From positions 1,550,001 to 1,614,000 of the forward strand of contig NZ_LT629737.1 in NCBI RefSeq assembly GCF_900104765.1: a stretch of DNA of 64,000 nt, in the 5' to 3' direction. Below the pieces are notes generated by a model. The model was not told the origin of the DNA. It saw nothing but the letters and a program-made list of their open reading frames with translations, and ran no database searches. Shown here piece after piece: positions 1-64,000 of the stretch. Positions within the stretch are counted from its first letter, which is position 1, and each line of letters opens with the position of its first letter. The stretch is from Gillisia sp. Hel1_33_143 (GTDB taxonomy: Bacteria > Bacteroidota > Bacteroidia > Flavobacteriales > Flavobacteriaceae). A program made the position numbers and the translations under genes.

Positions 1-80
1 GTTTTGCGCTAACAGATCGTGGTTTTAACAAAACACGCGATATAGCTATAAATCCTCAATTTTTATGCCAAATACAAGTA

Positions 81-1559
81 ATGAGTAAGAAACTAACTAC
101 ACGCCACGATAACTATTCTAAATGGTATAATGAGCTGGTTGTCAATGCCAATCTAGCCGAGAACTCAGCAGTGAGAGGTTGTATGGTCATTAAACCCTAC
201 GGATATGCTATATGGGAAAAAATGCAGGCAGAATTAGATTCAAAGTTTAAAGAAACTGGTCATGAAAATGCCTATTTCCCACTTTTTGTCCCTAAAAGTT
301 TATTTGAAGCAGAAGAGAAAAATGCAGAAGGATTTGCTAAAGAGTGCGCAGTAGTAACTCACTACAGGCTTAAAACCGATCCTGAAAATAGTTCTAAATT
401 AATTGTAGATCCAGATGCTAAGCTCGAAGAAGAACTTATTGTAAGGCCAACTTCAGAAGCAATTATATGGAATACCTATAAGGGATGGATCCAGTCTTAT
501 AGAGATCTGCCAATTTTGATCAATCAATGGGCTAACGTTGTGAGATGGGAAATGCGAACCAGATTGTTCTTAAGAACTGCAGAGTTTTTATGGCAAGAAG
601 GGCATACAGCGCATGCAACAAAAGCCGAAGCCATAGCAGAGGCAGAGCAAATGAATGATGTTTATGCAGAATTTGCAGAAAAGTTTATGGCTATTCCTGT
701 TATTAAGGGAACTAAGTCTGAGAATGAACGTTTTGCAGGTGCAGAAGAAACCTATTGTATAGAGGCCTTAATGCAAGATGGAAAAGCTTTACAAGCAGGT
801 ACATCTCACTTTTTAGGTCAGAATTTTGCTAAAGCTTTCGATGTTAAATTTGCATCTAAAGAGGGGAAACTAGATTATGTTTGGGCAACTTCTTGGGGAG
901 TATCAACCAGATTAATGGGGGCATTGATAATGACTCATAGTGATGATCAAGGCTTGGTGCTACCTCCAAACTTAGCTCCAATACAAGTGGTAATTGTACC
1001 TATTTATAAAGGAGATGAGCAATTAGCGCAAATTTCTGAGGTGGCCAATAAATTGGTAAAAGATCTTAGGGCAGTAGGGGTTTCTGTGAAGTTTGATGAC
1101 AGAGATACTCAAAAGCCGGGATGGAAATTTGCTCAATATGAATTGCAAGGAGTTCCAGTACGTTTAGCAATTGGTCCTAAAGATCTTGAAAAAGGAAGTG
1201 TTGAACTTGCCAGAAGAGATACTCTTACCAAAGAAACTGTTTCGCAAGAAGATGTGGTAGATAAGATTAAAGGTTTGATGACCGAAATACAGGACAGCCT
1301 TTTTGAGAAAGCTTTAAAATTTAGAGATTCACATATTACAGAAGTGGAAACTTTTGAAGCTTTTAAAGATGTTCTAGAAAATAAGGGAGGTTTTATTTCT
1401 GCTCACTGGGATGGAACTTCTGAAACTGAATTAAAGATAAAAGAGCTTACTAAAGCCACGATTAGGTGTATTCCTATAGATGGTAGTAAAGAAGCCGGGA
1501 AATGCGTTCTTACAGGGGAGTACTCTAATCAAAGAGTGTTATTTGCGAAGGCATATTAA
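81..1559 (+). CDS. proS: Prolyl-tRNA synthetase, short (archaeal/eukaryotic-like) type
   Basis: Charges tRNA-Pro with proline in the cytoplasm. The 492-residue length and the absence of the large editing insertion of the E. coli-type enzyme place it in the short ProS group common in Bacteroidota. The class II core is visible: a proline-binding stretch around [10 protein letters not shown] (about residue 240), the motif RPTSEAIIW (about 122), and an anticodon-binding domain from about residue 300 ([11 protein letters not shown]) with a C-terminal domain ending in KAY. The reading frame stays open upstream of the ATG to the window edge, but the conserved family start MSK..T.R...YSKWYNELV fits the ATG at 81. 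No promoter was recognised in the 80 bases upstream. High confidence. Confidence 0.97.
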
Positions 1560-1728
1560 AAAGGGTTTAAGGGGAAAGCTTACTTAGCAATGGTTAAGTC
1601 TTTCTCTTTGTTATTTGAAATAGTGGGTCAAAGAAATAATTTTGAAAAGTTTTTTTCAAATGTAAATTGCTGTATTTCTGAAGCTAAAGAATTAATTTGA
1701 AAATAATTCAGAAAAAATTACTTCAGCG

Positions 1729-1760
1729 TTTGTACGATTGAAAAATAGTTGTATTTTTGC
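1729..1760 (+). promoter_or_regulatory. Promoter of the tRNA-Glu pair
   Basis: TTTG at 1729-1732, a 19-bp spacer, then TATTTTTGC at 1752-1760. This matches the Bacteroidota housekeeping consensus (TTG, 17-23 bp, TAnnTTTG). It lies 21 bp upstream of the first tRNA-Glu. Confidence 0.8.
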
Positions 1761-1781
1761 ATCCGCATTAAAACAAATAAT

Positions 1782-1853
1782 GGTCCGTTCGTCTAGGGGT
1801 TAGGACGCATGGTTTTCATCCATGTAACAGGGGTTCGATTCCCCTACGGACTA
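1782..1853 (+). tRNA. tRNA-Glu (anticodon TTC), first copy
   Basis: A 72-nt cloverleaf. The acceptor stem GGTCCGT pairs with ACGGACT (one G-T wobble), with discriminator A. The anticodon stem CATGG/CCATG encloses the loop TTTTCAT with anticodon TTC. The T-arm is GGGG TTCGATT CCCC. The 3' CCA is not encoded. Confidence 0.97.
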
Positions 1854-1932
1854 CTAAGCAATTTTAAATTGCTAACATGTTCAGGTAAGAAGTTGAGTAG
1901 ATTTTTTACAAGTTCAAATTGAAATAAATAAT

Positions 1933-2004
1933 GGTCCGTTCGTCTAGGGGTTAGGACGCATGGTTTTCATCCATGTAACAGGGGTTCGATTCCCCTACGG
2001 ACTA
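1933..2004 (+). tRNA. tRNA-Glu (anticodon TTC), second identical copy
   Basis: Identical over all 72 nt to the copy at 1782. It follows after a 79-nt spacer with no promoter of its own that I can see, so both are probably cut from one transcript. The leader bases AAATAATG just before the gene resemble those before the first copy, consistent with a local tandem duplication. Confidence 0.97.
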
Positions 2005-2034
2005 CAATAAAAAATTAATTAAATAGTATTTGTA

Positions 2035-2283
2035 ATGGCAAATCATAAGTCAGCGTTAAAGAGAATCCGTAGCAATGAGGCCAAGCGTCTTAGAAACCGC
2101 TACCAACATAAAACTACTAGAAACGCTATCAAGAAATTGAAAGAGGCTGATAAGAAAGATGCAGAGACTTTATATCCATCTGTTATCTCTATGATCGATA
2201 AATTAGCTAAGAAAAATATCATTCATGATAATAAAGCTTCTAATTTAAAGTCTAAATTAGCTAAACACGTAGCAGCGCTTTAA
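2035..2283 (+). CDS. rpsT: 30S ribosomal protein S20
   Basis: Primary 16S rRNA-binding protein of the small subunit. The 82-residue product is highly basic and begins MANHKSALKRIR, the standard S20 start, with the repeated Lys/Arg helices of the family. Normal length for bacterial S20. It begins 31 nt after the second tRNA-Glu, so it may be read from the tRNA promoter; a TAGTATTTG just before the ATG resembles a -7 box but has one extra base. A clear terminator follows. Confidence 0.97.
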   Translation: MANHKSALKRIRSNEAKRLRNRYQHKTTRNAIKKLKEADKKDAETLYPSVISMIDKLAKKNIIHDNKASNLKSKLAKHVAAL

Positions 2284-2309
2284 GAAAGTCCTGTTGTATT
2301 AAGTATATT

Positions 2310-2344
2310 AACTGTTGTAAATATTTATTTGCAACAGTTTTTTT
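2310..2344 (+). terminator. Rho-independent terminator of rpsT
   Basis: Hairpin AACTGTTG (2310-2317) / CAACAGTT (2332-2339) followed by a run of T. Confidence 0.85.
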
Positions 2345-2367
2345 GTTATCTAAATTTTTAGAAATAG

Positions 2368-2400
2368 AAATCACTAAAGCGTTTGCTATGGTGATTTTTT
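2368..2400. terminator. Second hairpin between convergent rpsT and engB
   Basis: AAATCAC (2368-2374) pairs with GTGATTT (2391-2397), with a small inner AGC/GCT stem and a following T-run. It probably serves as a back-up terminator for rpsT; the A-run on the other side is weaker for engB. Confidence 0.55.
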
Positions 2401-2438
2401 AATTTTAAAATAGAGTGATGTGTATGTAAATGAAGGTT

Positions 2439-3044
2439 CTAGTTTCTTTGAAACTGAGAATTGATATTATCGATATAATTTAGAACTTCTTCTTGCCCAA
2501 GACCATTTTCGGAGGAGGTAACAAAGTATTCTGGCATTTCTGTCCAGGTCTCCAGCATTTTGGCTTTATAGTTTTCTACATTGCGATCTAAGGCGTTTGG
2601 CTTTAATTTGTCTGCCTTCGTAAAGATGATGCAAAATGGAATTCCATGCTCACCCAGATATTGCATAAATTCCATATCTATAGGCTGAGGTTCATGTCTG
2701 CTATCAATTAGCACAAATGCACAGATCATTTGTTCGCGTTGCTCGAAATAAGCAGTAATAAATTTTTGAAATGTTTTTTTGATACTTTTAGAAACTCTGG
2801 CATATCCATAGCCAGGAAGGTCTACCAAATGCCAATCTCCATTGATGAGGAAGTGATTTATAAGCTGCGTTTTTCCGGGTCTTCCAGAAGTTTTAGCTAA
2901 GCTTTTTCTGCTGGTGATCATATTGATCAAGGAAGACTTACCAACATTACTTCTACCAATAAATGCGTATTCCGGCAGGGAACTATTTGGGCATCTTGCA
3001 ACCTCGCTGTTGCTTATTACAAATTCAGCGGTTTTAATCTTCAT
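2439..3044 (-). CDS. engB: Ribosome biogenesis GTPase EngB (YsxC/YihA family)
   Basis: Small GTPase needed for late assembly of the large ribosomal subunit. The 201-residue protein shows the ordered G motifs: GRSNVGKSS (G1, about residue 31), a T in SGRPGKTQ (G2), DLPGYGYA (G3), TKADK (G4) and SSENG (G5). Length is typical. The start ATG lies 11 nt from the stop of the upstream hydrolase gene on the same strand, so the two are likely cotranscribed. Confidence 0.96.
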   Translation of the reverse strand: MKIKTAEFVISNSEVARCPNSSLPEYAFIGRSNVGKSSLINMITSRKSLAKTSGRPGKTQLINHFLINGDWHLVDLPGYGYARVSKSIKKTFQKFITAYFEQREQMICAFVLIDSRHEPQPIDMEFMQYLGEHGIPFCIIFTKADKLKPNALDRNVENYKAKMLETWTEMPEYFVTSSENGLGQEEVLNYIDNINSQFQRN

Positions 3045-3055
3045 CTTTGGTAATC

Positions 3056-3820
3056 TTAAAATTCTCTTTTCTGAAGCCAGTCAAAGAATAATTCATTAAA
3101 TAAATCTGGATGCTCCATCATAGCGGCATGTCCGCATTTGTCTATCCAGTAAAGGTCTGAGTCTGGTAAGAGTTTGTTGAAATCTTCTGCAACTTCTGGT
3201 GGAGTTACATTATCGTTCTTTCCCCATATTATACAAGTTGGAGTAGGCATATTTGGGAGATCTTTTGCCATGTTGTGTCTAATAGCGCTTTTTGCTATAG
3301 CTAGCGTTTTGATCAACTTATTTCTGTCTGTAACAGTAGTGTAAACTTCGTCTACAATTTCTTTTGTGGCTACTTCAGGATCGTAAAATACGTTTTGAGC
3401 TTTCTTCTTGATGAATTCATAATCTCCCCTACGTGGATAACTTTCACCCATTGCATTTTCATACAATCCAGAGCTTCCTGTTATAACCAGAGCTTTAACT
3501 AGTTCAGGATACATTTTTGTGCAAAGTAAAGCTATGTGTCCTCCTAAAGAATTACCAAGAAGTATCACTTCTTTATATCCTTTAAAATCTAAAAATTCTT
3601 TTATGAATTTCGCGAAATTCTGTACGCTAGTTTTAAGAAGTGGTCTGGAATATAATGGTAATTCTGGAATTAAAATCTTATATCCTTTCTCTGGGAAAAA
3701 GTCTACTACTCCATCAAAATTACTCAATCCGCCCATAAGTCCATGCAAAATAACTATCGGAGTACCTTCCCCTTTTTCTAGGTAGGTAAATTTCCCTTCT
3801 TGCTGTAAATTATGTTTCAT
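3056..3820 (-). CDS. Alpha/beta-fold hydrolase
   Basis: Cytoplasmic serine hydrolase of the alpha/beta fold (254 residues, no signal peptide). Visible elements are HGLMGG (oxyanion region, about residue 26), the nucleophile elbow GNSLGG (Ser about residue 93), an acid in GKNDNVTPP (about residue 203) and the catalytic His in CGHAAMMEHP (about residue 231). The substrate cannot be told from sequence; the family includes esterases and C-C hydrolases. It is first in a two-gene unit with engB, a pairing often seen in Flavobacteria. Confidence 0.88.
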   Translation of the reverse strand: MKHNLQQEGKFTYLEKGEGTPIVILHGLMGGLSNFDGVVDFFPEKGYKILIPELPLYSRPLLKTSVQNFAKFIKEFLDFKGYKEVILLGNSLGGHIALLCTKMYPELVKALVITGSSGLYENAMGESYPRRGDYEFIKKKAQNVFYDPEVATKEIVDEVYTTVTDRNKLIKTLAIAKSAIRHNMAKDLPNMPTPTCIIWGKNDNVTPPEVAEDFNKLLPDSDLYWIDKCGHAAMMEHPDLFNELFFDWLQKREF

Positions 3821-3845
3821 TGATGCCCTTTGCGGTTAGCAATCG

Positions 3846-3853
3846 CAAATATA
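3846..3853 (-). promoter_or_regulatory. Putative -7 box upstream of the hydrolase-engB unit
   Basis: The minus strand reads TATATTTG, an exact TAnnTTTG match, 26 nt upstream of the hydrolase start. No TTG lies at the usual distance, so this is a partial promoter match. Confidence 0.45.
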
Positions 3854-4026
3854 GCGATTTCAGTACAAGTATAATCATTTTTACTTAATACAACGGAGTT
3901 TCTCTAAAGCTTTTAATCGTGAAAATCTTATAAAAAAATGTGAAAATCGAAGCTAAAATATTCAATTCTAGCAAGGTGCTGAATCCGAACCGAATACATC
4001 TATTAAGAAGTGTTTCAGCTGAATAG

Positions 4027-4072
4027 GTGGTAAAACTTATCAACAAAGTGGTGAAAAGTGGTAAAATGTGGT
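4027..4072 (+). promoter_or_regulatory. GTGGT repeat array, likely MraZ operator
   Basis: GTGGT occurs at 4027, 4048, 4058 and 4068; the last three are exactly 10 bp apart (one helical turn) and the first is 21 bp before them. Known MraZ operators are direct repeats of a TGGG-like pentamer at 10-bp steps just upstream of mraZ. The array covers the region just upstream of the -7 box at 4084, so bound protein should block RNA polymerase. A fifth GTGGT at 4110 contains the mraZ start codon. Confidence 0.7.
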
Positions 4073-4083
4073 AATATTTTCAA

Positions 4084-4091
4084 TATATTTG
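4084..4091 (+). promoter_or_regulatory. -7 box of the dcw cluster promoter
   Basis: TATATTTG exactly matches TAnnTTTG. The predicted transcription start near 4098 would give a leader of only about 12 nt before the GTG start of mraZ. No TTG -33 box is present; that position is occupied by the GTGGT repeats. Confidence 0.6.
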
Positions 4092-4109
4092 AATCTATAA
4101 AGATTTGAA

Positions 4110-4577
4110 GTGGTAAACCTAATTGGAACTTACGAATGCAAGGTTGATGCAAAGGGCAGATTAATGATGCCGTCTGCATTAAAGAAGCAATTGTCTTCAG
4201 TTTTGCAGGAGGGTTTTGTATTGAAGCGTTCTGTTTTTCAGCCTTGTTTGGAATTATATCCTATGCATGAGTGGAATTTGATGATGGAAAAGATCAATGA
4301 TCTAAATAGGTTCGTGAAAAAGAATGATGACTTTATTAGAAGATTTACCGCTGGTGTTAAAATAGTGGAAGTTGATGCAAATGGAAGATTGTTGATTCCT
4401 AAAGACCTTATTGGATTTGCTAAAATAGATAAAGAGATCGTTTTATCCTCTGCAATAAAAATAATTGAGATCTGGGATAAAGATAAATATGAAAATACCC
4501 TTGATGAATCTGCAGAAGATTTTGCAAGCTTGGCTGAAGAAGTAATGGGAAATTTAAATGGAAATGGAATATCATAA
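4110..4577 (+). CDS. mraZ: Transcriptional regulator MraZ
   Basis: DNA-binding regulator of the division and cell wall cluster. The 155-residue protein has two SpoVT/AbrB-like halves, each with the signature D.KGRL..P (VDAKGRLMMP near residue 13 and VDANGRLLIP near residue 90). It starts with GTG at 4110, matching the family start of about ten residues before the first signature. The start codon is part of a GTGGT box identical to those in the upstream array. The 3' end overlaps rsmH by 20 nt, indicating coupled translation. It likely represses its own cluster, as known for MraZ. Confidence 0.95.
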   Translation: MVNLIGTYECKVDAKGRLMMPSALKKQLSSVLQEGFVLKRSVFQPCLELYPMHEWNLMMEKINDLNRFVKKNDDFIRRFTAGVKIVEVDANGRLLIPKDLIGFAKIDKEIVLSSAIKIIEIWDKDKYENTLDESAEDFASLAEEVMGNLNGNGIS

Positions 4578-5460
4578 TCCGGTATTATTAAATGAGTCTG
4601 TAGATGGTTTAAATATTAAGCCAGACGGAGTTTATGTAGATGTGACTTTTGGTGGTGGCGGACATTCTGCTGAAATTTTGAGCAGATTAGGTGAAAAGGG
4701 AAAATTATTCGGATTTGATCAAGATCCAGATGCTTTGGCTAATAAGTTAGACGATTCAAGATTTACCTTAATCCCGGAGAACTTTAGGTTTATAAAGAGA
4801 TTTTTAAGATTTCATGGTATTAAACAGGTGGATGGAATTTTAGGAGATTTTGGCGTGTCTTCTCATCAGTTCAATGTGGCAGAACGCGGCTTTTCTACCC
4901 GTTTTGATTCTAAGTTGGACATGAGAATGAATCAGAAAAGCGTTTTGAGTGCATATGAGGTGGTAAATGATTATGAGCAGGATCAATTAAAGAAGCTTTT
5001 CTATGAATATGCAGATCTTCGAATAGCCCCAAAATTAGCGGCAGAGATCGTTAAGGCTAGAGAAGAAGCTCCTATAGATAGCAGTGAGCGTTTAAAAGAG
5101 GTTTTAAAACCTTTCTTATTTAAAGAAAAAGAGCATAAGATTTTAGCTCAGATCTATCAGGCTATAAGAATAGAAGTGAATCAGGAATTGGATGTGCTAA
5201 AAGAATTTTTAATACAAACTCCAGATCTGCTTAAAAAAGGAGGTAGGTTGAGTTTGATCTCTTATCATTCTTTAGAAGATAGATTGGTGAAAAGATACAT
5301 AAGAAGTGGACTTTTTGAGGGCGAGCCGGAAAAAGATTTCTTCGGAAATATTTCTGTTCCACTTAAAAAAGTAGGAGGGTTGATTGTGCCTTCTTCAGAA
5401 GAGATCGCTTTAAATAATAGAGCGAGAAGTGCTAAGCTTAGAATAGCTAAAAGATTATAA
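4558..5460 (+). CDS. rsmH: 16S rRNA (cytosine-1402-N4)-methyltransferase
   Basis: SAM-dependent methyltransferase (MraW) acting on C1402 of 16S rRNA. 300 residues, normal length. The SAM site VDVTFGGGGHS is near residue 28, GDFGVSSHQ near 101, and the conserved ISYHSLEDR..K near 235. Two in-frame ATG codons, 4558 and 4564, are possible; both overlap mraZ. It is the second gene of the dcw cluster. Confidence 0.96.
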   Translation: MEMEYHNPVLLNESVDGLNIKPDGVYVDVTFGGGGHSAEILSRLGEKGKLFGFDQDPDALANKLDDSRFTLIPENFRFIKRFLRFHGIKQVDGILGDFGVSSHQFNVAERGFSTRFDSKLDMRMNQKSVLSAYEVVNDYEQDQLKKLFYEYADLRIAPKLAAEIVKAREEAPIDSSERLKEVLKPFLFKEKEHKILAQIYQAIRIEVNQELDVLKEFLIQTPDLLKKGGRLSLISYHSLEDRLVKRYIRSGLFEGEPEKDFFGNISVPLKKVGGLIVPSSEEIALNNRARSAKLRIAKRL

Positions 5461-5492
5461 GAGAAAAAAATAGTAATGCTTTCTGTAAAGAA

Positions 5493-5831
5493 TTGAAGAT
5501 GACGAAAAAGGAGATGAATAATGGAGTGTATGGTATTTTAAAAGCCAATTTTTTAATAAGCAGTGATGCGGTTAAGAATTGGAGGTTCATAGTTTTTTGT
5601 ACACTCTTGGCTATTATAATGATCGCCTGTTCTCACAGCGCAGAAAGTAAAGTTCATCAAATTGCCAAATTAAGTGACGAGGTTAGAGCGCTAAGAAGTG
5701 AGTTTGTAGACAATCGTTCTTCCTTAATGAAGCTAAAGATGGAATCTAATATTATTAGAAGAATGGCAGATAGGGGTATTGAAACTTCTGAAATGCCACC
5801 ATACAAAATTAAAATTAACATTACAGACTAA
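5493..5831 (+). CDS. ftsL: FtsL-like cell division protein
   Basis: Small bitopic membrane protein in the ftsL position between rsmH and ftsI. The 112-residue product has a cytoplasmic N-terminus, one membrane segment (NWRFIVFCTLLAIIMIAC, about residues 28-46) and a periplasmic helical part with heptad-like spacing (KLSDEVRALRSEF..NRSSLMKLKMESNIIRRM), as expected for the FtsL/FtsB coiled coil. The longest reading uses TTG at 5493; ATG at 5499 is an equally good start. Assignment rests on position and architecture because FtsL sequences are poorly conserved. Confidence 0.8.
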   Translation: MKMTKKEMNNGVYGILKANFLISSDAVKNWRFIVFCTLLAIIMIACSHSAESKVHQIAKLSDEVRALRSEFVDNRSSLMKLKMESNIIRRMADRGIETSEMPPYKIKINITD

Positions 5832-5843
5832 CCCAAATAAACT

Positions 5844-7850
5844 GTGGCTACTACAGAGAAGCACATACTAAATAGATTATACATTATAGCGGGACTCATG
5901 TTTGTCTTTGCTGTGGCTATTGGGGTGCAGTTAATTAACATACAGTTTGTTGAAGGTGATAAGTATAGAAAATTAGCAGAAGACGGGGTATTTAAGAATT
6001 TTAAAATTCCTGCCAATAGAGGCAATCTATATGATGTAAATGGAAATTTACTGGCTACGTCGGTTCCAAAATACGACATCCGTTTTGACGCTGTAACCGT
6101 TTCTGATGAACACTTTGAAGAAAACGTCGTGCCTCTTTCTAAAAAGCTTGCAGCTATGTTCGGCAAAACATCTGCACAATGGTCTAAAGCTTTAAGAACA
6201 GCTAGGGTAAATAAGCACAGATACTTTTTGGTGGCTAAAAACCTTGGTTATTCAGACTATATGAGGGTGAAGGGCTTCCCGATGTTTAATTTGGGAGCGT
6301 ATAAAGGTGGGATCATTGTGGAGCAACGTACCGTGAGAGAGCATCCTTTAGGGCTTATGGCAGCAAGAACTGTTGGTTACGAGCGCAAAGACGATCAGGG
6401 TTACTATACCAGAGTTGGTTTAGAAGGCGCTTTTGGGCCTTTCTTAGACGGAACAGATGGGCATAGATTAAAACAAAAAATTGCAAAAGGGCAATGGAAG
6501 CCTATTAGCGATAACAATGAAATAGAACCGCAAGATGGTTATGATGTAATATCTACTATAGATGTTAATATTCAGGATATAGCACATCATGCATTGCTCG
6601 CTCAATTAGAAAAATATCAGGCAGATCATGGAACTGTGGTGGTTATGGAAACCAAGACAGGAGAGATTAAGGCAATTTCTAATCTAGGTAGAACAGAAGA
6701 TGGTTCTTATTATGAAAAATTGAATTATGCTGTTGGTGAAACTCATGAGCCAGGATCTACTTTTAAATTAATGTCTTTAGTTGTTGCTTTGGAAGATAAG
6801 GTAATAGATACCGGAACAGTGGTAGACACAGAGCAGGGAGTTTTCAAGGTTAAAGGGTATAAGGTAAGAGATTCTCATAGGGGAGGTTATGGTAAAATAA
6901 GTGCAGCTCGTGCTTTTGAGCTTTCTTCAAATGTTGGGGTGGTTAAATTAATTTATGACAATTATAAAGACCAGCCGCAAAAATTTGTAGATGGTCTTAA
7001 TCGTATGAATCTTAATGAAAAATTAGATCTTTCTATTAAAGGAGAAGGTGCTCCTTACATCCCGAGTCCGGGAGATAAAAAATGGTCTGGATTATCTCTA
7101 GCATGGATGGCATATGGATATGGGAGTGTGCAGATATCACCTTTACAAACACTAACCTTTTATAATGCTATTGCTAACAATGGCGAAATGGTGAAGCCTC
7201 GATTTATTAGAGAGATCAAAGAGTGGGATAAAACCATTCTTAAGAATGATAGAAAAGTGATTAATCCTTCTATTTGTTCTATAGAGACCGTAAATAAAGT
7301 GAAGGCAATGATGGAGAATGTAGTTGTTAGAGGAACTGCAAAAAGTTTGTACTCACCAAACTTCTCTATGGCAGGAAAGACAGGAACTGCTCAAACAGAA
7401 TATTGGATGAAAGACTGGAATTCTAATCCAAGATATATTTCATCTTTTGTAGGTTATTTCCCTGCAGACAATCCAAAATATACAAGTATAGTAATTATAC
7501 ACAAGCCTAATAACAGAGTAGGGTATTACGGTGCAGATGTTAGCGGGCCCGTTTTTAAAAGGATCGCTCAAAAAATTTATACAGATACTCCTTTAGAAGA
7601 TACGATAGAATCTCTAGAGGTGGATAAGAAAGTAATTACTAAAGATTTCGAAAAGTATTTTTCTGAAGCTCAAAATAAGAAGGATGTTATGCCTAATGTT
7701 ACAGGAATGCCTGTAATGGATGCTATTCCTTTATTAGAAAATCTTGGGTTAAATGTAATTATCGAAGGTAACGGAGTAGTGAAGAGACAATCTGTAGCTC
7801 CGGGAAAAAAGATCAAAGCAAATCAAAACGTAGCATTAAGTTTAAGTTGA
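5844..7850 (+). CDS. ftsI: Penicillin-binding protein FtsI (PBP3) with C-terminal PASTA domain
   Basis: Septal peptidoglycan transpeptidase. 668 residues, GTG start at 5844. Order: short cytoplasmic tail, membrane anchor (about 12-30), PBP dimerisation domain (about 55-215), transpeptidase domain (about 250-580) and one PASTA domain (about 615-668, MPNVTGMPVMDAIPLLE). Active-site motifs are complete: S305 in GSTFK, S361-S-N363, and K512-TGT. A single C-terminal PASTA repeat is usual for Bacteroidota FtsI. The stop overlaps the murE TTG start by 4 nt (TTGA), implying translational coupling. Confidence 0.96.
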   Translation: MATTEKHILNRLYIIAGLMFVFAVAIGVQLINIQFVEGDKYRKLAEDGVFKNFKIPANRGNLYDVNGNLLATSVPKYDIRFDAVTVSDEHFEENVVPLSKKLAAMFGKTSAQWSKALRTARVNKHRYFLVAKNLGYSDYMRVKGFPMFNLGAYKGGIIVEQRTVREHPLGLMAARTVGYERKDDQGYYTRVGLEGAFGPFLDGTDGHRLKQKIAKGQWKPISDNNEIEPQDGYDVISTIDVNIQDIAHHALLAQLEKYQADHGTVVVMETKTGEIKAISNLGRTEDGSYYEKLNYAVGETHEPGSTFKLMSLVVALEDKVIDTGTVVDTEQGVFKVKGYKVRDSHRGGYGKISAARAFELSSNVGVVKLIYDNYKDQPQKFVDGLNRMNLNEKLDLSIKGEGAPYIPSPGDKKWSGLSLAWMAYGYGSVQISPLQTLTFYNAIANNGEMVKPRFIREIKEWDKTILKNDRKVINPSICSIETVNKVKAMMENVVVRGTAKSLYSPNFSMAGKTGTAQTEYWMKDWNSNPRYISSFVGYFPADNPKYTSIVIIHKPNNRVGYYGADVSGPVFKRIAQKIYTDTPLEDTIESLEVDKKVITKDFEKYFSEAQNKKDVMPNVTGMPVMDAIPLLENLGLNVIIEGNGVVKRQSVAPGKKIKANQNVALSLS

Positions 7851-9310
7851 AGAATTTAAAAGACATATTATATAAAGTTTCTATGGAAGCCGTAGTAGGT
7901 AAAACTGCTATTACTATAAATTCCATTCAGTTTGATTCTAGAAAAGTAGAGTTGAATGATGTTTTTGTAGCCATTAGAGGAACCTTATCCGATGGACACG
8001 AGTTTATAAAAAAAGCGGTAGCTCAAGGAGCTTTGGCCGTAGTTTGCGAAGAATTACCAGAAGATGTTGTAAATGGTGTTACCTATGTTCAGGTAGAGAA
8101 TTCCCATTCTGCACTGGCCATAATGGCTGCAAATTATTATGATAATCCTTCTGAGAATTTAAAGTTGGTGGGAGTTACCGGAACAAATGGTAAAACTACG
8201 GTTGCCACCTTGCTTTATAATCTTTTTACTAAAGCCGGATACAAGGTTGGATTACTATCTACGGTTAAAGTGATGATCGCAGATACAGAATTTTCTGCCA
8301 CACATACTACCCCAGATTCTTTAACGATAAATTCTTATCTAAGAAAGATGAATGCTGAAGGGTTGGAGTATTGCTTTATGGAAGTGAGTTCTCATGGAAT
8401 TGCTCAGCATAGAACTACAGCATTACAATTTGCCGGTGGAATTTTTACCAATTTATCTCACGATCATTTAGACTATCATTCCAGTTTTGCGGAATATAGA
8501 GATGTAAAAAAGTCATTTTTTGACCACCTACCAGCCTCCGCTTTTGCTTTGGCTAATGTAGATGATAAAAATGGCCAAATAATGCTTCAGAATACAAAAG
8601 CAAAGAAGTATACCTATGCTTTAAAATCTTACGCAGATTATAGCGCACAGATTCTGGAAAATCAATTTAGTGGATTATTGCTGAAATTAAATGGAAATGA
8701 AGTTTGGTCTAGACTTATAGGAAACTTTAATGCTTATAACATTCTGGCAATTTATGCAGCTGCAGAGCTATTAGGCTTAGAAACTCAGGAATCTCTCAGA
8801 ATTATTAGTGAATTGAATTCGGTAAGTGGAAGATTTCAGTATATAGTTTCTAAAGAAAAGATTACTGCTATAGTTGATTATGCACATACTCCAGATGCAC
8901 TTCAAAATGTATTGGAAACCATCAATTCTATTAGAACAAAAAATGAAGAATTAATCACGGTTGTAGGCTGTGGAGGAGATAGAGATAGAACCAAGCGCCC
9001 AATTATGGGTAGGATAGCCGGAGCGCTAAGCACCAAAGTAGTTTTAACTAGTGATAATCCAAGAACTGAAGATCCAGAAAAGATCTTAGAAGAAGTTGAA
9101 GCAGGAGTGGAACCTCAGAATTTTAAAAAGATCATAGCTGTGGTGAATAGAAAACAAGCTATTAAAACTGCTTGTCAGCTTGCTAAACCCAATGATATCA
9201 TTCTAATTGCAGGAAAAGGCCATGAGACCTATCAAGAGGTGAATGGTGTAAGATCAGATTTTGATGATCTTAAAATAGTAACAGAATTTCTAAGTCAGCT
9301 AAATAAGTAA
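7847..9310 (+). CDS. murE: UDP-MurNAc-L-Ala-D-Glu:meso-diaminopimelate ligase
   Basis: Adds the third residue to the cytoplasmic murein precursor. 487 residues. The ATP site [10 protein letters not shown] is near residue 109, and the C-terminal specificity motif D403-N-P-R406 is the form associated with meso-diaminopimelate rather than lysine. Start is TTG at 7847, overlapping the ftsI stop; an in-frame ATG at codon 13 would cut into the conserved N-terminal domain. Part of the dcw operon. Confidence 0.95.
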
Positions 9311-9344
9311 CCTCCTTTATTTTCGAGGAACTGTAAACCAAACT

Positions 9345-10577
9345 ATGTTATACTATTTATTCAATTTTCTAGATAAAAATTACCAGGTGCCGGGAGCCGG
9401 TTTGTTTGAATTTATATCATTCAGATCTGCAATGGCTATTATTTTGTCTTTGGCAATTTCTACTATCTACGGAAAGAAGATCATAAATTATCTTCAGAAG
9501 AAGCAAATAGGAGAGAGTGTTAGAGATCTTGGATTAAAGGGGCAGAATGCCAAAGCAGGAACTCCTACTATGGGTGGTTTAATAATTATCATAGCCACAT
9601 TAATTCCTGTTTTCTTATTTGCAAAACTTGAAAATATTTATGTCATCCTTTTAATAATTACCACAATTTGGATGGGGGTTATTGGGTTTATAGATGATTA
9701 TATAAAAACCTTTAAGAAGAATAAAGAAGGTCTTGAAGGTAAATTTAAGGTTCTTGGGCAAATTGGTTTAGGATTAATTGTAGGGTGCACTATCTATTTT
9801 CACCCGGGAATAACTGTAAAAGAAGATGTTCAGATCACTAATAATGATCAAACAATGATGGTTGCAGCTGAAGATATTTCATCTGGAGCAGAGATCAAGA
9901 GCACTACGACCACTATTCCGTTTTTTAAGAATAATGAATTTAATTACTCTAGTTTGATATCATGGATAGATCCAGATTTAGCCAATTATGCATGGTTGAT
10001 CTTTATTCCTATTGTAATCTTTATTGTTACCGCAGTTTCTAATGGAGCCAATTTAACCGATGGTATAGATGGCCTCGCGGCCGGTACCTCTGCTATTATA
10101 GTAGTAACTCTGGCGATTTTCGCGTGGGTTTCGGGTAACATCATATTCTCAGATTATCTCAATATCATGTATATACCAAGATCTGGAGAAATGACCATTT
10201 TTATCATGGCATTTGCCGGAGCTTTGGTTGGATTTTTATGGTATAACACCTTTCCTGCTCAGGTATTTATGGGAGATACAGGAAGCTTAACCATAGGAGG
10301 AATTATTGCGGTATTAGCAATCGCTACAAGAAAAGAATTAATGATCCCGGTATTATGTGGAATCTTTTTAATAGAAAACCTTTCTGTTGTTCTGCAGGTT
10401 GGTTGGTTCAAGATCACGAAAAAGAGATATGGAGAAGGAAGAAGAATATTTTTAATGTCTCCATTACATCATCACTATCAAAAGTTAGGAATGCATGAAA
10501 GTAAGATCGTAGTGAGATTCTGGATTGTTGGAATTTTCTTGGCGATTGTAACGGTAGTGACCTTAAAATTAAGATAA
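9345..10577 (+). CDS. mraY: Phospho-MurNAc-pentapeptide transferase (lipid I synthesis)
   Basis: Integral membrane enzyme moving phospho-MurNAc-pentapeptide to undecaprenyl phosphate. 410 residues with about ten hydrophobic segments. Conserved parts are TPTMGG (about residue 76), DDYIK (about 113), [12 protein letters not shown] (about 238) and PLHHHYQK (about 374). Compared with the roughly 360-residue E. coli enzyme it carries an inserted polar loop of about 50 residues (about 160-210, from TVKEDVQIT to PFFKNNEF), as in other Bacteroidota MraY proteins. Confidence 0.96.
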
Positions 10578-10590
10578 CCAAAATTAACTG

Positions 10591-11934
10591 ATGTCTGATA
10601 AAACTAAAATAGCAATTCTTGGAGCCGGCGAAAGTGGGGTTGGGACAGCTATATTGGCTAAAAAGCAGGGTTTTGATGTCTTTGTATCCGACTTCGGAAA
10701 GATAAAAGATAAATACAAAGCTGTTCTAGAAGAACTTGGAGTAGACTGGGAAGAAGCCGGTCATGATATACCAAGAATTTTAGATGCAGATGTGGTGATG
10801 AAGAGTCCTGGTATTCCAGAATCTGTAGCAATCGTTAAACAGCTTATAGAAAAAGGAGTGCCTGTAATTTCTGAAATTGAATTTGCAGCTACATATACCG
10901 ATGCTAAGATCATAGGTATTACTGGAAGTAACGGTAAGACAACAGTTACAAAGTGGATCTATCATGTATTGAAGGCGGGTGGAATTTCTGTAGGAATGGC
11001 CGGTAATGTTGGGGATAGTTTTGCCAAGCAAGTTGCTGAAACTACTCCAGACTGGTATGTACTAGAACTTAGTAGCTTTCAGTTAGATGGTATTATAGAT
11101 TTTAAGCCACATATTTCAGTTTTAACCAATATCACCCCAGATCATTTAGATAGATACAATTATAATTTAGATGAATATGTAGCTTCTAAATTCAGAATTA
11201 CTGAAAATCAAACAGAACAAGATTATTTTATATACGATGCAGACGATCAAATTATTTCAGAATGGCTTAAAGATCATCCTGTAATAGCTCAGCAACTGCC
11301 ATTTTCGCTTAAAGAAAAGCTTAAGAATGGTGCTTATGAAGAAGACAACAACATTAAAGTAAATATCAATAACTCCCAATTTATTATGCCGACAAAATCA
11401 TTATCTCTAGAAGGTAAACACAACACTAAAAATGCAATGGCGGCTTCTACCGTATCGCAATTATTAAGAATTAGAAAAGAAACCATACGTGCAAGTATGG
11501 AGAATTTTCAAGGAGTAGAACACAGGCTGGAAAATGTTCTAAAGATCAATAACGTGCAATATATTAATGATTCTAAAGCTACAAATGTGAATGCCACCTA
11601 TTATGCCTTAGAAAGCATGAAGGCAGAAACCGTTTGGATTGTTGGAGGAGTTGATAAGGGTAATAATTATGCAGAGTTACTACCTCTTGTAAATGAGAAA
11701 GTAAAAGCGATTATTTGTTTAGGAATAGACAATGCTAAGATCTTTGAATCTTTTGGGAATTGTGTAGATGTGATTGCAGAAACACAATCTATGGCAGAAG
11801 CTGTGAAAATGGCTTATTCTATAGCAGAAAGTTCAAATGTAGTGTTGTTATCTCCAGCTTGCGCAAGTTTTGATCTCTTCGAAAATTATGAAGATAGAGG
11901 TAGACAGTTTAAAGATGCAGTAAGAAATTTATAA
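10591..11934 (+). CDS. murD: UDP-MurNAc-L-alanine:D-glutamate ligase
   Basis: Cytoplasmic ligase adding D-Glu to UDP-MurNAc-L-Ala. 447 residues with the Mur three-domain plan: N-terminal Rossmann-like part (IAILGAGESGVG), ATP-grasp site GITGSNGKTT (about residue 109), central motif TPDHLDRYN and C-terminal domain with NDSKATN and SPACASFDLFENYEDRG. It begins 13 nt after mraY within the operon. Confidence 0.96.
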   Translation: MSDKTKIAILGAGESGVGTAILAKKQGFDVFVSDFGKIKDKYKAVLEELGVDWEEAGHDIPRILDADVVMKSPGIPESVAIVKQLIEKGVPVISEIEFAATYTDAKIIGITGSNGKTTVTKWIYHVLKAGGISVGMAGNVGDSFAKQVAETTPDWYVLELSSFQLDGIIDFKPHISVLTNITPDHLDRYNYNLDEYVASKFRITENQTEQDYFIYDADDQIISEWLKDHPVIAQQLPFSLKEKLKNGAYEEDNNIKVNINNSQFIMPTKSLSLEGKHNTKNAMAASTVSQLLRIRKETIRASMENFQGVEHRLENVLKINNVQYINDSKATNVNATYYALESMKAETVWIVGGVDKGNNYAELLPLVNEKVKAIICLGIDNAKIFESFGNCVDVIAETQSMAEAVKMAYSIAESSNVVLLSPACASFDLFENYEDRGRQFKDAVRNL

Positions 11935-11971
11935 GCAATATTAAGAATGACCTACGGGTTTAAAGATTAAA

Positions 11972-13171
11972 ATGAACAACATCTTTTCAAATATTAAAGG
12001 AGATAAAGTTATTTGGGCCATCACCGGACTGTTGGCAATATTTTCATTTATTCCGGTGTATAGCGCAAGTAGTAATATTGCTTATTTGTATGGTGATGGG
12101 AGTACATTTAGTTATCTAATTGTTCATTTTTTTCATCTGTTGTTAGGTTTTTGTTTATTGTTTGCTATTCATAAGATTCCATATCATTACTTTAAAGGCT
12201 TGTCCATTTTAATGTTACCGGTAATTATATTGCTCTTACTTTATACCATTGCTCAGGGAACCACCATAGATGGTGCTTATGCTAGTAGATGGATACAAAT
12301 ACCTGTACTGGGAGTTACATTTCAAACATCTACTATGGCATCTGTAGTGTTAATGATTTACGTAGCCAGATATTTATCAAGAATAAAAGACAAGACCGTT
12401 ACATTTAAGGAGTCTATTTTACCTCTTTGGATGCCGGTGTTTCTAGTATTGGCGCTTATTCTTCCGGCTAACTTTTCTACTACGGCAATTATTTTTACAA
12501 TGGTGCTCATGTTGGTATTTCTAGGAGGATATCCTTTAAGATATATAGGGGTTATTATTGGAGCAGGAATTTTAGTGTTCAGTTTGTTTATTCTTACAGC
12601 AAAAGCATTTCCGGGTCTTCTTCCAAATAGGATAGATACATGGACAAGCAGAATTGAGAATTTTGCCAGTGATGAAGATACAGATGCAGATTATCAGATA
12701 GAAAAAGCTAAAATAGCAATTGCTAGAGGCGGTATTGCTGGAACCGGTATTGGAAAAAGTGTTCAAAGAAATTTTCTGCCGCAATCTTCTTCAGATTTTA
12801 TCTATGCTATAATTGTTGAAGAAATGGGCCTAATAGGAGGCTTTCTGGTAATGTTAGCTTATTTGTTCCTGTTGTTTAGAATTGTAATTGTTGCCACTAA
12901 GGCAAATTCTGTTTTTGGGCAATTGGTTGTGATGGGAGTAGGTTTGCCTATAGTTTTTCAGGCATTGGTAAATATGGCAGTTGCTACAGAATTGTTTCCG
13001 GTTACTGGGCAAACCTTGCCTTTAATAAGTAATGGTGGTTCTTCTATTTGGATGACGTGTATGGCGTTGGGAATAGTGCTAAGTGTAAGCGCTAAGCGTG
13101 AAGAGGAGAAAATGACAGAAGATAGCATAGATGAAGAGAATCCGTTAGATATTTTAAGCGAAGCGATATGA
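11972..13171 (+). CDS. ftsW: Septal peptidoglycan glycosyltransferase FtsW
   Basis: SEDS-family polytopic membrane protein that polymerises lipid II at the septum with FtsI. 399 residues with about ten hydrophobic spans. SEDS marks are visible: the region [15 protein letters not shown] (about residue 107), [11 protein letters not shown] (about 250) and the C-terminal PLISNGGSS (about 347). The acidic C-terminal tail is cytoplasmic. The stop overlaps the murG start (ATGA). Confidence 0.95.
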
Positions 13172-14265
13172 GAGATCAGTTAAGAGTTATAATATCTGGA
13201 GGAGGGACAGGAGGACATATTTATCCTGCAATTTCTATTGCAGATGAGATACGAAGACGTCACCCAAATGCAGAGATCTTATTTGTAGGAGCACAGGATA
13301 GAATGGAAATGGTTAAAGTACCGGATGCCGGATATAGAATTGAAGGTTTATGGATCTCCGGACTTGACAGGCAGCAATTACTTAAGAATCTTGATTTTCC
13401 ATTTAAGCTTATAAGCAGCTTATGGAAAGCTGGAAAAATTATAAAAAAATTTAAGCCAGATGTAGTAATTGGAACTGGTGGATTTGCCAGCGGACCTTTA
13501 CTAAAAATGGCTAATATCAAGAAGATTCCAACTCTAATACAAGAGCAGAACTCATATCCTGGTATTACCAATAAATTATTAGGCAAAGATGCTTCAGTTA
13601 TTTGTACCGCCTATGATAATCTAGAGCGATTCTTCCCTTCAGATAAAATAGTGAAAACAGGAAATCCTGTTAGGCAAGATATTATAGATGTTTCTACTAA
13701 AAGAGAAGAGGCTTTAAATTTTTTCGGTCTTCAAAAAAATAAAAAAACCTTACTAGTTCTTGGAGGTAGTTTAGGGGCAAGAAGGATCAATCAATTAATG
13801 GAAGCATTTAAAGATTGGTTAGTAGAAAAAGATCTTCAGATCATCTGGCAAACGGGTTCACTATATAATGAGGAATATAAAAAGTTAGATTCAGAATTTG
13901 TGCATACCCATGCCTATCTAAATAGAATGGATCTGGCTTACGCTGCCGCAGATATTATTATTTCTAGAGCTGGAGCGGGAAGTGTATCAGAATTGTGTCT
14001 GGTTGGAAAACCGGTGCTTTTTATTCCATCTCCAAATGTAGCCGAAAATCATCAGGCTAAAAACGCATTGGCTGTGGCTAATAAAAATGCAGCTTTGGTT
14101 CTTGATGAACAAGATCTAGCAAAAAGATTTGAAGAAACAATATCCATCTTATTAGATTCAGAAGAAGTAAGAATGGAGTTTTCAGAAAATATAAAGCAAT
14201 TGGCACTGCCTTTAGCAACATCTGCCATTGTAAATGAAATTGAAAAATTAAAAATCATTAAATAG
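13168..14265 (+). CDS. murG: Undecaprenyl-PP-MurNAc-pentapeptide GlcNAc transferase (lipid II synthesis)
   Basis: Peripheral membrane glycosyltransferase (GT28). 365 residues. N-terminal acceptor loop [11 protein letters not shown] (about residue 11), a second Gly-rich loop GTGGFASGP (about 103), [11 protein letters not shown] (about 199) and donor-binding [11 protein letters not shown] (about 271). The ATG overlaps the ftsW TGA. Confidence 0.96.
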
Positions 14266-14297
14266 CTCTTTTGCAAATTGCTGAAAGAAATATATAT

Positions 14298-15647
14298 ATG
14301 GATCAATTCAAAGACATACAAAATCTATATTTTATCGGGGTCGGCGGTATAGGAATGAGCGCTTTGGCGAGATATTTCAATTCGTTAGGTAAGAAAGTTG
14401 CCGGTTATGATAAAACTTCTTCAGCGCTAACAAGAACTTTGGAAGCAGAAGGAATAGAGGTGAATTATGAAGATGAGTTAGATGCCATCCCAGAAGTGTT
14501 TAAAGATGTAAAACGGTCTTTGATAGTATATACTCCTGCAATTCCAAAAAACCATGAGCAGTATAATTATTTTCTCAAAGAACATTATCTTATAAAGAAA
14601 AGAGCGGTGGTGTTAGGGATGATCACTAAGGGTGTATTTACTCTAGCAGTTGCAGGAACTCATGGAAAGACTACTACAACAGCAATTTTAGCTCATTTAC
14701 TAAAAGAAACAGGTGCTAAAGTTACCGCTTTCTTAGGTGGAATTAGTGAAGACATTCAGAGTAATATTATTTTGAACGGTCATGAAGTTATGGTGGTAGA
14801 AGCTGATGAGTTTGATAGGTCTTTTCTTAACCTATCTCCAAACATTGCGGCTATAACCTCTATGGATGCAGATCATTTGGATATTTATGGAAATGCCGAG
14901 CAACTTACAAACTCTTTTCTAGAGTTTGCAGCTCTAGTGCCAGAAGATGGAAAATTATTTTTTGTAAATGGATTACCTCTAACAGGAACCACTCTTGGTA
15001 TAGAAGATGATTCAGATTATAGAGCTATTAATGTTAAAGTGGAGAACGGTGCATATCATTTTGATATGCATACTCCAACACAAGTTATAAAAGATTTAAA
15101 ATGCAATCTACCCGGCAAACATAATTTGCAGAATGCTATAACAGCTCTGGCAATGGCGCTTCAATTTGGAACCCCACCCAATGAGTTATCCAGAGCTTTA
15201 TATACTTTTAACGGGGTTAGACGAAGATTTACCTATAGAATTAATACGGAAGAGCTTGTTCTAATTGATGATTATGCACATCATCCATCAGAAATAGCTG
15301 CAGTGTATCAGGCAGTTAGAGAAATGCATGCAGGGAAAAAAGTCTTAGCTATTTTTCAGCCTCATCTTTTTTCCAGAACTAGAGATTTTGCTGAGGATTT
15401 TGCTAATAGTCTTAGTAAATTTGATGCTGTTAGATTAATGGATATTTATCCGGCGAGGGAGTTGCCTATGGAGGGAATTACTTCAAAATGGCTGTTGGAA
15501 AAGATCGAGAATAGGAATAAAGCTATGATCTCTAAAGATGAACTTTTGGAAGAGATCAAAAATACAGATTGTGAAGTAGTGGTAATGATGGGTGCAGGTA
15601 ATATTGGAGAAGCAATATTAGAAGTTGAAAAATCTTTGAAAAAATGA
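14298..15647 (+). CDS. murC: UDP-N-acetylmuramate:L-alanine ligase
   Basis: First amino-acid-adding ligase of the murein precursor. The ATG at 14298 gives 449 residues starting MDQFKDIQNLYFIGVGGIG, which fits the family; a TTG at 14271 would add nine unlikely residues. UDP-binding GVGGIGMSALA lies near residue 14, the ATP site AGTHGKTTTT near 117, and IDDYAHHPSEI near 322. The stop overlaps the ftsQ start (ATGA). Confidence 0.95.
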   Translation: MDQFKDIQNLYFIGVGGIGMSALARYFNSLGKKVAGYDKTSSALTRTLEAEGIEVNYEDELDAIPEVFKDVKRSLIVYTPAIPKNHEQYNYFLKEHYLIKKRAVVLGMITKGVFTLAVAGTHGKTTTTAILAHLLKETGAKVTAFLGGISEDIQSNIILNGHEVMVVEADEFDRSFLNLSPNIAAITSMDADHLDIYGNAEQLTNSFLEFAALVPEDGKLFFVNGLPLTGTTLGIEDDSDYRAINVKVENGAYHFDMHTPTQVIKDLKCNLPGKHNLQNAITALAMALQFGTPPNELSRALYTFNGVRRRFTYRINTEELVLIDDYAHHPSEIAAVYQAVREMHAGKKVLAIFQPHLFSRTRDFAEDFANSLSKFDAVRLMDIYPARELPMEGITSKWLLEKIENRNKAMISKDELLEEIKNTDCEVVVMMGAGNIGEAILEVEKSLKK

Positions 15648-16360
15648 AGATTAATTTTAACTACATAAAAGCAATATTGGTTTTAGCACTCGTTGTGTTC
15701 TTGTACGGATTTGCAGAGAAGCGAAATAATACAAGAAAACTAAAGGAAGTTGAGGTGAAATTCACTCAAAATGAGAACTTGTATATCACTGAGACAGCGG
15801 TTAATAAATTGTTAATACAAAATAGGTTAGCGCTTACGGGGGAAGGTAAAGAAACTTTAGATTTGAATAAGATGGAGACTGTTTTAAATAGTCAACCTAT
15901 GATCGAGAATGCTGAGGTATTCTTAACATTGGATGGGACCCTAAAAACGAACATCCAACAAAGAAAACCTATAGGTAGAGTGCTTGGTAATAGTACATAT
16001 TATATTGATAGGCTGGGAGCTAAGATGCCATTGTCTTCTTACTATTCTGCCAGGGTACCAATATTAAATGACATTAGTGATAATAGCATTGAAGAGGTGT
16101 ATCCACTGTTAAAATATATAAGTGAAGATCCTTTTTATAGTGAACTTGTTACACAAATTAGCAGAGAGAACGGCGGTTTGTACAAATTAGAGTTAAGAAG
16201 GATAGATTTTAGTCTTTTCTTTGGGTCTGTAGACAGGGTAGAAGAAAAGATGAATAATTTCAAAGCTTTTTATAAGAAAGCTTTAAAAGATGATAAATTA
16301 AGTACTTACAAAATGGTGGACCTTCAATTTGGAAATCAGGTGGTGTGCACTAAAAAATAA
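15644..16360 (+). CDS. ftsQ: Cell division protein FtsQ
   Basis: Bitopic divisome protein. 238 residues: short cytoplasmic N-terminus, membrane helix (about residues 6-24, NYIKAILVLALVVFLYGFA), then a periplasmic POTRA-like region (about 35-110) and the FtsQ domain. Sequence conservation is low, as usual in this family. The call is supported by fixed order murC-ftsQ-ftsA. A three-base gap leads to ftsA. Confidence 0.9.
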   Translation: MKINFNYIKAILVLALVVFLYGFAEKRNNTRKLKEVEVKFTQNENLYITETAVNKLLIQNRLALTGEGKETLDLNKMETVLNSQPMIENAEVFLTLDGTLKTNIQQRKPIGRVLGNSTYYIDRLGAKMPLSSYYSARVPILNDISDNSIEEVYPLLKYISEDPFYSELVTQISRENGGLYKLELRRIDFSLFFGSVDRVEEKMNNFKAFYKKALKDDKLSTYKMVDLQFGNQVVCTKK

Positions 16361-16363
16361 GTT

Positions 16364-17740
16364 ATGGAAGAGAACGATATTGCAGTAGGACTGGATATAG
16401 GAACCACAAAGATTGTGGCAATGATTGGGCGTAAGAATGAATATGGTAAGATGGAGATCATTGGGATTGGGAAATCCAAAAGTATGGGAGTTCATCGAGG
16501 GGTTGTAAATAATATTACTCAAACCATTCAATCTATTCAGCAGGCAATTCAGGAAGCAGAAGCAGATTCTGGATTAAAGATAAAAGAAGTAGTGGTTGGA
16601 ATTGCCGGCCAGCATATTAGAAGCTTACAACACAGCGATTATATTACACGTCCAAATCCAGATGAGGTAATAGATTCTAGTGATATAGCAACGCTATGTA
16701 ATCAGGTTCATAAATTGGTGATGCTTCCCGGAGAAGAGATCATTCATGTATTACCTCAAGAATTTAAGGTAGATGGGCAAGCAGAGATCAAGGAACCTAT
16801 AGGAATGTATGGTGGAAGATTAGAAGCTAACTTTCATGTAGTAGTTGGGCAGGTTTCTTCTATCAGAAATATTGGTAGATGTGTGAAAAGCGCCGGGTTG
16901 GAGCTTTCTGCAGTAACCTTAGAGCCTTTGGCGTCTGCAAATGCAGTATTAAGTCAGGAAGAAAAAGAAGCCGGAGTTGCACTTATAGATATAGGAGGTG
17001 GAACTACAGATCTTGCCATTTTTAAAGATGGTATTATTAGACATACGGCGGTGATTCCTTTTGGAGGAAATGTGATTACCGAAGATATTAAGGAAGGTTG
17101 TTCTATTATAGAAAAGCAGGCAGAGTTATTGAAGATCAAATTTGGATCTGCTTGGCCTGGAGAAAATAAAGATAATGAGATTGTTTCTATTCCTGGATTA
17201 AGAGGAAGAGAACCTAAAGAGATCACTCTAAAGAATCTTTCTAAAATTATTCATGCCAGAGTGGTAGAGATCATTGAGCAGGTGTATTTAGAGATCAAGA
17301 ATTATGGTCATGAAGAGCAAAAGAAAAAACTAATTGCAGGAATGGTGCTTACCGGTGGAGGAGCACAGTTAAAACATTTAAAGCAGTTAGCAGAATATAT
17401 TACCGGTATGGATACTAGAATTGGATATCCTAATGAGCATTTAGCCGGAAATAGTGATAAAGAAACAACCAGCCCCTTATACGCAACCGCAGTGGGATTG
17501 GTATTGAATAGTTTAGAACAAAAGAATGCCAAATTTCAAGAGCAGGTAAGATTTACCGAGCCAGAGAAAGTAAATGAGGACTTAACGCCTACTTCAGAAA
17601 AATTCAAGACTGAAAATTCAAATTTAGAAGATGATTATGAAGAAGAGGAAATACAGGAGAGCAGTGCAAGAGCAGCGAAGAAAAGTATTTTTGATAAGTG
17701 GGCAGAGAAGTTTAAAGATTTTTTAGATAACGCAGAGTAA
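16364..17740 (+). CDS. ftsA: Cell division protein FtsA
   Basis: Actin-like ATPase that tethers FtsZ filaments to the membrane. 458 residues. Phosphate 1 motif VGLDIGTTKIVAMIG (about residue 8), phosphate 2 ALIDIGGGTTDLAIF (about 206), and adenosine site VLTGGGAQLKHLK (about 329). The C-terminus FDKWAEKFKDFLDN is an amphipathic helix of the kind that binds membrane. An acidic linker (residues about 405-440) separates it from the core. It is followed by ftsZ after 29 nt. Confidence 0.96.
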   Translation: MEENDIAVGLDIGTTKIVAMIGRKNEYGKMEIIGIGKSKSMGVHRGVVNNITQTIQSIQQAIQEAEADSGLKIKEVVVGIAGQHIRSLQHSDYITRPNPDEVIDSSDIATLCNQVHKLVMLPGEEIIHVLPQEFKVDGQAEIKEPIGMYGGRLEANFHVVVGQVSSIRNIGRCVKSAGLELSAVTLEPLASANAVLSQEEKEAGVALIDIGGGTTDLAIFKDGIIRHTAVIPFGGNVITEDIKEGCSIIEKQAELLKIKFGSAWPGENKDNEIVSIPGLRGREPKEITLKNLSKIIHARVVEIIEQVYLEIKNYGHEEQKKKLIAGMVLTGGGAQLKHLKQLAEYITGMDTRIGYPNEHLAGNSDKETTSPLYATAVGLVLNSLEQKNAKFQEQVRFTEPEKVNEDLTPTSEKFKTENSNLEDDYEEEEIQESSARAAKKSIFDKWAEKFKDFLDNAE

Positions 17741-17769
17741 GAATATATAGAACCAGTAAAATAGGATTT

Positions 17770-19797
17770 ATGAGCAGTACAGAATTCGAAAATATCGCAT
17801 TCGATTTACCTAAAAACCAATCGAACGTCATCAAGGTTATTGGTGTTGGAGGTGGTGGAAGTAACGCGATCAATCACATGTTCATGCAAGGAATAAAAGG
17901 GGTTGATTTTGTTATTTGTAACACGGATTCCCAGGCCTTGGAAAACAGCACGGTTCCCAATAAAATTCAGTTAGGTGTAAGCCTTACAGAAGGATTAGGG
18001 GCTGGAGCAAACCCAGATGTAGGAGAGCAAGCCGCAATAGAGAGCTTTGAGGAGATTAAGCGCATGCTAGATACCAATACAAAAATGGTATTTATCACTG
18101 CCGGAATGGGTGGAGGTACTGGAACTGGTGCTGCTCCAATAATAGCCAAGCAAGCCAAAGAAATGGATATACTTACCGTAGGTATTGTAACCATTCCTTT
18201 TCAGTTTGAAGGTAAAATGAGAAATGAACAAGCTCAAAGAGGAGTTGAAAAACTAAGAGCGCAAGTAGATTCTCTTATCGTTATTAATAATAATAAGCTT
18301 AGAGAAGTCTATGGAAATCTTGGTTTTAAAGCCGGTTTCTCTAAAGCTGATGAAGTATTAGCAACGGCATCTCGTGGTATTGCAGAGGTAATTACACATC
18401 ACTACACTCAAAACATCGATTTACGTGATGCTAAAACCGTACTTAGTAATAGTGGTACTGCTATAATGGGATCTGCTACAGCTGCTGGGGCTAGTAGAGC
18501 AAATGATGCTATTACCAAAGCGCTGGATTCTCCGTTATTAAATGATAATAAAATTAAAGGTGCCAAAAACGTTTTACTGCTTATTGTTTCTGGTGGCGAA
18601 GAGATCACTATCGATGAGATAGGAGAGATCAATGATCATATTCAGGCAGAAGCCGGACACAGCGCTAACATCATTATGGGAGTTGGTGAGGATGAAAGTC
18701 TGGAAGATGCTATTGCGGTGACTATTATTGCTACTGGTTTTAATGTAGAGCAACAAAATGAGATCGTTAATACAGAAACTAAAAAGATAATTCATACGCT
18801 AGAAGACGAGCAAAGAGCTGAACATAACTTTGGTCAGAAAAGATTTGATGCTGGACATGGATTTGCACAGGAAAAGAAAGAAGTAGTTGCTCCAAAAATA
18901 GTACATACGCTAGATGAGGAAGAGGATTTCGAGATTCAGGAAATAAAGCAAGAGGTGAAGAAGGAAGTAAGAGAAGATCTTAGAACTCCTCCTAGTGCAA
19001 GAATTATGAACGTGGAGTACGAGGAAGTTAATTATCATTCTGAAGAAGATTTTATAATTACAGATTCTCAAGAAGAGGAAGTAGATGAAGATTTTCAATC
19101 TACTATGGGGGATACTTCAAAAGATGAAGATCAATTTATGTTCACATTCGACTTTCCAATAAATAATGGAAAAGAAGAACAAAGAATTCCGGATAGAAAT
19201 CAATCTTCTCCATCTTCAGAAAATAGAAGACAAGAAAATCCGCAGTCACCACAAGCACCCAAGACACCTCAGAATAATAGAATTGTACATTCATTAAATG
19301 AGGATACAAAAAAGATGGAAGTTAATGAGCCTATAGAAATTATTCCTGTTACAGAAAGTTCTGCTACCGGAGTAAAAAGATATAGCTTAGATGACTATAT
19401 GGAGGTTGAGCAAATGCTTAAAAAATCCAAACCGGCTCCTAGAAAGGTAGAAGAAGAAGAGGTAGTTTTTGAGAAGAAGACCATAGCGCCGCAACCTTCA
19501 CAAAATCCATCTAGAGGTAATGAATTAGACCCTTTTGATAATCCTATTTCTGAATCTTTAATAGAACGTGCAGCAGAGAGAAGAGCTAAAATGAAGGAGT
19601 TCAATTACAAGTTTAGAAGTAATGCTGCTCAAATAGATGAAATAGAAAAGCAACCAGCTTACAAACGCGCAGGAGTTGATCTAGACAGTTCCAGACATGG
19701 AGAAGAAAAGTTGTCTCGTACCACTTTAGGGAATGGTGATAATGATGAACTTCGCTTTAGAAGTAACAATTCTTTTTTGCACGATAATGTAGACTAA
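17770..19797 (+). CDS. ftsZ: Cell division GTPase FtsZ with very long C-terminal linker
   Basis: Tubulin-like GTPase forming the division ring. Core about residues 1-335: GVGGGGSNA (about 25), tubulin signature GGGTGTGAAP (about 116) and synergy loop region NIDLRDAKTV (about 215). Beyond it lies a charged, low-complexity linker of roughly 300 residues, rich in Glu, Lys, Gln and Pro, and a short end LRFRSNNSFLHDNVD that may be the conserved tail. Total 675 residues, far longer than the roughly 380 of E. coli; long linkers are usual in Flavobacteria. Last gene of the dcw cluster. Confidence 0.95.
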   Translation: MSSTEFENIAFDLPKNQSNVIKVIGVGGGGSNAINHMFMQGIKGVDFVICNTDSQALENSTVPNKIQLGVSLTEGLGAGANPDVGEQAAIESFEEIKRMLDTNTKMVFITAGMGGGTGTGAAPIIAKQAKEMDILTVGIVTIPFQFEGKMRNEQAQRGVEKLRAQVDSLIVINNNKLREVYGNLGFKAGFSKADEVLATASRGIAEVITHHYTQNIDLRDAKTVLSNSGTAIMGSATAAGASRANDAITKALDSPLLNDNKIKGAKNVLLLIVSGGEEITIDEIGEINDHIQAEAGHSANIIMGVGEDESLEDAIAVTIIATGFNVEQQNEIVNTETKKIIHTLEDEQRAEHNFGQKRFDAGHGFAQEKKEVVAPKIVHTLDEEEDFEIQEIKQEVKKEVREDLRTPPSARIMNVEYEEVNYHSEEDFIITDSQEEEVDEDFQSTMGDTSKDEDQFMFTFDFPINNGKEEQRIPDRNQSSPSSENRRQENPQSPQAPKTPQNNRIVHSLNEDTKKMEVNEPIEIIPVTESSATGVKRYSLDDYMEVEQMLKKSKPAPRKVEEEEVVFEKKTIAPQPSQNPSRGNELDPFDNPISESLIERAAERRAKMKEFNYKFRSNAAQIDEIEKQPAYKRAGVDLDSSRHGEEKLSRTTLGNGDNDELRFRSNNSFLHDNVD

Positions 19798-19817
19798 TAA
19801 CATATCTGCCCAGCAGA

Positions 19818-19857
19818 AAACCCAAAATTCCCTTACCGAATTTTGGGTTTTTATTTT
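19818..19857 (+). terminator. Terminator of the dcw cluster
   Basis: A 13-bp perfect stem, AAACCCAAAATTC (19818-19830) with GAATTTTGGGTTT (19838-19850), followed by a T-rich tract. It ends the mraZ-ftsZ unit 20 nt after the ftsZ stop. Confidence 0.92.
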
Positions 19858-19887
19858 TATCTTCGTCCCATAATTAAAATCAAAGAA

Positions 19888-20337
19888 ATGAGTTTACAAG
19901 AGCGTATAATGACCGAGATGAAAGCCGCAATGCGTGCTAAAGACAGCCTTAAATTAGAAGCATTACGAGCAATAAAGGGAGGTATCTTGTTAGCTCAGAC
20001 AGAAAGCGGATCTAAGGAAGCTATAACGGAAGATGCAGAATTAAAATTGCTTCAGAAACTAGTTAAGCAACGTAAAGACAGCGCCGTAATCTATAAAGAA
20101 CAAGGCAGAGAAGATCTTGCGCAACCAGAATTAGACCAAGCAGCTGTTATTGAAGAATTTTTACCGGAACAACTAAGTGTTGTAGAGGTAGAAGCTAAAG
20201 TGGATGCTATTATTGCTGAAACCGGTGCAGAAGGGATGAAAGATATGGGGAAAGTTATGGGTGCTGCTTCGCAAGAACTTGCGGGAAAAGCAGATGGAAA
20301 AACCATTTCTATGATCGTAAAGCAGAAATTAAGCTAA
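19888..20337 (+). CDS. GatB/YqeY domain-containing protein
   Basis: A 149-residue cytoplasmic protein of the YqeY family, related to the tail domain of GatB, the tRNA-dependent amidotransferase subunit. Its exact role is not established. Start chosen at ATG 19888 (MSLQERIMTEMKAAMRAKD), the usual family start; a longer frame beginning at 19843 would run through the ftsZ terminator and is rejected. The end of the protein (KADGKTISMIVKQKL) is typical. It sits just after ftsZ, a common order in Flavobacteria. Confidence 0.92.
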   Translation: MSLQERIMTEMKAAMRAKDSLKLEALRAIKGGILLAQTESGSKEAITEDAELKLLQKLVKQRKDSAVIYKEQGREDLAQPELDQAAVIEEFLPEQLSVVEVEAKVDAIIAETGAEGMKDMGKVMGAASQELAGKADGKTISMIVKQKLS

Positions 20338-20403
20338 CTATCTAAATAAATTACCAATTAGTAATTATAGCATTAATAATATCTTATAATTTCTAATTGA
20401 AAA

Positions 20404-20477
20404 GGCTCCGTGGCGCAACTGAATAGCGCATCAGATTTCGGCTCTGAGGGTTGCAGGTTTGAATCCTGCCGGGGTCA
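20404..20477 (+). tRNA. tRNA-Arg (anticodon TCG)
   Basis: A 74-nt cloverleaf. Acceptor GGCTCCG pairs with CGGGGTC using two wobble pairs, discriminator A. Anticodon stem TCAGA/TCTGA with loop TTTCGGC gives TCG. The T-arm GCAGG TTTGAAT CCTGC is intact. CCA not encoded. Confidence 0.95.
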
Positions 20478-20487
20478 CTAATAAATG

Positions 20488-20541
20488 GAACGTCCTAATT
20501 GCAAACGAGTCTACTCGAATTTGTGATTAGGACGTTCTGTT
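20488..20541 (+). terminator. Long hairpin after tRNA-Arg
   Basis: GAACGTCCTAAT (20488-20499) pairs perfectly with ATTAGGACGTTC (20526-20537), with an inner CGAG/CTCG stem. It is followed by only a short T-rich stretch (TGTTTTC). A terminator for the tRNA is likely. Confidence 0.55.
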
Positions 20542-20641
20542 TTCAAACCGAAGCTTTTAGGATTCCCGCAGCAAATCCTTCGTGACTTTCGCAGTTTTGA
20601 TAAATCAAATCTTCAAACCGAATTTACTGGAATTTGAAATT

Positions 20642-20687
20642 AAAAAAATCCGTAGAGTACTATAAAGTTCTCTACGAATTTTTTTAA
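20642..20687. terminator. Bidirectional terminator
   Basis: CGTAGAG (20651-20657) / CTCTACG (20670-20676) flanked by A7 on the left and T7 on the right, so it can stop transcription from both sides. It lies between tRNA-Arg and the convergent PLP enzyme gene. Confidence 0.85.
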
Positions 20688-20730
20688 TTTTTACTTTAAA
20701 GGAAAATGTTTCCTTTGAAAGTATGTAAGG

Positions 20731-22602
20731 CTAGATCTGATCTACAAATTTCTTAAAAACTTTTTTATGAAGTTCCAGATCAAGATCTGGAGAAACAGAA
20801 ACACGAGCTATGTAATCTTTGTCACCTTCTTTTGTTGTTCCCTGAGTAGAGGTTGCTGGTATCGTCCAGTAACAACCTTTTAATTGACCATAGCTTACAC
20901 AATACTTACTCTCGCTTGGAATTTCAGTAATCATTAAATTGATCAACTTCAGGTTTAGTTCTCTTTTATACGCTTCCTTTTCTTCTGCATTAGCCCCTTT
21001 TGTAGGAAGGTCTAGTGAAAATACCGAAGGTGTAAATCCTTCTGCTGCTAATTCTTCTGAAACAAAATTGATCTTGGCTTCCGGTAATGTTTCTTTAATA
21101 AAATTTACAAACTCTCGAGTATTCTTATAGGCGTCAAAAATCCTTTTATTCATTGACGGCAGCTGTTTAGCTAATATTTTATACTGAAGATCGGTAGCTT
21201 CGTTATCACATATACTAAGATGTAATGCTATTTTCTCCATCAATGCATCTATTTTATCATTTCCAACACAATACCCAGCGGTACATTGGCCACCACTAGG
21301 AAATTTAGAACCACTAGCATAGGAGATTGTTCTCACGGTAGATAAAATTTCACCTTCTCCTAAAAAGTGAAGATTAGGACAAAATGTTTGATCTAATATA
21401 AAAACCGGATCTATGGCAGTATCACCATTTGATGTTTTACGAACCGCGCTTAAGGCTTCTTTCAATTTCTGAAGATCTGGAACCTCTACTCTTGGATTTG
21501 TAGGTATTTCTGCAATAATATAAGGTACTGCATCTTCTTTAGCTACTGTATCTAAAATGGTATTTATACTTTGTACCATCTCATTATCTCCGTCTACCGG
21601 CAAATCTACCACTTCCACATTCTCAAGACAAGCTGCCACTCTTCTTGCCTGATCATTGGTGCCACCATAGCAGTTTGGCGGAACTATGAATTTTACAGCC
21701 TTTCCGGGGTGATTTATGTAAGCATCGTGAACAAGACCCATCATAATAGCATATTGAATAGAGAGTCCGCTAGAAGCTACAATAGGATCTAAATTAGTTC
21801 CTGTAATGACTTTTATAGATTTTAAAACACTGTTTTTATCTGCTTCATCTATATTTTTAAATTCTAAAGTTGAATGTGCTACCATCGCTTTAAGTGCGGT
21901 GAATGAATCTGCTGGAGTCATTGCTATGGTCTCTCTCCTTCTTACATGTTGAATGTCGGAAATATAATCTTCATTTTCTTCTCCGTTAACAATCATCACG
22001 CTTCCCAAAGAAGTATGAAAATTAACTAAGAAATCCATTCCTAAAGATTTAGATACTAATTCTGTATCTATATTTCCAACTTCTTTTTGTTCTGAAAGGT
22101 ATATGGTAGTAGCTTCGGAGTTAAGCTTACTCAAATTTGGAATTTCTTTTATGCCTTCTATCTTCTGAAGATCGAACTTATAGTCATATATATTCTGTAC
22201 TATTTCAGCATTAAAATGTAAGGGAAGATCTCCAGAATAGAAAATCTGAGTTTTTTTACGCTCCAAAGAATTTTTTCTAAGAATAGCTAGAATAGGCGTT
22301 GTTCTTGAAGAAAAACTAATTACATTATCTGCTTTGATATTGTTTAATTTTGCAATGCTCCATTCTAATAATGAGGATAAAGGATGTCCCAATCTTATAT
22401 AATCATAAGCAGTAGGTAATATCTTTAGAGCTGCGGTGCTAGAATCGTTGCTATGGTATAAAGTTTCAAACTGATCTAAAAATTGAATTTTAGCCATTTT
22501 TTCATCATAAATATCTAATCGATGCGTTGTTAGATTCAACCAGTCTTTTGGCATATTTTCTAATACATCTTCTATATACTTCAATATTTTATCTTCTTTC
22601 AT
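20731..22602 (-). CDS. PLP-dependent Cys/Met-metabolism family enzyme with long N-terminal extension
   Basis: The C-terminal part (about residues 230-623) resembles the fold-type I PLP enzymes of the cystathionine gamma-synthase/methionine gamma-lyase family. The PLP-binding lysine is K433 in SGSKFPSGG, with the preceding aspartate of the PLP ring in FILDQTFCPN (about 408) and a Gly-rich phosphate loop near NCYGGTNDQ (about 310). Usual family members have about 390 residues; this one has about 230 extra at the N-terminus with no motif I recognise, which may be a degenerate second copy or a separate regulatory domain. Reaction and substrate cannot be told from sequence. It stands alone on the minus strand, with terminators on both sides. 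Confidence 0.8.
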   Translation of the reverse strand: MKEDKILKYIEDVLENMPKDWLNLTTHRLDIYDEKMAKIQFLDQFETLYHSNDSSTAALKILPTAYDYIRLGHPLSSLLEWSIAKLNNIKADNVISFSSRTTPILAILRKNSLERKKTQIFYSGDLPLHFNAEIVQNIYDYKFDLQKIEGIKEIPNLSKLNSEATTIYLSEQKEVGNIDTELVSKSLGMDFLVNFHTSLGSVMIVNGEENEDYISDIQHVRRRETIAMTPADSFTALKAMVAHSTLEFKNIDEADKNSVLKSIKVITGTNLDPIVASSGLSIQYAIMMGLVHDAYINHPGKAVKFIVPPNCYGGTNDQARRVAACLENVEVVDLPVDGDNEMVQSINTILDTVAKEDAVPYIIAEIPTNPRVEVPDLQKLKEALSAVRKTSNGDTAIDPVFILDQTFCPNLHFLGEGEILSTVRTISYASGSKFPSGGQCTAGYCVGNDKIDALMEKIALHLSICDNEATDLQYKILAKQLPSMNKRIFDAYKNTREFVNFIKETLPEAKINFVSEELAAEGFTPSVFSLDLPTKGANAEEKEAYKRELNLKLINLMITEIPSESKYCVSYGQLKGCYWTIPATSTQGTTKEGDKDYIARVSVSPDLDLELHKKVFKKFVDQI

Positions 22603-23008
22603 AATTTGATGCTTTGATAGCGGATAATATACATTAATTAGGATTTTTTAGACGTAATACTAACTAATTTCTTGCATAGTGAAATAGACTTTACTTATGC
22701 TTGAGACATTTAAAATAAATAACAGAAAGAAATCTTTATTACATGCAGACTGTAACGTGCTGAATATATTGAAATAACAAGGATAGAAATAGAAAACCAC
22801 TATCAACAAATAGTTTCTAGTGGTTTTGTAATTAAATTTTAGAGATATCGCATATACTATTGCATACAAGAAAATATTAAATCCCTACATAAAATATATC
22901 CTTCAGTAGCAATGGTAACTAAAATAGTAGCAGCCACCTCTAATTTTTTGTAAATCTATAACTTTAGAGAAGTATAAAATTAGTCATTTAGTAAACGTGC
23001 TAGATTTC
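22603..23008. other. Intergenic region between two minus-strand units
   Basis: A 406-base gap. It holds the terminator of the sensor kinase gene (22793-22827) and the unrecognised promoter of the PLP enzyme. A 69-codon open frame inside it on the minus strand has no coding character. Nothing else was seen. Confidence 0.6.
22793..22827 (-). terminator. Terminator of the kinase/regulator unit
   Basis: AAAACCACTA (22793-22802) pairs perfectly with TAGTGGTTTT (22818-22827). On the minus strand it follows the sensor kinase stop by about 180 nt. Confidence 0.7.
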
Positions 23009-25999
23009 TTAGTAATCGTTAGGCTTAAGTTGCAGAGTAACAATAGTACCAGAACTTTGCTTTGAATTAATTTTTACTGCCGTATCGGTATCATAGCCCA
23101 ACAATGATAATCGCTCTTTTACCAAAATAATTCCTTTGGAGACATGCAATTTATTATCTGAGATCTTCGAGATCCCAATCCCATTATCTTTAATTTTACA
23201 TTCCAACGTCTTGTCGGGCAGTAATTTAAAAGACACTTTTAATGTAGGTTCAGAAATACTAGGGGGGAAGGCATGAATAAAAACATTCTCTACAAACGTT
23301 TGAAGTAGCATAGTTGGAATTTTTACATCATATACATCTATCTTGGAATCTACCGCTATATTTACATGGATCTTATTATTGAATCTTGTATTTTCAACCC
23401 GCATATATAGCTGAAGGTACTCTATTTCTTCTACCAGTAAGATGCATTGCTTAGTGCAATGATCTAAGTTTAACCTAATTAGTTTGGCAAAATCTCCCAG
23501 AAAGCTTGTAGCATTGTCTATATCTCTGTCTACGATGTAACTTTGTATTGAATTCATAGCGTTGAATATGAAATGGGGATTCATTTGCGCTAATAGTGCT
23601 TCCATCTTAGTTTCTTCCAAACGCTTTTGGATCATACTTTTTTGCTCTTCAAAATTTTTATTTTGTCTAATTTGAATTTTGTATAAGGTATATACCATCA
23701 TAGAAATTATTGCGAAGATCAAAAACATAAACCACCATGTTTTCCAAAATGGTGGTTGTATTGCTAATTTAATTAAAGACTGAGTATAACTTAAACCTGT
23801 GCTTCTATCTAATACTCTTACTGTAATGTTGTAGTCTTTGGTGGGTAAGAATGGTAAGAAAATTTCTGGTTTAGATGATGGCGGACTCCAGTCCTCCTGT
23901 TCAGTTAATCTATATTGATAGGTTAATTTATGAGGGTAAGGATGAGCATTGGTACTAAATTTTAAGAGAATAGTGTTTTCGTTATAAGACAATACTATTT
24001 GCTCCTTTTGATTTTTCTCTTTAAAATTAAATTTGCGATTATTAATTAATACCTTTTTTAACCATATTTCATCTATTAACGATCTTAAAGTATTTACACT
24101 CTTTAGATCTATACTATAATATCCATTATCACTACCAACAAATAAATTATCATCAAATATAGTTGCGCTTAACAGTGGCTGCTGTAATCCTTGCTCTTCA
24201 TCTAAAAAGATAAACTTGTTATTTTTATAAATTGTTATTCCCTTTTCGGTGCCTATTATCAACGCTCTATTATGACCTTTCAGAAATGAGATAGAATTAC
24301 CAAGGATCTTTGCTCGAGGTATTTTCCTTAACAGTTGAAAAGTATCTTCATCATTTATAATAAAAACATCTCCGAATTCATTCGAAACTGCTAGATCATT
24401 TTCGATTGAAGTAATATGTTTTAATTTTTTTTCGTTCCATATATTTTCTTTAAAAAAAGACTTGAATTTGTTGTTCTCCCAACTATAAAGACCTGAAAAG
24501 ATGGATATGAGATAGGTTTTACTAGCTTGCTGAAAACTATTTACCACCATGGTGGGCGTATTAGAATCTGCTGGATTATAATAAGTGTTTTCTAATTTGT
24601 CTAGATCATTAAATATCCTAAGTCCGCCATATGGGTTTGTTTCTATGAGATCTCCTTTTGTCGTAAAGTTGATCTCTTCGGAATGTAAGGGAAGGTATTT
24701 TGCAAGATCTCCGGCAGGTGTAATAGCAAATATTCCAATATTTGTGTTAAGCCAGAATTTATTGGCAGAGACCTTAATATCATAAAAATTAATTGCTTCT
24801 GCTCTAATATTGTAATCTAATTCGTAAAAATCGTCTTGATGTTTTGGTAATGGAATCCTAGTAGTACGAATGTAATTCTCTTGCCATTCTTTAAATTGGG
24901 AAAGTGATATAGTTAGCTCTTTTTCCTCCTTAGATAGAATAAGATCTTTATTTGATAATATTGCGGTTGTACTGTCAGTTTTGGCAAAGCCAAGGATTCG
25001 ATGTTCTGGAAGACTATGAAATTTAATTTTATTGTTCAATTTTATCTCATAGTAGCCGGAATCTTTGGTTCCAATAAATAATTTATCAAATTTTTTACTG
25101 TAAGCTAAAGAAATAATCTGATTGCTTGAGACACTAAAATCTGAAGCTCTAGATACCATTTTATGGTTTATAATTTCATAGATCCCTCCATTACTATCAT
25201 ATATCCCCCAAGCGGCAGCAAAAATTTTATTATCCTTGGTCTTAACATAATCCCATATAATAGATTCTCCAACTTTTATTTTTGGATTGGGGCTATTACT
25301 TAAGTATTCAGAGATTTTGCCCTTTGTGTAAAAGCCCTTATTGCTACTGTAGATACTATCATTATTCTTTAAAATGGAATAATTATACTTATGGTTATTT
25401 ACCTTAATTAATTTTTTTTGTTCATTCTCTGTAACAATTTTAAAGACGCCGGAATTGTAGGTGATCACAAACAACTCATTTTGATATTCCAAGAAATCCT
25501 GCACTCTAAATAGCGTAGTAGATGTTGCTGGTTTTAAAGATGATATTTTGAGAGTGTTTACATCAATAATCGAAACACCATCACTGGTACCTACCAACAT
25601 AGAATTTCTATAAGAATATAGCTTAGTGATCTCGTTATTTACTAAGCCATCTTGCTCTGAGATCACTTTAAATTCTGTTCCGTTGTAAATGCTAATTCCC
25701 TCCCCGTAACTACCAAACCAGAGCCTATATTTTTTATCTTCAGCTATGGCCCAACAACTATTTAGCGCTAAACCATCTTCTACAAAAAAATTAGTAAAAA
25801 TATCATTCTCTTTTTTTACCAACCCATTCTCAGTACCAATCCAAAGAACGTCTTTACTATCTATAAATAATGACCTAACGGTGTTGTTTGGTAATTCATT
25901 TGCCGCTGTATAATTTTTACTGGGAAAATTTTGCGCTACAGCAATTTGAACCCATAATAATAAGAGTGGGAGAAGTTTAATTATTCTGAAGTATTGCAT
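23009..25999 (-). CDS. Beta-propeller sensor histidine kinase (LytS-type)
   Basis: Inner-membrane sensor with 996 residues. Signal peptide (1-22, ending VAQ), then a periplasmic double-propeller-like region (about 25-650) built of repeats such as DVLWIGTENGLVK and RLWFGSYGEGISIYN, a Y_Y_Y-type beta domain (about 665-745), one membrane helix (about 752-775), a short coiled coil, and a His_kinase/HATPase module. The phosphoacceptor is H809 in NPHFIFNAMNSIQ, with an ATPase end containing DNGIGI and SSGTIVTL. This is a LytS/YehU-type kinase with a reg_prop input, the plan used in many Bacteroidota glycan- or nutrient-sensing systems, although here no SusCD pair is adjacent. Its gene overlaps the regulator gene by 23 nt. 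Confidence 0.9.
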   Translation of the reverse strand: MQYFRIIKLLPLLLLWVQIAVAQNFPSKNYTAANELPNNTVRSLFIDSKDVLWIGTENGLVKKENDIFTNFFVEDGLALNSCWAIAEDKKYRLWFGSYGEGISIYNGTEFKVISEQDGLVNNEITKLYSYRNSMLVGTSDGVSIIDVNTLKISSLKPATSTTLFRVQDFLEYQNELFVITYNSGVFKIVTENEQKKLIKVNNHKYNYSILKNNDSIYSSNKGFYTKGKISEYLSNSPNPKIKVGESIIWDYVKTKDNKIFAAAWGIYDSNGGIYEIINHKMVSRASDFSVSSNQIISLAYSKKFDKLFIGTKDSGYYEIKLNNKIKFHSLPEHRILGFAKTDSTTAILSNKDLILSKEEKELTISLSQFKEWQENYIRTTRIPLPKHQDDFYELDYNIRAEAINFYDIKVSANKFWLNTNIGIFAITPAGDLAKYLPLHSEEINFTTKGDLIETNPYGGLRIFNDLDKLENTYYNPADSNTPTMVVNSFQQASKTYLISIFSGLYSWENNKFKSFFKENIWNEKKLKHITSIENDLAVSNEFGDVFIINDEDTFQLLRKIPRAKILGNSISFLKGHNRALIIGTEKGITIYKNNKFIFLDEEQGLQQPLLSATIFDDNLFVGSDNGYYSIDLKSVNTLRSLIDEIWLKKVLINNRKFNFKEKNQKEQIVLSYNENTILLKFSTNAHPYPHKLTYQYRLTEQEDWSPPSSKPEIFLPFLPTKDYNITVRVLDRSTGLSYTQSLIKLAIQPPFWKTWWFMFLIFAIISMMVYTLYKIQIRQNKNFEEQKSMIQKRLEETKMEALLAQMNPHFIFNAMNSIQSYIVDRDIDNATSFLGDFAKLIRLNLDHCTKQCILLVEEIEYLQLYMRVENTRFNNKIHVNIAVDSKIDVYDVKIPTMLLQTFVENVFIHAFPPSISEPTLKVSFKLLPDKTLECKIKDNGIGISKISDNKLHVSKGIILVKERLSLLGYDTDTAVKINSKQSSGTIVTLQLKPNDY

Positions 26000-26729
26000 T
26001 TATAAAATCTTCTTCTTTTCTAAAAGAAACCGGAAGTTTCTCCCCATTGGTTAATTCTACCTCTTTGTTTGCTTTGTGGTATCTAACCAAGTAATTCATA
26101 TTGATTACATAGGATTTATGTATTCTTTTAAATGAAGTATCCGGAAGGATCTCCTCTACATATTTTAATGTTTTAGTTACGGTCTTACTTATGCCATCTA
26201 TCTTTTTAATAAACGTATAATTGCTTTCTGCTTTACAATATAAGATTTGATTGGCATGAATAAGCTCATAACCCTCATTAGTAGGAAACGCTAATTTGCT
26301 AACATTCTGGTCATTCACATTTAAATTTTCTAGTAACAGTGCCAGCTTCTTTTGTGCAAAGCTTCCTTGATTCTTATCTTCAAATCTTTTGATAGCCGGG
26401 GCAAGATCTACATGATTAATAGGTTTTAATAAATAATCCAGAGCACTCCGTTTGATAGCTTTTATAGCGAATTGATTATAGGCAGTAATAAAAATGACCT
26501 GAAATTTTATAACCTCAAAATATTTGAAAAGCTCAAATCCATTCTTTTCCGGCATTTGAATATCTAAAAATACTAGCTCCGGTTCATGATCTTTTATTGC
26601 TATCACACCTTCATCTACAGAATTGCATTTCTGTACTATATTAAACTTATTTGGGAAGTACCTTTCCAGGGTTTTTTCAAGTAAACTTTGAGCGTTAAGT
26701 TCATCGTCTATAATAACTGCTTTTATCAT
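25977..26729 (-). CDS. LytTR-family response regulator
   Basis: Receiver domain (about 1-118) with acidic pocket DD at residues 8-9, phosphoacceptor D56 in VFLDIQMPEKNGFE, and K107 in YLLKPI; then a LytTR DNA-binding domain (about 150-250, ESNYTFIKKIDG, FKRIHKSYVINMNYL). 250 residues, normal for the AlgR/LytR group. It overlaps the kinase gene by 23 nt, so the pair is a coupled two-component system. Target genes are not evident in the window. Confidence 0.94.
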   Translation of the reverse strand: MIKAVIIDDELNAQSLLEKTLERYFPNKFNIVQKCNSVDEGVIAIKDHEPELVFLDIQMPEKNGFELFKYFEVIKFQVIFITAYNQFAIKAIKRSALDYLLKPINHVDLAPAIKRFEDKNQGSFAQKKLALLLENLNVNDQNVSKLAFPTNEGYELIHANQILYCKAESNYTFIKKIDGISKTVTKTLKYVEEILPDTSFKRIHKSYVINMNYLVRYHKANKEVELTNGEKLPVSFRKEEDFINAILQNN

Positions 26730-26956
26730 AAAATAAAACTACTAATAAATCCTGAATTAGTCTCTTTTTAACTCTCAAAGCTTATAGATAGTAGCTATTT
26801 TTGATATTTTCAGAGATTCAAAATATCTTATTTTTGGAAAAATATTAGAATTCAAGTTAGTGGTTTATTACTTTGATCACATTGTATATCTAAAAATAAT
26901 ACATCAGCCACTAATTTGTATTTTGAAACAACATTTTCAAGAGGTGTATAACTATA

Positions 26957-26983
26957 TTGATAATGGATAATTTTATAATATTG
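26957..26983 (+). promoter_or_regulatory. Putative promoter of the methyltransferase gene
   Basis: TTG (26957-26959), 16-bp spacer, then TAATATTG (26976-26983), which differs from TAnnTTTG at one base. It lies 22 nt upstream of the ATG. Confidence 0.4.
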
Positions 26984-27005
26984 GCAGGTAATCCAATATT
27001 CTTTT

Positions 27006-27683
27006 ATGAAACAGAGAACAGATAATCCTAAGAAAGAAAAGAAAGCTTGGCCTACTAAAGATGCTATGGCACAGATCTATGAGAAGAATCTTTGGGGTTC
27101 TAATCAATCTGAATTCTATTCTGGGTTAGGATCTCACGATCCTGAAATTATAAATCCATATTTAGAAGTAGTAAGCTCTTTTCTATCAACTTTTAATCCT
27201 CGATTAACAGTTTGTGATCTGGGTTGTGGCGATTTTAATGTTGGTAGTAAGTTAATTGATTTTACTAAAAAATATTATGCGATAGATATAGTAGAATCTC
27301 TAATTGAATACAATAAAACAAGGTTTAAGGAAGAAGATCTAAAATTTTTATGTTTAGATATTGCGGAAGATAGTTTGCCGGTAGCAGATTGTGTTATAGT
27401 AAGACAGGTTTTGCAACATCTGTCTAATGCTGAGGTGGCGCGTGTTGTGAAAAAATTAATAGATTTTAAATATGTTATTTTAACAGAACACCTTCCCGAT
27501 AAAAATTTTGAGCCCAATATGGATATAATTTCCGGGCAGGGAACACGGTTGAAAAAGAATAGTGGCATTAATTTGTTGGCTTCGCCTTTCAACTTAGAAG
27601 TTTATAGGCAAAGAGAACTATTGTCGGTTAGATCTCCAAATTTTAAAGGCTTCATAGTAACAACTTTATATCAGCTTTACTGA
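27006..27683 (+). CDS. Class I SAM-dependent methyltransferase
   Basis: 225 residues. The SAM-binding motif VCDLGCGDFNVG (about residue 70) is followed by an acidic end of strand 2 (AIDIVESLIEYN) and motif CVIVRQVLQHLSN (about 130), a form common in small-molecule or protein methyltransferases. The substrate cannot be told. It stands alone between divergent and convergent neighbours. Confidence 0.82.
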   Translation: MKQRTDNPKKEKKAWPTKDAMAQIYEKNLWGSNQSEFYSGLGSHDPEIINPYLEVVSSFLSTFNPRLTVCDLGCGDFNVGSKLIDFTKKYYAIDIVESLIEYNKTRFKEEDLKFLCLDIAEDSLPVADCVIVRQVLQHLSNAEVARVVKKLIDFKYVILTEHLPDKNFEPNMDIISGQGTRLKKNSGINLLASPFNLEVYRQRELLSVRSPNFKGFIVTTLYQLY

Positions 27684-27753
27684 GTACTATTTTAGTGCTT
27701 ATTAAATGAGAAATATTTAAAAATCATCAGGTTTTTGTGAAAGCGTGGAATAA

Positions 27754-28500
27754 TTATTCATCATCCTGTTTAAATTTTAACCAGGTTTCAAGAAGAAAAA
27801 TTTCTATCCTTCCTTTGTTATTAGAATCAATGATTTCTTGAACATTTTCTTCTTCAGCAGCTAGATAGATTAGTCTTCCTATTTGTTTTTCGGATAAGCC
27901 AATAGCGTTCTGTAAAAAATCACGATGTCCTTCTAAGATGCCAATGTTTTTTATTTTTCGTTCTAGTTTAATGTTCTTTTTTAATTGTTTTGTTCTACCA
28001 TTAATAGCATTTAGAATTGGATCTACCTCCAACGAACCGCCTAGAAGCCCAAGAAGATGTATCCATTTGAAATCTCCTGCGGTTTCTAGTCTTCTTTCAT
28101 ATTGTGTATAGGATCTTATCTCTTTAAGTATTATGCCAAGACTTACTGCATTTATTTTAGAAACATCAGTAATATTAACTTCTTCTAATTGATTAGTAAT
28201 ATTTGTCATACTTATAATGAGGTTGTTATTCTCGATATTTTTAGCATCCACAAATTCAATGTGATCTTTCATTCCTATATGGGAGAAAATAAGAGTATCT
28301 CCCAATTTGGTGAGAAGAGAGAATTCTCCATTCATATCTGTGATTAAAGATCTGCCGGTAGATATATTTTTGAGATATACATTCTCCAGAATACTAAGAT
28401 TATTCAGCACTCGGCCATCTAGCATAGTTCGTTCCTGCGCATTTGTACATAGCGTAAAAAAGCAAACACAAAGTGCATAAAAAATTTTTGATTTTCCCAT
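27754..28500 (-). CDS. Carboxypeptidase-regulatory-like (CarboxypepD_reg-like) secreted protein
   Basis: 248 residues with a signal peptide (about 1-21, ending TNAQ). The following beta-sandwich (about 25-100) matches the CarboxypepD_reg-like pattern: GRVLNNLSILENVYLKNISTG, a TDMNGEFSL turn and LIFSHIGMK. The rest is alpha-helical and of unknown function. Such domains usually precede TonB-dependent receptors, but here the protein ends without a barrel, so it is probably a stand-alone periplasmic or outer-membrane-associated protein. Confidence 0.75.
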   Translation of the reverse strand: MGKSKIFYALCVCFFTLCTNAQERTMLDGRVLNNLSILENVYLKNISTGRSLITDMNGEFSLLTKLGDTLIFSHIGMKDHIEFVDAKNIENNNLIISMTNITNQLEEVNITDVSKINAVSLGIILKEIRSYTQYERRLETAGDFKWIHLLGLLGGSLEVDPILNAINGRTKQLKKNIKLERKIKNIGILEGHRDFLQNAIGLSEKQIGRLIYLAAEEENVQEIIDSNNKGRIEIFLLETWLKFKQDDE

Positions 28501-28713
28501 TTTTGGTTTGCAGACTAAAGTTTTTCTGAATTAGAACTACATCAGAATTTCTTGTAGCCCAATATACTATTTAATACAAATGGTAATTATATGAAATTTA
28601 TATAATATTGCTAGATATTGTGATGGCTTATTAAGGAGAAGAAGATTATACTGAAGGTATCTAGTTTAAAATGTATAACAAATTCATAATCATTATTAAT
28701 ACAGATATAATAG

Positions 28714-28746
28714 AAAAAAACCTTCCAAAATAGTGGAAGGTTTTTT
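28714..28746 (-). terminator. Terminator of the TetR-controlled operon
   Basis: AAAAAACCTTCC (28715-28726) pairs with GGAAGGTTTTTT (28735-28746). It lies just downstream of the carboxymuconolactone-decarboxylase-like gene; the T-run lies on either side so it may act in both directions. Confidence 0.85.
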
Positions 28747-28789
28747 CATTTTTAAATAGAATAATTTAAAGTAGTTAAGATATAACCTC

Positions 28790-29353
28790 TTATTTACTCC
28801 ATGCATATGGTTGAAATCCTTTATCTAAAGGAGTTTGAGCTACACGATTAGTATAGTTGCTTATCACCTTTTGAGACAATCCAAGAATAATTTCTAATAA
28901 GTGTCTCTGATTATATCCTGCAGCGTAGAATGCATCTATTTCTTCTTGAGAAATATTACCTCGGTTTCTAGTTAAGGATAAAGTTGCGTTGTGTAGCGCT
29001 TGAAGCTTATCTGATGGTAACTCTGTTCTATTTCTTAGAGCGTCAGATATTGCATCATCTACTTTCATTGCTTTTGAAATACCTGTATGTGCAGGTACAC
29101 AGTAATGGCATTCGTGTTCTACATTTATAGTTTGCCATACAACGGTAAGTTCGTCATTATTGAATGATGAATTTACAAATAGCTCATGCAGGTTTTGGTA
29201 AGCTTCTAATAATTCTGGAGCTTCTGCCAATACACCATGTAAATTTGGAACATAGCCATAAGCTTTTTGGGATTTTTCCAGTAAAGACTTACTCTTCTCC
29301 GGAGCGGTTTCTAAAGTGTGAACTTTTAAATTTTCATTTTTTGAAGTACTCAT
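28790..29353 (-). CDS. Carboxymuconolactone decarboxylase / AhpD-like family protein
   Basis: 187 residues, all-helical, with the AhpD-type redox signature E-C-x-x-C-x-x-x-H seen as HECHYCVPAHTGI (about residue 80). Proteins with this motif act as thiol peroxidase partners or related oxidoreductases; this one resembles the longer uncharacterised peroxidase-related branch. It is the last gene of a minus-strand unit with the TetR regulator and a small secreted protein, suggesting induction by a reactive or toxic compound. Confidence 0.85.
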   Translation of the reverse strand: MSTSKNENLKVHTLETAPEKSKSLLEKSQKAYGYVPNLHGVLAEAPELLEAYQNLHELFVNSSFNNDELTVVWQTINVEHECHYCVPAHTGISKAMKVDDAISDALRNRTELPSDKLQALHNATLSLTRNRGNISQEEIDAFYAAGYNQRHLLEIILGLSQKVISNYTNRVAQTPLDKGFQPYAWSK

Positions 29354-29409
29354 AATTGTAAATATTTGAATTAATTATTATTATTGTTAAATCTTCTTTT
29401 TTTAGCCTT

Positions 29410-29847
29410 CTAGTAATCCCAGTTATTAGCGAGATTTACCATATACTGATTAACCGTTGCTTTTTTGAATTTCTTGTAAAGTGAATCTGTTTGACGTTGA
29501 GAGAAGTAGGCGGTAAGCCCAGGGTTTCTATTAGTAAGATTCATATTAAATTCAGAGGAATTCGCAGATTTTTTCGCTGTTCTTCTAAGAAGTTTGGTTA
29601 GGTCTGCTTTAGAGAAACTCTCCTCTCCAATAGGGTAATTAACATTTGATTCTTTAGCAGATCTAAGAAAAGATCTATAGCTAAAATTTTTTTCTGATAA
29701 GACATCAGCGGTATAGCTTATTGTTGTGTTATCAACAGATAAAGCTTGTTCTTCCGATCTTAGATTTTCATAGCTTCTATAGTCCATTTGTGCAGTGGTA
29801 GAAATTGAATATAAAATCAAGGTGAGCGTTATATATAAATTTTTCAT
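29410..29847 (-). CDS. Small secreted protein of unknown function
   Basis: The ATG at 29847 gives 145 residues beginning MKNLYITLTLILYSISTTAQ, a signal peptide cut after TAQ. An upstream in-frame start at 29871 would read into the operator and is not preferred. The mature part is Ser/Asn/Arg-rich and polar, with no motif I recognise. An exact palindrome at 29862-29881 sits just upstream. It lies between tetR and the AhpD-like gene, so it probably belongs to the same response. Confidence 0.7.
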   Translation of the reverse strand: MKNLYITLTLILYSISTTAQMDYRSYENLRSEEQALSVDNTTISYTADVLSEKNFSYRSFLRSAKESNVNYPIGEESFSKADLTKLLRRTAKKSANSSEFNMNLTNRNPGLTAYFSQRQTDSLYKKFKKATVNQYMVNLANNWDY

Positions 29848-29861
29848 GACTGTGATTTTAT

Positions 29862-29881
29862 AACTAACCAAACGGTTAGTT
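29862..29881. promoter_or_regulatory. TetR operator O1, upstream of the small secreted protein gene
   Basis: Perfect inverted repeat AACTAACC-AAAC-GGTTAGTT (8-bp arms, 4-bp centre). It shares CnAAACGnTTAGTTnG with the second site at 30484-30499 upstream of tetR. Confidence 0.7.
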
Positions 29882-29898
29882 TGTGATTAAAAAAAATG

Positions 29899-30462
29899 TT
29901 ATAGGTCTTTAAAGACATTTTCAATATAATTCTCTAGTTGTTTATTTGTAAAGATTCGTGTAGCAGAAGACAAACCAAACATTGCTATTGTTAGAAAATC
30001 AGCTTGCTGCTCTATTACAGAGGTGTTTTCATTTTCTTCAACTTTTAAAGTATTGAGAAATAGCTGTTTTACTTCATCCATAAAGTCAGTTAAGACTTGT
30101 TTAATATTTTCATCTGCATCGGTCCCTATTTCATTCGCGGTATTTGTTACTAAACAACCTTTACCAAACTCGGTCTCTCTGGTGAACTCAATAAAATCGT
30201 AAAAATATTGTTTGATTCCTGCAACTCCACTTGGAGCATCCTTTAGCTTTAGGAGTATAAGATTTAATTTTTGTTTATAGCATTTTAAGCTTTCCAAGAA
30301 AACACCATTTTTACTTCCAAAGCTAGAGTATATAGAAAACTTATTGATGCCCATTTCTTTTTCCAGCATATGCATAGAAGTAGTTTCATACCCATTGCGC
30401 CAGAAAAGGTTCATAGCCTTTTCAATAACTTCTTCTTCTATATATTCTTTTTTTCTAGCCAT
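29899..30462 (-). CDS. TetR/AcrR-family transcriptional regulator
   Basis: 187 residues. The N-terminal helix-turn-helix domain shows MNLFWRNGYETTSMHMLEKEMGINKFSIYSSFGSKNGVFLE (residues about 16-56, read in parts), the typical TetR pattern ending in a YxxFxxKxxLxxx-like stretch. The C-terminal ligand domain contains GKGCLVTNTANEIG, as in the YcdC/AcuR-like group that has a conserved cysteine. It is first in a three-gene minus-strand unit and has an operator-like repeat inside its own promoter, so it is expected to repress itself. Confidence 0.9.
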   Translation of the reverse strand: MARKKEYIEEEVIEKAMNLFWRNGYETTSMHMLEKEMGINKFSIYSSFGSKNGVFLESLKCYKQKLNLILLKLKDAPSGVAGIKQYFYDFIEFTRETEFGKGCLVTNTANEIGTDADENIKQVLTDFMDEVKQLFLNTLKVEENENTSVIEQQADFLTIAMFGLSSATRIFTNKQLENYIENVFKDL

Positions 30463-30478
30463 ATTTCTAATTACAGTA

Positions 30479-30508
30479 CAAAGCTAAACGATTAGTTAGT
30501 AATGGCAA
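30479..30508 (-). promoter_or_regulatory. Promoter of tetR with embedded operator O2
   Basis: The minus strand reads TTG (30508-30506), a 19-bp spacer and TAGCTTTG (30486-30479), an exact TAnnTTTG. The operator-like CTAAACGATTAGTTAG (30484-30499) lies between the two boxes and overlaps the -7 box. It matches O1 at 13 of 16 positions. Confidence 0.75.
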
Positions 30509-30561
30509 AACATTTTAGATAAATTTAATACTTAACCTGTATAACCTAAAATATATTGCTG

Positions 30562-32406
30562 TTATTTGATGATCTCACTACTTCCTATTTTAAGATCTTC
30601 TACCAATAATTTTTCTTGTTGTGCGATCTCTTCTCTAGCTTGGAATATATATTTTTTGTCGTCTTTAGGGGTAGCAGCTAGTCTTTTAAGACTTTCAGTA
30701 TCTAATTTTATAAACTTATCTGCTTGTTCTTTGGTTGCACCAGCATCAAAACCCATATAGAACAAAAGATCGCTAGCCATTTTTACAGAGGTGTCTAGAG
30801 ATTCTCTGTAAATATCATCTATTCCTATATTATGTAACTTATATGCATCGTCTCTATTTCTAGCGCGAACCATGAGTTTAAGATCTGGGTATTTACTCTT
30901 TAATTTTTTCATTAAACCGGGTGTTAGATCTGGGTTGTCTAAAGCCGAAATAAGAAAATCTGCCTCTGCTATTCCTGCAGATTCTAGAAGATCTAATCTG
31001 GATACATCTCCATAGTAAACCTCGAATCCCATTTTTCTTAGAAAATCTACTCTGTTAGAATTTTGCTCAATTACCGTAGTTTTTACTCCGTGTGCCCTAA
31101 GAAACCTACCTATGGTACTTCCAAAGTGTCCGAAGCCTAATAAAATTACCTTATGTTTCTGCTCTATAGAATCCATAGGTCTCTTAATAGATTCTATGGT
31201 TCCAATTTTAGGGAGCACTAATCGTTCATTAATAATCCAAAGAATAGGTGTAAGTGTCATGGTAAGCGCCGTAACTACTAATAAAATATCCATTTGATCT
31301 TGGTTAAAAATATTAAGCTGAAACGCAAAGGATATCAACACAAAAGCAAATTCTCCAATTTGCGCCAATCCTACAGTTAGTAATAATCTTTGGTCTAATT
31401 TCAATTTAAATATTAAGCCAACAATATATAGAATGCTTGCCTTTACTACTATTACCCCGATTACCAACGCAGCAATTAATAATGGTTCTTCTGCAATTAC
31501 TCTAAAATTGATGGAAGCGCCTACGGCCATAAAGAATAATCCTAAAAGCAGGCCTTTAAAAGGGTCTAAGGTGCTTTCCAGCTCATGCTTAAATTCACTA
31601 GTTGCAAGTACCACCCCGCCAAGGAAAGCTCCCAGAGCAGGACTCAACCCAACCAAACCCATAACATAAGATATACCTACAACTATTAATAAAGCTGCAG
31701 CTACCAGAAGTTCTCGAACTTCAGTTTTAGCAACCAATCTTAACATAGGAACAATTAAATATCTACCGGTAAATATTATCAGTACCACAGAAGATATAAT
31801 AGATAATGCCTGCAATCCTATTGGTAGGTTGTCAAGAAGATTTTCATGCGCTTTGCTCGCATCTACAACGGGAGTATCTGCTGTAGATATTTCTGATAAT
31901 AAAGGGAGTAATCCAAGCATTATAATGACTATAATATCCTGAAAAAGTAAGATTGAAAAAGAGGAAGCGCCGTAGGAAGTATTCATCAAACCCTTCTCTT
32001 TGTTAGTTTGCAATGTTATGGCAGTAGAAGAAAGCGCTACCGCCATGGCAATAGTGAGCGATATATGCCATTCTAGATTCAGAGCATAAAATATTAGATA
32101 GGTGAGGAGCATGGTACCAAAAACTTGAGTGAATCCCATCCCCAAGATTATCTTTCGCATCTTCCAAAAATTGCTAGGTTGAATCTCCAAACCTATAAGG
32201 AAAAGCATCATAACCACTCCAAATTCTGCAAATTCTAAAATGTCTTCTCCTTCGTGACCAATAAAACCAAAAATGTAGGGGCCAATAAGAATTCCAGCAA
32301 GTAGATATCCAATAACAGAACTTAATCCTAACTTTTTTACCAACGGAACACAAATAATAGCTGCGGCAAGAAAGACTATAGCTTCAAAAAGAATACTTCC
32401 ACTCAT
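30562..32406 (-). CDS. KefB/KefC-type cation:proton antiporter (CPA2 family)
   Basis: 614 residues. About 12 membrane spans (1-390) with Gly/Pro-rich CPA2 helices such as LIGLEIQPSNFWKMRK and ALSSTAITLQTNKEKGL, then a cytoplasmic RCK/TrkA-N domain from about 412 (VILLGFGHFGSTIGRFL) with NAD-binding Gly pattern. The end is a short helical tail. It is probably a potassium or sodium/proton antiporter of the inner membrane. It is on the same strand as tetR but separated by 99 nt with tetR's own promoter in between, so membership in the TetR unit is unlikely. Confidence 0.9.
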   Translation of the reverse strand: MSGSILFEAIVFLAAAIICVPLVKKLGLSSVIGYLLAGILIGPYIFGFIGHEGEDILEFAEFGVVMMLFLIGLEIQPSNFWKMRKIILGMGFTQVFGTMLLTYLIFYALNLEWHISLTIAMAVALSSTAITLQTNKEKGLMNTSYGASSFSILLFQDIIVIIMLGLLPLLSEISTADTPVVDASKAHENLLDNLPIGLQALSIISSVVLIIFTGRYLIVPMLRLVAKTEVRELLVAAALLIVVGISYVMGLVGLSPALGAFLGGVVLATSEFKHELESTLDPFKGLLLGLFFMAVGASINFRVIAEEPLLIAALVIGVIVVKASILYIVGLIFKLKLDQRLLLTVGLAQIGEFAFVLISFAFQLNIFNQDQMDILLVVTALTMTLTPILWIINERLVLPKIGTIESIKRPMDSIEQKHKVILLGFGHFGSTIGRFLRAHGVKTTVIEQNSNRVDFLRKMGFEVYYGDVSRLDLLESAGIAEADFLISALDNPDLTPGLMKKLKSKYPDLKLMVRARNRDDAYKLHNIGIDDIYRESLDTSVKMASDLLFYMGFDAGATKEQADKFIKLDTESLKRLAATPKDDKKYIFQAREEIAQQEKLLVEDLKIGSSEIIK

Positions 32407-33004
32407 TGGTTTTGTTTATATATAAATTGATGTATAAGAAGCTTTAAAGTTAATCAATATGATATATATCTGATACTCTAATAGCTAAAGCTCCTAAAGT
32501 CGGCTTAAGCAATTAAGAATTACATGAAACATAAAAAAGCTTATCTAATTTACAACTACCAAATTTTTTTTCTAATTGAAGAATTTGACTAAAAGGAGGT
32601 TATTGAAAGAACAAGGAACCATTGAGATGTACCTTGGAAAAGTTCAGGAAAGTGTGTGCAATATTTAAAAGAAAAATACCAGCCTAAGAGTTGCAAATAG
32701 TCCCTACCCAATTTGCAGCTTCTTATTGACTGGCATTTTATAGCTTTTTTAGGTATCTAAAATAGTATCCTGGATATCTATTTTTATTCTCCTTCAAATG
32801 TAGTATTTCTCTTACTTCTAATTTTACGGTTTTCCGTACAATGAAGATATTTTCATTAAAATTTAATATGTGCAATTTTCTTTTCTAGCTGGTAGATCAC
32901 TAATGAGGAATGTTTATGATAACACAAAGATCTCTAAAACTGCTAATTTACTATCTTTAACGTACGTTCGTTTAAAAAATGAACAGATCATAAATCCTTA
33001 AATA
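32407..33004. other. 598-base region without a gene
   Basis: No open frame with coding character on either strand. An imperfect inverted repeat at 32679-32733 is the only structure seen. The rest is AT-rich and includes the divergent promoter regions of the antiporter and the DUF2461 gene, neither of which shows a full consensus. Confidence 0.6.
32679..32733. repeat. Imperfect inverted repeat
   Basis: CCAG (32679-32682) with CTGG (32730-32733) and TGCAAAT (32692-32698) with ATTTGCA (32711-32717), separated by partly complementary bases. It is followed by a T-rich stretch (ATAGCTTTTTT), so it might be the terminator-like end of a small RNA. Confidence 0.4.
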
Positions 33005-33667
33005 ATGTCGAAAATGAGTTTTAAAGATATGTTCGATTTTCTCAATCGATTAGAAAATAATAATCATAAAGAATGGATGGATGAGCATAGGAATGAATAT
33101 CACCAGATTCGAGATTGGTATATAGAATGGCTTAATAAGCTAGATATTAAACTTTCTATGGTAGATTCAAATTATACACATACTACGGGGAAACAGGCAA
33201 TTAATAGAATTAATAATAATCTGCTTTTTCATCCTAATAAACCGGTATACAAAGATCATTTTGGAGCTGCGTTAGATAAAACAAAAGGTTTGGGAGATTT
33301 TTATATTCACTTAGGTATTCATGGCAGTTTTGTTGCGGGTGGAATTCACAATCCTAAAAATGATATTTTAAAAAGTATAAGAGGAGCATTGGATTATGAT
33401 GGTGAAGAATTTGTGAAGATCTTAAACAAACCTTCCTTTAAAAGGAACTTTGGCGCAATGATGGAAAGCGATATGCTTAAAACTGCTCCCAAAGGATATT
33501 CACAAGATCATAGATTCATAGATCTTATGAGATATAAAAGCTTTTCCATAAAATATGATTTGGATCCTCAGGAAATCATGGCATCTAACTTTCAAGATAA
33601 GCTTATTGATATATATCAAGAAATGCTCCCTTTTAGAAGATATCTGAATCATGCACTTACGGTTTAG
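33005..33667 (+). CDS. DUF2461 domain-containing protein
   Basis: 220 residues matching the DUF2461 family (TIGR02453) of unknown function. Characteristic parts are FLNRLENNNHKEWMDEHR (about residue 12), a RINNNLLFHPNKPVYKDHFGA stretch (about 65, read in parts) and FYIHLGIHGSFVAGGI (about 98). Normal length. An ATG three codons downstream could also be used. It is a single-gene unit. Confidence 0.85.
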   Translation: MSKMSFKDMFDFLNRLENNNHKEWMDEHRNEYHQIRDWYIEWLNKLDIKLSMVDSNYTHTTGKQAINRINNNLLFHPNKPVYKDHFGAALDKTKGLGDFYIHLGIHGSFVAGGIHNPKNDILKSIRGALDYDGEEFVKILNKPSFKRNFGAMMESDMLKTAPKGYSQDHRFIDLMRYKSFSIKYDLDPQEIMASNFQDKLIDIYQEMLPFRRYLNHALTV

Positions 33668-33830
33668 AAAAGTTTGCTCTAATTGACTCTCGTATAGTTA
33701 GATGACTATTACTTGAAATTCAATATTTTTAGTGTAAATGCTATTTTGATAGAGTTATTGAATGCTTTTTATAGAATTTTTTGATATATTTATGTTAATG
33801 CGTTAAACCTATTCTAATTTTGAATTCTCG

Positions 33831-33858
33831 TTGAGTGGTTTTTTTAATTTTACCCTTG
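33831..33858 (+). promoter_or_regulatory. Putative promoter of the 124-residue protein gene
   Basis: TTG (33831-33833), 17-bp spacer, TACCCTTG (33851-33858), one base off TAnnTTTG; 24 nt upstream of the ATG. Confidence 0.45.
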
Positions 33859-33882
33859 TTAATTTGAAAAAATAAATTCATC

Positions 33883-34257
33883 ATGGTAGCATACTATAAT
33901 CAAAGACAGATAAAGACCGAAATGAAAGCTCTTATTCAGGATTATCTGAAATCCTGCTCTAACTGTGAAGAATTGCCGGCAGATTTAGTTGATCTTATAA
34001 AACATAATTTTTTAGCTAAATATGTATCTTATAATTCTGAACTTCATTCTATAGAAATTGGAGTGGAAGTATCAGATAAACCATCTTCTCTAATTAGTTA
34101 TCCTCAAATAAAAGTGTATCAATTTCCAATAGATGATAAAAAAAATAAATGGCTGAAAAAGTCACTAAAAACTTCTAAAACAGATCTTGCGTTCTACGGA
34201 AGACTTCTAAATAAAAGAAGTACCATATATAAAAATGCAGATGTAGTAGTAATGTAA
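33883..34257 (+). CDS. Hypothetical cytoplasmic protein, 124 residues
   Basis: Not recognised. No signal peptide or membrane segment; mixed Lys-rich sequence with a CSNCEELP stretch near residue 24 (two cysteines two residues apart, but no second pair). A plausible promoter upstream and a strong terminator downstream show a single-gene transcription unit, which supports it being real. Confidence 0.7.
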   Translation: MVAYYNQRQIKTEMKALIQDYLKSCSNCEELPADLVDLIKHNFLAKYVSYNSELHSIEIGVEVSDKPSSLISYPQIKVYQFPIDDKKNKWLKKSLKTSKTDLAFYGRLLNKRSTIYKNADVVVM

Positions 34258-34278
34258 TTATTAATAATCTCAGATATT

Positions 34279-34311
34279 AAAAAGCAGCTTAAATTTTAAG
34301 CTGCTTTTTTT
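34279..34311 (+). terminator. Terminator of the 124-residue protein gene
   Basis: AAAGCAGCTTAAA (34281-34293) pairs with TTTAAGCTGCTTT (from 34295) and ends in a T7 run. Confidence 0.88.
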
Positions 34312-34624
34312 ATTTGCTTCTATTAGTTTGTATCACTCCCATATTTAACTAAAATTTTCCGCATATCTCTACATACATGATTTTAGTCAGTATCATAAAT
34401 AGTCTTTCTTTTTAGATTTGAATCATGCTTCATTTTTCAATTATTATTATAGCTATTAAGATAGAAATGAAGCAATCTTAGATCTATTAAATATTTTAAA
34501 ACTGTTGGCTTTGGTAACATCTGTTACTGTATAACTGCAGATCTAAGCATAATTTTGAATTATAAATCTTGCATTCGCAGCTGAGCAAATAATCTTTAAG
34601 CGATTGCATAAAAACTTAATTATT
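34312..34624. other. Intergenic region upstream of the MBL/rhodanese gene
   Basis: About 310 bases with no gene on either strand. It must hold the promoter of the downstream gene, but no full TTG/TAnnTTTG pair was found. No repeat or hairpin stands out. Confidence 0.55.
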
Positions 34625-36037
34625 ATGAAAGTAGAACAGATTTACACAGGATGTTTAGCGCATGCAGCATATTATATTGAAAGTAATGGTGAGGCTGCTA
34701 TTTTCGATCCTTTAAGAGAAGTAGAACCTTATTTAGAGCGAGCTAAAAGTGATAAGGCAATAATAAAGTATGTTTTTGAAACCCATTTTCATGCAGATTT
34801 TGTAAGTGGGCATTTAGATTTACAGAAAAAAGCAGGAGCAGAGATCGTATTTGGTCCCGGTGCTGCTCCTGCTTATAAAGCAACTATTGCAAAGGATGGA
34901 GAAATTTTCTCGGTTGGAAAGTACAAGGTAAAAGTTATTCATACTCCCGGACATACCATGGAGAGTACCACTTATTTGCTTATAGACGAAAATGATAAAG
35001 AACATGGAATTATAACCGGAGATACTTTGTTTATAGGAGATGTAGGTAGGCCAGATCTTGCTCAACATGTTGTTTCAGATCTTACGGAGGAGAAGTTAGC
35101 CGGACATCTCTTTGATTCTTTACGTAATAAGATCATGCCTTTAAGCGATGATCTTATAGTTTATCCAAATCATGGTGCGGGTTCTGCTTGTGGTAAAATG
35201 ATGAGTAAAGAGACTAAAGACACTTTAGGGAACCAAAAGAAATTTAATTACGCATTACGCCCAGATATGACTAAGGAGGAATTTATTAAAGAGCTTCTTA
35301 CCGGTCTTACAGCACCTCCCGTATATTTTCCTCAAAATGTTCTCTTGAATATTAAAGGATATGAAAGTCTAGACAAAGTTAGAGAGCGTGCTAACATTCC
35401 ATTATCCACACAAGATTTTGAAGCCGTAGCTAATGAATCTGGTGCGCTAATGTTGGATACAAGAGATGCTGAGGTTTTTGCTAAAGGATTTGTGCCGAAT
35501 AGTATTAATATTGGACTAGATGGAAGTTTTGCACAATGGGTGGGAGAATTGATACCAGATGTAAAACAGCAAATTTTACTTATTACAGATCCGGGAAATC
35601 AGGAGGAAACCATAACAAGATTATCTCGTGTAGGGTATGATAATACTATTGGCTTTCTAAAAGGAGGGTTTGATGAATGGAAAAAGGATGGGAAACCTGT
35701 TAATTCTGTAAACCGTATAGATGCAACAGAATTTGCGGAACTAAATAAAGATAACTCGGTGACCTTTGATGTTCGTAAAAAGAGCGAATTCGATTCTGAA
35801 CATCTCTTGGAGGCAGAGAATATTCCTCTAAATGAGATAAATAAGCATCTCTCAGAAATTCCAAAGGATAAGAAAGTTTATTTACATTGTGCCGGTGGAT
35901 ATAGAAGTATGATCGCATCCTCTATATTAAAGCAAAGAGGATGGGATAATATTACCGACATTCGAGGAGGGTTTAAAGCACTTGCAGAAACCAAGATTCC
36001 AAAATCTAAATATGTATGTCCTTCAACCTTATTATAA
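34625..36037 (+). CDS. Metallo-beta-lactamase fold hydrolase fused to two rhodanese domains
   Basis: 470 residues from ATG 34625 (MKVEQIYTGCLAHAAYYIES). The N-terminal domain (about 1-230) has the metal motif THFHADFVSGH and HTPGHTMES, like ETHE1/BlrB-type persulfide dioxygenases. Two rhodanese domains follow (about 255-355 and 370-470). The first lacks a cysteine at its active-site loop (ITDPGNQEE) and is probably inactive. The second has the catalytic C422 in HCAGGYRS. This suggests oxidation and transfer of sulfane sulfur in the cytoplasm. A TTG 21 bases upstream is rejected as start. A strong terminator follows. Confidence 0.9.
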   Translation: MKVEQIYTGCLAHAAYYIESNGEAAIFDPLREVEPYLERAKSDKAIIKYVFETHFHADFVSGHLDLQKKAGAEIVFGPGAAPAYKATIAKDGEIFSVGKYKVKVIHTPGHTMESTTYLLIDENDKEHGIITGDTLFIGDVGRPDLAQHVVSDLTEEKLAGHLFDSLRNKIMPLSDDLIVYPNHGAGSACGKMMSKETKDTLGNQKKFNYALRPDMTKEEFIKELLTGLTAPPVYFPQNVLLNIKGYESLDKVRERANIPLSTQDFEAVANESGALMLDTRDAEVFAKGFVPNSINIGLDGSFAQWVGELIPDVKQQILLITDPGNQEETITRLSRVGYDNTIGFLKGGFDEWKKDGKPVNSVNRIDATEFAELNKDNSVTFDVRKKSEFDSEHLLEAENIPLNEINKHLSEIPKDKKVYLHCAGGYRSMIASSILKQRGWDNITDIRGGFKALAETKIPKSKYVCPSTLL

Positions 36038-36050
36038 TTTATATATAAAT

Positions 36051-36092
36051 AAAAAAAAACGGTTCGAATATTTCGAACCGTTTTTTTTTTTT
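36051..36092. terminator. Shared terminator of two convergent genes
   Basis: CGGTTCGAA (36060-36068) / TTCGAACCG (36072-36080), with A9 before and T12 after. It works for both the MBL/rhodanese gene and the convergent ypdA-like gene. Confidence 0.92.
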
Positions 36093-36107
36093 GTGCTATC
36101 ATCAAGC

Positions 36108-37088
36108 TTAGTTGCTTTTAACAATATTATCTAAGATCATCTTAGCATGAATTCTGGAATTTTCTATGAACCATTTGTGAGTTTCCATACCGCCACAAAT
36201 AACTCCGGCAAGATAAATACCAGGAACATTAGTTTCCATAGTATTCTCATCATATTCCGGAATTTTCCGCCCATCATCTGATAGATCTATACCAATATCT
36301 TTCAAAAATTTGAAATTCGGTCTATATCCGGTTAGTAAAAGCACAAAGTCATTTTCTATAGTTACATCCCCATCTTCCGTAGATATAATTACTTCATTTT
36401 CTTTAATATCTGAAAGCGATGAATTAAAATAAGCTTTAATACTTCCTTCTTCGATCCTATTTATAATATCGGGTCTAACCCAATATTTAACGCGGTTACC
36501 AATTTCTTCTTTTCTCACTATCATAGTAACATCTCCGCCTTTTCTATAAATCTCTAAAGCAGCATCTACAGCAGAGTTGCTAGCTCCAACAACTATTGTT
36601 TTTTGAGTAGCAAAATAATGCGGATCGTTGTAATAGTGATTTACTTTTGGTAGATTTTCTCCCGGAATGTTCAAATAATTTGGAATGTCATAAAAACCAG
36701 TTGCCACCACCACATTCTTAGCGGTATAGGCATTTTTACTTGTTTTAACAACATGGGCATCTTCATTTTTTGAATCTACAGCTATAACCGTCTCAAAAAG
36801 ATGAATATTAAGAGAATTATTAGAGACAATTCTTCGGTAATATTCTAAGGCTTCTGCCCTTTTAGGTTTAGCATTGGTACTAATAAATGGGATATTGTCT
36901 AACTCTAACTTTTCTGAAGAAGAAAAGAAAGACATATTTGTAGGGTAGTGGTAGAGAGAATTTACAAGACATCCTTTCTCGATAATAAGATAGGAAAGTC
37001 CATTTTTTTCTGCCTCTAAGGCGCAGGCAATTCCTATAGGACCACCACCAATAATTATTATTTCGTACTCTTTAGTTTGAATTTGCAA
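36108..37088 (-). CDS. ypdA: YpdA-family putative bacillithiol disulfide reductase
   Basis: FAD-dependent oxidoreductase of about 326 residues. FAD-binding IIIIGGGPIGIACALEAEKNG is near the N-terminus, NADPH-binding VVGASNSAVDAALEI is near residue 165, and the end has GIYLAGVICGGMETHKW, the Gly-rich FAD motif of YpdA. YpdA reduces bacillithiol disulfide in Firmicutes; a role in low-molecular-weight thiol recycling is inferred here. The start is uncertain: the TTG at 37088 (just inside rpe, overlap 17 nt) fits family length, whereas the longest frame begins inside rpe at 37139. Confidence 0.85.
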   Translation of the reverse strand: MQIQTKEYEIIIIGGGPIGIACALEAEKNGLSYLIIEKGCLVNSLYHYPTNMSFFSSSEKLELDNIPFISTNAKPKRAEALEYYRRIVSNNSLNIHLFETVIAVDSKNEDAHVVKTSKNAYTAKNVVVATGFYDIPNYLNIPGENLPKVNHYYNDPHYFATQKTIVVGASNSAVDAALEIYRKGGDVTMIVRKEEIGNRVKYWVRPDIINRIEEGSIKAYFNSSLSDIKENEVIISTEDGDVTIENDFVLLLTGYRPNFKFLKDIGIDLSDDGRKIPEYDENTMETNVPGIYLAGVICGGMETHKWFIENSRIHAKMILDNIVKSN

Positions 37089-37737
37089 TTTCTTTAAGTC
37101 CTTTAATAGTTTCAAGTTGATCTTCCGCCTTAAAAACATAGCTTCCTGCTACTAATACATCTGCACCAGCTTTTGTAAGTCCAGCTGCATTTTTGTCTGT
37201 AACACCCCCATCAACTTCAATAAGTGTTTGCGCGCCCGCTTCTTCTATGATTTGCTTTAAGTGTTTTACCTTATTATAAGTATTTTCAATAAAACTCTGA
37301 CCACCAAACCCCGGGTTAACGCTCATTACAAGAACTAAGTCGATATCTTTTATAATATCTTTCAAAAGATCTACATTGGTATGAGGATTAATGGCTACTC
37401 CAGCTTTCATGCCTTCAGCTTTTATTGCCTGAATAGTTCTATGTAGATGAGTGCAGGCCTCATAATGAACCGTAAGTATATCAGACCCTAACGCTGCAAA
37501 CTCTTTAATGTATCTATCTGGATCTACGATCATTAAATGTACATCGATGGTTTTCTTAGCATGTTTTGCAATAGCCTTTAGAACAGGCATTCCGTAAGAA
37601 ATGTTCGGGACAAAAACACCATCCATGATATCTATGTGAAACCAATCTGCCTCACTATTATTAATCATTTCTAGATCTCGTTGCAGATTCCCAAAATCTG
37701 CAGCTAAGACAGATGGTGCAATTAATTTTGTGCTCAT
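37072..37737 (-). CDS. rpe: Ribulose-phosphate 3-epimerase
   Basis: Interconverts ribulose-5-P and xylulose-5-P in the pentose phosphate pathway. 221 residues from ATG 37737 (MSTKLIAPSVLAADF). TIM-barrel motifs: HIDIMDGVFVPNIS (metal-binding, about residue 33), VHLMIVDP (about 66), MSVNPGFGGQSFI (about 141) and EVDGGVT (about 176). The 3' end overlaps the ypdA-like gene. A start 30 nt upstream is less likely. Confidence 0.95.
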   Translation of the reverse strand: MSTKLIAPSVLAADFGNLQRDLEMINNSEADWFHIDIMDGVFVPNISYGMPVLKAIAKHAKKTIDVHLMIVDPDRYIKEFAALGSDILTVHYEACTHLHRTIQAIKAEGMKAGVAINPHTNVDLLKDIIKDIDLVLVMSVNPGFGGQSFIENTYNKVKHLKQIIEEAGAQTLIEVDGGVTDKNAAGLTKAGADVLVAGSYVFKAEDQLETIKGLKEIANSN

Positions 37738-37794
37738 AATTTTATGTTGTGTTGTTTCTGCGCACAAAAATAAGAAGAATAAAACGTAATCTGT

Positions 37795-38205
37795 TTAATT
37801 TACAAAGGCGTTGAGCATGGTTTGAACAACTTTTTGCGAACCTTGATCTAAAGTTTGAATATTATTTAAATACCTGCTTAAAGTCTCTTCATCGTACTTT
37901 CGATGTTCAGATAAAAAATCACTTTTATAATCATCAAAACTCCCTGCGGCTATCTCTTTTCCAAAGATCTTTATAATATTATGATGCCGTGGGTCTTTTT
38001 TAATTCCCTCAAATAATTTTAAGATTATTTCTTTATTACCCTCTATTACTTGTAGAAAATTTCCATCAGAATATAATAATAAGCCTTTTATGTGATGTGT
38101 ATTATTCCAGTTTTCACTCCAACTAAGTACCTCATCTATTTGTTCCGAAGTTAGGTTAATGTCTGCAGTGCTAACATAACTTATTGCGTAATTCATTCCA
38201 GTCAT
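37795..38205 (-). CDS. BLUF-domain blue-light sensor (short, single domain)
   Basis: 136 residues, almost entirely one BLUF domain (sensor of blue light using FAD). The flavin-contacting residues fall at the right spacing: Y10, N34 and Q52 correspond to Y21, N45 and Q63 of AppA (24 and 42 apart). The core motif GLLLYSDGNFLQVIEG is clear and a DPRHHNI segment follows. The positions of the conserved Trp/Met pair (AppA W104 and M106) are Y93 and S95. There is no output domain, so it probably acts through a protein partner. Confidence 0.85.
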   Translation of the reverse strand: MTGMNYAISYVSTADINLTSEQIDEVLSWSENWNNTHHIKGLLLYSDGNFLQVIEGNKEIILKLFEGIKKDPRHHNIIKIFGKEIAAGSFDDYKSDFLSEHRKYDEETLSRYLNNIQTLDQGSQKVVQTMLNAFVN

Positions 38206-38289
38206 TTAGTGTTTCATATAAAAATAATGAAAAATTATGAGTTGTTTAATTAGATCCATACCGTAAAAAGTAAATTTTTTATATTAAAA

Positions 38290-38313
38290 AACCCCGGTCA
38301 TCACTCCGGGGTT
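38290..38313 (-). terminator. Terminator of rpoD
   Basis: AACCCCGG (38290-38297) / CCGGGGTT (38306-38313). On the minus strand it is followed by a T-run. It lies about 76 nt after the rpoD stop. Confidence 0.85.
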
Positions 38314-38343
38314 CATTCATCAATCAAAAAACGAACAGTTACC

Positions 38344-38359
38344 CCCGATAGATATCGGG
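38344..38359. repeat. Palindrome CCCGATA-GA-TATCGGG
   Basis: Seven-base perfect arms around a GA centre, lying between the rpoD stop and its terminator. It resembles a short palindromic repeat that I recall as scattered in Flavobacteria genomes; only one copy is visible here. Confidence 0.5.
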
Positions 38360-38389
38360 ACTATACTGTTGTCATCGTCTATGGGATGA

Positions 38390-39253
38390 TTATCCCAAAT
38401 ATGTTTTTAATATTTTACTTCTAGAAGTATGTTTTAATCTTCTAATCGCTTTCTCTTTAATTTGTCTTACACGCTCTCTGGTAAGGTCAAAAGTTTCACC
38501 AATTTCTTCCAAGGTCATTGGGTGTTGATCTCCCAATCCAAAGTAAAGACGAATCACATCGGCCTCACGTGGAGTTAAAGTTTCAAGAGCACGTTCAATC
38601 TCTGTACGTAAAGATTCGTGTAATAATTCTCTGTCTGGGTTTGGAGATTCTCCAGAACGTAATACATCGTAAAGGTTAGAATCTTCCCCTTCTACTAAAG
38701 GAGCATCCATAGATACGTGACGTCCAGAGTTCTTCATAGACTCTTTTACGTCATTAATGGTCATATCTAGTTCCTTTGCAATTTCTTCTGCACTTGGTGG
38801 ACGCTCGTGAGATTGTTCCAAGAAAGCAAAAGTTTTATTGATCTTGTTAATAGATCCAATTTTGTTAAGCGGTAAACGTACAATTCTAGATTGCTCAGCC
38901 AAAGCTTGCAAAATAGACTGACGGATCCACCATACAGCGTAAGATATAAATTTGAAACCACGAGTTTCATCAAAACGTTTTGCTGCTTTGATCAAACCTA
39001 AGTTACCTTCGTTAATTAGATCGGGAAGAGTTAATCCCTGATTTTGATATTGTTTAGCTACAGATACCACAAAACGTAAATTCGCCTTTGTGAGTTTCTC
39101 CAAAGCTCGGTCATCACCCGCTTTAATTCGTTGCGCTAATTCTACCTCTTCATCGGCAGTAATCAGGTCAACTTTACCAATTTCTTGCAAATACTTATCT
39201 AGCGAAGCAGTCTCACGGTTGGTAACCTGCTTCGTAATCTTAAGTTGTCTCAT
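38390..39253 (-). CDS. rpoD: Primary RNA polymerase sigma factor (RpoD/SigA)
   Basis: Housekeeping sigma-70 factor, 287 residues, without the long N-terminal region 1.1 of E. coli RpoD; this short form is usual in Bacteroidota. Region 2 includes [20 protein letters not shown] and [16 protein letters not shown] (about 87-122). Region 4 includes the helix-turn-helix [23 protein letters not shown] (about 248-270, read in parts). An AAGGAG stretch lies about 8 nt upstream of the ATG, an unusual ribosome-binding site for this phylum. Its recognition of TAnnTTTG promoters is consistent with the sites in this window. Confidence 0.96.
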
Positions 39254-39348
39254 CTATCTTCTCCTTGGATTTTTAATTATGAATAGCTCCTGTATTAAGT
39301 TATACGTAAAGAGAGCTTAAAATGTTACAAAACTCTTATTATTTTTTA

Positions 39349-39440
39349 TTTGGGCGTTTCCCTACGGGTCGGGCTATGTGCTTCAAGTCCTCGCTCCCTG
39401 CAGTCGCTGCGGGCTTTTCGCTACTATCCCTAACGCAAAA
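39349..39440. repeat. Flavobacterial intergenic repeat element
   Basis: About 92 bp, GC-richer than its surroundings, bounded by TTTGGGCGTT on the left and AACGCAAAA on the right. Inside are CCTACGGGTCGGGCT and TCGCTGCGGGCTTTTCGCT, which can pair in part. It codes for nothing. It lies between rpoD and pnp, downstream of pnp on the transcribed strand. It resembles a highly repeated intergenic element I recall from other Bacteroidota genomes; no second copy occurs in the window. Confidence 0.6.
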
Positions 39441-39446
39441 ATCAAA

Positions 39447-39479
39447 CAAAAAAAATGCTCTGAAATTTTCAGAGCATTT
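39447..39479 (-). terminator. Terminator of pnp
   Basis: AAATGCTCTGAAA (39453-39465) / TTTCAGAGCATTT (39467-39479), with an A-run on the left that is a T-run on the minus strand. It follows the pnp stop by 23 nt. Confidence 0.88.
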
Positions 39480-39501
39480 AATATATTAGAGAAGAAACTA
39501 A

Positions 39502-41748
39502 TTAATCGTTTCTGTTTTCTCTTGGTTTTCTGTCATCACGACCTCGGTTGTCTCTAGAACCACCTCTGTTGTCACGACCTCTATCATTTCTATCATTTTC
39601 TCTTGGTGGTCTTGGTTGGTAACCTTCTGGTTTTTCCAATAAAGCCTTACGAGAAACTTTTTCTTTACGTGTTTTTGGATCTACTCCAAAGTATTTAACA
39701 TCCATAACGTCTCCAATATTTACAATATCAGTTACATTATCGGTGCGTTCCCAAGCTAACTCAGAAATGTGTAATAATACTTCGTTTCCTGGTGCATCTA
39801 TATATTCTACTACCGCTCCAAAATCAAGAACTTTAATAACTTTCACTTCGTAAACGCTACCTTTTTCTGGTTTGAAGGTAATAGATTCTATTTTAGCAAG
39901 AACTTTACTGATTCCTTCTTGTCCAGTTCCTAAGATCTCAACAACTCCTTCTTCGGTAACAGGATCTTCGTTAATAACGATAGTAGTCCCTGTAGATTTC
40001 TGAAGTTCTTGAATCACTTTTCCTCCTGGTCCAATTAAAGCACCAATAAATTCATTCTTAATACGAACAGATACCATTTTAGGAGCATATTCTTTCACAT
40101 CTTCGCGTGGAGTAGAGATGGTTTCAGTTAATTTCTCAAGAATGTGTAAACGTCCGTCTCTTGCTTGTTTTAATGCACTTACAAGAATTTCGTAAGAAAG
40201 TCCTTTTACTTTAATATCCATCTGGCAAGCGGTAATTCCATCTGCCGTTCCGGTTACTTTAAAGTCCATATCTCCTAAGTGATCTTCATCCCCAAGAATA
40301 TCAGAAAGCACTGCATATTTCCCAGAGTCACCATCAGAAATTAATCCCATTGCAATACCAGAAACAGGTTTCTTCATTTGGATACCTGCATCCATCAATG
40401 CCATTGTTCCGGCACAAACAGTTGCCATAGAAGAAGAACCGTTAGATTCTAATACTTCAGAAACAACTCTTACAGTATAAGGACAATCTGAAGGGATCAT
40501 TCCTTTTAATGCACGTTGAGCTAAATTTCCGTGTCCAACTTCTCTACGGGAAGTACCTCTAATTGGGCGAGCTTCTCCAGTTGAAAAAGGAGGGAAGTTA
40601 TAATGTAAATAGAATGTTTCTTCACCTTCAAAAGATGGCATATCTATTTGGTTTGCTTCTCTAGAAGTTCCTAAAGTTACCGTAGCCAAAGCTTGAGTTT
40701 CCCCACGTGTAAAAATAGAAGAACCGTGTACAGATGGTAAGTAATCTACTTCACACCAAATTGGTCTAACATCTGTAGTTTTCCTACCATCTAAACGTAA
40801 TCCTTCATTTAAAGTAAGATCTCTTACCGCAGCCTTTTCAGCTTTGTAATAATATTTAGAAACCATCCCACCATATTCTGAAAGTTCTTCTTCAGAAAAT
40901 GTTGCTTTGATCTCTTCTTTTATAGTATCGAATGCAGCGCTACGTTCGTGCTTAGCAGAACCTGCTTGAGCTACTGCATAAACTTTATCATAAGCCATAT
41001 CATGGATCTTTTTCTTAAGATCTTCATTCTCTGGCTCTGCGTCGTACTCTCTAGTTGCTTTTTTACCAACAGCTTCAGCTAATCTTACTTGAGCTGCACA
41101 TTGAACTTTAATAGCTTCGTGTGCTGCTTTGATAGCTTCCGTCATTTCTTCTTCAGAAATTTCGTTCATCTCACCTTCAACCATCATAACTGAATCTGCA
41201 GATGCACCAATAACCATTTCCAGGTCAGATTCTGCTAATTGCGCTCTAGATGGGTTAATGATGAATTCACCATTTACTCTACCTACACGTACTTCAGAAA
41301 TTGGGCATTCAAAAGGAAAGTCTGAAAGTTGAATAGCTGCAGATGCTGCTAATCCTGCCATTGCATCCGGCATCACGTCATCGTCATGAGACATAAGTTG
41401 GATCATCACTTGAGTTTCTGCGTGATAATCTTTAGGGAATAATGGTCTTAAAACACGGTCTACTAAACGCATTGTTAAAACTTCACCATCACTAGGGCGT
41501 GCTTCTCTCTTAAAGAAACCACCAGGATAACGACCTGCTGCCGCAAATTTTTCGCGATAATCTACCGTTAATGGAAGAAAATCTACATCGCTTTGTTTGT
41601 AGTTTGAAACTACAGTACATAACAACATACATTTTCCAGATTGCACAACTACTGAACCATGTGCCTGTTTTGCTAATTTACCGGTTTCGATAGAGATCTC
41701 TCTACCATCACCAAGGTCAATAACCTCTTTAAATGTTTTTGGAATCAT
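39502..41748 (-). CDS. pnp: Polyribonucleotide nucleotidyltransferase (PNPase)
   Basis: Phosphorolytic 3'-5' exoribonuclease of RNA decay. 748 residues: RNase PH domain 1, helical linker, RNase PH domain 2, KH domain ([16 protein letters not shown], about 565) and S1 domain ([13 protein letters not shown], about 635). The last roughly 45 residues are an Arg/Asp/Asn/Gly-rich tail with repeated NDRGRDNRG-like units not found in E. coli PNPase, likely disordered and RNA-binding. It lies downstream of rpsO, the classic order. Confidence 0.97.
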
Positions 41749-41946
41749 AATGTTTTTGAATTCTACACCTGTAATAATAAACAGGGATTGTTAAACAAAG
41801 GTCTCCCGTGAACTGTCTCATCGGGATTGTGTTGTGTTGTTGTTGTAGTGTTGGTTGACCAATGAAAAACTACTCTTATTCTAATCTAAGAGCGACAATT
41901 TTAAGAAAGAACATTAAGCAAATCTACGTGCTTATTATATATAAAA

Positions 41947-41968
41947 AAAGGGGGCATGAGCCCCCTTT
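41947..41968 (-). terminator. Terminator between rpsO and pnp
   Basis: AAAGGGGGC (41947-41955) / GCCCCCTTT (41960-41968) with a 4-nt ATGA loop and a T-run on the minus strand. It separates rpsO from pnp, or attenuates read-through. Confidence 0.9.
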
Positions 41969-41973
41969 AAAAT

Positions 41974-42243
41974 TTATTTTCTCAATCCTAATTCCTTAAC
42001 AATAGCACGATATCTCATGATATCTTTCTTCATTAAGTAATCAAGGAGTCTTCTTCTTTTACCTACTAGTAATACTAGAGATCTTTCTGTGTTATAATCT
42101 TTACGATTAGTTCTCAGGTGATCTGATAGGTGGGAAATACGGTGAGTAAATAATGCGATTTGCCCTTCAGCAGAACCGGTATCATTTTTACCTTTACCGT
42201 GTTTAGCGAATAGATCTTGTTTTTCTTCTATGGATAAATACAT
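41974..42243 (-). CDS. rpsO: 30S ribosomal protein S15
   Basis: Primary binder of the central domain of 16S rRNA. 89 residues, normal length; the family motifs LTHRISHLSDHLRTNRKDY-like helix (about 30-48) and RRRLLDYL are present. It is separated by a strong terminator from pnp. Confidence 0.97.
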   Translation of the reverse strand: MYLSIEEKQDLFAKHGKGKNDTGSAEGQIALFTHRISHLSDHLRTNRKDYNTERSLVLLVGKRRRLLDYLMKKDIMRYRAIVKELGLRK

Positions 42244-42296
42244 TCCAATATTAATTTTAATGATTTTTATGTATAAACAGATTTTCTGTCAAGCGG

Positions 42297-42304
42297 CAAA
42301 GATA
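42297..42304 (-). promoter_or_regulatory. Putative -7 box of rpsO
   Basis: The minus strand reads TATCTTTG, an exact TAnnTTTG. It would give a leader of about 48 nt. No TTG stands at the usual distance. Confidence 0.5.
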
Positions 42305-42379
42305 CTATATTTTTCTTATAAATTATTCTCAAGTCAAATTTTAATATTTCAGCCTTTCTATAGATAGCATTCTGATATA

Positions 42380-43237
42380 TTATTTTCTAACCGGTTGATT
42401 AAGAACTAAGTCTAAGTATAAGTTAATCTTATCTTTTAATTCTGATCTTGGAGTTATAAAATCTAAAAATCCATGCTCTTTTAAATACTCTGCAGTCTGA
42501 AAATCCTTTGGTAGATCTTGACCTGTAGTATCTTTTACAATCCTTGGTCCAGCAAATCCAATAAGTGCTCCAGGTTCAGAAATATTAATATCTCCTAGCA
42601 TTGCGAAAGAAGCCGTGGTTCCTCCTGTTGTTGGATCTGTGCATAAAGAAATGTAAGGAATGTTAGCATCTGCCAATTGTGCTAATTTTACAGATGTTTT
42701 AGCCATTTGCATTAAAGATAGTGCAGCTTCCATCATTCTCGCCCCTCCAGATTTAGAGATCATCATAAATGGCAATTTGCGTTCTAAAGCATAATCTGCC
42801 GCACGAGCAATCTTTTCTCCTACTACAGATCCCATAGAACCTCCAATAAAGCTAAAATCCATACAAGCTATCACTATATCTTTACCTTTAGATTTTCCAA
42901 CCGCGGTACGAACAGCATCTTTCAATCCGGTTTTTTCTTGTGCTTCTTTTAACCTATCTGTATATTTTTTAGTATCCTCAAAATTTAAGGGATCTTTAGA
43001 AGAAATGTTTTTATCTAATTCCTTGAACTTGTTATCATCAAAAAGAATTTTAAAATATTCTACACTTCCAATTCTAACGTGATAACCATCTTCCGGGCTT
43101 ACATAGAAATTGTTCTCCAGTTGCTCTGCATCTACAATTTTACCTGTTGGAGATTTATACCATAATCCTTTTGGTACATCTTTCTTTTCTTCGGTAGGGG
43201 TTTGTATACCTTTTTGAGTTCTTTTAAACCAGGCCAT
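42380..43237 (-). CDS. accD: Acetyl-CoA carboxylase carboxyltransferase subunit beta
   Basis: Transfers CO2 from biotin carrier protein to acetyl-CoA, with AccA, in fatty acid synthesis. 285 residues, normal length. Catalytic core motifs: [14 protein letters not shown] (about 130), [10 protein letters not shown] (about 165), [12 protein letters not shown] (about 203) and [10 protein letters not shown] (about 226). The N-terminal region of AccD usually holds a four-Cys zinc ribbon; here that region (about 22-60) has no cysteine ([18 protein letters not shown]). This is likely a lineage-wide loss. Confidence 0.95.
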
Positions 43238-43304
43238 AGTCTTAATTATTTTAAATTTCTTGAGTATATCTAAAAGAGAGATAACTTAATCAAGAAACCT
43301 ATTA

Positions 43305-43341
43305 GAAAGAGAACAGCCGGAATAGTATATATTCCAGCTGT
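43305..43341 (-). terminator. Terminator of fbaA
   Basis: ACAGC-C-GGAAT (43313-43323) pairs with ATTCC-A-GCTGT (43331-43341) with one bulged pair; a T-rich tract follows on the minus strand. It lies 14 nt after the fbaA stop. Confidence 0.65.
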
Positions 43342-43355
43342 CAATAATTTGTTTA

Positions 43356-44423
43356 TTATAAAGTGTTTACGTTATTAAGGTCTTCAAAAGCTTGCTTTAA
43401 TCTAGCTTTAAAAGTTAATTCACCTTCACGTAACCATACTCGTGGGTCGTAATGTTTTTTATTTGGTACTTCTGCACCATCAGGATTTCCAATTTGAGCT
43501 TTTAAATAATCTTTTTTGTCGCCCATATAATTGCGTATACCTTCTGTAAAAGCATATTGAAGATCTGTATCAATATTCATTTTAATAACTCCGTAACCAA
43601 TAGCTTCACGAATTTCTTCTAAAGTAGATCCACTACCTCCATGAAATACAAAATCTATGTGGTTTTCTTCAAGGTTATGTTTTTTACTCAAAAATTCCTG
43701 AGAATTTTTCAGAATCTTTGGAGTAAGTTTTACGTTTCCTGGCTTGTAAACTCCATGAACATTTCCAAAAGCAGCAGCAATTGTAAATTGGTCACTTACT
43801 TTGCTTAATTCTTCATAAGCATAAGCAACTTCTTCTGGCTGGGTATATAATTTAGAATCGTCTACATCAGAATTGTCTACACCATCTTCTTCACCACCGG
43901 TAATTCCCAATTCAATTTCTAAGGTCATTCCCATTTTTTTCATTCTCTCTAAATATTTCTTAGAGATCTCTATGTTCTCTTCAATAGGTTCTTCAGAAAG
44001 ATCTATCATATGAGAGCTGAATAAAGGAAATCCAAACTGTTCAAAATTCTTTTCACTTGCATCTAGTAAACCATCAATCCAAGGTAAAAGTTTTTTTGCG
44101 CAATGGTCTGTATGTAAGATCACAGTAGCACCGTAAACTTTTGCTAATTCATGAATATGTTTAGCTCCTGCAACGCCACCAGCAATTGCAGCTTGTTGAT
44201 TTTCGTTAGACAGACCTTTCCCTGCATTAAATTGAGCTCCTCCATTTGAGAACTGTATAATTACCGGAGCGTTCAATTCTGCCGCTGTTTCAAGTACAGC
44301 ATTTATTGTATTAGATCCTGTAACGTTTACTGCGGGTAAAGCAAAACCTTTACTTTTTGCGTATTTAAAGATCTCTTGAACTTCTTTTCCTGTGGCTACA
44401 CCGGGTTTTATATTGTGACTCAT
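43356..44423 (-). CDS. fbaA: Class II fructose-bisphosphate aldolase
   Basis: Zinc-dependent aldolase of glycolysis and gluconeogenesis. 355 residues from ATG 44423 (MSHNIKPGVATGKEVQ), the usual start; a frame 15 nt longer exists. Zinc and substrate motifs: VILHTDHCAKK (about 105), FGNVHGVYKPGNVKL (about 223) and VFHGGSGSTLEEI (about 263). Length and sequence are of the E. coli-like class IIA form. Confidence 0.95.
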   Translation of the reverse strand: MSHNIKPGVATGKEVQEIFKYAKSKGFALPAVNVTGSNTINAVLETAAELNAPVIIQFSNGGAQFNAGKGLSNENQQAAIAGGVAGAKHIHELAKVYGATVILHTDHCAKKLLPWIDGLLDASEKNFEQFGFPLFSSHMIDLSEEPIEENIEISKKYLERMKKMGMTLEIELGITGGEEDGVDNSDVDDSKLYTQPEEVAYAYEELSKVSDQFTIAAAFGNVHGVYKPGNVKLTPKILKNSQEFLSKKHNLEENHIDFVFHGGSGSTLEEIREAIGYGVIKMNIDTDLQYAFTEGIRNYMGDKKDYLKAQIGNPDGAEVPNKKHYDPRVWLREGELTFKARLKQAFEDLNNVNTL

Positions 44424-44449
44424 AATATTGTATATCAAATTAAGGTTTA

Positions 44450-44457
44450 CAAAAATA
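44450..44457 (-). promoter_or_regulatory. Putative -7 box of fbaA
   Basis: The minus strand reads TATTTTTG, an exact TAnnTTTG, 26 nt before the start. No -33 match found. Confidence 0.45.
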
Positions 44458-44472
44458 AGAAAATAACTTTGG

Positions 44473-47037
44473 TTAGAACGGATAATTGATACCTACATTA
44501 TAAACAGCATGGCTAAAATTATAATTTCTAAACCATCTATTTCCAAGGTCTTGTTCTGGATCATACGTTTTAAAACCTACATCAAACCTTAGAACAAAAA
44601 AGTTAAAATCATATCTTAATCCAGCGCCAGATCCTACTGCAATATCTCTAAGGTCTGAGAATGATGTGAACGTTGCGGCAGGATCTGTAACTACATCTTC
44701 CACATTCCAGATATTTCCTACATCTATAAAAAATGCTGAATTTAGAGCGCCAAATAAGTTGTATCTATATTCTGCATTAAAAGCCAACTTCATGTTTGCT
44801 TCATTAAATTCATTTCTTCCACCTGTACTTCCAGGTCCTAGATCGTATGCTTGCCACGCTCTGTTATCATTAGGTCCCCCAGCAAAGAAACTTCTAATAA
44901 AAGGGATGCTGTTGGCATTTCCAAATGGTACAGCAATACCACCAAATGCTCGAACGGCAAAAATGTTTTTATTTCCAAGGTCCCAATGTTTGATATAATC
45001 TATTTCTGTTTTTAGGTATTGAGAGAAATTTACGCCCACTATGCTATAAACTCCATTTTCATCCTTTTGGGCGCCAGATAGTTCTGATAGAGCCCATAAA
45101 AAGTTTCCTGCAGACTCAATTTTAAATCGAAATCTTGAGAAATCATTATCGTATAAATTCTCTTTGTTATTATTGATGTAAGTGAAATTTGTAGCAAAGA
45201 TCAGATTATTCTCCGTAAGTCTATTTTTTCTCTCGTTGATATTATCGATCTCTTGAATTTGATCTGAATTTAATCCGGTGGTAGAAGAATTCTCTGAGGT
45301 AACATCTTTCAAGAAATTATCTGCACCATTAGGGATGCTCAAATTCCCATCACTATTTAAATAATTTGGATTAGTACTAACCCCAGGAGTATTTATTATT
45401 TCATTTAAATTGATGTAAGAATTCTGATACACATTAAAGTAATTATCAGTATTTAAATTCCGAACATATTGAATGTTTAGCAAGTCTAATTTGTCTGAAA
45501 TATTCTTGGATGGATTCCAGCTATAATTTAAGATCCCATTTAAATTACGTTTGTCTAATCCTATATTATTCTGTGTACTAACTCCCAAACTTAAGCTGGT
45601 AAATGGCGACATATATTTTGGAATGATCCTATCTGTTTTTATCGGTAAGAAAATTCTAGGGATTACTAATTTAATGTCTGCTCCCAATTCAGAGATATTG
45701 AAAAATTGATCTCTTGAACTTCCCTGTGCTGCATCTGTAGAAGAACCTACACTTCCTCTTCCCGAGATCTCGAAAGTTTCTGCACCTTTGAAGATATTTC
45801 GAATAAGCAGGGAACCTCCAAAGCCAATTCCAAAATCTTGAATATTACTTTGAGAAATATCAAAATCAAAGCTCAGTGAATACTTTTGTTGGGGAGTAAG
45901 AAAAATATTAGCTACTAGATCTGTATTTGTGCTATCTGTAGGATCTGGAACGTACTCAATATTTGGGTATTTAAAGATTCGTAAAGAACTCATTCGGTTA
46001 TAAGTTCGGGTTCTATCGGTATCTTTAAAGATCTCGCCGGGTTTTATGAAAATAGCATCTGTAATTGCCTGCGGTTTATAATTTAATTCATCAAAACTAT
46101 AGATCTTATACCCCTTATATGAGGCACTATCTGTTACCGGTTTATATCTGTTCTCAAACGTATAATCTGTGAAAACATTTACCTTGCTTATCTTATGAAT
46201 TTTAAAAGGTACGCGAGAGGTAGTATCGCCACGTTCTACCATTCTATCTTTTACAATAATGGTCGTATTAACTTTATGATCTGTACCAACAGTATCTGCT
46301 TCAAAACTCAAATATTCCTGATCAAAATAATACACTCCATTATTTCTGAAAATAGTATTAAGCCTGTCTCTTTCAGCATTATAATCTAAAGTTCTGTATT
46401 GAACTCCAGATACAATTTTAGATTCATCCGTATGTAGATTGTATAATGAATCAATAACTTTTGATTGCATTCTTTGTTTGATAGAATCTACAATGTAAGG
46501 GTCGTGGCTATTTACAAAAAACTCGATCTCACCTCGTTTTCTATCTTTTGGATTAATGGTGAAATCTGTCTCTGCATTAAACCAACCATTATTGAAATAC
46601 CAAGATTTTAATCTATTGCTAGATTTTTTGGCAAGTTCTTTATTAATAATAACTGGAGCTTCTCCTGTGTTCTCTATCCATTTATTAATTCCAACATAAG
46701 ATTCTCGCATGCGCTGAACCTGTTTCTTAGAATAAATGGAATTCAATCTTTCAATTCTATTCGGTTTTTTATTCAACCAATCTACAAATACAGAGTCGGG
46801 GTCTGGTTTCGCTAAATTGTAAAAATGGAGCCTTAGAGGTAGTCCTAATAATTTTGCGTTAGGTTCTTGATACAGCTGACTGTAGATTCTTGAGTCTTTT
46901 GATTTCTCGCCATTCAGGAAAATAGTGTTCTCTGTAAGAAGTAATTCATTAGCGTCAACCCTTTTTACCGCGTTGCACGAAACTATTATAACCAGGATTA
47001 AAATAAATAACGATATTTTTGCAAGCAAGCGTTTCAA
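44473..47037 (-). CDS. tamL: BamA/TamA-family outer membrane lipoprotein TamL
   Basis: 854 residues. A lipoprotein signal (1-20) ends in IIVSC with lipid-modified C21, followed by POTRA-like domains (about 30-370) and a C-terminal 16-strand-like barrel (about 390-854, ending in YNFSHAVYNVGINYPF with terminal aromatic). It contains the BamA/TamA region FFAGGPNDNRAWQAYDLGPG (RGF-like loop). A lipid-anchored TamA homologue, TamL, is a Bacteroidota feature that works with TamB at the outer membrane; tamB is not in this window. Confidence 0.9.
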   Translation of the reverse strand: MKRLLAKISLFILILVIIVSCNAVKRVDANELLLTENTIFLNGEKSKDSRIYSQLYQEPNAKLLGLPLRLHFYNLAKPDPDSVFVDWLNKKPNRIERLNSIYSKKQVQRMRESYVGINKWIENTGEAPVIINKELAKKSSNRLKSWYFNNGWFNAETDFTINPKDRKRGEIEFFVNSHDPYIVDSIKQRMQSKVIDSLYNLHTDESKIVSGVQYRTLDYNAERDRLNTIFRNNGVYYFDQEYLSFEADTVGTDHKVNTTIIVKDRMVERGDTTSRVPFKIHKISKVNVFTDYTFENRYKPVTDSASYKGYKIYSFDELNYKPQAITDAIFIKPGEIFKDTDRTRTYNRMSSLRIFKYPNIEYVPDPTDSTNTDLVANIFLTPQQKYSLSFDFDISQSNIQDFGIGFGGSLLIRNIFKGAETFEISGRGSVGSSTDAAQGSSRDQFFNISELGADIKLVIPRIFLPIKTDRIIPKYMSPFTSLSLGVSTQNNIGLDKRNLNGILNYSWNPSKNISDKLDLLNIQYVRNLNTDNYFNVYQNSYINLNEIINTPGVSTNPNYLNSDGNLSIPNGADNFLKDVTSENSSTTGLNSDQIQEIDNINERKNRLTENNLIFATNFTYINNNKENLYDNDFSRFRFKIESAGNFLWALSELSGAQKDENGVYSIVGVNFSQYLKTEIDYIKHWDLGNKNIFAVRAFGGIAVPFGNANSIPFIRSFFAGGPNDNRAWQAYDLGPGSTGGRNEFNEANMKLAFNAEYRYNLFGALNSAFFIDVGNIWNVEDVVTDPAATFTSFSDLRDIAVGSGAGLRYDFNFFVLRFDVGFKTYDPEQDLGNRWFRNYNFSHAVYNVGINYPF

Positions 47038-47056
47038 TAAGGCAGAATTAAGAATT

Positions 47057-47085
47057 CAAAAATAGATTATTTGTATGGTAAGCAA
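47057..47085 (-). promoter_or_regulatory. Promoter of tamL
   Basis: The minus strand reads TTG (47085-47083), an 18-bp spacer and TATTTTTG (47064-47057), an exact consensus pair. The -33 box lies inside the first codons of the divergent RNA methyltransferase gene, so the two promoters are packed back to back. Confidence 0.7.
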
Positions 47086-47809
47086 AAGCCAAATTAAGTT
47101 AATAACAAGTCTTGAGCAAAAAAAAAACCGAACTAAAAATGGCTTATTTGTAGTTGAAGGTAAAAAAGGAATTAACGAGCTTTTAAAATCTAATGTAGCG
47201 TTAGATTCTTTATTTACAACAGAATCTATTTTTAATGCTCCAAAGGTTAAAACGCATTTAATTAGCGAGCAAGAACTACAGAAGATTAGTAGACTTAAAA
47301 CTGCTCAAACAGCGGTAGCCTTGTTTAAAATTCCTGTAGAAATCTCAATTAATTTAGAGGGTCTTATAGTTGCATTAGATGGGGTAAGAGATCCAGGTAA
47401 TTTGGGGACAATAATAAGACTTTGCGATTGGTTTGGAATTGAACAGCTGATTTGTTCTGTAGATACGGTAGACTGTTATAATTCAAAAGTAGTGCAAGCC
47501 ACAATGGGAAGTATTGCAAGAGTAGCTATTTCTTATGTAAATCTTGAAGAATTTCTGAAGGAGCAGAACTCTTCACAGGTGTTGGGTGCTTTTCTAGAGG
47601 GAAGAAATATTTATGAAACTAAACTTCCTAAAAAAGGAATTGTAGTATTGGGAAATGAAGCTAATGGAATTTCTTCAGATATAGAAAATCTGGTAACTCA
47701 AAAAATTAATATTCCTCAATACGGAAAATCTGAAGAAACTGAAAGTTTGAATGTGGCAACTGCAACGGCTATACTGTTAGGCGAATTTAGACGACAGGAG
47801 AATTATTGA
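47075..47809 (+). CDS. TrmH/SpoU-family RNA 2'-O-ribose methyltransferase
   Basis: 244 residues. An N-terminal substrate-binding domain (about 1-85, FVVEGKKGINELLKS) precedes the SPOUT fold. The SPOUT motifs are visible: LDGVRDPGNLGTIIRL (motif 1, about 108-125), VVLGNEANGIS (motif 2, about 193) and IPQYGKSEETESLNVATATAILL (motif 3). The target RNA cannot be told; the N-terminal domain suggests a 23S rRNA methylase of the RlmB type. Its stop overlaps the convergent porT stop by 7 nt. Confidence 0.92.
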   Translation: MVSKSQIKLITSLEQKKNRTKNGLFVVEGKKGINELLKSNVALDSLFTTESIFNAPKVKTHLISEQELQKISRLKTAQTAVALFKIPVEISINLEGLIVALDGVRDPGNLGTIIRLCDWFGIEQLICSVDTVDCYNSKVVQATMGSIARVAISYVNLEEFLKEQNSSQVLGAFLEGRNIYETKLPKKGIVVLGNEANGISSDIENLVTQKINIPQYGKSEETESLNVATATAILLGEFRRQENY

Positions 47810-48510
47810 AAAGTGAAATTTAAAAATATACCTCTAGACCTCATTTTATCTACATTTCCTGTAAATATACTATTTGGATCTGAATCTCTAACAAGTTCAT
47901 CATTTATAGCGAAAACACCACGTAGTGAAGGTGAAAGTTTAAAATAATAGAAATAAAGGTCTATGCCAATTCCAACTTCATAGTAGTATGTAAGAGTTTT
48001 CATTCTAAACTGTCCAACACTATTATCGTCAGGGTTATTTTCATTACTAGAAAGGTTTAAAGATGATGATAATCCTCCCACTACAAATGGTTTGAAATTG
48101 TACATCCTATCTGCAGAGAATTTTAGCAATAAAGGAACATGAACATAAGTTGCGTTTATTTCTCTTATGGTATTTTGATCTGCTTTTAAAAGTTGAAAAT
48201 TTCTACGGTTAAAGCTAACTCCAGGTTCAAGTCTAAGATCTAAATTGTTGTTCAATTTAAGATTTCCAATTAGTCCAACATTAAAACCTATAGTACGTTC
48301 TACATTATAGCCTTTATCTTGAAAAGGTTTATTAGGTTGAAACTCTTTAAGGTCAAAATCCAGGTCATACGTGTTAAAACCTAAAAAATATCCCCAAGAC
48401 CATCTCTTATTATCAAAATTCTCATTATTGATAAGTCCATCAGAAAATATCTGAGCGTTCCCTTGCAAACTGTATAAGAACAGCGCTATAATGGCAAAAT
48501 ATTTTTTCAT
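47803..48510 (-). CDS. porT: PorT-family outer membrane beta-barrel protein (type IX secretion)
   Basis: 235 residues from ATG 48510 (MKKYFAIIALFLYSLQGNAQ, signal peptide). The mature part is a small barrel of alternating strands, with the sequence RLEPGVSFNRRNF and a final aromatic residue in FLNFTFQ. Size and pairing with ubiE match PorT/SprT, a component of the type IX secretion system. This identification is from family and gene order; other PorT-like barrels exist. It starts 1 nt after the ubiE stop, so the two are cotranscribed. Confidence 0.75.
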   Translation of the reverse strand: MKKYFAIIALFLYSLQGNAQIFSDGLINNENFDNKRWSWGYFLGFNTYDLDFDLKEFQPNKPFQDKGYNVERTIGFNVGLIGNLKLNNNLDLRLEPGVSFNRRNFQLLKADQNTIREINATYVHVPLLLKFSADRMYNFKPFVVGGLSSSLNLSSNENNPDDNSVGQFRMKTLTYYYEVGIGIDLYFYYFKLSPSLRGVFAINDELVRDSDPNSIFTGNVDKMRSRGIFLNFTFQ

Positions 48511-48511
48511 A

Positions 48512-49243
48512 TTAATTTTTAGAAGCAGTGTAAATTGTGGCAACTCCAAATGTTTGAGGTCTATCTTCTACATTTATAAACCCAATTTTGCGCAAAATAT
48601 TGTTGAACTTTTCACCATATGGAAAAGCGGCAGCACTCTCACTTAGATAAGAATAAGCTACTTTGTCTTTAGAAAACAATTTTCCGATTGCAGGCAGCAT
48701 AACAGTAGAGTGGAATTTATAGCCTTGTTTGAAAGGAAATTTTGTTGGAACAGAAGTTTCTAGAACCACAAAGATTCCTTTTGGTTTTAGTACTCTATAT
48801 ATTTCTGTGAGCCCTTTTTCAAGATTTTCAAAATTCCTAACCCCAAAGGCTACAGTAATGGCATCAAAACTATTCTCTTCAAAAGGTAAAGCTTCCGAAT
48901 CTGCCTGTACCATTTTAATTTTATCAGATAATTTCTCTGAAGCGATCTTTTTCCTACCAACAGAGAGCATTCCTTCAGAAATATCTAAGCCTATAATTTC
49001 TGTTGCACCAGTTTTTGCTAAGCTTATAGCGAGGTCTCCAGTTCCTGTGGCAATATCTAGTGCAGACTTTGGTTTTGTAGCCTCAACGAGTTTTATCACC
49101 TTTTTTCTCCATTTAACATCTATTCCAAAAGAAATAACGCGGTTAAGGCCGTCATAATTCTCAGAAATATTATCAAACATCTGCTCTACTTGCTCTTTTT
49201 TATTGAGGGAAGAACCTTTATAAGGGGTGATTTTTTTTTCCAT
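48512..49243 (-). CDS. ubiE: Demethylmenaquinone methyltransferase
   Basis: Final step of menaquinone synthesis (MenG/UbiE). 243 residues with signature motifs: [19 protein letters not shown] (about 28-46), [11 protein letters not shown] (SAM site, about 62), and [17 protein letters not shown] (about 144-160). Bacteroidota respire with menaquinone, which fits. A -7 box lies 17 nt upstream. Confidence 0.95.
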
Positions 49244-49259
49244 TGGGGCAAATTTAGCT

Positions 49260-49267
49260 CAAAGATA
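49260..49267 (-). promoter_or_regulatory. -7 box of the ubiE-porT unit
   Basis: The minus strand reads TATCTTTG, an exact TAnnTTTG, giving a predicted leader of about 10 nt. No clear -33. Confidence 0.5.
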
Positions 49268-49379
49268 ATGGATAAGAAATAATTGTACAGATAACTTTCT
49301 AACTTTCTTACATCTACAAAGTATAAAAAAATCTAAACATAAGGTATAAATTGATAATACGGTTTTTTCCTCTTCATAA

Positions 49380-49925
49380 TTAGTTTGTACTAAAAGTCAT
49401 TTTAGAAAATAGATCCCAAATAACAATTCCAGTACTTACAGAAATATTTAAAGAATGTTTACTACCTAATTGTGGGATCTCAATTACTCCATCACAAAGA
49501 TTTACTACTTTTTGTTGAACACCTTTTACCTCATTTCCAAACACAATAGCATATTTATTATTAAGTTCTGTCTTAAAATTATGTAGCATAGTGGAATTTT
49601 CTGCCTGCTCTATGGCATATACTTTTATTCCTTCTTCTTTCAGCTTAAAAATAACATCTAACGTATCTTCAGCATAGCTCCAACTTACGGTTTCGGTTGC
49701 TCCAAGTGCTGTTTTGTGAATATCTTTATGAGGAGGTTGTGCCGTTATACCACACAAATAGATTTTCTCAATTAGAAATGCATCAGAAGTTCTAAAAACA
49801 GATCCAATATTATTTAAACTTCTAATGTTGTCTAAAATTACAATGATTGGAGTTTTTTTAGCTTCTTTAAATTCAGAAATACTTTTCCTGTCTAACTCGC
49901 TATTTTTAAGCTTTCTCTTTTCCAT
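49380..49925 (-). CDS. SpoU/TrmH-family RNA methyltransferase (short form)
   Basis: 181 residues from ATG 49925 (MEKRKLKNSELDRKS). It consists almost only of a SPOUT fold: ILDNIRSLNNIGSVFRTSDA (motif 1), VFGNEVKGVQQ (motif 2) and IPQLGSKHSLNISVSTGIV (motif 3). It is a TrmH-type enzyme without the extra N-terminal domain seen in the other SpoU gene here, so it may act on tRNA rather than rRNA. A -7 box ends only 5 nt before the start, suggesting a leaderless or near-leaderless mRNA. Confidence 0.9.
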   Translation of the reverse strand: MEKRKLKNSELDRKSISEFKEAKKTPIIVILDNIRSLNNIGSVFRTSDAFLIEKIYLCGITAQPPHKDIHKTALGATETVSWSYAEDTLDVIFKLKEEGIKVYAIEQAENSTMLHNFKTELNNKYAIVFGNEVKGVQQKVVNLCDGVIEIPQLGSKHSLNISVSTGIVIWDLFSKMTFSTN

Positions 49926-49930
49926 AATAG

Positions 49931-49938
49931 CAAAAGTA
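49931..49938 (-). promoter_or_regulatory. -7 box immediately upstream of the SpoU-type gene
   Basis: The minus strand reads TACTTTTG, an exact TAnnTTTG, ending at 49931, 5 nt before the ATG. The usual transcription start would fall at the start codon. Confidence 0.45.
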
Positions 49939-50061
49939 GCAATTATCATTTCAATTTTTCAGAGCAATACCTGCTTTATGATAGTATCAATTATATAAAT
50001 TTGATACTACTATATAAAGTGATAATAATCTTATATTTAGGCAACTTTAATCAGCCATACA

Positions 50062-51543
50062 ATGAAGAAATATTATTTTATACTTAGCATTTTGATGCTT
50101 ACTTCCAACTTAATTTTTGCTCAATCAGAAAAAGAGAAAACTCAAGAAACGGTAAATAAAAATGTTATTAAAGGGCATATCTATTTTTTAACAGATGATC
50201 TATTAAGAGGTAGGGAAACAGGTACTTCAGAAAATAAAATTGCAGCTTCTTATTTGGCGAACGTGCTAAGAGGTTATGGTGCAAAGCCAAATCCGTTAAC
50301 CGGAACTTATTATCAAGACGTTCTTCTGAAAAAGACAGAAGCACCTATATCTTTCGCTGTTTCTTTAAATAATATGGATAGGAAGGATGCTATTGCATTA
50401 GTGCCTGCAAAGCTGGATTTTAACGGTAGAGGTATATATGTAGGACATGGGCTGGAAGAGGATTATAAAGATCTTGATGTAAAAGGGAAGTTGGTTGTTT
50501 TGCTCTCCGGAAATTCAAAAAATAATGAATTAAGGACTGCGTTTGGCTTAACATCACAAAAGACAGATTTAGCTAAAGAAGCAGGTGCTATTGGAATTGT
50601 AGAAATGGTTAGTAATGGAGAGGTTGATTGGAGTGCTATAGCTCATCATTTCAATGCTGATAAATTAGAGAATATTAAGAAAAATGATACCTTAGAAAGG
50701 TCTAACGATATACCTTATGTTTGGATCAAAGAATTTGGAGGAGTGCCTTCAGATTTAAAAATTGGGCAAGAGATCGCTGTTAAATTAGAAATAAATGCTC
50801 CTAACGAGACTGAAGTACATTCTCAAAATGTAATTGGGATCATAGAAGGAACAGATCCAAAGTTAAAAAATGAGTACATTATTTATTCTGCACATTATGA
50901 TCATGTAGGGATTGGTGAGCCAGATGCCACAGGAGATACTATTTATAACGGTGCCAGAGATAACGCTGTAGGTACCACAACCGTTTTAAGTGTTGCAGAA
51001 AATCTATCAAAACATCCAACCAAACGTTCCGCTCTGTTTATTTTGTTTACTGGGGAAGAAAAGGGGTTGTTAGGTAGTTCTTATTACACAGAAAATCCGG
51101 TTTTACCTTTAAAACAAATGGTATACTGTTTTAATAGTGATAATGGAGGTTATAATGATACTTCTGTTGCCACCATTGTTGGTCTGGAAAGAACTACTGC
51201 TAATAAAAATATTAAGCAAGCCGCTAAAGAATTTGGACTAACCGCAATAGACGATCCAGCTCCGGAGCAGAATTTATTTGATAGAAGTGATAATGTAAAT
51301 TTTGCTAAAAAGGGAATTCCTGCTCCAACCTTTTCGTTAGGATTTAGATCTTTTGATGGGGAGGTTACTAAATATTATCATCAGGCTGGAGATGAGGCAG
51401 AGAGTTTGGACTATGAATATTTACTTAAGTTCTTTCAATCCTATGTTTTATCTGCGAGATTGATTGCTAATGATCCTAAGACACCGTTTTGGATATCGGG
51501 AGATAAATATGAAAATGCAGGCAAAGCTCTTTATATTGAATAA
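50062..51543 (+). CDS. Secreted M28-family metallopeptidase
   Basis: 493 residues with signal peptide (1-20, ending IFAQ). A PA-like insert (about 110-250) interrupts the domain, then the M28 zinc site: H in SAHYDHVGIG (about 275), D in GARDNAVGT (about 299), catalytic EE in TGEEKGLLGS (about 334), D in CFNSDNGGYN (about 361) and H in YYHQAGDEAES (about 440). Likely an aminopeptidase acting in the periplasm or outside. It is followed 57 nt later by a DPP-type peptidase, suggesting a peptide-degradation group. Confidence 0.93.
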   Translation: MKKYYFILSILMLTSNLIFAQSEKEKTQETVNKNVIKGHIYFLTDDLLRGRETGTSENKIAASYLANVLRGYGAKPNPLTGTYYQDVLLKKTEAPISFAVSLNNMDRKDAIALVPAKLDFNGRGIYVGHGLEEDYKDLDVKGKLVVLLSGNSKNNELRTAFGLTSQKTDLAKEAGAIGIVEMVSNGEVDWSAIAHHFNADKLENIKKNDTLERSNDIPYVWIKEFGGVPSDLKIGQEIAVKLEINAPNETEVHSQNVIGIIEGTDPKLKNEYIIYSAHYDHVGIGEPDATGDTIYNGARDNAVGTTTVLSVAENLSKHPTKRSALFILFTGEEKGLLGSSYYTENPVLPLKQMVYCFNSDNGGYNDTSVATIVGLERTTANKNIKQAAKEFGLTAIDDPAPEQNLFDRSDNVNFAKKGIPAPTFSLGFRSFDGEVTKYYHQAGDEAESLDYEYLLKFFQSYVLSARLIANDPKTPFWISGDKYENAGKALYIE

Positions 51544-51600
51544 AAATGATCGAAATAAAACTTTTTACCTTTTATATCTACATGCTTTTAAAATAAATTT

Positions 51601-53784
51601 ATGAGAAAAATTCTACTAACTTTTGCTCTAATTGGTTTTTCAATTCCTTCAATTAACGCACAGGATAAAACTGTGAGAGAAGTAACCAAAGATGATTATG
51701 AAAGAGCTACAAAATATCTCGGAGCCAGTGTAAGAGATCTAGTAACTCATGGAGGTGTAAATCCAAATTGGTTAAAGAATGGAAATTTTTGGTATAATGT
51801 GAATACGGCAGATGGAACACAGTATATATTCGTAAATGCTAATAATGGAAAAAAATCTAGTTATAATTCTGTAGAATCGCTCTTAAAAGCCCATTCTCAA
51901 TCTAAGGAGGAAAAGTCAACAGCTGCATCTTATTATGATGTGGTTTCACCAGACGGTAAGAAAGCAGCTTTTATAAGAGATTGGAATTTATGGATAAAAG
52001 ATCTGAATTCAGATGAAGAATTTCAATTAACCACAGATGGAGTTGAAAACTTTGGATATGCTACAGACAATGCCGGATGGCGTAAAAGTGATAGGCCAGT
52101 TTTGCTTTGGTCTCCAGATTCAAAGAAAATAGCCACTTATCGGCAAGATCAAAGACATGTGAGCGATATGTATTTGGTTTCTACAAATGTTGGAGCCCCT
52201 AAGCTACAGCAATGGAAATACCCAATAGCGGAAGATTCTGCAGTTATTCAGATAAAACGTGTAATTATAGATGTAGAAAATTCCACCATAATACCTTTAA
52301 AAGTGGAAAACGATCCTAGAAGAGGAAGTTTATGTGATGATATTTCTTGCTCAGGATCTTTTGATGATAATGAATGGAGTGCAGATTCTAAGCAGCTAGC
52401 CTTTGTTTCAACTTCTAGAGATCATAAAATAGCAAAACTTAGAATAGCCAATGCCGCCACAGGAGAAGTACGTGATATTTTTGAAGAAACGGTAGCTACG
52501 CAATATGAGTCTGGTCAAGGTGCAATTAATTGGAAATTTTTACCAAAATCAAATGAGATCATCTGGTATTCTGAACGAGATGATTGGGGGCATTTATATT
52601 TATATGATGCTAGATCTGGCGAATTAAAAAATCAGATTACCAAGGGAGATTATGTGGTAACAAAGGTTTTAAAGGTAGATATAGATAAACGTGAGATCTA
52701 TTTTGAAGCTAATGGAAGAGAGAAGGATTCAGATCCATATTTCAGTCATTTCTATAAGATAGATTTTAAAGGTGAAAATTTAAAACTATTAACTCCGGAA
52801 AATTCAAATCATTCTATCTCTTTTTCTCCTGAAGCACGGTTTTTTGTCGATAATTATTCAACTCCTTCAAAACCAAATACAGCGGTTCTTAGGGACATGA
52901 ATGGAAAGCTAATTTCTAACTTAGAAAAGGAAGATATTTCTAGTTTAAAGCAAATTGGATGGAAAGCTCCAACACAGATCACTGTAAGATCTAAAAATGA
53001 TAAATGGGATCTTTATGGATTGATGTTTACTCCATCAGATCTGGATAGTACAAAAACATATCCGGTGGTGAATTATATCTATCCCGGACCGCAAGGAGGC
53101 GGAGTTGGAAGTAGATCTTTTTCAGTTTCCAGAAGTGATCATCAAGCTTTAGCCGAGTTGGGTTTTGTGGTAGTAATAATCGATGGAGCCTGTAATCCGG
53201 GTAGATCTAAATCTTTTCATGATGCTTGTTATGGTAATATGGCAGATAATACTTTAGAAGATCAAATCTCAGGAATCAAACAATTAGCTAAAAAATATTC
53301 ATTTTTAGATCTCAATAGCGTTGGAATTTGGGGGCATTCTGGTGGAGGTTTCGCTACCGCAGCCGCAATGTTCAAATATCCTGAATTTTATAAAGTGGGG
53401 ATTTCAGAATCTGGAAATCATGATAGCAGAAATTATGAAGATGACTGGGGAGAAAGATATATTGGGCTTTTAACTAAGGATGAAGCAGGGAATTCTAATT
53501 ATGATGATCAGGCTAACGCTAAATTTGCGAAAAATTTGAAAGCGAAATTGTTATTGGCGCATGGGGGATTAGATGATAATGTTCCTCCTTACAACACCTA
53601 TCTGGTTGTTGATGCTTTGGTAAAAGCTAATAAAGATTTTGATCTGATAATTTTTCCTAATGCCAGACATGGGTTTGGGAAAGATAGCTACTACATGATG
53701 CGTAGAAGATGGGATTATTTTGTAGAAAATTTAATGGGGGCAAAACTTCCAACTGAATTTAAAATAGAGCCAAATAAAAAATAG
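51601..53784 (+). CDS. S9-family dipeptidyl peptidase IV-like peptidase
   Basis: 727 residues. Signal peptide (1-20, ending NAQ), an eight-bladed DPP4 N-terminal propeller (about 40-460), then the alpha/beta hydrolase catalytic domain. Catalytic triad: S580 in GHSGGGF, D658 in HGGLDDNVP and H690 in ARHGFGKD. The propeller includes WSPDSKKIATYRQDQ and SAD-type repeats. Removes dipeptides from proteins and peptides outside the cytoplasm. It is probably transcribed with the M28 gene upstream. Confidence 0.94.
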   Translation: MRKILLTFALIGFSIPSINAQDKTVREVTKDDYERATKYLGASVRDLVTHGGVNPNWLKNGNFWYNVNTADGTQYIFVNANNGKKSSYNSVESLLKAHSQSKEEKSTAASYYDVVSPDGKKAAFIRDWNLWIKDLNSDEEFQLTTDGVENFGYATDNAGWRKSDRPVLLWSPDSKKIATYRQDQRHVSDMYLVSTNVGAPKLQQWKYPIAEDSAVIQIKRVIIDVENSTIIPLKVENDPRRGSLCDDISCSGSFDDNEWSADSKQLAFVSTSRDHKIAKLRIANAATGEVRDIFEETVATQYESGQGAINWKFLPKSNEIIWYSERDDWGHLYLYDARSGELKNQITKGDYVVTKVLKVDIDKREIYFEANGREKDSDPYFSHFYKIDFKGENLKLLTPENSNHSISFSPEARFFVDNYSTPSKPNTAVLRDMNGKLISNLEKEDISSLKQIGWKAPTQITVRSKNDKWDLYGLMFTPSDLDSTKTYPVVNYIYPGPQGGGVGSRSFSVSRSDHQALAELGFVVVIIDGACNPGRSKSFHDACYGNMADNTLEDQISGIKQLAKKYSFLDLNSVGIWGHSGGGFATAAAMFKYPEFYKVGISESGNHDSRNYEDDWGERYIGLLTKDEAGNSNYDDQANAKFAKNLKAKLLLAHGGLDDNVPPYNTYLVVDALVKANKDFDLIIFPNARHGFGKDSYYMMRRRWDYFVENLMGAKLPTEFKIEPNKK

Positions 53785-53834
53785 AAATTTTCAACAAGTA
53801 AGTTTCTGACGATTTCTCGTCTTAATTTTCATTA

Positions 53835-53867
53835 GATAGGGTGAGAATCAATACTTTTCATCCTATC
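53835..53867. other. Hairpin between the S9 peptidase and ABC transporter genes
   Basis: GATAGGGTGA (53835-53844) pairs with TCATCCTATC (53858-53867) over 10 positions with one wobble. There is no T-run, so it is not a classical terminator. Confidence 0.4.
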
Positions 53868-53887
53868 CTTAATTAAATTAATTCCAT

Positions 53888-55720
53888 TTGCCAAGACAAA
53901 AATTATCCATGCAGCCAAATAAGATCAATCTTAAGGAAAGCTTTGCTTCTTTAAAGTTTGTTCCAAGATTCTTTAAAGAGATAAGAAGAGTTAATCCGGG
54001 CTTGTTCTATATCAACATCCTATGCAGATTTATCAATGCGATTTTACCGCTAATTTTATTATGGATAGGTAAAATTATTATTGACGAAGTAGTGGTGCAA
54101 ATGGCTGCTGATGTTAAAGATTATGATAGACTGTGGCTTTTTGTTGGAGCCGAATTTGGCTTAGCAATACTCTCAGATTTAATGAGCAGAGCTATCAATT
54201 TAACAGACGCTTTGCTTGGAGACCAATATTCTATTGATACTTCGGTAAGGATCATAAAGAAAACTGCAGAGCTGAATTTAGATCAGTTAGAAGATTCAGA
54301 ATTCTATGATAAACTGGAAAGGGCACGTCAACAAACTACTGGTCGAGTAGGGTTGATGTCTAATATTCTAACCCAAGCAGAAGATGTGATTGTGATAATC
54401 TCATTATTGGGTGGGGTAGTAGTTTTTGAACCTTGGCTGCTCATTCTGCTGGTGGTTTCCATCATTCCAACCATTATCAATGAAATTAAATTCAGCGGAA
54501 CAAGTTATTCGCTTGCTAGAAGCTGGACTCAGGAACGTAGAGAATTAGATTATTTAAGATATGCAGGTGCCAGTGATGTAACTGCTAAAGAGGTGAAATT
54601 ATTCGGACTTTCGGGATATCTGGCAGAAAGGTTTAAAGAATTATCAGATAAATATTACAAAGAAAGTAAGAAGCTTGCAAAACAACGCGCTAGTTGGGGT
54701 TCTATGTTCAACGTAATTGGAACCGGAGCTTATTATGGTGCGTATGTATTTATAGTTTTTAGAACGGTAGCAGGATTTCTAACCTTGGGTGATCTTACTT
54801 TCCTTTCCGGATCTTTCAACAGGCTTCGTGCAAAATTACAAGGCTTCTTTACCAGATTTACTGCGATTACGGAAAGTGCCCTTTATCTTCAAGATTACTT
54901 CGAATTCTTAGATCTTCAATATGAAGAAAATCAGGTTGACGAAGCTTTGCCTCTTCCGAAGAAGATTCAAAAAGGATTTGAATTCAAAAATGTAGGTTTT
55001 AAATATCCAAAGTCTGAAAGATGGGTGGTTAGAAATATTAATTTTGACTTAAGAGCTGGTGAGAAATTAGCTTTTGTAGGTGAAAATGGAGCCGGGAAAA
55101 CTACATTAATAAAATTGTTGCTTAGATTCTATGAACCTACCGAAGGTGAAATTCTGTTAGATGGAGTTCCAATCAACAAATATCATCAGGCACAATATCA
55201 GCAATACTTTGGAGTGATCTTTCAGGATTTTGTAAAATTTGAACTGACCTTGAGAGAGAATATCGCTATGGGAGAGATTTCAGAAATTGGCGATCAGAGT
55301 AGGATTGATGGCGCTGCCCAGAAAAGTTTGGCAGATGAGGTGGTTTCAGAATTACCTGGAGGTTATGATCAGCAACTTGGAAAACGGTTCAAGAATGGTA
55401 AAGATCTTTCCGGCGGACAGTGGCAAAAGATCGCTATTGCCAGAGCTTACATGAAGAATTCTGAAATTCTTATTCTCGACGAGCCTACTTCAGCCTTAGA
55501 TGCAAGAGCAGAAACCGAAGCTTTTGACAGATTCATTAAGCTAACCGAAGGAAAAACGGCCGTTATTATTTCGCATAGATTTAGTACGGTGAGAATTGCA
55601 GATAGAATTATGGTACTTAAACACGGGGAAGTTCTGGAAATTGGAACTCACGAAGAGTTAATGAAGAATGATAAGCTGTATGCAGAATTATTTAATCTTC
55701 AAGCGGCAGGATATCAGTAA
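53888..55720 (+). CDS. ABC exporter, fused permease and ATPase
   Basis: 610 residues. A type IV ABC transmembrane domain (about 30-330) with six spans, followed by the ATPase: Walker A GENGAGKTT (about 399), Q-loop FQDFVKFE, signature LSGGQWQKIAIARA (about 507), Walker B ILILDEPTSALD (about 526) and switch His in ISHRFSTVRIA. Substrate unknown; such half-transporters act as homodimers in multidrug or lipid export. Start TTG at 53888 or ATG at 53909 (MQPNKINLKESF). Confidence 0.93.
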   Translation: MPRQKLSMQPNKINLKESFASLKFVPRFFKEIRRVNPGLFYINILCRFINAILPLILLWIGKIIIDEVVVQMAADVKDYDRLWLFVGAEFGLAILSDLMSRAINLTDALLGDQYSIDTSVRIIKKTAELNLDQLEDSEFYDKLERARQQTTGRVGLMSNILTQAEDVIVIISLLGGVVVFEPWLLILLVVSIIPTIINEIKFSGTSYSLARSWTQERRELDYLRYAGASDVTAKEVKLFGLSGYLAERFKELSDKYYKESKKLAKQRASWGSMFNVIGTGAYYGAYVFIVFRTVAGFLTLGDLTFLSGSFNRLRAKLQGFFTRFTAITESALYLQDYFEFLDLQYEENQVDEALPLPKKIQKGFEFKNVGFKYPKSERWVVRNINFDLRAGEKLAFVGENGAGKTTLIKLLLRFYEPTEGEILLDGVPINKYHQAQYQQYFGVIFQDFVKFELTLRENIAMGEISEIGDQSRIDGAAQKSLADEVVSELPGGYDQQLGKRFKNGKDLSGGQWQKIAIARAYMKNSEILILDEPTSALDARAETEAFDRFIKLTEGKTAVIISHRFSTVRIADRIMVLKHGEVLEIGTHEELMKNDKLYAELFNLQAAGYQ

Positions 55721-55784
55721 AATACATTAGAATTTTATGTAATTTAAAGGAATGGTATTTTATAAATTAATCCTTTACTTAGAT

Positions 55785-56849
55785 ATGAAAATTTTAAGCC
55801 TTCCGAAGTTATTAGTATTGCTAATTCTTTGTTCTACCACTGTTTTTTCTCAGAACAAATCCGATAGTAAATTAGATTCGAAAACCAGCGATTATCTTAC
55901 GTATATAGATCCTGAGATAAAATTTACTGGAGGCATCAAGATGATTCCTATCACTACAGATCAAGGCACTTTTAATGTGTATACCAAACAAGTTGGGAAT
56001 AATCCCACGATGAAAGTGTTGCTGCTTCATGGAGGCCCGGGTGGGACTCATGAATTCTTTGAAAGTTTTGATGGCTTTTTACCTGCAGAAGGAATTGAGT
56101 ATTTTTATTACGATCAGTTAGGATCTTATTATAGCGATCAGCCTTCAGACAAAAGCCTTTGGACTAATGAAAGATTTGTGGATGGGGTAGAGCAAGTTAG
56201 AAAAGCTTTGGGTCTTAATGAGGATAATTTTTATTTGTTTGGGCAGTCTTGGGGTGGAATTCTTGCTATGGAATATGCTTTAAAATATCAAGATCATTTA
56301 AAAGGACTTATAATTTCCAATATGATGGCCAGTGCGCCGGAGTATAATAAATATGCGGAAGATGTTATAGGGCCACAAATGGATCCTAAAGTTTTAGCTG
56401 AAGTGAAAGAGCTAGAAGCGAAAGGAGACTTCGAAAATCCGCGATATATGGAATTGCTTTTAAAACATCATTATACAGAACACCTGTTAAGAATGCCTGT
56501 TGAAAAATGGCCAAATTCTATCAATAGAGCTTTTGATCATTTAAATCCGGAAGTGTATGTATATATGCAAGGTCCGAGTGAATTTGGTATTGCCGGGGAT
56601 GCTACCTTAAAAGATTGGGATGTATCCAAGAGATTGAAAGAAATTAAAGTACCCACCTTAGTTATTGGTGCAAAATATGACACTATGGATCCTGAGTATA
56701 TGAAATGGATGTCTACTGAAGTTCAAAATGGGCGTTATTTATATTGTCCCAATGGAAGTCATCTTTCTCAATATGACGATCAAGAACATTTCTTTCCTGG
56801 CTTGATAAAATTCATCAAGGATATAGATTCTGCAAACTTTAGTGAATAA
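55785..56849 (+). CDS. Proline iminopeptidase-family secreted hydrolase
   Basis: 354 residues from ATG 55785 with signal peptide MKILSLPKLLVLLILCSTT-V (cut after FSQ). Alpha/beta hydrolase of peptidase family S33: oxyanion loop HGGPGGTHEFF (about 72), nucleophile S155 in GQSWGGILA, an Asp in KYDTMDPE (about 303) and His in PNGSHLSQYD (about 325). Probably cleaves N-terminal proline from peptides in the periplasm, complementing the upstream peptidases. A start 33 nt upstream would extend past the signal peptide and is not preferred. Confidence 0.88.
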   Translation: MKILSLPKLLVLLILCSTTVFSQNKSDSKLDSKTSDYLTYIDPEIKFTGGIKMIPITTDQGTFNVYTKQVGNNPTMKVLLLHGGPGGTHEFFESFDGFLPAEGIEYFYYDQLGSYYSDQPSDKSLWTNERFVDGVEQVRKALGLNEDNFYLFGQSWGGILAMEYALKYQDHLKGLIISNMMASAPEYNKYAEDVIGPQMDPKVLAEVKELEAKGDFENPRYMELLLKHHYTEHLLRMPVEKWPNSINRAFDHLNPEVYVYMQGPSEFGIAGDATLKDWDVSKRLKEIKVPTLVIGAKYDTMDPEYMKWMSTEVQNGRYLYCPNGSHLSQYDDQEHFFPGLIKFIKDIDSANFSE

Positions 56850-56908
56850 TTAAGTTGTGTAGATTTCTGAAGAGGTGTTTATTGAAAATGAGGGAATATT
56901 TTAGAGAA

Positions 56909-57003
56909 GTCAGGTTGAGTATTTCGACTTCGCTCAATACAGGCTATAGTCGAAACCTAAATCTTTACTACCAAATAGTTCTCGACTTCGCTCGAACAGA
57001 CAA
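56909..57003. repeat. Interspersed repeat with TCGACTTCGCTC units
   Basis: Contains TTCGACTTCGCTCAATACAG (56923-56942) and CTCGACTTCGCTCGAACAGA (56981-57000), two related 20-base units, with GTCAGGTTGAG and AGTCGAAACCTAA between and around them that pair in part with the units. It resembles a short intergenic repeat I recall as common in Flavobacteria. It lies between the iminopeptidase-like gene and mutS. A 67-codon open frame over it has no coding character. Confidence 0.6.
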
Positions 57004-57126
57004 TGAAAGATTTACTTTAAAGTTTAAAAGAACCTGGTTGTGGATAATTTTAAAATAAATGCTTTAGCTTAAATTTCAATTAAAAAATGGAATAAGTACT
57101 TTAGCAACAAATTAATCCATTAGATT

Positions 57127-59751
57127 TTGGCAGCCAAAAAAGCAAAAGAAACCACCCCGTTAATGAAACAATATAATAGCATCAAGGATAAATATCCCGA
57201 TGCCTTGCTGTTGTTTCGCGTAGGAGATTTTTATGAAACTTTTGGAGAAGATGCGGTTAAAACCGCTCGCATCTTAAATATAGTTCTTACTAAAAGAGGT
57301 AACGGGAGCGAAGTGGAAACCGCTTTGGCAGGATTTCCACATCATGCTTTGAATACTTATTTGCCAAAACTGGTAAAAGCAGGTTTACGTGTGGCCATTT
57401 GCGATCAATTAGAAGATCCAAAAATGACCAAAACCATCGTAAAACGTGGTGTTACCGAATTGATCACTCCCGGTGTTTCCATGAATGATGAGGTGTTGAA
57501 CAGCAAAACCAATAATTTTTTGTGTGCTATTCACTACGGTAAGAAGATCATGGGAATTTCATTTCTTGATGTTTCTACCGGGGAATTCTTAACTGCTCAG
57601 GGGAATGCAGAGTATATAGATAAGTTGCTTCAAAATTTTGGTCCGAGTGAGGTGCTTGTTCAGAAAAATCATAAGAAAGATTTTACAAAGACCTTTGGAG
57701 ATTCCTTTCACTGTTTTTATCTGGAAGACTGGATCTTTAAATTGGATTATGCCTATGAGTCTTTAAATGAACATTTTCAAACCAAATCTTTAAAAGGTTT
57801 TGGAATAGATCATTTAGCGGAAGGCATCATATCTTCCGGAGCTATTTTATATTATCTAGGAGAAACCCAGCATCATAAACTTCAGCATATAGCATCTATT
57901 ACCAGAATTGCTGAAGAAGAGTATGTATGGATGGATAGGTTCACCATCAGGAATTTAGAATTATATCATTCCAACGCCCAAAATGCGGTTACTTTATTAG
58001 ATGTTATAGACAAGACTATTTCCCCAATGGGAGGGAGAATGATGAAACGCTGGCTGGCACTTCCGCTTAAAAACGTTCAGAAGATAAAGGCAAGGCACAA
58101 AGTGGTTGCTCATCTTATAGAGAATAGAGCAGAGCTGGATAACATTCAGAAAAATATAAAAAAGATCAGCGATCTGGAACGTTTGATCTCTAAAGTGGCA
58201 ACAGGAAAGATCTGTCCGAGGGAAGTACTTCACCTCAAAAATTCATTAGATGCTATTGCTCCGGTAAAAGAGCTGGCTATGAATAGCAAAGAAGAAGCTC
58301 TAAAAGTTTTAGGAGATAGGTTGCAAAGTTGTGAAGTGCTGAGAAATAAGATTGAAGAAACCTTACATGAAGATGCTCCTGTAAATATTGTAAAAGGAAA
58401 TGTGGTTGCTAAAGGTTTCCATGAAGAGTTAGATAATTTAAGAAATCTTGCTTTCTCCGGGAAAGATTATTTAGATGGAATGTTGCAAAGAGAAAGTAAG
58501 GAAACCGGAATTACTTCTCTTAAAATTGGAAGCAACAATGTTTATGGATATTATATAGAAGTTAGAAATTCTCATAAAGATAAAGTTCCGGAAGCTTGGA
58601 TACGCAAGCAAACTTTGGTGAATGCCGAAAGATATATCACGGAAGAATTAAAAGAATATGAAGGAAAAATTCTGGGGGCAGAAGAAAAGATCCTTCAGTT
58701 AGAACAACAAATATTTGGAGAGCTTGTAACATGGTTAGCAGATTATATTCAGCCGGTACAACAAAATGCACGGTTGATAGGGGAGTTGGATTGTTTGTGC
58801 TCTTTTGCTATACATGCAATTACCGAGAATTATTCAAAACCTGAAATTGAAGATTCTTTTGAGCTCGATATTAAAGAAGGAAGACATCCGGTTATAGAAA
58901 AGCAGTTGCCACACGGGGAAACTTATGTTGCTAACAATTCTTTTTTAGATAGAGATGCGCAGCAGATCATTATGATCACCGGGCCAAACATGAGTGGTAA
59001 ATCGGCTATATTAAGACAAACTGCATTGATAGTGCTTTTGGCTCAAATGGGAAGTTTTGTGCCGGCAGAATCGGCTAGAATTGGTTTGGTAGATAAGATC
59101 TTTACCAGAGTAGGAGCCAGCGATAATATTTCTATGGGAGAATCTACGTTTATGGTGGAGATGAATGAGACTGCAAGTATATTGAATAATATTTCTGAAA
59201 GAAGTTTAGTGCTACTTGATGAAATTGGTCGTGGAACTAGTACTTATGATGGAATTTCGATTGCCTGGGCAATCACCGAATATTTACATGAGCATCCTGC
59301 ACATCCAAAAACTTTATTTGCTACTCATTATCATGAATTGAATGAGATGGGAGAAATCTTTAAGCGGATCAAGAATTATAATGTTTCTGTAAAAGAGTTA
59401 AAAGACAATGTTCTTTTTCTAAGAAAATTGACTCCGGGAGGAAGTGAGCATAGTTTTGGAATTCATGTAGCTAAAATGGCGGGAATGCCACAGCAGGTAT
59501 TGAACAGGGCAAATAAGATCATGAAAAAACTAGAAAAATCTCATCAGATGCAAGATTCGGGAGAAATTTTAAAAAATTCTGCAGAAAAAGATATGCAGTT
59601 GAGCTTTTTTAATTTGGACGACCCATTGCTTCAAGATCTTAAAGAAGAATTGTTGCATATTGATATTGACACACTTACGCCTGTGGAAGCTTTAATGAAG
59701 CTAAGTGAAATTAAACGCATGCTTACCAGCAAACAAAAAACGAAGGTCTAA
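57127..59751 (+). CDS. mutS: DNA mismatch repair protein MutS
   Basis: Recognises mismatches and small loops in DNA. 874 residues. N-terminal mismatch-binding motif [17 protein letters not shown] (about 28-45, with the stacking Phe in GDFYETFG), clamp and core domains, then ATPase: Walker [10 protein letters not shown] (about 619), Walker [13 protein letters not shown] and [11 protein letters not shown]. Start is TTG at 57127; the conserved TPLMKQYN requires a start before the first ATG at 57163. It has the usual C-terminal tail. Confidence 0.96.
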
Positions 59752-59775
59752 AAGTGTATTTTTTTTAAAAAATCC

Positions 59776-59805
59776 TTTGGTAATACAAGAATTGTATTAA
59801 ATTTG
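59776..59805 (+). promoter_or_regulatory. Promoter of the tRNA-Gly/tRNA-Leu unit
   Basis: TTTG (59776-59779), 18-bp spacer, TAAATTTG (59798-59805): a full consensus pair, 63 nt upstream of tRNA-Gly. Confidence 0.8.
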
Positions 59806-59868
59806 CAACCGCAATACGCCACAAGGCATTGCGCTCTCAAGGTTATCGAGAGTATGTTCTTACAAATC

Positions 59869-59941
59869 GCGAAAATAGCTCAGTTGGTAGAGCGCCACCT
59901 TGCCAAGGTGGAGGTCGCGGGTTCGAATCCCGTTTTTCGCT
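59869..59941 (+). tRNA. tRNA-Gly (anticodon GCC)
   Basis: A 73-nt cloverleaf. Acceptor GCGAAAA / TTTTCGC, discriminator T. D-arm TAGCTCAGTTGGTAGAGC, anticodon stem CCACC/GGTGG with loop TTGCCAA, T-arm CGGG TTCGAAT CCCG. Confidence 0.97.
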
Positions 59942-59988
59942 CGGAAAGTAGCGAAAAAAGAAAAATTTTCGCAATATATAATATCCAC

Positions 59989-60074
59989 GCTCGGATGGTG
60001 GAATTGGTAGACACGTTGGACTTAAAATCCAATGATCAGCAACGGTCGTGCGGGTTCAAGTCCCGCTCCGAGTA
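59989..60074 (+). tRNA. tRNA-Leu (anticodon TAA)
   Basis: An 86-nt type II tRNA with long variable arm. Acceptor GCTCGGA / TCCGAGT, discriminator A. Anticodon stem TTGGA/TCCAA with loop CTTAAAA. T-arm GCGGG TTCAAGT CCCGC. It is the last host gene before the integrase. Confidence 0.97.
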
Positions 60075-60079
60075 CATTG

Positions 60080-60107
60080 AAAACCCCTGATAACACAGGG
60101 GTTTTTT
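60080..60107 (+). terminator. Terminator after tRNA-Leu
   Basis: AAAACCCCTG (60080-60089) / CAGGGGTTTT (60096-60105) with T-run. Confidence 0.85.
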
Positions 60108-60132
60108 AGTTTTTAGGAATCTCGTTTTTATC

Positions 60133-61431
60133 ATGAAAAAGAAAAACGTACCTAGATTCGAACCTATAAATTCTCATCTTTCTATTGAGATCTCTATGGC
60201 GCAAAAGAGATATTCTGCACCTAAACTTTTTATTCCTCGGGTTAATGGTAAACCTACCGTAGCTCCGGGAAAACGCTGGTATGCCTATTTCTATTGGAGG
60301 ACCTCTCCCAATGGACCTTTAGATAGAAAATTCTCCTACACTAAGAAAATGAATAGGCTACCATCTGCCAAAGAGCGGAGAGCTGCCGGGAATCACCTGG
60401 TTTCTATTTTACATACTGCTTTAGAGCGAGGATGGATTCCGGATGCTGAAGAGCGTAAAGCTAAAAAAGTGGTGAAACGTGGAGACTCTATGATTCTTGC
60501 AGATGCTTTAAATTATGCCTATAAGATCAAGGCCAAGGGAGGTAAAAGCATTACTACACTTAAAGGGTATCAATTCCACAAAGACCGGTTCCTGGAATGG
60601 GCAAAGGCTAATGGGTATTATGGATTAAATCCGGATAGATTTAGCGTAGATCATTTTTATGAGTTCCTGGACTGGCTTCGATTTGAGTATGTAAATGAAA
60701 AAACCGGACTTGAAATGTCTGGATCTTCCATAAACAATCATAAGGCCAGCTTATCTGCTTTGTTTACCACTATGAAGAATGAGCGGCTTATTTCTGTAAA
60801 TTTCATCAAGGATATTCCTGATATAGATTCTGAACCGATAAATAATAAAGCCTTTACTCATGAGGAATTGGCACTCCTAAAAGCTGAAATGCAACGATCA
60901 GATCCATATCTTATCCCACTCTTTAGTTTTATATTATATCCATTACTCCGGCCCAGAGAAATTTGCAGATTAAAAGTAAATTCTTTGAATACCGACAATT
61001 GGCTGATCAAGGTGCAAACTAAAACTGAGATCTTGAGTGTAAGAAGAATTATTGACAAGCTTAAGCCCACTATTGAAGGCATGAAGCTTGAGGAATATCC
61101 TGGGGAATTCTACCTTTTTACCAATAGAGATCAACCTGCAGACTGGGACGCAAGTTTGCAGTCTCGCTACGATCATTTTTCTAAGCGTTTTAAAATTATA
61201 AAAGACAATTTGGGTTTTGGAAGAGAATATGGTTTGTATTCCGGACGACACACGGCAATTATGGATTTATATGATTCCCTTCTGGGCCAAGGATATGGAG
61301 AAATGAAAGCGCTGCTGGAGCTAATGCCACACACTACGCATAAAAGTGTAGCCGGTATTAAAGCTTATATAAGAAGACACCGCAAAACTATCCCTGCAGA
61401 TCATTCAGATCTTTTTACCATAGACTTCTAA
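60133..61431 (+). CDS. Tyrosine recombinase / integrase
   Basis: 432 residues. N-terminal arm (1-110) with a Lys-rich start, core-binding domain (about 115-230, DALNYAYKIKAKGGKSITTL), and a catalytic domain with R273 in LLRPREICRL, R372-H373 in YSGRHTAIMDL, and nucleophile Y412 in KAYIRRH. The first His of the usual HxxR motif is Tyr here (Y-S-G-R). It sits right after tRNA-Leu, the usual site for integrase-driven insertion. It may instead be an ICE integrase; family typing is not possible here. Confidence 0.88.
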   Translation: MKKKNVPRFEPINSHLSIEISMAQKRYSAPKLFIPRVNGKPTVAPGKRWYAYFYWRTSPNGPLDRKFSYTKKMNRLPSAKERRAAGNHLVSILHTALERGWIPDAEERKAKKVVKRGDSMILADALNYAYKIKAKGGKSITTLKGYQFHKDRFLEWAKANGYYGLNPDRFSVDHFYEFLDWLRFEYVNEKTGLEMSGSSINNHKASLSALFTTMKNERLISVNFIKDIPDIDSEPINNKAFTHEELALLKAEMQRSDPYLIPLFSFILYPLLRPREICRLKVNSLNTDNWLIKVQTKTEILSVRRIIDKLKPTIEGMKLEEYPGEFYLFTNRDQPADWDASLQSRYDHFSKRFKIIKDNLGFGREYGLYSGRHTAIMDLYDSLLGQGYGEMKALLELMPHTTHKSVAGIKAYIRRHRKTIPADHSDLFTIDF

Positions 61432-61455
61432 TAATCAACCTATAGGTTTATTTTA

Positions 61456-61463
61456 TATATTTG
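61456..61463 (+). promoter_or_regulatory. -7 box of the tRNA-like RNA
   Basis: TATATTTG, an exact TAnnTTTG. Transcription would start near 61469, exactly at the first base of the terminal stem of the RNA. No TTG -33 match. Confidence 0.55.
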
Positions 61464-61468
61464 AGTAT

Positions 61469-61585
61469 ATTCCTGCAACTTGACGAAGTAGAGCTATGTT
61501 CACCTTGGTAACGGTCGCAGTCTTTAAATAGGGGGAGATGTAAGCTAGGTTCGAATCCTGCCTTCCAGCTCTGCAGGAATTTTTT
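61469..61585 (+). ncRNA. tRNA-like structured RNA of unknown function
   Basis: Terminal stem ATTCCTGCA (61469-61477) / TGCAGGAAT (61572-61580), then T6. Inner stem AGAGCT (61490-61495) / AGCTCT (61567-61572), sharing base 61572 with the terminal stem. A T-arm is intact: AAGCTAGG / CCTGCCTT around loop TTCGAAT (61550-61556), with one C-C mismatch. The segment CACC-TTGGTAA-C-GGT (61501-61515) resembles the tRNA-Thr(GGT) anticodon arm but has an extra base. About 30 nt lie between this and the T-arm, and 7-8 extra nt lie between T-arm and inner stem. It is not a normal cloverleaf. Candidates are a degenerate phage tRNA, a tRNA mimic or a regulatory RNA. Confidence 0.55.
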
Positions 61586-61611
61586 AATTTTTTTATATTA
61601 ATTAACTGGTG

Positions 61612-61989
61612 ATGGATACAACAGAATTTAAAACCAAACTCGACAATAGAGAATTTTGGGGTGTTAATTCAGAAGAAATGTGGGAAGCTGCCAGAGAGTG
61701 GGAAATGCAATCTAATATAGATGTTAATATTTGCCAATGGAGCTGGGACTGTGGTTTAAAACTGGATTATGATGGAGATATTTGCAAAATCAGTTCTCGT
61801 TTTTATCCACCTCACAAACATGCTGCACCGGAAAAATGGTCTGGATCTATTTCTGTAATAATCGGTGATGAATATATTCACAATCATAAGGTAGAATCTG
61901 ATACTCTGGATATGCTAAAAATCACAGTTGAAAAATATGTTTCAACCATTCTAGATAAAATTAATTCCAATATTAAAGCAGCTTTTTAA
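61612..61989 (+). CDS. Hypothetical element protein, 125 residues
   Basis: Not recognised. An acidic cytoplasmic protein with several Trp residues (WSWDCG, EKWSGS), no signal peptide or membrane span. ATG 61612 is preferred; a GTG directly before it is in frame. Its stop overlaps the next start by 1 base (TAATG), so it forms a unit with the following gene. It lies in the accessory element. Confidence 0.65.
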   Translation: MDTTEFKTKLDNREFWGVNSEEMWEAAREWEMQSNIDVNICQWSWDCGLKLDYDGDICKISSRFYPPHKHAAPEKWSGSISVIIGDEYIHNHKVESDTLDMLKITVEKYVSTILDKINSNIKAAF

Positions 61990-62351
61990 TGGCAAAATCC
62001 AAATTCGATAATATTCTAGACGCTGCTCTTGGAATTTCAGGAGGCTACAATTTTCATGAAGCCTATCTCGATGAAGCAATGCAAATTAATGAAGAAAAGC
62101 TAAGGTTTTTGGAGAGGACTTCTAGATCTAAAATAGAATTCGAGAATGGCGGCTTTATTTCTTCTCATTCTGCAGATGATAAGAATGCCGGACGTGGATT
62201 ACGTCCATTTGTTCCGCATCCGTGCCAGGATGAAGAATTTGCTTTAAGCAAATTATTTCAAAAAATTGGAAGAGAGGATGCAAAAAAAGTAGACTTCAAA
62301 ATTTATGATGAAATATTCATGAGGACCTTAAAAAACAAGCGCTCTGAATAG
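61989..62351 (+). CDS. Hypothetical element protein, 120 residues
   Basis: Not recognised. A soluble protein with mixed charge; contains the stretch GRGLRPFVPHPCQDEEFAL in its middle and ends in Lys/Arg-rich KNKRSE. Translationally coupled to the preceding gene. Confidence 0.6.
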   Translation: MAKSKFDNILDAALGISGGYNFHEAYLDEAMQINEEKLRFLERTSRSKIEFENGGFISSHSADDKNAGRGLRPFVPHPCQDEEFALSKLFQKIGREDAKKVDFKIYDEIFMRTLKNKRSE

Positions 62352-62402
62352 AAATACAATTTTTCTATAAATTTATATACAATAAACCTTCAAAATTATA
62401 TA

Positions 62403-62681
62403 ATGGCAAAAGTGAAGAATAGCAATCAAAATCCTGAATCTTTTACTATTTCCGTTACAGAAAAGGACGGCAGAAAGAGTGAAACAAAACACGTTACTGA
62501 AGATATCGTGAAATCATGGGATATAGATGCAGAGTTTGTCGCTTGTAATGAGGGCTACATTGATCGATTAAGAGAAGGTCTAAACAATAAATGCCAAACT
62601 TTATGTAGACCAATGGTTTTTCTTGACGAAAATGGAAATGAGCAAACAGTCTGGCAAAATATTGATGGCTCCTGGTCTTAA
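62403..62681 (+). CDS. Hypothetical element protein, 92 residues
   Basis: Not recognised. A small soluble protein starting MAKVKNSNQNPESFTISVTEKDG, possibly a small beta-rich fold. It ends 4 bp inside the convergent structural gene. Confidence as a real gene is moderate. Confidence 0.5.
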   Translation: MAKVKNSNQNPESFTISVTEKDGRKSETKHVTEDIVKSWDIDAEFVACNEGYIDRLREGLNNKCQTLCRPMVFLDENGNEQTVWQNIDGSWS

Positions 62682-64000
62682 AAAGTCTCACTTTCTACAT
62701 CTACCTTCATTCTTTTTTCAGACAAGATCTTCCTGGTTAATTTCTTAATAATATGCAGCTCGTTGTACTTCTTGCTAAGTGCAGCAATAGATATATTTTC
62801 AAAAACAGAACATTCAAAATTTTCTTTAAAGGTTTTAGAGTTTATTCTAAAATAGATCCAGGTTTTCCACCTGTCTTTGGTAACATTATCTAAACTCAAG
62901 GTTTTTGAAAGTGATGCAGAACAGGTTGGTAAATTATTAGCGTCAAAACCATCGTACACAGAAAAGTCTATCTTAGATTTTTTTGAAGGATACACTGCAG
63001 TGGTTATATTTTTATTTCGCTCTACGGCCAGAGGCTGCACATCCATCTTAATTTCTACTGTTTCATTCCCTTCTTCATCGATGTCTGAATATACTTGTCC
63101 GTTTTTATTATAAAATACCTGTTCTTTATTGGCATAACTCAGCTTGTAAAACCTGTTAGAGTTATGAGTGATCTTTTTATCCGGATCTTCTAAATGACTG
63201 TGATCTACACTCGGCTTTTTTAATATAGAATCTTGAGTGAAGTTAATTTCTACATAACGCTCATTAGGGGTAATATCTAAATTTAACCAGTTCTTCATCT
63301 CATTTACAAACTCCCCAAAAGTTTGATCCGGCATAAAATTGGAAAGAGTGAATACAGAAGGGAATTCGTTTAACTGTCCTCCCTTAAAAGAATATTCAAA
63401 ATTGTTAAAATCTGTAATACTTTGATTGGTTTGAAGGATTTTTAACTGAATAATAATCGGGCTGAAATTATCTAATTCTTCCACGTTCACGCTAAATTTC
63501 TCATCCAACGTTACTCTGTTATCTTTAGATAATGCCTGGAATAAAATGGTACGTTCTTGAGATAAAGAATCTTCTCTAAAAATGGTGAATTCGAAATATC
63601 GGGCCAATACAGGATCCAGATTAATGTTATAATCTATCTCATAAGTTCCCTGGGAAAGTGGGGTGATTTTCTTTTCATAAATACCGTACACAATTCTATT
63701 AAATACCACCTCCGTAGAAGTTGGCATTCCAAAAGAAAAGTTTACATATTCAGATCCTCTAAATTTTTCTAAGTAATTCTGCGGAATATACACCGCTTTT
63801 TTTAGCACTTCATCCTTAAAAATATCGCCAATAACTTTCTTCCCTGCAGTTTTAAATCCGAATTTAAGGATCTCCAAAAGATAGGGGCAAGGTGCCAGGA
63901 CATTTCTATTGATGTACACCGGTTCTGGACCAGAGGTATCAACCTCGTTCCCTAAATACGCACCATTGCTGTAATTATTTACAAAACCTTCAAAAAGATC
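62678..64000 (-). CDS. Phage-like structural protein (partial, 5' end outside window)
   Basis: Open from the window edge (441 codons here, no start reached; a GTG at 63917-63919 is an internal codon). The C-terminal 413 residues include GMPTSTEVVFNRI, SQERTILFQAL and, midway, FMPDQTFGEFVNEMKNWLNL, a pattern I recall from tail- or baseplate-type proteins of Bacteroidota phages. No cysteine-rich or enzyme motif was seen. It supports a prophage reading. The rest of the gene and probable tail operon lie to the right. Confidence 0.6.
   Translation of the reverse strand, partial: DLFEGFVNNYSNGAYLGNEVDTSGPEPVYINRNVLAPCPYLLEILKFGFKTAGKKVIGDIFKDEVLKKAVYIPQNYLEKFRGSEYVNFSFGMPTSTEVVFNRIVYGIYEKKITPLSQGTYEIDYNINLDPVLARYFEFTIFREDSLSQERTILFQALSKDNRVTLDEKFSVNVEELDNFSPIIIQLKILQTNQSITDFNNFEYSFKGGQLNEFPSVFTLSNFMPDQTFGEFVNEMKNWLNLDITPNERYVEINFTQDSILKKPSVDHSHLEDPDKKITHNSNRFYKLSYANKEQVFYNKNGQVYSDIDEEGNETVEIKMDVQPLAVERNKNITTAVYPSKKSKIDFSVYDGFDANNLPTCSASLSKTLSLDNVTKDRWKTWIYFRINSKTFKENFECSVFENISIAALSKKYNELHIIKKLTRKILSEKRMKVDVESETF

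What the first reader, a model, noticed from the sequence alone, without database searches (positions are those of the whole stretch)
61456..61585. A tRNA-like RNA with its own promoter and terminator inside an integrative element
The unit starts with an exact -7 box (TATATTTG), then a closed terminal stem of 8-9 bp whose 3' half runs into a T-run. Between them is a perfect tRNA T-arm loop (GG-TTCGAAT-CC) and a Thr-like TTGGTAA anticodon-type loop, but no canonical acceptor/T-arm spacing and a roughly 30-nt insertion in the variable region. It is not a simple decayed tRNA, since the terminal stem and promoter are intact. It could be a phage tRNA, a tRNA mimic that binds a tRNA-processing or anti-phage enzyme, or an RNA controlling element genes.
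Basis: partly seen in the sequence, partly recalled or inferred. Interest (0 to 1): 0.75.

Follow-up and report, generated by a model that had tools for sequence, protein, structure and literature searches.

The report
Phage RNA with tRNA-like loops
A virus lying dormant in a bacterial chromosome carries a small folded RNA that copies two loops of a transfer RNA without being one; a second, distantly related virus carries the same fold, so it looks real and maintained, but what it does is not yet known.

Summary
The feature is real and is not a tRNA. Window 61468-61582 (+) is a compact RNA of about 115 nt with a TATATTTG box upstream and a T-run at its 3' end. It lies between the integrase and small orphan genes of a 41.6-kb prophage in tRNA-Leu (57-bp att repeats). 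ARAGORN and Rfam do not recognise it. A model built from this sequence alone finds one relative, in another phage (100.7 bits, E=9e-23). That copy is 73.7% identical; all 67 comparable cells stay paired and 10 pairs changed on both sides, in five helices. RNAalifold gives nearly the same fold. This looks like a new, rare RNA family with two known members. Best guess for function, unproven: a trans-acting mimic of the tRNA elbow that binds a host or rival protein; a leader controlling downstream genes is the main rival. The same prophage holds two further tRNA-like RNAs, whose locus differs strongly between related prophages.

The parts
60020..60076 (+). attL, the 3' part of tRNA-Leu; left end of the prophage
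   Evidence: 57-bp exact repeat at G000:C1:1651639; tRNA-Leu at 59989-60075
60133..61431 (+). tyrosine integrase of the prophage
   Evidence: PHROG integrase, E=3.6e-26; Pfam matches below cut-off
61456..61463 (+). TATATTTG, -7-type promoter box
   Evidence: sequence; same word before the L068 copy; no -33 element seen by eye
61469..61476 (+). P1 5' strand (closing stem)
   Evidence: pairs with 61573-61580; 5 of 8 pairs changed on both sides in L068
61478..61489 (+). hairpin ACTT-GACG-AAGT (CCTT-GACG-AAGG in L068)
   Evidence: 1 of 4 pairs changed on both sides; also in RNAalifold fold
61490..61495 (+). P2 5' strand
   Evidence: pairs with 61567-61572; 1 pair changed on both sides, 1 on one side, 1 lost to a gap in L068
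61497..61519 (+). P3, D-arm-like hairpin with loop TTGGTAAC (61505-61512)
   Evidence: core stem of 3 pairs, 2 changed on both sides; RNAalifold adds 3 unvarying outer pairs 61497-61499 with 61517-61519
61521..61532 (+). P4, 3-bp hairpin with 6-nt loop, in the place of an anticodon arm
   Evidence: 1 pair changed on both sides, 1 on one side
61533..61537 (+). P5 5' strand, stacked below the T-arm
   Evidence: pairs with 61562-61566; 4 pairs unvarying, 1 G-U/G-C
61544..61561 (+). T-arm GC-T-AGG [TTCGAAT] CCT-GC with bulged base 61546
   Evidence: identical in L068 except the bulged base; pairs unvarying, so no covariation support
61562..61566 (+). P5 3' strand
   Evidence: see P5 5' strand
61567..61572 (+). 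P2 3' strand
   Evidence: see P2 5' strand
61573..61585 (+). P1 3' strand running into TTTTTT (possible terminator)
   Evidence: sequence; also in L068; not listed by the local terminator scan
61612..61989 (+). orphan ORF (125 aa from ATG) starting 26 nt after the T-run
   Evidence: no Pfam, PHROG or PADLOC match; 1 of 397 family genomes, the own one
61989..62351 (+). orphan ORF (120 aa)
   Evidence: no Pfam, PHROG or PADLOC match; no match in phages
62403..62681 (+). small ORF (92 aa), end of the cargo slot
   Evidence: only a PHROG match at E=0.065

Best explanation
A phage-encoded structured RNA of about 115 nt whose D-arm-like and T-arm loops copy the tRNA elbow, while an anticodon arm, a tRNA acceptor end and CCA are missing. 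Shown: a fold conserved in two distantly related phages, non-tRNA architecture, and a cargo-like position that differs between the two phages. Inferred: that it is made as a separate transcript, that the two loops dock as in tRNA, and that it works in trans by occupying or tethering a protein that grips tRNA elbows (for example RNase P or Z, a tRNA-modifying enzyme, or a tRNA-targeting defence protein) to the benefit of phage or prophage. No partner is known.
For: Relative found at 100.7 bits by a model made from the window sequence alone; 10 pairs changed on both sides over five helices, fold recovered by RNAalifold. GG of the D-like loop and TTCGAAT of the T-loop are invariant in both copies, as a docking elbow needs (general tRNA knowledge). 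-7 box and T-run accompany both copies. The two phages share only diverged proteins (terminase-like 24%, two others 72% and 67%), and the RNA lies beside the integrase in one and behind the terminase-like gene in the other, with unrelated-looking neighbours, as expected of a self-contained unit.
Against: No expression data. Only two members, so the fold rests on one comparison; the T-arm pairs do not vary at all and the P5 pairs only by one G-U, so those helices have no covariation support. I drew the fold with both copies in view. In both copies an ORF starts 16-26 nt after the T-run, as a leader would have it. A local hairpin TCCTGC/GCAGGA before the T-run is possible in the window copy and would compete with the T-arm (by eye; not in L068). 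Two closest prophages by integrase lack the RNA.
Confidence: 0.42

Rival explanations
1. Cis-acting leader: the RNA is the 5' leader of the small ORF behind it and controls read-through at the T-run, for instance by binding the gene product or a tRNA-binding protein.
For: An ORF on the same strand begins 26 nt (window) and 16 nt (L068) after the T-run; no room for a second promoter between; box, fold and T-run in series as in attenuators.
Against: The downstream proteins (125 aa; 156 aa in L068) have no shared family and did not match each other in the all-against-all comparison. No conserved alternative pairing seen by eye.
Confidence: 0.22
2. Immunity or antisense RNA that host RNase P processes because it looks like a tRNA, in the manner of the phage C4 and M3 RNAs.
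For: Phage C4 antisense RNA and M3 RNA are RNase P substrates (PMC11143913, passages); this RNA has a T-arm and lies near the integrase.
Against: Outside its own locus the RNA has no exact complement of 11 nt or more in the 47 kb of the L068 phage searched; in the window's prophage the only long one (16 nt) is the T-arm word shared with another tRNA-like RNA. Conserved loops point to protein contact rather than to a target.
Confidence: 0.12
3. A Y RNA-like tether for a Ro60-type ring protein.
For: GACGAAG in both copies fits the bacterial Y RNA motif GNCGAAN0-1G as I recall it (the paper was not held).
Against: No TROVE (Ro60) protein in the own genome or in 4 of 4 phage records; GACG sits in a hairpin loop; the D-like arm precedes the T-arm, while YrlA is a circularly permuted tRNA (PMC11472068, passages).
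Confidence: 0.06
4. A decayed or chance tRNA-like stretch without function.
For: Generic T-arm sequence; folding energy of the window copy no better than shuffles; absent from the closest prophages.
Against: Compensated pairs and invariant loops in a second phage.
Confidence: 0.04

Closest known systems
Transfer RNA (Rfam RF00005)
   Same: T-arm GG[TTCGAAT]CC; D-like loop with GG; three-armed core between paired ends
   Different: No ARAGORN or Rfam match; no 5-bp/7-nt anticodon arm, no CCA; T-arm bulged and standing on an extra helix P5; extra GACG hairpin and closing stem P1
Bacterial Y RNA YrlA (tRNA-mimicking effector module)
   Same: Non-coding RNA that mimics tRNA with D- and T-like loops and lacks a free CCA end (partly recall); a GNCGAAG word (recalled motif)
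   Different: YrlA is circularly permuted relative to tRNA; here D-like precedes T-arm; no Ro60 gene found
Phage C4 and M3 RNAs (RNase P substrates)
   Same: Small phage RNAs that look tRNA-like to a host enzyme
   Different: C4 is antisense; no antisense target found here; cleavage untested
tmRNA
   Same: tRNA-like T-arm without an anticodon arm
   Different: No tmRNA call or Rfam match; the short frame from ATG 61496 is broken by a stop after three codons in L068 (by eye)

Membership tests
tRNA | Match to a tRNA model | tested here: not met
   ARAGORN none; Rfam none at gathering score, none at E<=10 on 191 bases
tRNA | Anticodon arm of 5 bp with 7-nt loop | tested here: not met
   P4 has 3 bp and a 6-nt loop in both copies
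tRNA | T-arm directly followed by the acceptor strand and CCA end | tested here: not met
   P5 lies between T-arm and P2; no CCA; the 3' end is P1 and a T-run
tRNA | T-arm and D-loop sequence features | tested here: met
   TTCGAAT loop and GG in the D-like loop, in both copies
bacterial Y RNA / YrlA | Ro60 (TROVE) partner encoded in the genome | tested here: not met
   0 in own genome, 0 of 4 phage records; positive control rang; L068's host is unknown
bacterial Y RNA / YrlA | Circularly permuted order of the tRNA-like arms | tested here: not met
   D-like hairpin precedes the T-arm; YrlA permuted (passages)
bacterial Y RNA / YrlA | GNCGAAN0-1G in the Ro60-binding helix (motif recalled) | tested here: inconclusive
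   Word present in both copies, but in a hairpin, not in the closing helix
C4/M3-type phage RNA | Cleavage by RNase P | not testable with these tools
   needs an in vitro assay
C4/M3-type phage RNA | Antisense target in the phage (C4) | tested here: not met
   No exact complement of 11 nt or more in L068's phage; in the window's prophage only a shared T-arm word; imperfect pairing not tested
tmRNA | tmRNA model match and tag frame | tested here: not met
   ARAGORN and Rfam none; frame not kept in L068 (by eye)

The most novel reading that the evidence does not exclude
Phages of Bacteroidetes carry a hidden class of anticodon-less tRNA mimics as arms-race cargo. One prophage holds three: the elbow mimic described here and two others whose locus is filled by strongly diverged tRNA-like RNAs in each related prophage. 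They serve as decoys for, or tethers to, tRNA-recognising host or defence proteins.
Probability: 0.25. Interest if true: 0.85.

Novelty: new variant of a known kind. Interest (0 to 1): 0.6.

Why it matters
It is a structured RNA family that no Rfam 15 model matches and that copies the tRNA elbow with an arrangement unlike the tRNA mimics compared here. If it binds tRNA-recognising proteins, it shows phages using RNA, not only proteins, against or through the host's tRNA machinery. It also warns that tRNA finders pass over phage RNAs of this type.

Tried and rejected
Rejected: real or decayed tRNA; Y RNA with Ro60 partner; an RNA tied to this integrase (no T-arm RNA with a good flanking stem in the integrase-neighbour loci L009-L037, and no model match there; none in L005/L006 or their whole records). 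Common origin with the two other tRNA-like RNAs of the prophage: they share a 16-nt T-arm word, but with the T-arm masked the similarity is not significant (890 of 1000 shuffles as good for the window copy, 47 of 1000 for L068). A first masked test was faulty because masked letters matched each other; discarded. A helper for local terminator hairpins looked only next to the T-run and missed TCCTGC/GCAGGA, which I name by eye.

Searches without a further member: blastn in phages (24 records at E<=10, 20 listed, none covering 80% of the query), plasmids (1 record, 25 nt), L068's copy in phages (3 records, 19% covered); DNA in 16 genus genomes (2 match: own, and a 20-nt piece at the T-run) and 296 order genomes (29 match; all but own are pieces of 16-36 bases, mostly the T-arm); R1 in 246 order genomes (2 match: own, G417 at E=0.136); R2 in 395 phylum genomes (2: own, G930 at 24 bits) and 199 family genomes (1: own). 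These samples overlap. The weak matches L207 (G417) and L326 (G930) have no T-loop and count as chance; L282 (22.2 bits), L216 (20.7) and L315 (17.2) were not followed up. The own contig was in all five, L068 in the last four; the other loci were run against R2: 3 weak matches among 90 sources, 1 among 48 (both E<=1), 0 of 94 and 0 of 59 (E<=0.1).

Led nowhere: AlphaFold models of the 125- and 120-aa proteins (mean pLDDT 54.9 and 43.9), too weak for a fold search, so none was run. Seven paper searches: I read the listings and saw nothing on this RNA; two papers were seen as passages only.

Full report
WHAT IS THERE. Window 61468-61582 (+) lies between an integrase (60133-61431; PHROG integrase) and three small ORFs without Pfam match. 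The integrase sits beside tRNA-Leu (59989-60075). A 57-bp stretch at the end of that tRNA (60020-60076) recurs 41.6 kb away at G000:C1:1651639, so the element is a prophage with both att sites. The same prophage is in IMG/VR (L004, contig of 40,530 bases). Relatives by integrase, L005 (77%) and L006 (67%; the same stretch is L007, Zunongwangia atlantica), carry other ORFs at this place and no such RNA. The place is therefore a variable cargo slot.

NOT A tRNA. ARAGORN calls five tRNAs in the window, none here. Rfam has no match at gathering level, and only a PyrG leader at E=4 when 191 bases are searched up to E=10. Folding energy is no better than shuffles (z -0.16, 83 of 200 as good), so folding alone would have dismissed the find.

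THE SECOND COPY. A pattern scan of IMG/VR (GACGAAG..GGTAA..GTTCGANTC; 69 stretches) brought in L068, part of a 48.5-kb phage contig; ranked by flanking stem it came first. A covariance model whose two rows are the window sequence and its identical IMG/VR copy finds L068 with 100.7 bits, E=9e-23, among 19 sources. The copies are identical at 84 of 114 aligned bases. TATATTTG precedes both and a T-run ends both.

THE FOLD. The hand-drawn fold has 34 pairs in seven helices. On the model-fitted alignment all 67 comparable cells are standard pairs (one cell is a gap) and 10 pairs changed on both sides: five in P1, one in the GACG hairpin, one in P2, two in P3, one in P4. Shuffles average 5.0 and none of 500 reaches 10; slid versions give 0 or 1. 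I drew the fold with both sequences in view and the alignment was fitted to it, so these controls lean my way. RNAalifold, which predicts its own fold on that alignment, gives 36 pairs: the same helices less one P2 pair, plus three pairs that lengthen P3. The window copy's minimum-energy fold keeps 29 of 36 pairs in L068, and L068's keeps 27 of 33 in the window copy; the hand fold keeps 34 of 34 and 33 of 34. P5 and the T-arm vary too little to be tested.

READING OF THE PARTS. P1 closes the ends. A GACG hairpin follows. P2 encloses a D-arm-like hairpin with loop TTGGTAAC/TAGGTAAC, a 3-bp hairpin where a tRNA has its anticodon arm, and P5 topped by the T-arm GC-N-AGG[TTCGAAT]CCTGC. GG there and TTCGAAT in the T-loop are the residues that dock in a tRNA elbow (general tRNA knowledge); docking here is inferred. 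The T-run follows a long-range stem and the local terminator scan lists none here. In the window copy alone a local hairpin TCCTGC/GCAGGA with an 11-nt loop could precede the T-run and would compete with the T-arm (by eye).

CONTEXT. The two phages are distantly related: terminase-like protein 24%, a lysozyme-like protein 72%, another protein 67%. The terminase label rests on the window phage's 504-aa protein matching annotated phage terminases at 27%; L068's 568-aa relative has no PHROG match. L068's protein matches 47 phage records, mostly Porphyromonas, Flavobacterium and Cellulophaga, best 52%; the window's matches 41, best Polaribacter phage Leef_1 at 59%. Four named relatives (Leef_1, laban6-1, 6H, Ingeline_1) hold no copy (0 of 4). 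In L068 the RNA follows the terminase-like gene (1491-3197); a 156-aa ORF without family match starts at 3357. A 127-aa protein nearby has a sub-threshold match to Tad5, a Thoeris inhibitor (E=0.0048, 17.5 bits, cut-off 27). Different places and neighbours speak for an RNA that moves on its own. Against that, in both copies an ORF begins 16-26 nt after the T-run, which keeps the leader rival alive.

HOW RARE. Outside the two copies nothing convincing was found: own only, or own plus one chance-like match, in 246 order, 395 phylum and 199 family genomes, samples that overlap. Among fetched loci: 3 of 90 and 1 of 48 sources gave weak matches at E<=1, 0 of 94 and 0 of 59 at E<=0.1. Large metagenome collections could not be scanned.

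TWO MORE tRNA-LIKE RNAs IN THE PROPHAGE. On the minus strand at L328 15601-15465 and 15364-15267 (outside the window) lie two T-arm RNAs that ARAGORN does not call. Rfam scores the first 29.2 bits as tRNA (cut-off 29) and the second 35.4 bits as tRNA-Sec (cut-off 47). The second has plausible acceptor, D and T arms but an anticodon arm CCAG-ATA-CTGG (by eye; for the fold). Energy folding does not single them out (z 0.10 and -1.52). At the corresponding place, shown by flanking genes, relatives carry other, strongly diverged T-arm RNAs: two in L338, one of them called tRNA-Arg by ARAGORN, and one in L342. Rfam finds none of these at E<=0.1 in 35 kb. With the T-arm masked, the RNA of this finding shows no significant similarity to the first two.

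WHAT IT MOST LIKELY DOES. An anticodon-less RNA with both elbow loops kept fits a molecule read by proteins that grip tRNA elbows; a phage could use it as decoy, tether or handle. This is inference and no partner is known. Rivals: a cis leader, an RNase P-processed RNA of the C4/M3 kind (PMC11143913, passages), and a Y RNA. The last fails two tested features: no TROVE protein and no circular permutation as in YrlA (PMC11472068, passages).

VERDICT. A genuine, rare, phage-borne structured RNA with tRNA-elbow loops that Rfam 15 does not know; function open.

Noticed in passing
L328:15465-15601 (-) and L328:15267-15364 (-), i.e. G000:C1:1647267-1647601, outside the window: Two further tRNA-like RNAs in the same prophage that ARAGORN does not call; the second has a truncated anticodon arm CCAG-ATA-CTGG.
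   Followed up: partly
L338:15895-16220 (+) and L342:10630-10770 (-): At the corresponding locus in two related prophages lie strongly diverged T-arm RNAs (one called tRNA-Arg by ARAGORN), as if this locus evolves fast.
   Followed up: partly
L042:322-437 (+): A phage contig with a tRNA-like RNA inside a very long closing stem and with a 3-nt 'anticodon' loop; z -7.09, Rfam tRNA 30 bits, no ARAGORN call. It is not a relative by model R2.
   Followed up: partly
L068:5475-5855 (-): 127-aa protein near the second RNA copy with a sub-threshold match to Tad5, a Thoeris inhibitor (E=0.0048, 17.5 bits, cut-off 27); PADLOC shows nothing.
   Followed up: no
window 42241-42304 (-): S15-Flavobacteria ribosomal protein leader (Rfam RF03161, 72.1 bits); ordinary, but it places the host among Flavobacteria.
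   Followed up: no
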